From a bacterium (GTDB taxonomy: Bacteria > Verrucomicrobiota > Verrucomicrobiae > JAJYAR01), in contig JAJYAR010000146.1 in NCBI GenBank assembly GCA_021779435.1, positions 1 through 6,865 on the forward strand: DNA of 6,865 nucleotides, given 5' to 3'. The notes beneath the pieces are model-generated. The model ran no database searches. It had not been told where the DNA came from and saw nothing but the letters and a program-made list of their open reading frames with translations. Of this stretch, positions 1-6,865 are shown in pieces. The translations under genes and the position numbers were made by a program. Each line of letters starts with the position of its first letter. The first letter of the stretch is position 1.

Positions 1-177
1 CTGAACCTGGCTTGCGGCGTTGCGGCACGGTTCGGGCTCGATCTTCCCGGCGAGAGTGGAAATTGGATCTGTACTCCCGCCAAGCTGACCCTTGCCGGCG
101 TCAGCGACGCCGACCTCGAGGACTGCGCCACCCGTGCCCGTGCGCACTACGTGCTGCTCTGCGCCAGCGTGGTGTAG
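1..177 (+). CDS. HDOD-type signalling protein, C-terminal fragment (5' end outside window)
   Basis: The frame is open from base 1 to a TAG at 175-177 and encodes the last 58 residues of a protein whose start lies outside the window. It begins LNLACGVAARFGLDLPGE and ends RARAHYVLLCASVV. Aligned by eye without gaps to residues 222-273 of the next gene, about 20 of some 51 positions are identical, including LNLA.G, G..L.GE, W, KL, G, LE and RAR. That part of the next gene is the helical tail following its HDOD domain, so this gene most likely encodes an HDOD protein too. Unlike its neighbour it stops right after this tail and carries no sigma-factor extension. HDOD proteins are usually non-enzymatic cytoplasmic signalling modules. 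The 81-bp gap to the next start, in the same direction, would allow co-transcription. The identification rests on this short internal alignment, so function is inferred. Confidence 0.62.
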   Translation: MNLACGVAARFGLDLPGESGNWICTPAKLTLAGVSDADLEDCATRARAHYVLLCASVV

Positions 178-192
178 GCCGGCGCCGCCGGC
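178..192. repeat. Short GC-only inverted repeat after the first stop codon
   Basis: Arms GCCGGC (178-183) and GCCGGC (187-192; the arm is self-complementary) flank a 3-base spacer directly after the upstream TAG. The RNA could form a 6-bp all-GC hairpin. There is no following T-run, so it is at best a weak or factor-dependent terminator. Confidence 0.3.
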
Positions 193-217
193 GGAACGAT
201 CGCATCCACGCATCTCC
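193..217 (+). promoter_or_regulatory. Possible ECF-type promoter upstream of the HDOD-sigma gene
   Basis: GGAAC at 193-197 matches the common -35 core of ECF sigma factor promoters. About 15 bases later comes TCTCC (213-217), a loose match to a -10 of the TCTNA kind. The site lies 40-65 bp before the ATG of a gene that itself encodes an ECF-like sigma factor, and such genes are often autoregulated. The -10 match and spacing are imperfect and the elements are short, so this is only a candidate. Confidence 0.2.
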
Positions 218-258
218 TTGCGTTTGCGCGCGGTTGCGCATCATGCCCCCTGACCGCG

Positions 259-1854
259 ATGGCCACTTTGCGCGAGCGAATCGTCGAGATTGCGAGGACA
301 CTCCCTCCTGCGCCGCGCGTATTCGCTGAACTCGGCCGACTGCTGCGCGACCCAAATGCGGCTCTCGACGAGATTGCCGCGCTGGTGAAGCGCGACGCGA
401 CCCTCGCGGCGCACGTCATCCGCGTCAGCAACAGCACTTTCTTCGGGGGCGAGCAGCCAACGGGTTCCGTGGAAGAGGCGGTGGGCCGCATCGGCTTCCA
501 GGAGGTTTTTCGCGTGGTCGGGCGCGTCTCGAGCGAGCAATTGGTCGACCGTCCGCTCGCCGCGTACGGAATCGATCCCGGCGAGCTTCGCGAACACATG
601 CTGCGGACCGCACTCGCGTGTGAGGATCTCGCTACGGAGTGCGGACTTGATCCACGCAGCGCCTACACGGCGGGCTTGTTGCGGCCGATCGGGCTGCTGG
701 TGCTCGACCGACTCGCCGAGCAGTACGGCAACATTGCGCCCTACCATCCGGCGCATGATGCGGACTATCTGGCTTGGGAAGGCCGCTCGTTCGGACTGCC
801 GAGTTGCGACGTCGCCGCGATGGTGCTGCGGGAATGGAGCTTTCCGACCGAAATCGTGGAAGCGGTCCAGTCCCACTATCTTCTCCGTTCCGGGGACTTG
901 GAGCACCGGCTTGCCTGCGTCCTGAACCTGGCCAGCGGCCTGGTGGCGAACGACGGCTGCGGATTGCTCGGGGAGATGACGCATTGGAGTGCCGCGGAGT
1001 GGAAATTGGAGGCGCTCGGCATGACGGCAGACCGCCTGGAGGCGGCGGGCGAACGGGCGCGTAGTGCATTCGTCGAGGTCGTGAAGCTGCTCGGCCCGGA
1101 CGCGCCGCCGCTCAAGCCGGCTCCCGAAAAAACGACCGGAGGCCACGGTGCGCCGACGGTCGAATCCAGCAACTTTCCGCTGCACGTGCGTGTTGTTCAG
1201 GCGAACGATGAACCGCCCGTGCAAATCACAACCGCCGCGCCCGCCGAGCCCCTTCCGGCCAGCCCCAACCTCGAGGTCGCGGCGGCCGTGAGCCGGCCGC
1301 ACGACGACTTCACGTCCTTTATGCGGAGCTACCAGGACATGGTTTACTCGACCGCCGCGCGTATCACCGGCAACGATGCGCAGGCCGAGGACATTTCCCA
1401 GGAAGTGTTCGTGAAGGCGTATGAAAATTTCGAGGACCTCAGCACCAGTCCCACCGCGGGGGGATGGCTGAAGACCGTCGCCACCAATCTCTCCCTCAAT
1501 CACCTCTCGCGCTACCGAAGCCGGTGGCGGTTCTTCTCGGAATTCCGCAGGGCGGGGGACGAGGGCTCCGATCCGGATGACTCCCCGATGGAGTTTGCTG
1601 CACCGGATGCATTCTTTGCCGAACTCGACGCCGCCGACCGGCGCGCCATGATCGACGAGGCGCTCGCGCGGCTTCCGGAGCATCAGCGCGTGCCGCTGGT
1701 TCTCTACCATTTCGAAGACATGCCCTACGAGGAGATCGCCAAGGCTCTGCGGATCTCGCTCGCCAAGGTCAAAACCGACATCCTCCGCGCCCGCGCGGCA
1801 CTCGCGAAGACGCTGAGGCGGGGTGCCATGCACAACGAAAAGCTCACTTCCTGA
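259..1854 (+). CDS. HDOD domain - ECF sigma factor fusion protein
   Basis: This 531-aa cytoplasmic protein has two parts. Residues ~5-205 are an HDOD signalling domain: an LPPAPRV start, then DATLAAHVIRVSNSTFF (compare the family's DP.L...LL+.ANS..F), a helical core with TAGLLRPIGLLVL, and FPTEIVEAVQSHY. A helical tail reaches ~280. Residues ~281-345 are a Pro/Ala-rich linker. Residues ~351-425 are sigma region 2 (MVYSTAARITGNDAQAEDISQEVF, GWLKTVATN). Residues ~460-520 are region 4, with a helix-turn-helix (LPEHQRVPLVLYHFEDMPYEEIA, VKTDILRARAAL). It should recruit RNA polymerase to specific promoters, with the HDOD part acting as input or docking module; that role is inferred. The usual HD metal-ligand pair is replaced by Arg-Pro (142-143), so phosphohydrolase activity is unlikely. 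No stop interrupts the join. ATG 259 gives a full HDOD start but lacks a Shine-Dalgarno; GTG 1288 or ATG 1321 could start a sigma-only product. A membrane protein gene follows after 7 bp. Confidence 0.88.
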   Translation: MATLRERIVEIARTLPPAPRVFAELGRLLRDPNAALDEIAALVKRDATLAAHVIRVSNSTFFGGEQPTGSVEEAVGRIGFQEVFRVVGRVSSEQLVDRPLAAYGIDPGELREHMLRTALACEDLATECGLDPRSAYTAGLLRPIGLLVLDRLAEQYGNIAPYHPAHDADYLAWEGRSFGLPSCDVAAMVLREWSFPTEIVEAVQSHYLLRSGDLEHRLACVLNLASGLVANDGCGLLGEMTHWSAAEWKLEALGMTADRLEAAGERARSAFVEVVKLLGPDAPPLKPAPEKTTGGHGAPTVESSNFPLHVRVVQANDEPPVQITTAAPAEPLPASPNLEVAAAVSRPHDDFTSFMRSYQDMVYSTAARITGNDAQAEDISQEVFVKAYENFEDLSTSPTAGGWLKTVATNLSLNHLSRYRSRWRFFSEFRRAGDEGSDPDDSPMEFAAPDAFFAELDAADRRAMIDEALARLPEHQRVPLVLYHFEDMPYEEIAKALRISLAKVKTDILRARAALAKTLRRGAMHNEKLTS

Positions 1855-1861
1855 CCACGCC

Positions 1862-2323
1862 ATGACTCCTTTGGAACAACAGAAACTCGAAGGTCTGGTC
1901 CGAGACGCGGTGCGCGATCTGCCGCCGCGCAAGGCCCCGGCGTCCCTCGAGGAGCGCGTAAATGCCGAGATACTTCGTCGCGCTTCGCTGCCGTGGTGGC
2001 GCAGGTCCTACCGGAATTGGCCGGTATCCGCCCGCATCGGCTTCGGCGCCGTCTGCGTCGCGATCGTTCGCGCGCTGTTCGTGGCGTCCGGTTGGATCCG
2101 TGACGGCTTCGCCGGTCAGAACAACGCCGGGTTCCAGCCGGAGCTCGAGTCGCTCCGCGTCTGCGGCCGGCTGTTCGCCACCGCCCTGGATGTGGCCGGA
2201 ACCCTGGTGTCGAGCCTCCCGGCCCTTTGGCTTTACGGCGGTGCCGCCTTGGTCGTCGCGCTCTACCTGACCCTCGTCGGGCTCGGTGCCGCCGCCTACA
2301 GAACCCTTTACGCCAGCTCCTGA
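1862..2323 (+). CDS. Small membrane protein, putative anti-sigma/partner of the upstream sigma factor
   Basis: The protein has 153 aa. Its cytoplasmic-looking N-terminus (1-55) is charged and carries DLPPRKAPASLEERVNAEIL followed by LPWWRRSYRNWP. I associate this pattern with small proteins encoded just after ECF sigma genes in Opitutaceae-like bacteria, from memory and unchecked. A membrane helix follows at ~57-79. Residues ~102-120 form a hydrophobic or amphipathic stretch and ~121-146 a second clear membrane helix. The only cysteines, C64 and C101, do not form the HxxxCxxC zinc motif of classical anti-sigma factors, so the mode of binding, if any, is unknown. The ATG at 1862 lies 7 bp after the sigma gene stop. 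An in-frame ATG at 1823 would overlap that gene by 32 bp and add 13 residues; it is less likely because the conserved-looking block begins after 1862. Position between a sigma gene and an envelope protein gene suggests a membrane regulator. No enzymatic motif is visible. Confidence 0.75.
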   Translation: MTPLEQQKLEGLVRDAVRDLPPRKAPASLEERVNAEILRRASLPWWRRSYRNWPVSARIGFGAVCVAIVRALFVASGWIRDGFAGQNNAGFQPELESLRVCGRLFATALDVAGTLVSSLPALWLYGGAALVVALYLTLVGLGAAAYRTLYASS

Positions 2324-2327
2324 ACCG

Positions 2328-4121
2328 ATGAAAACGAATCCCCGCCCCTGGTTGCTGGGTGCAACGATTGCCCTGCTCGGCCTCACCCTCGTCGTGCGCG
2401 CCGAGGACGCGGCGCCGAGCGCAGCCGCGACCAGCAGCACGGCCGTCGCGCCCGCGGCTGAGCCACAGCCGCCTGTCCCTTCGTCAGCCGAAACAGCGCC
2501 CGCGTCGCGGGCGGATGCGAGCGTGCCGGTCCAGGCCGCTCCGGCAGCCGGCCCTGAAATGGCGAAGCAGGCGCCCGCACCCGAGTCCGCAGCCGTCGAG
2601 CCTCCGGTCGAAAAGGCGGACACCGCCGTCAAGTCGTCGGCCGCCTCCGAGGAACCGGTCTTCCGCCGGAGTGGCGCCGGGCAGGATCGGTTCGGGCTGT
2701 TCACCAACGCGTCCACCGGCAAGGACGAGAGCGTCAACACCGTCGTGGCTGTCTTCGGCAATGCCTCCGCGCGCGGACCGGTCGGTGATTCCGTCGTGGC
2801 TGTCTTCGGCAACGCGCGTGCCGAAGGCCCGGTCAGCGATTCCGTCGTCGCCGTTATCGGCAACGTCTATGTCGATGCCAAGGTTCACGAGGTCGTTGCC
2901 GTGCTTGGAAACATCGAACTTGGTCCGAACGCCGAGGTGTACGGCGATGTCGTGCCCATCGGTGGCGTCCTGAAACGCGATCCGAAGTCGATCGTGCATG
3001 GCGACACCCCGACGATTGCCCTGCCGGTCGAGTTTGGCGCGCCGGGCTGGCTCCAGGCCTACCTCTCGCAATGCGTGCAGCGGTTCCGGCCGCTGGCGTT
3101 TGGACCGGCGCTGGGCTGGGCTTGGGGAATTGCGCTGGGCTTCCTCGCGTTCTACGCCGTGATCGCCCTTCTTTTCGGCGGTGCCATCGAGAAGTGCATC
3201 GTGACCGCGGAGAGCCGCCCGGGCGGCTCGCTGCTGGCGGCGGTGCTCACGATGATCGTCACCCCGATTGTCGTCGTGCTGCTCTGCATCACGATCATCG
3301 GCATCGCTGCGGTGCCGTTCCTCGCGATCGGGCTCATGCTCGCGAATCTCTTCGGCCGCGCCGTGATGCTGGCCTGGATCGGCACGCGGATCACGCGGCT
3401 GTTCGGAGTGAGAAACCCGGCGCTGGGCGTCCTCGTCGGCGGCGCGATTGTCCTTCTGTTGTACACGATCCCGGTCGTCGGCTTCGTGACGTACAAGCTC
3501 CTTGGATTCCTTGGTCTCGGCATTGTGGTGTACACGCTGCTCCGAGCCTCCAGGCGCCAAAAGCAGCCGGTTGCCCCCGCGATTCCGCCCGAGATGCCGA
3601 GCCAGACCGTCCCTCCGATGAGCTTCGACTCGCTTCTCATTGGTGCCGCGTCCGGAACAGGTGCCGCCGCCGGAGTCATGGCCGCGCCGGCCGTCACGCG
3701 GGCTGCAGCCGCGGGAGACGCCGCAACGCTTCCGAGGGCCGGTTTCTGGATTCGAACGGCGGCGATGCTGCTGGACGTGCTTCTCATGATCGTGGTGTTC
3801 ACCACCGTCTCGGTACTGATTCACAGCCATATCGCTTTCCCGGTGGCCGCGCTCCTCGTCGCTGCGTATGCGGCTGTCCTCTGGAAAATGAAGGGCACGA
3901 CGGTTGGCGGCATCATCTGCGGACTGCGACTCGTTCGGCTTGATAACAGACCGATCGACTGGGCGACGGCCATCGTGCGCGCACTCGGTTGCTTCATTTC
4001 GCTCGCCGGTCTCGGCCTCGGCTTCATCTGGGTCGCCTTCGACGACGAGCGGCAGTCGTGGCACGACAAGATTGCCGGCACCACCGTCGTCCACGCGCGC
4101 GGCAATCTCTCGCTGGTGTAA
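2328..4121 (+). CDS. Exported bactofilin-like repeat / multi-pass membrane / RDD domain protein
   Basis: The protein has 597 aa. Residues 1-25 form a signal peptide or N-terminal anchor (MKTNPRPW, a hydrophobic core, then VRA|ED). Residues 26-~110 are Ala/Pro/Glu-rich and probably disordered. Residues 136-213 hold four turns of a ~17-residue repeat (VVAVFGNASARGPVGDS type, then VVAVIGNV and VVAVLGNI) ending EVYGDVVPIGG, resembling the beta-solenoid repeats of bactofilin/polymer-forming proteins. Hydrophobic helices lie at ~262-286, ~301-328, ~329-352, ~365-385 and ~388-406. After a linker, residues ~470-592 form an RDD domain: GFWIRTAAMLLD, KGTTVGGIICGLRLV, and WVAFDDERQSWHDKIAGTTVV at the end. 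The repeats are predicted outside the cytoplasm, perhaps acting as an envelope scaffold or sensor; the RDD function is not established. I chose ATG 2328, 4 bp after the previous stop, because the signal peptide begins there; the in-frame ATG at 2286 would place 14 proline-rich residues before it and overlap the upstream gene. It is probably the last gene of the sigma operon. Confidence 0.83.
   Translation: MKTNPRPWLLGATIALLGLTLVVRAEDAAPSAAATSSTAVAPAAEPQPPVPSSAETAPASRADASVPVQAAPAAGPEMAKQAPAPESAAVEPPVEKADTAVKSSAASEEPVFRRSGAGQDRFGLFTNASTGKDESVNTVVAVFGNASARGPVGDSVVAVFGNARAEGPVSDSVVAVIGNVYVDAKVHEVVAVLGNIELGPNAEVYGDVVPIGGVLKRDPKSIVHGDTPTIALPVEFGAPGWLQAYLSQCVQRFRPLAFGPALGWAWGIALGFLAFYAVIALLFGGAIEKCIVTAESRPGGSLLAAVLTMIVTPIVVVLLCITIIGIAAVPFLAIGLMLANLFGRAVMLAWIGTRITRLFGVRNPALGVLVGGAIVLLLYTIPVVGFVTYKLLGFLGLGIVVYTLLRASRRQKQPVAPAIPPEMPSQTVPPMSFDSLLIGAASGTGAAAGVMAAPAVTRAAAAGDAATLPRAGFWIRTAAMLLDVLLMIVVFTTVSVLIHSHIAFPVAALLVAAYAAVLWKMKGTTVGGIICGLRLVRLDNRPIDWATAIVRALGCFISLAGLGLGFIWVAFDDERQSWHDKIAGTTVVHARGNLSLV
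2733..2966 (+). repeat. Coding tandem repeat, 51-bp unit, beta-solenoid type
   Basis: Within the RDD gene, four in-frame turns encode VVAV[FIL]GN at a spacing of 17 residues for the first three and 16 for the last. The first two turns are nearly identical in DNA as well: a perfect 22-base match starts at 2740 and again at 2791, exactly 51 bp apart. Later turns keep the protein pattern but have diverged in DNA. This fits stepwise internal duplication, with the first two turns the youngest or kept alike by gene conversion. Confidence 0.85.
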
Positions 4122-4143
4122 CCGGGCGCGAGTCGAAAACAGG

Positions 4144-4163
4144 CGGCGCTCCCACGGGCGCCG
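4144..4163. terminator. GC-rich stem-loop just after the RDD gene
   Basis: Arms CGGCGC (4144-4149) and GCGCCG (4158-4163) enclose an 8-base loop 22 bp after the stop of the RDD gene. The position suits transcription termination, but no T-tract follows, so it would need Rho or act as an RNA-stabilising hairpin. Confidence 0.35.
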
Positions 4164-4181
4164 TCCGACACTGGACCGCAA

Positions 4182-4204
4182 CCGACGACAGCGTCGGTCG
4201 TCGG
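4182..4204. terminator. Perfect 8-bp inverted repeat between the sigma operon and purE
   Basis: CCGACGAC (4182-4189) and GTCGTCGG (4197-4204) are perfectly complementary around a 7-base loop. With the stem-loop just upstream it makes a two-hairpin region downstream of the operon. It has no T-run, so it could be a Rho-type termination region or an operator for purE; the sequence alone does not decide. Apart from these two hairpins and a weak promoter candidate, I see nothing else in the 188-bp gap 4122-4309. Confidence 0.35.
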
Positions 4205-4271
4205 TCGGGCTTGCAGAGGGACCCCCGGCCCGGGTGTGGATGAAAGGATGACGCGCCCTCGCCAGCGGCGT

Positions 4272-4301
4272 TTGACTCCCGGCCGTTTCTTCCGCTCATT
4301 T
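4272..4301 (+). promoter_or_regulatory. Weak sigma-70 promoter candidate for purE
   Basis: TTGACT at 4272-4277 matches the -35 consensus in five of six positions. About 18 bp further on, TCATTT (4296-4301) is only a poor -10 match. If used, transcription would start within a few bases of the purE ATG, giving an almost leaderless mRNA, which would agree with the lack of a ribosome binding site there. Speculative. Confidence 0.2.
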
Positions 4302-4309
4302 CACGACTT

Positions 4310-4801
4310 ATGGCACAGTCCGCACCCGTCGTCGGGATCATCATGGGCAGCACGTCGGATTGGGAGACGATGCAGCATTGCGCGAAGACGCTCGATCAGC
4401 TCGGCGTCTCCTACGAGAAGCGCGTAATCAGCGCGCACCGGACACCCCAGCTTGCGTTTGAGTGGTGCGGCGGGGCGCAGGGCCGGGGCCTGAAGGTGAT
4501 CATCGCCGCCGCGGGCGGCGCAGCCCACCTTGCCGGCGTGGCCGCGGCGCTCACTCCTCTTCCCGTGCTCGGCGTGCCAATGGAGTCCGCTTCGCTGAAA
4601 GGCATGGATTCGCTCCTTTCCATGGTGCAGATGCCCGGTGGCGTGCCGGTTGGCACGTTTGCGATCGGCAAGCCGGGTGCGATCAACGCCGCGCTCTTTG
4701 CCGTGGCGATCCTCGCACTGGCTGATCCGGCCGCTAGGAAGGCGCTCGACGATTACCGCGCCACGCAGACCAGGAAGGTGATCGAGGCGACGCTGCCCTG
4801 A
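4310..4801 (+). CDS. purE: PurE, N5-carboxyaminoimidazole ribonucleotide mutase (class I)
   Basis: This cytoplasmic enzyme of de novo purine synthesis converts N5-CAIR, made by PurK, to CAIR. The 163-aa length is normal for class I PurE. Visible motifs are the N-terminal [13 protein letters not shown] (9-21), the catalytic SAHRTP loop with His43 (41-46), [13 protein letters not shown] (64-76), [10 protein letters not shown] (84-93), the [23 protein letters not shown] block (98-120) and GAINAALFA (123-131). The SAHRTP and MP.GVPV.T.AIG signatures indicate the bacterial PurK-dependent class rather than the class II AIR carboxylase. No purK lies in the window: the next gene downstream is convergent, so purE appears monocistronic or at the end of its unit. 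No Shine-Dalgarno precedes the ATG. Identification is secure. Confidence 0.97.
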
Positions 4802-4832
4802 CCGGCGACGGAGCGCGGAGGCCTGTGGCAGT

Positions 4833-4908
4833 GTAGGTTGCGAGCTCGCTCGCAACGTTGCGCGCAACCGGCTGAGGCGGGGCAAGCCTCCCGCGTCGCG
4901 GCTGCTAC
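4833..4908. repeat. REP-like palindrome cluster between convergent genes
   Basis: The short gap between purE and the convergent nucleotidyltransferase gene is packed with symmetry. GTTGCGAGC (4837-4845) pairs perfectly with GCTCGCAAC (4848-4856). It is directly followed by the 12-base palindrome GTTGCGCGCAAC (4857-4868). A third hairpin can form from GAGGC/GCCTC (4874-4878 with 4886-4890) or GCGGG/CCCGC (4877-4881 with 4890-4894). The outer edges carry GTAG (4833-4836) and CTAC (4905-4908), so the block is roughly flanked by inverted ends, the right one running into the stop codon of the - strand gene. This resembles bacterial REP/BIME elements and would also work as a bidirectional terminator. 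Copy number elsewhere in the genome cannot be seen here. Confidence 0.5.
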
Positions 4909-5513
4909 GACTTCCCCGTCAACGCGGCGTAGTCCTCCGGCGTGTCGAGGTCCAGCGCCAGCTCGGGCATTTCGACTGCGGCGACCTGTGAGGCGTCGCC
5001 GTTGAGGAGGGCTCGCGCGCCTTCCTCCCCGGTGAGTGCTCCGAGGGTGGCAAAGTGTTCGCGCAGGAACAGCGCGGGCGCGCCCTGGCGTCCCGAGTAG
5101 CGCGACGCGACAATGGAGCGGCCGGTGTCGCGCCGGGCCGCAAGCAGCCGTCCGATGCTGTCCGCCGAAAACGCCGGCTGATCGCACAGGGCGATCACGG
5201 CACCATCGAGCATCCGCGAAAATTGCTGAAGGGCCGTGATGCCCGTGCGGATCGACGCCGCCATGCCTTCCGCCCACGCGGCGTTTTCCGTGACGATGAC
5301 AGGATGACGGGTGAGGGCCGGCCGGATCTTTTCCGCATTTGCCCCCAGCACGACAATGACCGGCCAGGTGGGTGAGCCGAGCGCTGCCTCGACGGCGCGC
5401 ACGATCAGCGGCTTGCCCTCCACGGCCAGCAACTGTTTCGGCATGCCCATGCGCGTCGAAGCTCCTGCGGCGAGGATGATCGCGCCGAAATGGACGGGGC
5501 GGAGGTCAGTCAT
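4905..5513 (-). CDS. MocA/MobA-like molybdenum cofactor nucleotidyltransferase
   Basis: This 202-aa cytoplasmic transferase of the MobA-like NTP-transferase family is of the MocA (MPT cytidylyltransferase) type, which attaches CMP to the molybdopterin cofactor. Motifs in order: the nucleotide-binding loop LAAGASTRMGMPKQLL (14-29), VVLGAN (54-59), ENAAWAEGMAASIRTG (76-91), the metal/nucleotide region ALCDQPAF (108-115), GRQGAPALFL (141-150), LTGEEGARALL (160-170) and DLDTPEDY (188-195). GxPKxLL and SIRTG are the form I expect in MocA rather than the MobA guanylyltransferase, but CTP versus GTP preference is not proven by eye. The start overlaps the end of the XdhC gene by 8 bp, implying translational coupling. 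The same pairing occurs as pucA/pucB in Bacillus subtilis purine catabolism, so it probably makes the cytosine dinucleotide cofactor for a xanthine-dehydrogenase-like enzyme encoded elsewhere. Confidence 0.88.
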   Translation of the reverse strand: MTDLRPVHFGAIILAAGASTRMGMPKQLLAVEGKPLIVRAVEAALGSPTWPVIVVLGANAEKIRPALTRHPVIVTENAAWAEGMAASIRTGITALQQFSRMLDGAVIALCDQPAFSADSIGRLLAARRDTGRSIVASRYSGRQGAPALFLREHFATLGALTGEEGARALLNGDASQVAAVEMPELALDLDTPEDYAALTGKS

Positions 5514-6498
5514 GGATCGGCATGGACCGCTCCTTCAGCGGCTGGGCGCTGCGTCCGCCGAGGACCGCCTGGATTTCGGCGACGATCGCGAGTGCAACCT
5601 GTTCGGGTCCGTCAGCCCCCAGATCGAGGCCCACGGGAGCGTGGAACCGCGCGAGCTGGGAGGCCGTGGGCTCGAAACCGGAGGCGCGAAGGTCGGCCAG
5701 GATCCTCTCGGCGCGCTTGCGGGGGCCGAGCAGGCCGAGATAGGGGAGCTCCTTTGGAAGCAGCGCACGCAGGAGTGGCACGTCGTGAATGTAGTGGTGG
5801 GTCATCACCACGGCGACCGAGCGGTCGTCCGGTGCGGCTTTCGTCGCCAGCGTTTCCGCGGGTCCGACGATCACGTGTTCGGCCGAGGGAAAACGCTCGG
5901 CCGTCGCGAAGGCGGCGCGCGGGTCCGCGACCGTCACGGACCAGCCGAGCGACGCTCCGAGACGTGCGACGGGCCGCGCGTCTTCGCCCGCGCCAAAGAC
6001 GCAGAGCCTGAGAGGCGGCGGCACGGTCTGCGCGAACAGGACACTCGTGGTCGCGGCGGCCTCCGCCTCGACGCGCGTGCCCGCTTCGCCCTCGACGCCG
6101 CAGTCATGGGCGACGACGACGTGCGTGGGCCGCCGGGCCGCAAAATTCCTGGCGAGCGCGTCCGCCCACCGCGGCCGTGCCGGAACCGGTTCGATGAGGA
6201 CCTTCACGACGCCGTGACATCCCAGCCCAACGCCCCAGACAAGGTCGTTTTCCGTGGTGGTGTCGTAGATCGCCGTCTCCGACTTCCGCGTGATCCCGAC
6301 ATGCCGGGCACGGGCAATCACGTCCTCCTCCAGGCATCCTCCGCTGATCGAGCCGATGCGGCGGCCATCCCCCAGCAGCAGCAGCCGAGCGCCGGGGCGC
6401 CGGTACGACGAGCCCTCGACGCTGACGAGTGTGGCCAGGACTGCGGGAGCGGAAGGAGCTTCCGAAAGCGCGCGAACGATGGCCTGCAACTCATTCAT
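5506..6498 (-). CDS. XdhC/CoxI family molybdenum-enzyme maturation factor
   Basis: The protein has 330 aa. XdhC-type proteins bind the molybdenum cofactor, promote its sulfuration and deliver it to xanthine-dehydrogenase-like hydroxylases in the cytoplasm. The N-terminal XdhC/CoxI domain shows ATLVSVEGSSYRRPGARLLL (22-41) and IGSISGGCLEEDV (48-60), with the family cysteine at C55, and GVGLGCHG (89-96) with a second cysteine, C94. The C-terminal Rossmann domain has LCVFGAGEDARPVARL (165-180), VADPR (190-194), VMTHHYIHDVPLL (231-243), YLGLLGPRKRAERIL (253-267) and PVGLDLGADGPEQVALAIVAEI (288-309). The start at 6498 gives MNELQAIV, the normal beginning. The frame stays open to an ATG at 6687, but that extension is basic, low in structure and covers the divergent promoter region. 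It forms an operon with the overlapping MocA-like gene. The hydroxylase structural genes are not in view, so the target enzyme is unknown. Confidence 0.9.
   Translation of the reverse strand: MNELQAIVRALSEAPSAPAVLATLVSVEGSSYRRPGARLLLLGDGRRIGSISGGCLEEDVIARARHVGITRKSETAIYDTTTENDLVWGVGLGCHGVVKVLIEPVPARPRWADALARNFAARRPTHVVVAHDCGVEGEAGTRVEAEAAATTSVLFAQTVPPPLRLCVFGAGEDARPVARLGASLGWSVTVADPRAAFATAERFPSAEHVIVGPAETLATKAAPDDRSVAVVMTHHYIHDVPLLRALLPKELPYLGLLGPRKRAERILADLRASGFEPTASQLARFHAPVGLDLGADGPEQVALAIVAEIQAVLGGRSAQPLKERSMPIHD
5530..5535 (-). promoter_or_regulatory. Shine-Dalgarno sequence AAGGAG inside the end of the XdhC gene
   Basis: Read on the - strand, AAGGAG is the only strong ribosome binding site I found near a start in this window. 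It sits 6 bases before an ATG (5523-5521) that is in the XdhC frame and would give only MPIHD before the XdhC stop. It lies 16 bases before the true ATG of the MocA-like gene (5513). The frame of the latter is closed by a TGA eight codons upstream, so no earlier start is possible. The arrangement suggests that ribosomes reading or re-initiating through the short tail reach the overlapping ATGACTGA and restart. Confidence 0.5.
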
Positions 6499-6573
6499 TG
6501 ATTCCGGATTGTCTGTCGGCCCGCGGGGTTGGCAAGCGTGCCGCGCAACGCCCCTGCCTCGCCTCGTGGTCCT

Positions 6574-6640
6574 GAAGACGTCGATACGTCCTTGTCCGTC
6601 GGCGCAAGTTCTCCACGATCGTGCCGCTTTCCGAAGACGT
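6574..6640. promoter_or_regulatory. Short palindromes in the divergent xdhC / TonB-receptor intergenic region
   Basis: The 158-bp gap 6499-6656 lies between divergent genes and should hold promoters for both. Three small symmetric or repeated elements are visible: GACGT-CGAT-ACGTC (6577-6590), the perfect 10-bp palindrome CACGATCGTG (6614-6623), and the direct repeat GAAGACGT (6574-6581 and 6633-6640). They could be operator sites for a shared regulator. No convincing -35/-10 pair is evident and short palindromes arise easily by chance at this GC content. Confidence 0.25.
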
Positions 6641-6656
6641 TCGCTTTCAACTTTCC

Positions 6657-6865
6657 ATGCCGGCCCTCTCGCTTTCGACCATCGCACGATTCACAGCGGC
6701 GCTCGCGCTCTCCAGCGCGGGAATAGTCGCACACGCCCAGCTCGTTGCGGAGACCAACGCGCAGCTGATGCCTGCGTATGTCGTCACCGGATCCAACATC
6801 CCCTTGTCGCACGAGGACATGTGGCTCCCCGTCACGGAGCTGGGCCGGTCGCGCATCGAATCGTC
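6657..6865 (+). CDS. TonB-dependent-receptor-like protein, N-terminal fragment (cut by window end)
   Basis: The first 69 codons of an open frame run off the right edge. Residues 1-28 look like a signal peptide: M-PALSLSTIAR, a hydrophobic run TAALALSSAGIV, then AHA|Q. The mature start is QLVAETNAQLMPAYVVTGSN followed by IP. A VVTGSNIP-like strand leading into a plug such as WLPVTELGRSRIESS (54-68) is typical of the beginning of the plug domain of outer membrane TonB-dependent receptors, especially in Opitutaceae-type genomes. The protein would sit in the outer membrane and import a ligand using TonB energy; the substrate cannot be told. It is divergent from the XdhC operon. No Shine-Dalgarno precedes the ATG; the start was chosen for its signal peptide. 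The barrel is not in view, so the family call rests on the N-terminus only. Confidence 0.62.
   Translation, partial: MPALSLSTIARFTAALALSSAGIVAHAQLVAETNAQLMPAYVVTGSNIPLSHEDMWLPVTELGRSRIES

Follow-up and report, generated by a model that had tools for sequence, protein, structure and literature searches.

A conserved HDOD-ECF sigma factor fusion with a promoter-like element inside its interdomain linker

Introduction

ECF sigma factors recognize two-box promoters whose -35 element is of the AAC type and whose -10 element is of the CGT type, and in some of them, such as ECF42 and ECF44, a regulatory part is fused to the sigma factor. The protein of this study resembles ECF36, ECF41, ECF42, ECF44, and ECF56 in that a single polypeptide contains a sigma2-sigma4 core and, covalently linked to it, a regulatory part. 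In ECF56 this part is a SnoaL_2 extension at the C terminus, and ECF41 likewise carries a fused regulatory domain, whereas the extension described here is N-terminal, consists of an HDOD domain, and is joined to the sigma factor via a promoter-like element. ECF36 has N-terminal transmembrane/DUF2275 extensions (PMC8999054), and HDOD is not mentioned in that paper. Among open PMC papers, we found no description of an HDOD-sigma fusion class.

Two other systems are related to the present one. In Streptomyces, two promoters give rise to two ECF sigma forms, SigR and SigR', one of which carries 55 additional N-terminal residues; the upstream sigR promoter is sigma dependent and makes the extended, short-lived form (PMC4921905). 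The likeness, which for the fusion is a proposed one, lies in two promoters and two forms of an ECF sigma factor, with one form extended at the N terminus and one promoter dependent on sigma; in contrast to sigR, the sigma-type promoter-like element reported here is located inside the coding sequence and would give a transcript devoid of HDOD, and the extension is a whole domain. In Pseudomonas fluorescens, the HDOD protein SadB acts upstream of the sigma factor AlgU; SadB is a separate protein with an HDOD and a YbaK-like domain, which binds c-di-GMP and activates algU transcription, and the mechanistic role of HDOD domains is reportedly not established (PMC6543031). Unlike SadB, the HDOD domain studied here is part of the sigma protein.

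A further closely related system consists of standalone sigma factors of Opitutaceae encoded at the same locus (e.g., L004, L005, and L006), for which the sigma half is about 55 to 77% identical in the listed rows. They share with the fusion the promoter-like element, the gene for a membrane protein, purE, and mostly the RDD gene but differ from it in that they lack HDOD and have an ATG directly after the element.

Results

The window, i.e., the entire stretch of 6,865 nucleotides analyzed, corresponds to a verrucomicrobial contig, and its features are listed in Table 1. The preliminary description of this DNA had reported HDOD, sigma region 2, and sigma region 4 in one uninterrupted frame and had called for a domain search. 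Both the open reading frame and Pfam confirmed this arrangement: in the 531-amino-acid protein, residues 15 to 207 matched HDOD (E = 8e-39), residues 355 to 420 matched Sigma70_r2 (6e-14), and residues 463 to 515 matched Sigma70_r4_2 (1e-15), all above the cut-off. The sigma half matched only the Pfam models of regions 2 and 4, regions 1.1 and 3 being absent, which fits an ECF (group IV) factor, and the NCBIfam sigma70-ECF superfamily model was matched with 85.4 bits against a cut-off of 42.9. Since the protein ends 16 residues after the region 4 match, there is no C-terminal regulatory domain as in ECF41 and ECF56. A linker is present between the two halves as described, but it extends from about residue 279 to 350 instead of over some 65 residues. 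AlphaFold2, run on a 77-row alignment, predicted HDOD and both sigma domains at high confidence; residues 289 to 318 and 320 to 343 had pLDDT values below 50, and the pTM of the fusion was 0.59.

Table 1. Features of the window
Feature	Position	Strand	Basis and remarks
HDOD-ECF sigma fusion gene	259..1854	+	531 aa, ATG start; ORF, Pfam, same architecture in homologues
HDOD domain	301..879	+	Residues 15-207; Pfam; GLLRPIG at 139-145; Foldseek
Disordered linker (residues 279-350)	1093..1308	+	Hypervariable save for the embedded element; AlphaFold2, alignments
-35 box AGCAACTT of the embedded element, consensus TGC[A/G]ACTT	1168..1175	+	Top matrix site of the window, 21.6 vs 4.5
-10 box CGTGTT of the embedded element	1189..1194	+	Spacer 13; GTT is the V312 codon; A/T third base in 8/8 fusions
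GCG codon at the position of the standalone ATG	1201..1203	+	Codon placing; presumably close to where transcription is predicted to start
GTG in frame (Val of PPVQ), putative start codon of a short sigma	1219..1221	+	GTG in 8/8 fusions
Sigma region 2	1321..1518	+	Pfam
Sigma region 4 (Sigma70_r4_2)	1645..1803	+	Pfam
Putative membrane anti-sigma, 153 aa, two hydrophobic segments	1862..2323	+	Follows sigma in 22/24 loci; hydropathy
RDD-family membrane protein, 597 aa	2328..4121	+	Pfam RDD; locus order
purE, frequent locus neighbour	4310..4801	+	Pfam, NCBIfam, locus comparison
MocA-like molybdenum cofactor cytidylyltransferase	4905-5513	-	Pfam/NCBIfam, below NCBIfam equivalog cut-off
XdhC-type maturation protein, overlaps the MocA-like gene	5506-6687	-	Pfam/NCBIfam, below NCBIfam equivalog cut-off

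A protein search returned 193 matches at E ≤ 1e-3, of which 120 were listed, namely, the window's own protein and 119 others that are 50 to 76% identical to it. All 120 contain PF08668, PF04542, and PF08281. A profile search returned 240 matches; nine of the 120 listed were new with respect to the protein search. Those listed homologues that are named by organism were assigned to Opitutus, Lacunisphaera, Didemnitutus, Opitutaceae, or Opitutae; one of them is from Opitutus sp. ER46 (P0028). The data support the view that HDOD has been conserved as a module in covalent linkage with an ECF sigma factor.

The 153-amino-acid protein encoded downstream has a homologue that comes after the sigma gene in 22 of 24 loci; L001 is the only fusion among these 24. 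It matched no Pfam family, and its one match to an NCBIfam anti-sigma model was far under the cut-off (13.6 versus 225 bits). Upstream of sigma, the related loci contain, variously, genes for PEPCK, separate HDOD proteins, PutA, or an ammonium transporter. Judged by the locus order of fused and unfused relatives, the sigma half belongs to a sigma lineage with its own genomic place, and HDOD is an addition. With respect to anti-phage defence, three proteins of the window gave no PADLOC match.

The HDOD profile is covered almost completely (PF08668 positions 1 to 194 of 196; 133.5 bits). The motif GLLRPIG, including R142, which is invariant in 77 aligned fusions, stands where catalytic HD proteins carry the HD dyad. 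By its sequence, the HDOD of the fusion has no catalytic HD dyad and should act by binding. Foldseek matches in the PDB were SadB (9qzk, first by E value), 3hc1, and 3m1t. Such a domain may control the sigma factor in cis. The fusion had been set against control by a separate anti-sigma protein; the covalent attachment stands, but the conserved membrane protein gene adjoining sigma indicates that HDOD probably adds to anti-sigma-type control. Alternatively, HDOD could be a passive or localizing tag, the membrane protein alone controlling sigma, as perhaps in the standalone orthologues. This would agree with the identical neighbours of fused and unfused loci, with the scattering of fused among unfused sigmas (see below), and with the pTM of 0.59 and the disordered linker, which give no sign of a fixed HDOD-sigma contact. 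The HDOD half is nevertheless constrained, as 24 of the 83 columns invariant in the 77 fusions fall in residues 1 to 285, and we consider a mere tag unlikely, although it is the alternative to be taken most seriously.

We then compared the linker DNA with the region upstream of standalone orthologues at the same locus. These carry the element TGC[A/G]ACTTT-N12/13-CGTGTTC, followed in most of them by about five bases and the ATG, an arrangement that resembles an ECF promoter giving a leaderless message. The fusion contains this element as well, but within its translated coding sequence. To arrive at a set of loci, 99 sigma loci were reduced to 80 by removing identical upstream DNA (loci numbered 57 to 71 and 77 to 135 were left out); L020, in which no site was present, was dropped, and the remainder was split into sets of 52, 19, and 8. 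A promoter matrix trained on the 52 standalone promoters, with no fusion in the training set, identified positions 1168 to 1195 as the best site of the window with a score of 21.6, compared to 4.5 for the runner-up, and in all seven other fusion loci, the top site of the whole stretch was equally the linker. Of the 52 standalones, 32 have a spacer of 12 nucleotides and 20 have one of 13 nucleotides; in each of the eight fusions, its length is 13. The window copy deviates from the consensus, with AGC for TGC and CGTGTTG for CGTGTTC. In 127 of 129 fusion proteins, the spacing of the element, as judged with a loose pattern, is fixed within an otherwise hypervariable linker; the remaining two, P0105 and P0108, are fusions without the element. 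From residue 244 to residue 350, no column of the 77 aligned fusions is invariant except V312, whose invariance is partly an accident of the alignment since two rows lack the element. The linker stretch appears to serve as both a protein hinge and a promoter.

Another reading is that the element is a relic, in which case the fusion would have arisen by read-through of an intergenic promoter, the element would have been kept by descent without present function, and HDOD-sigma would work in its full-length form only. Homology of the linker DNA to standalone promoters, the existence of the two fusions that live without the element, the off-consensus copy in the window, and the fact that sites elsewhere in fusion genomes do not exceed the control at one mismatch (see below) are compatible with this possibility. 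It is at odds, however, with the spacing maintained in nearly all fusions despite the hypervariable rest of the linker and with the third base of the -10 valine codon described next; we thus regard a functionless relic as rather improbable.

Several observations bear on whether the DNA or the peptide is constrained. (i) Among 136 fully conserved degenerate codons of the eight fusions, the -10 valine codon is the only one that ends in A or T in all eight. Two further codons have such a third base in seven of eight, namely, an Asp codon located five codons past this valine and a Glu codon near the end of the gene. GTT and GTA account for 12% of the remaining valine codons, and the frequencies of the individual genes multiply to 1.2e-8 over the eight genes if these are independent; since the eight sequences are related, this value is overstated and is not a strict probability. 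(ii) The residues of the linker element that vary are those left free by the DNA motif. (iii) A spacer of 12 nucleotides in most standalones, as opposed to 13 in the fusions, places the boxes in different relative frames, so that what is shared is not a peptide. These three facts favour a constraint at the DNA level. The stretch could still have been kept as a peptide (C[N/D]F-x4-[R/G]V[V/L]..ND..PV[Q/H]), for example one that is docked to or cut by a protease for release of sigma from HDOD, and not as a promoter. The peptide is recognizable in 127 of 129 fusions and also in 16 standalones without HDOD, in which there is no start at the usual place and the frame is open across the element, so that a peptide role is possible, above all for ND..PV[QH]; proteolytic release would also suit the missing Met (see below). 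However, the same DNA precedes the ATG of standalones, 32 of 52 of them with the frame-changing spacer, and the third base of the -10 valine codon is constrained. Although the downstream ND..PV[QH] could be a peptide signal, we consider it improbable that the element as a whole is one. At positions 1204 to 1227 and at the same place in relatives, we observed unusual third bases in the standalones (GAT in 53, CCA in 39, and GTG in 56 of 70).

The position of the standalone ATG is occupied by GCG (3), ACG (3), or GTG (2) in the eight fusions with DNA. Among the 70 standalones placed, it is ATG in 47 and GTG in 3, with the reservation that codon placing was automatic and is one codon off in some of the rows that lack a start. 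At the protein level, 125 of the 127 fusions with the element have a residue other than Met at this position (Val in 9), and two have Met; these numbers supersede an earlier, narrower count in which no Met was seen at the old start and 25 of 120 rows were unplaced. Hence, a free sigma factor starting there has mostly been lost. The GTG at 1219, six codons further downstream, is kept in all eight fusions, and in three proteobacterial orthologues (L018, L022, and L023), it is shortly preceded by a TGA in frame, implying that they start at this GTG or later. For these two reasons, GTG 1219 is the best candidate start of a short product, and the comparison points to it rather than to GTG 1288 or ATG 1321, the internal starts proposed initially. 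The proposal of two products needs to be modified in view of the missing Met, yet an internal transcript is plausible because the promoter-like element of standalones has been kept inside the fusion coding sequence; a short sigma made from such a transcript would start at GTG 1219 or later.

A standalone sigma of this kind, together with the promoter-like element and the membrane protein, also occurs beyond Verrucomicrobiota, in metagenome-assembled genomes labelled Proteobacteria (L017, L018, L022, and L023); at the expected ATG position, L018, L022, and L023 have an in-frame TGA. In the standalone sigmas of L160, L163, L167, and L009, another N-terminal open frame, some 40 residues long and partly alike among them, stands in front of the element.

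In the 252 family genomes, we counted 51 exact matches to TGCRACTTN{12,13}CGTGTTC, compared to 2 for the reversed control. A pattern with a spacer of 14 and up to one mismatch served as a negative control and gave 68 matches versus 84 for its reversed control, i.e., background, although the exact-motif search differed from it in allowing no mismatch. Downstream of 30 sites inspected, we found 16 sigma genes of this kind, 7 membrane proteins of the MKTFLK/MKSFF type with about 90 to 120 amino acids, 3 proteins of 80 amino acids, 1 of 75 amino acids, 1 AIM24 protein (Pfam), and, in 2 cases, nothing clear. The non-sigma genes behind the motif, encoding membrane proteins of 80 to 120 amino acids, AIM24, and, at one mismatch and hence perhaps by chance, a protein that looks DUF4097-like, were found at L117 to L120, L126, L128 to L133, L225, and L226; the site at L120, in front of a membrane protein gene, is in a fusion genome (G057). 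The genes behind the motif suggest an envelope-stress type of regulon. In the seven fusion genomes, a spacer of 13 with up to one mismatch gave two matches, which are the linkers of G063 and G001 (control, 0), and a spacer of 12 gave three matches versus four for the reversed control. The latter three comprise an exact site in G057, a site in G035 before an 81-amino-acid protein, and one in G063 before a 275-amino-acid protein with a signal-like N terminus; given the control, the G035 and G063 sites may be due to chance. Four of the seven genomes contain no site outside the linker at these spacers and up to one mismatch.

An in-frame fusion was found in at least 7 of the 252 family genomes (G001, G035, G057, G063, G096, G157, and G174), a lower bound since five candidates per genome were fully scored; most of the matches listed for the other genomes were the sigma half alone or HDOD alone. 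Among 384 genomes drawn from the class and searched at a cut-off of 1e-60, only three had fusions, all belonging to the same seven. The same architecture, which the preliminary description had suggested searching for, is hence conserved. With all 119 other listed homologues fused alike and seven genomes carrying the join in frame, an assembly or frameshift artefact that joins two genes, an alternative raised at the outset for which we found no support, is refuted and has practically no probability left.

In a tree of the sigma parts (80 rows; the bootstrap had not settled), the fusions were scattered, with seven changes, at least six of which were forced by well-supported branches, and a single clade of fused sigmas was rejected (AU test, p = 2e-6). 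By contrast, fused HDODs grouped together in a tree of 51 rows (33 fused and 18 separate; support, 96/92) and in a quick tree of 99 rows (33 fused and 66 separate; SH-aLRT, 87). The simplest reading of these trees is one fusion followed by repeated loss of HDOD. A single vertical origin is, however, not supported in full: the distances of HDOD and sigma correlated only moderately, with a Pearson coefficient of 0.50 among 127 rows (120 proteins and seven loci, at least three of the latter being duplicates), and in L001, the sigma is close to that of L027 but the HDOD is distant, so that lineages may have exchanged the 5' part. In G069 (L062, 6774-8420, - strand), an HDOD gene lies directly upstream of sigma without being fused to it; this pair, which has stops, had been considered a fusion intermediate and was dropped because its HDOD falls in another clade of the HDOD tree.

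Discussion

Computation established the architecture and its conservation, the promoter-like element and its constraint at the DNA level, and the presence of the same element before standalones and some membrane protein genes. From these data, we infer promoter activity, gating by HDOD, an anti-sigma role of the membrane protein, and a short product. We rate the chances as slightly better than even that this protein is an ECF sigma factor with a noncatalytic N-terminal HDOD input domain, joined via the former promoter of the sigma gene, in which HDOD gates sigma and sigma fires the promoter in the linker. The following steps are proposed. (i) Full-length HDOD-sigma would be made from a putative promoter upstream of position 259. 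(ii) In concert with the membrane protein encoded downstream, HDOD would gate or tether sigma in cis. (iii) This membrane protein (1862-2323) would hold sigma as a putative anti-sigma factor. (iv) Free sigma would fire the promoter embedded in its own linker (1168-1194). (v) Transcripts started in the linker, which lack HDOD, would express the putative anti-sigma factor and the RDD protein. (vi) Perhaps a short sigma would be made from GTG 1219 on these transcripts.

The evolutionary part of this proposal is evenly balanced in our view. It states that the linker doubles as the promoter of its own gene, that HDOD was fused through a promoter that sigma recognizes within its own coding sequence, and that HDOD has been discarded repeatedly in Opitutaceae, with lineages keeping either HDOD without the start codon or vice versa. 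A promoter retained downstream of HDOD would permit the input domain to be discarded without loss of expression.

With the fusion, HDOD would join the input modules known for ECF sigma factors, in a form that combines input and output in one molecule; through the fused sigma, HDOD action would become directly readable as transcription. If the embedded promoter is active, it would illustrate one concrete way for a signalling domain to become fused to a regulator and later to be lost from it while the downstream operon stays expressed.
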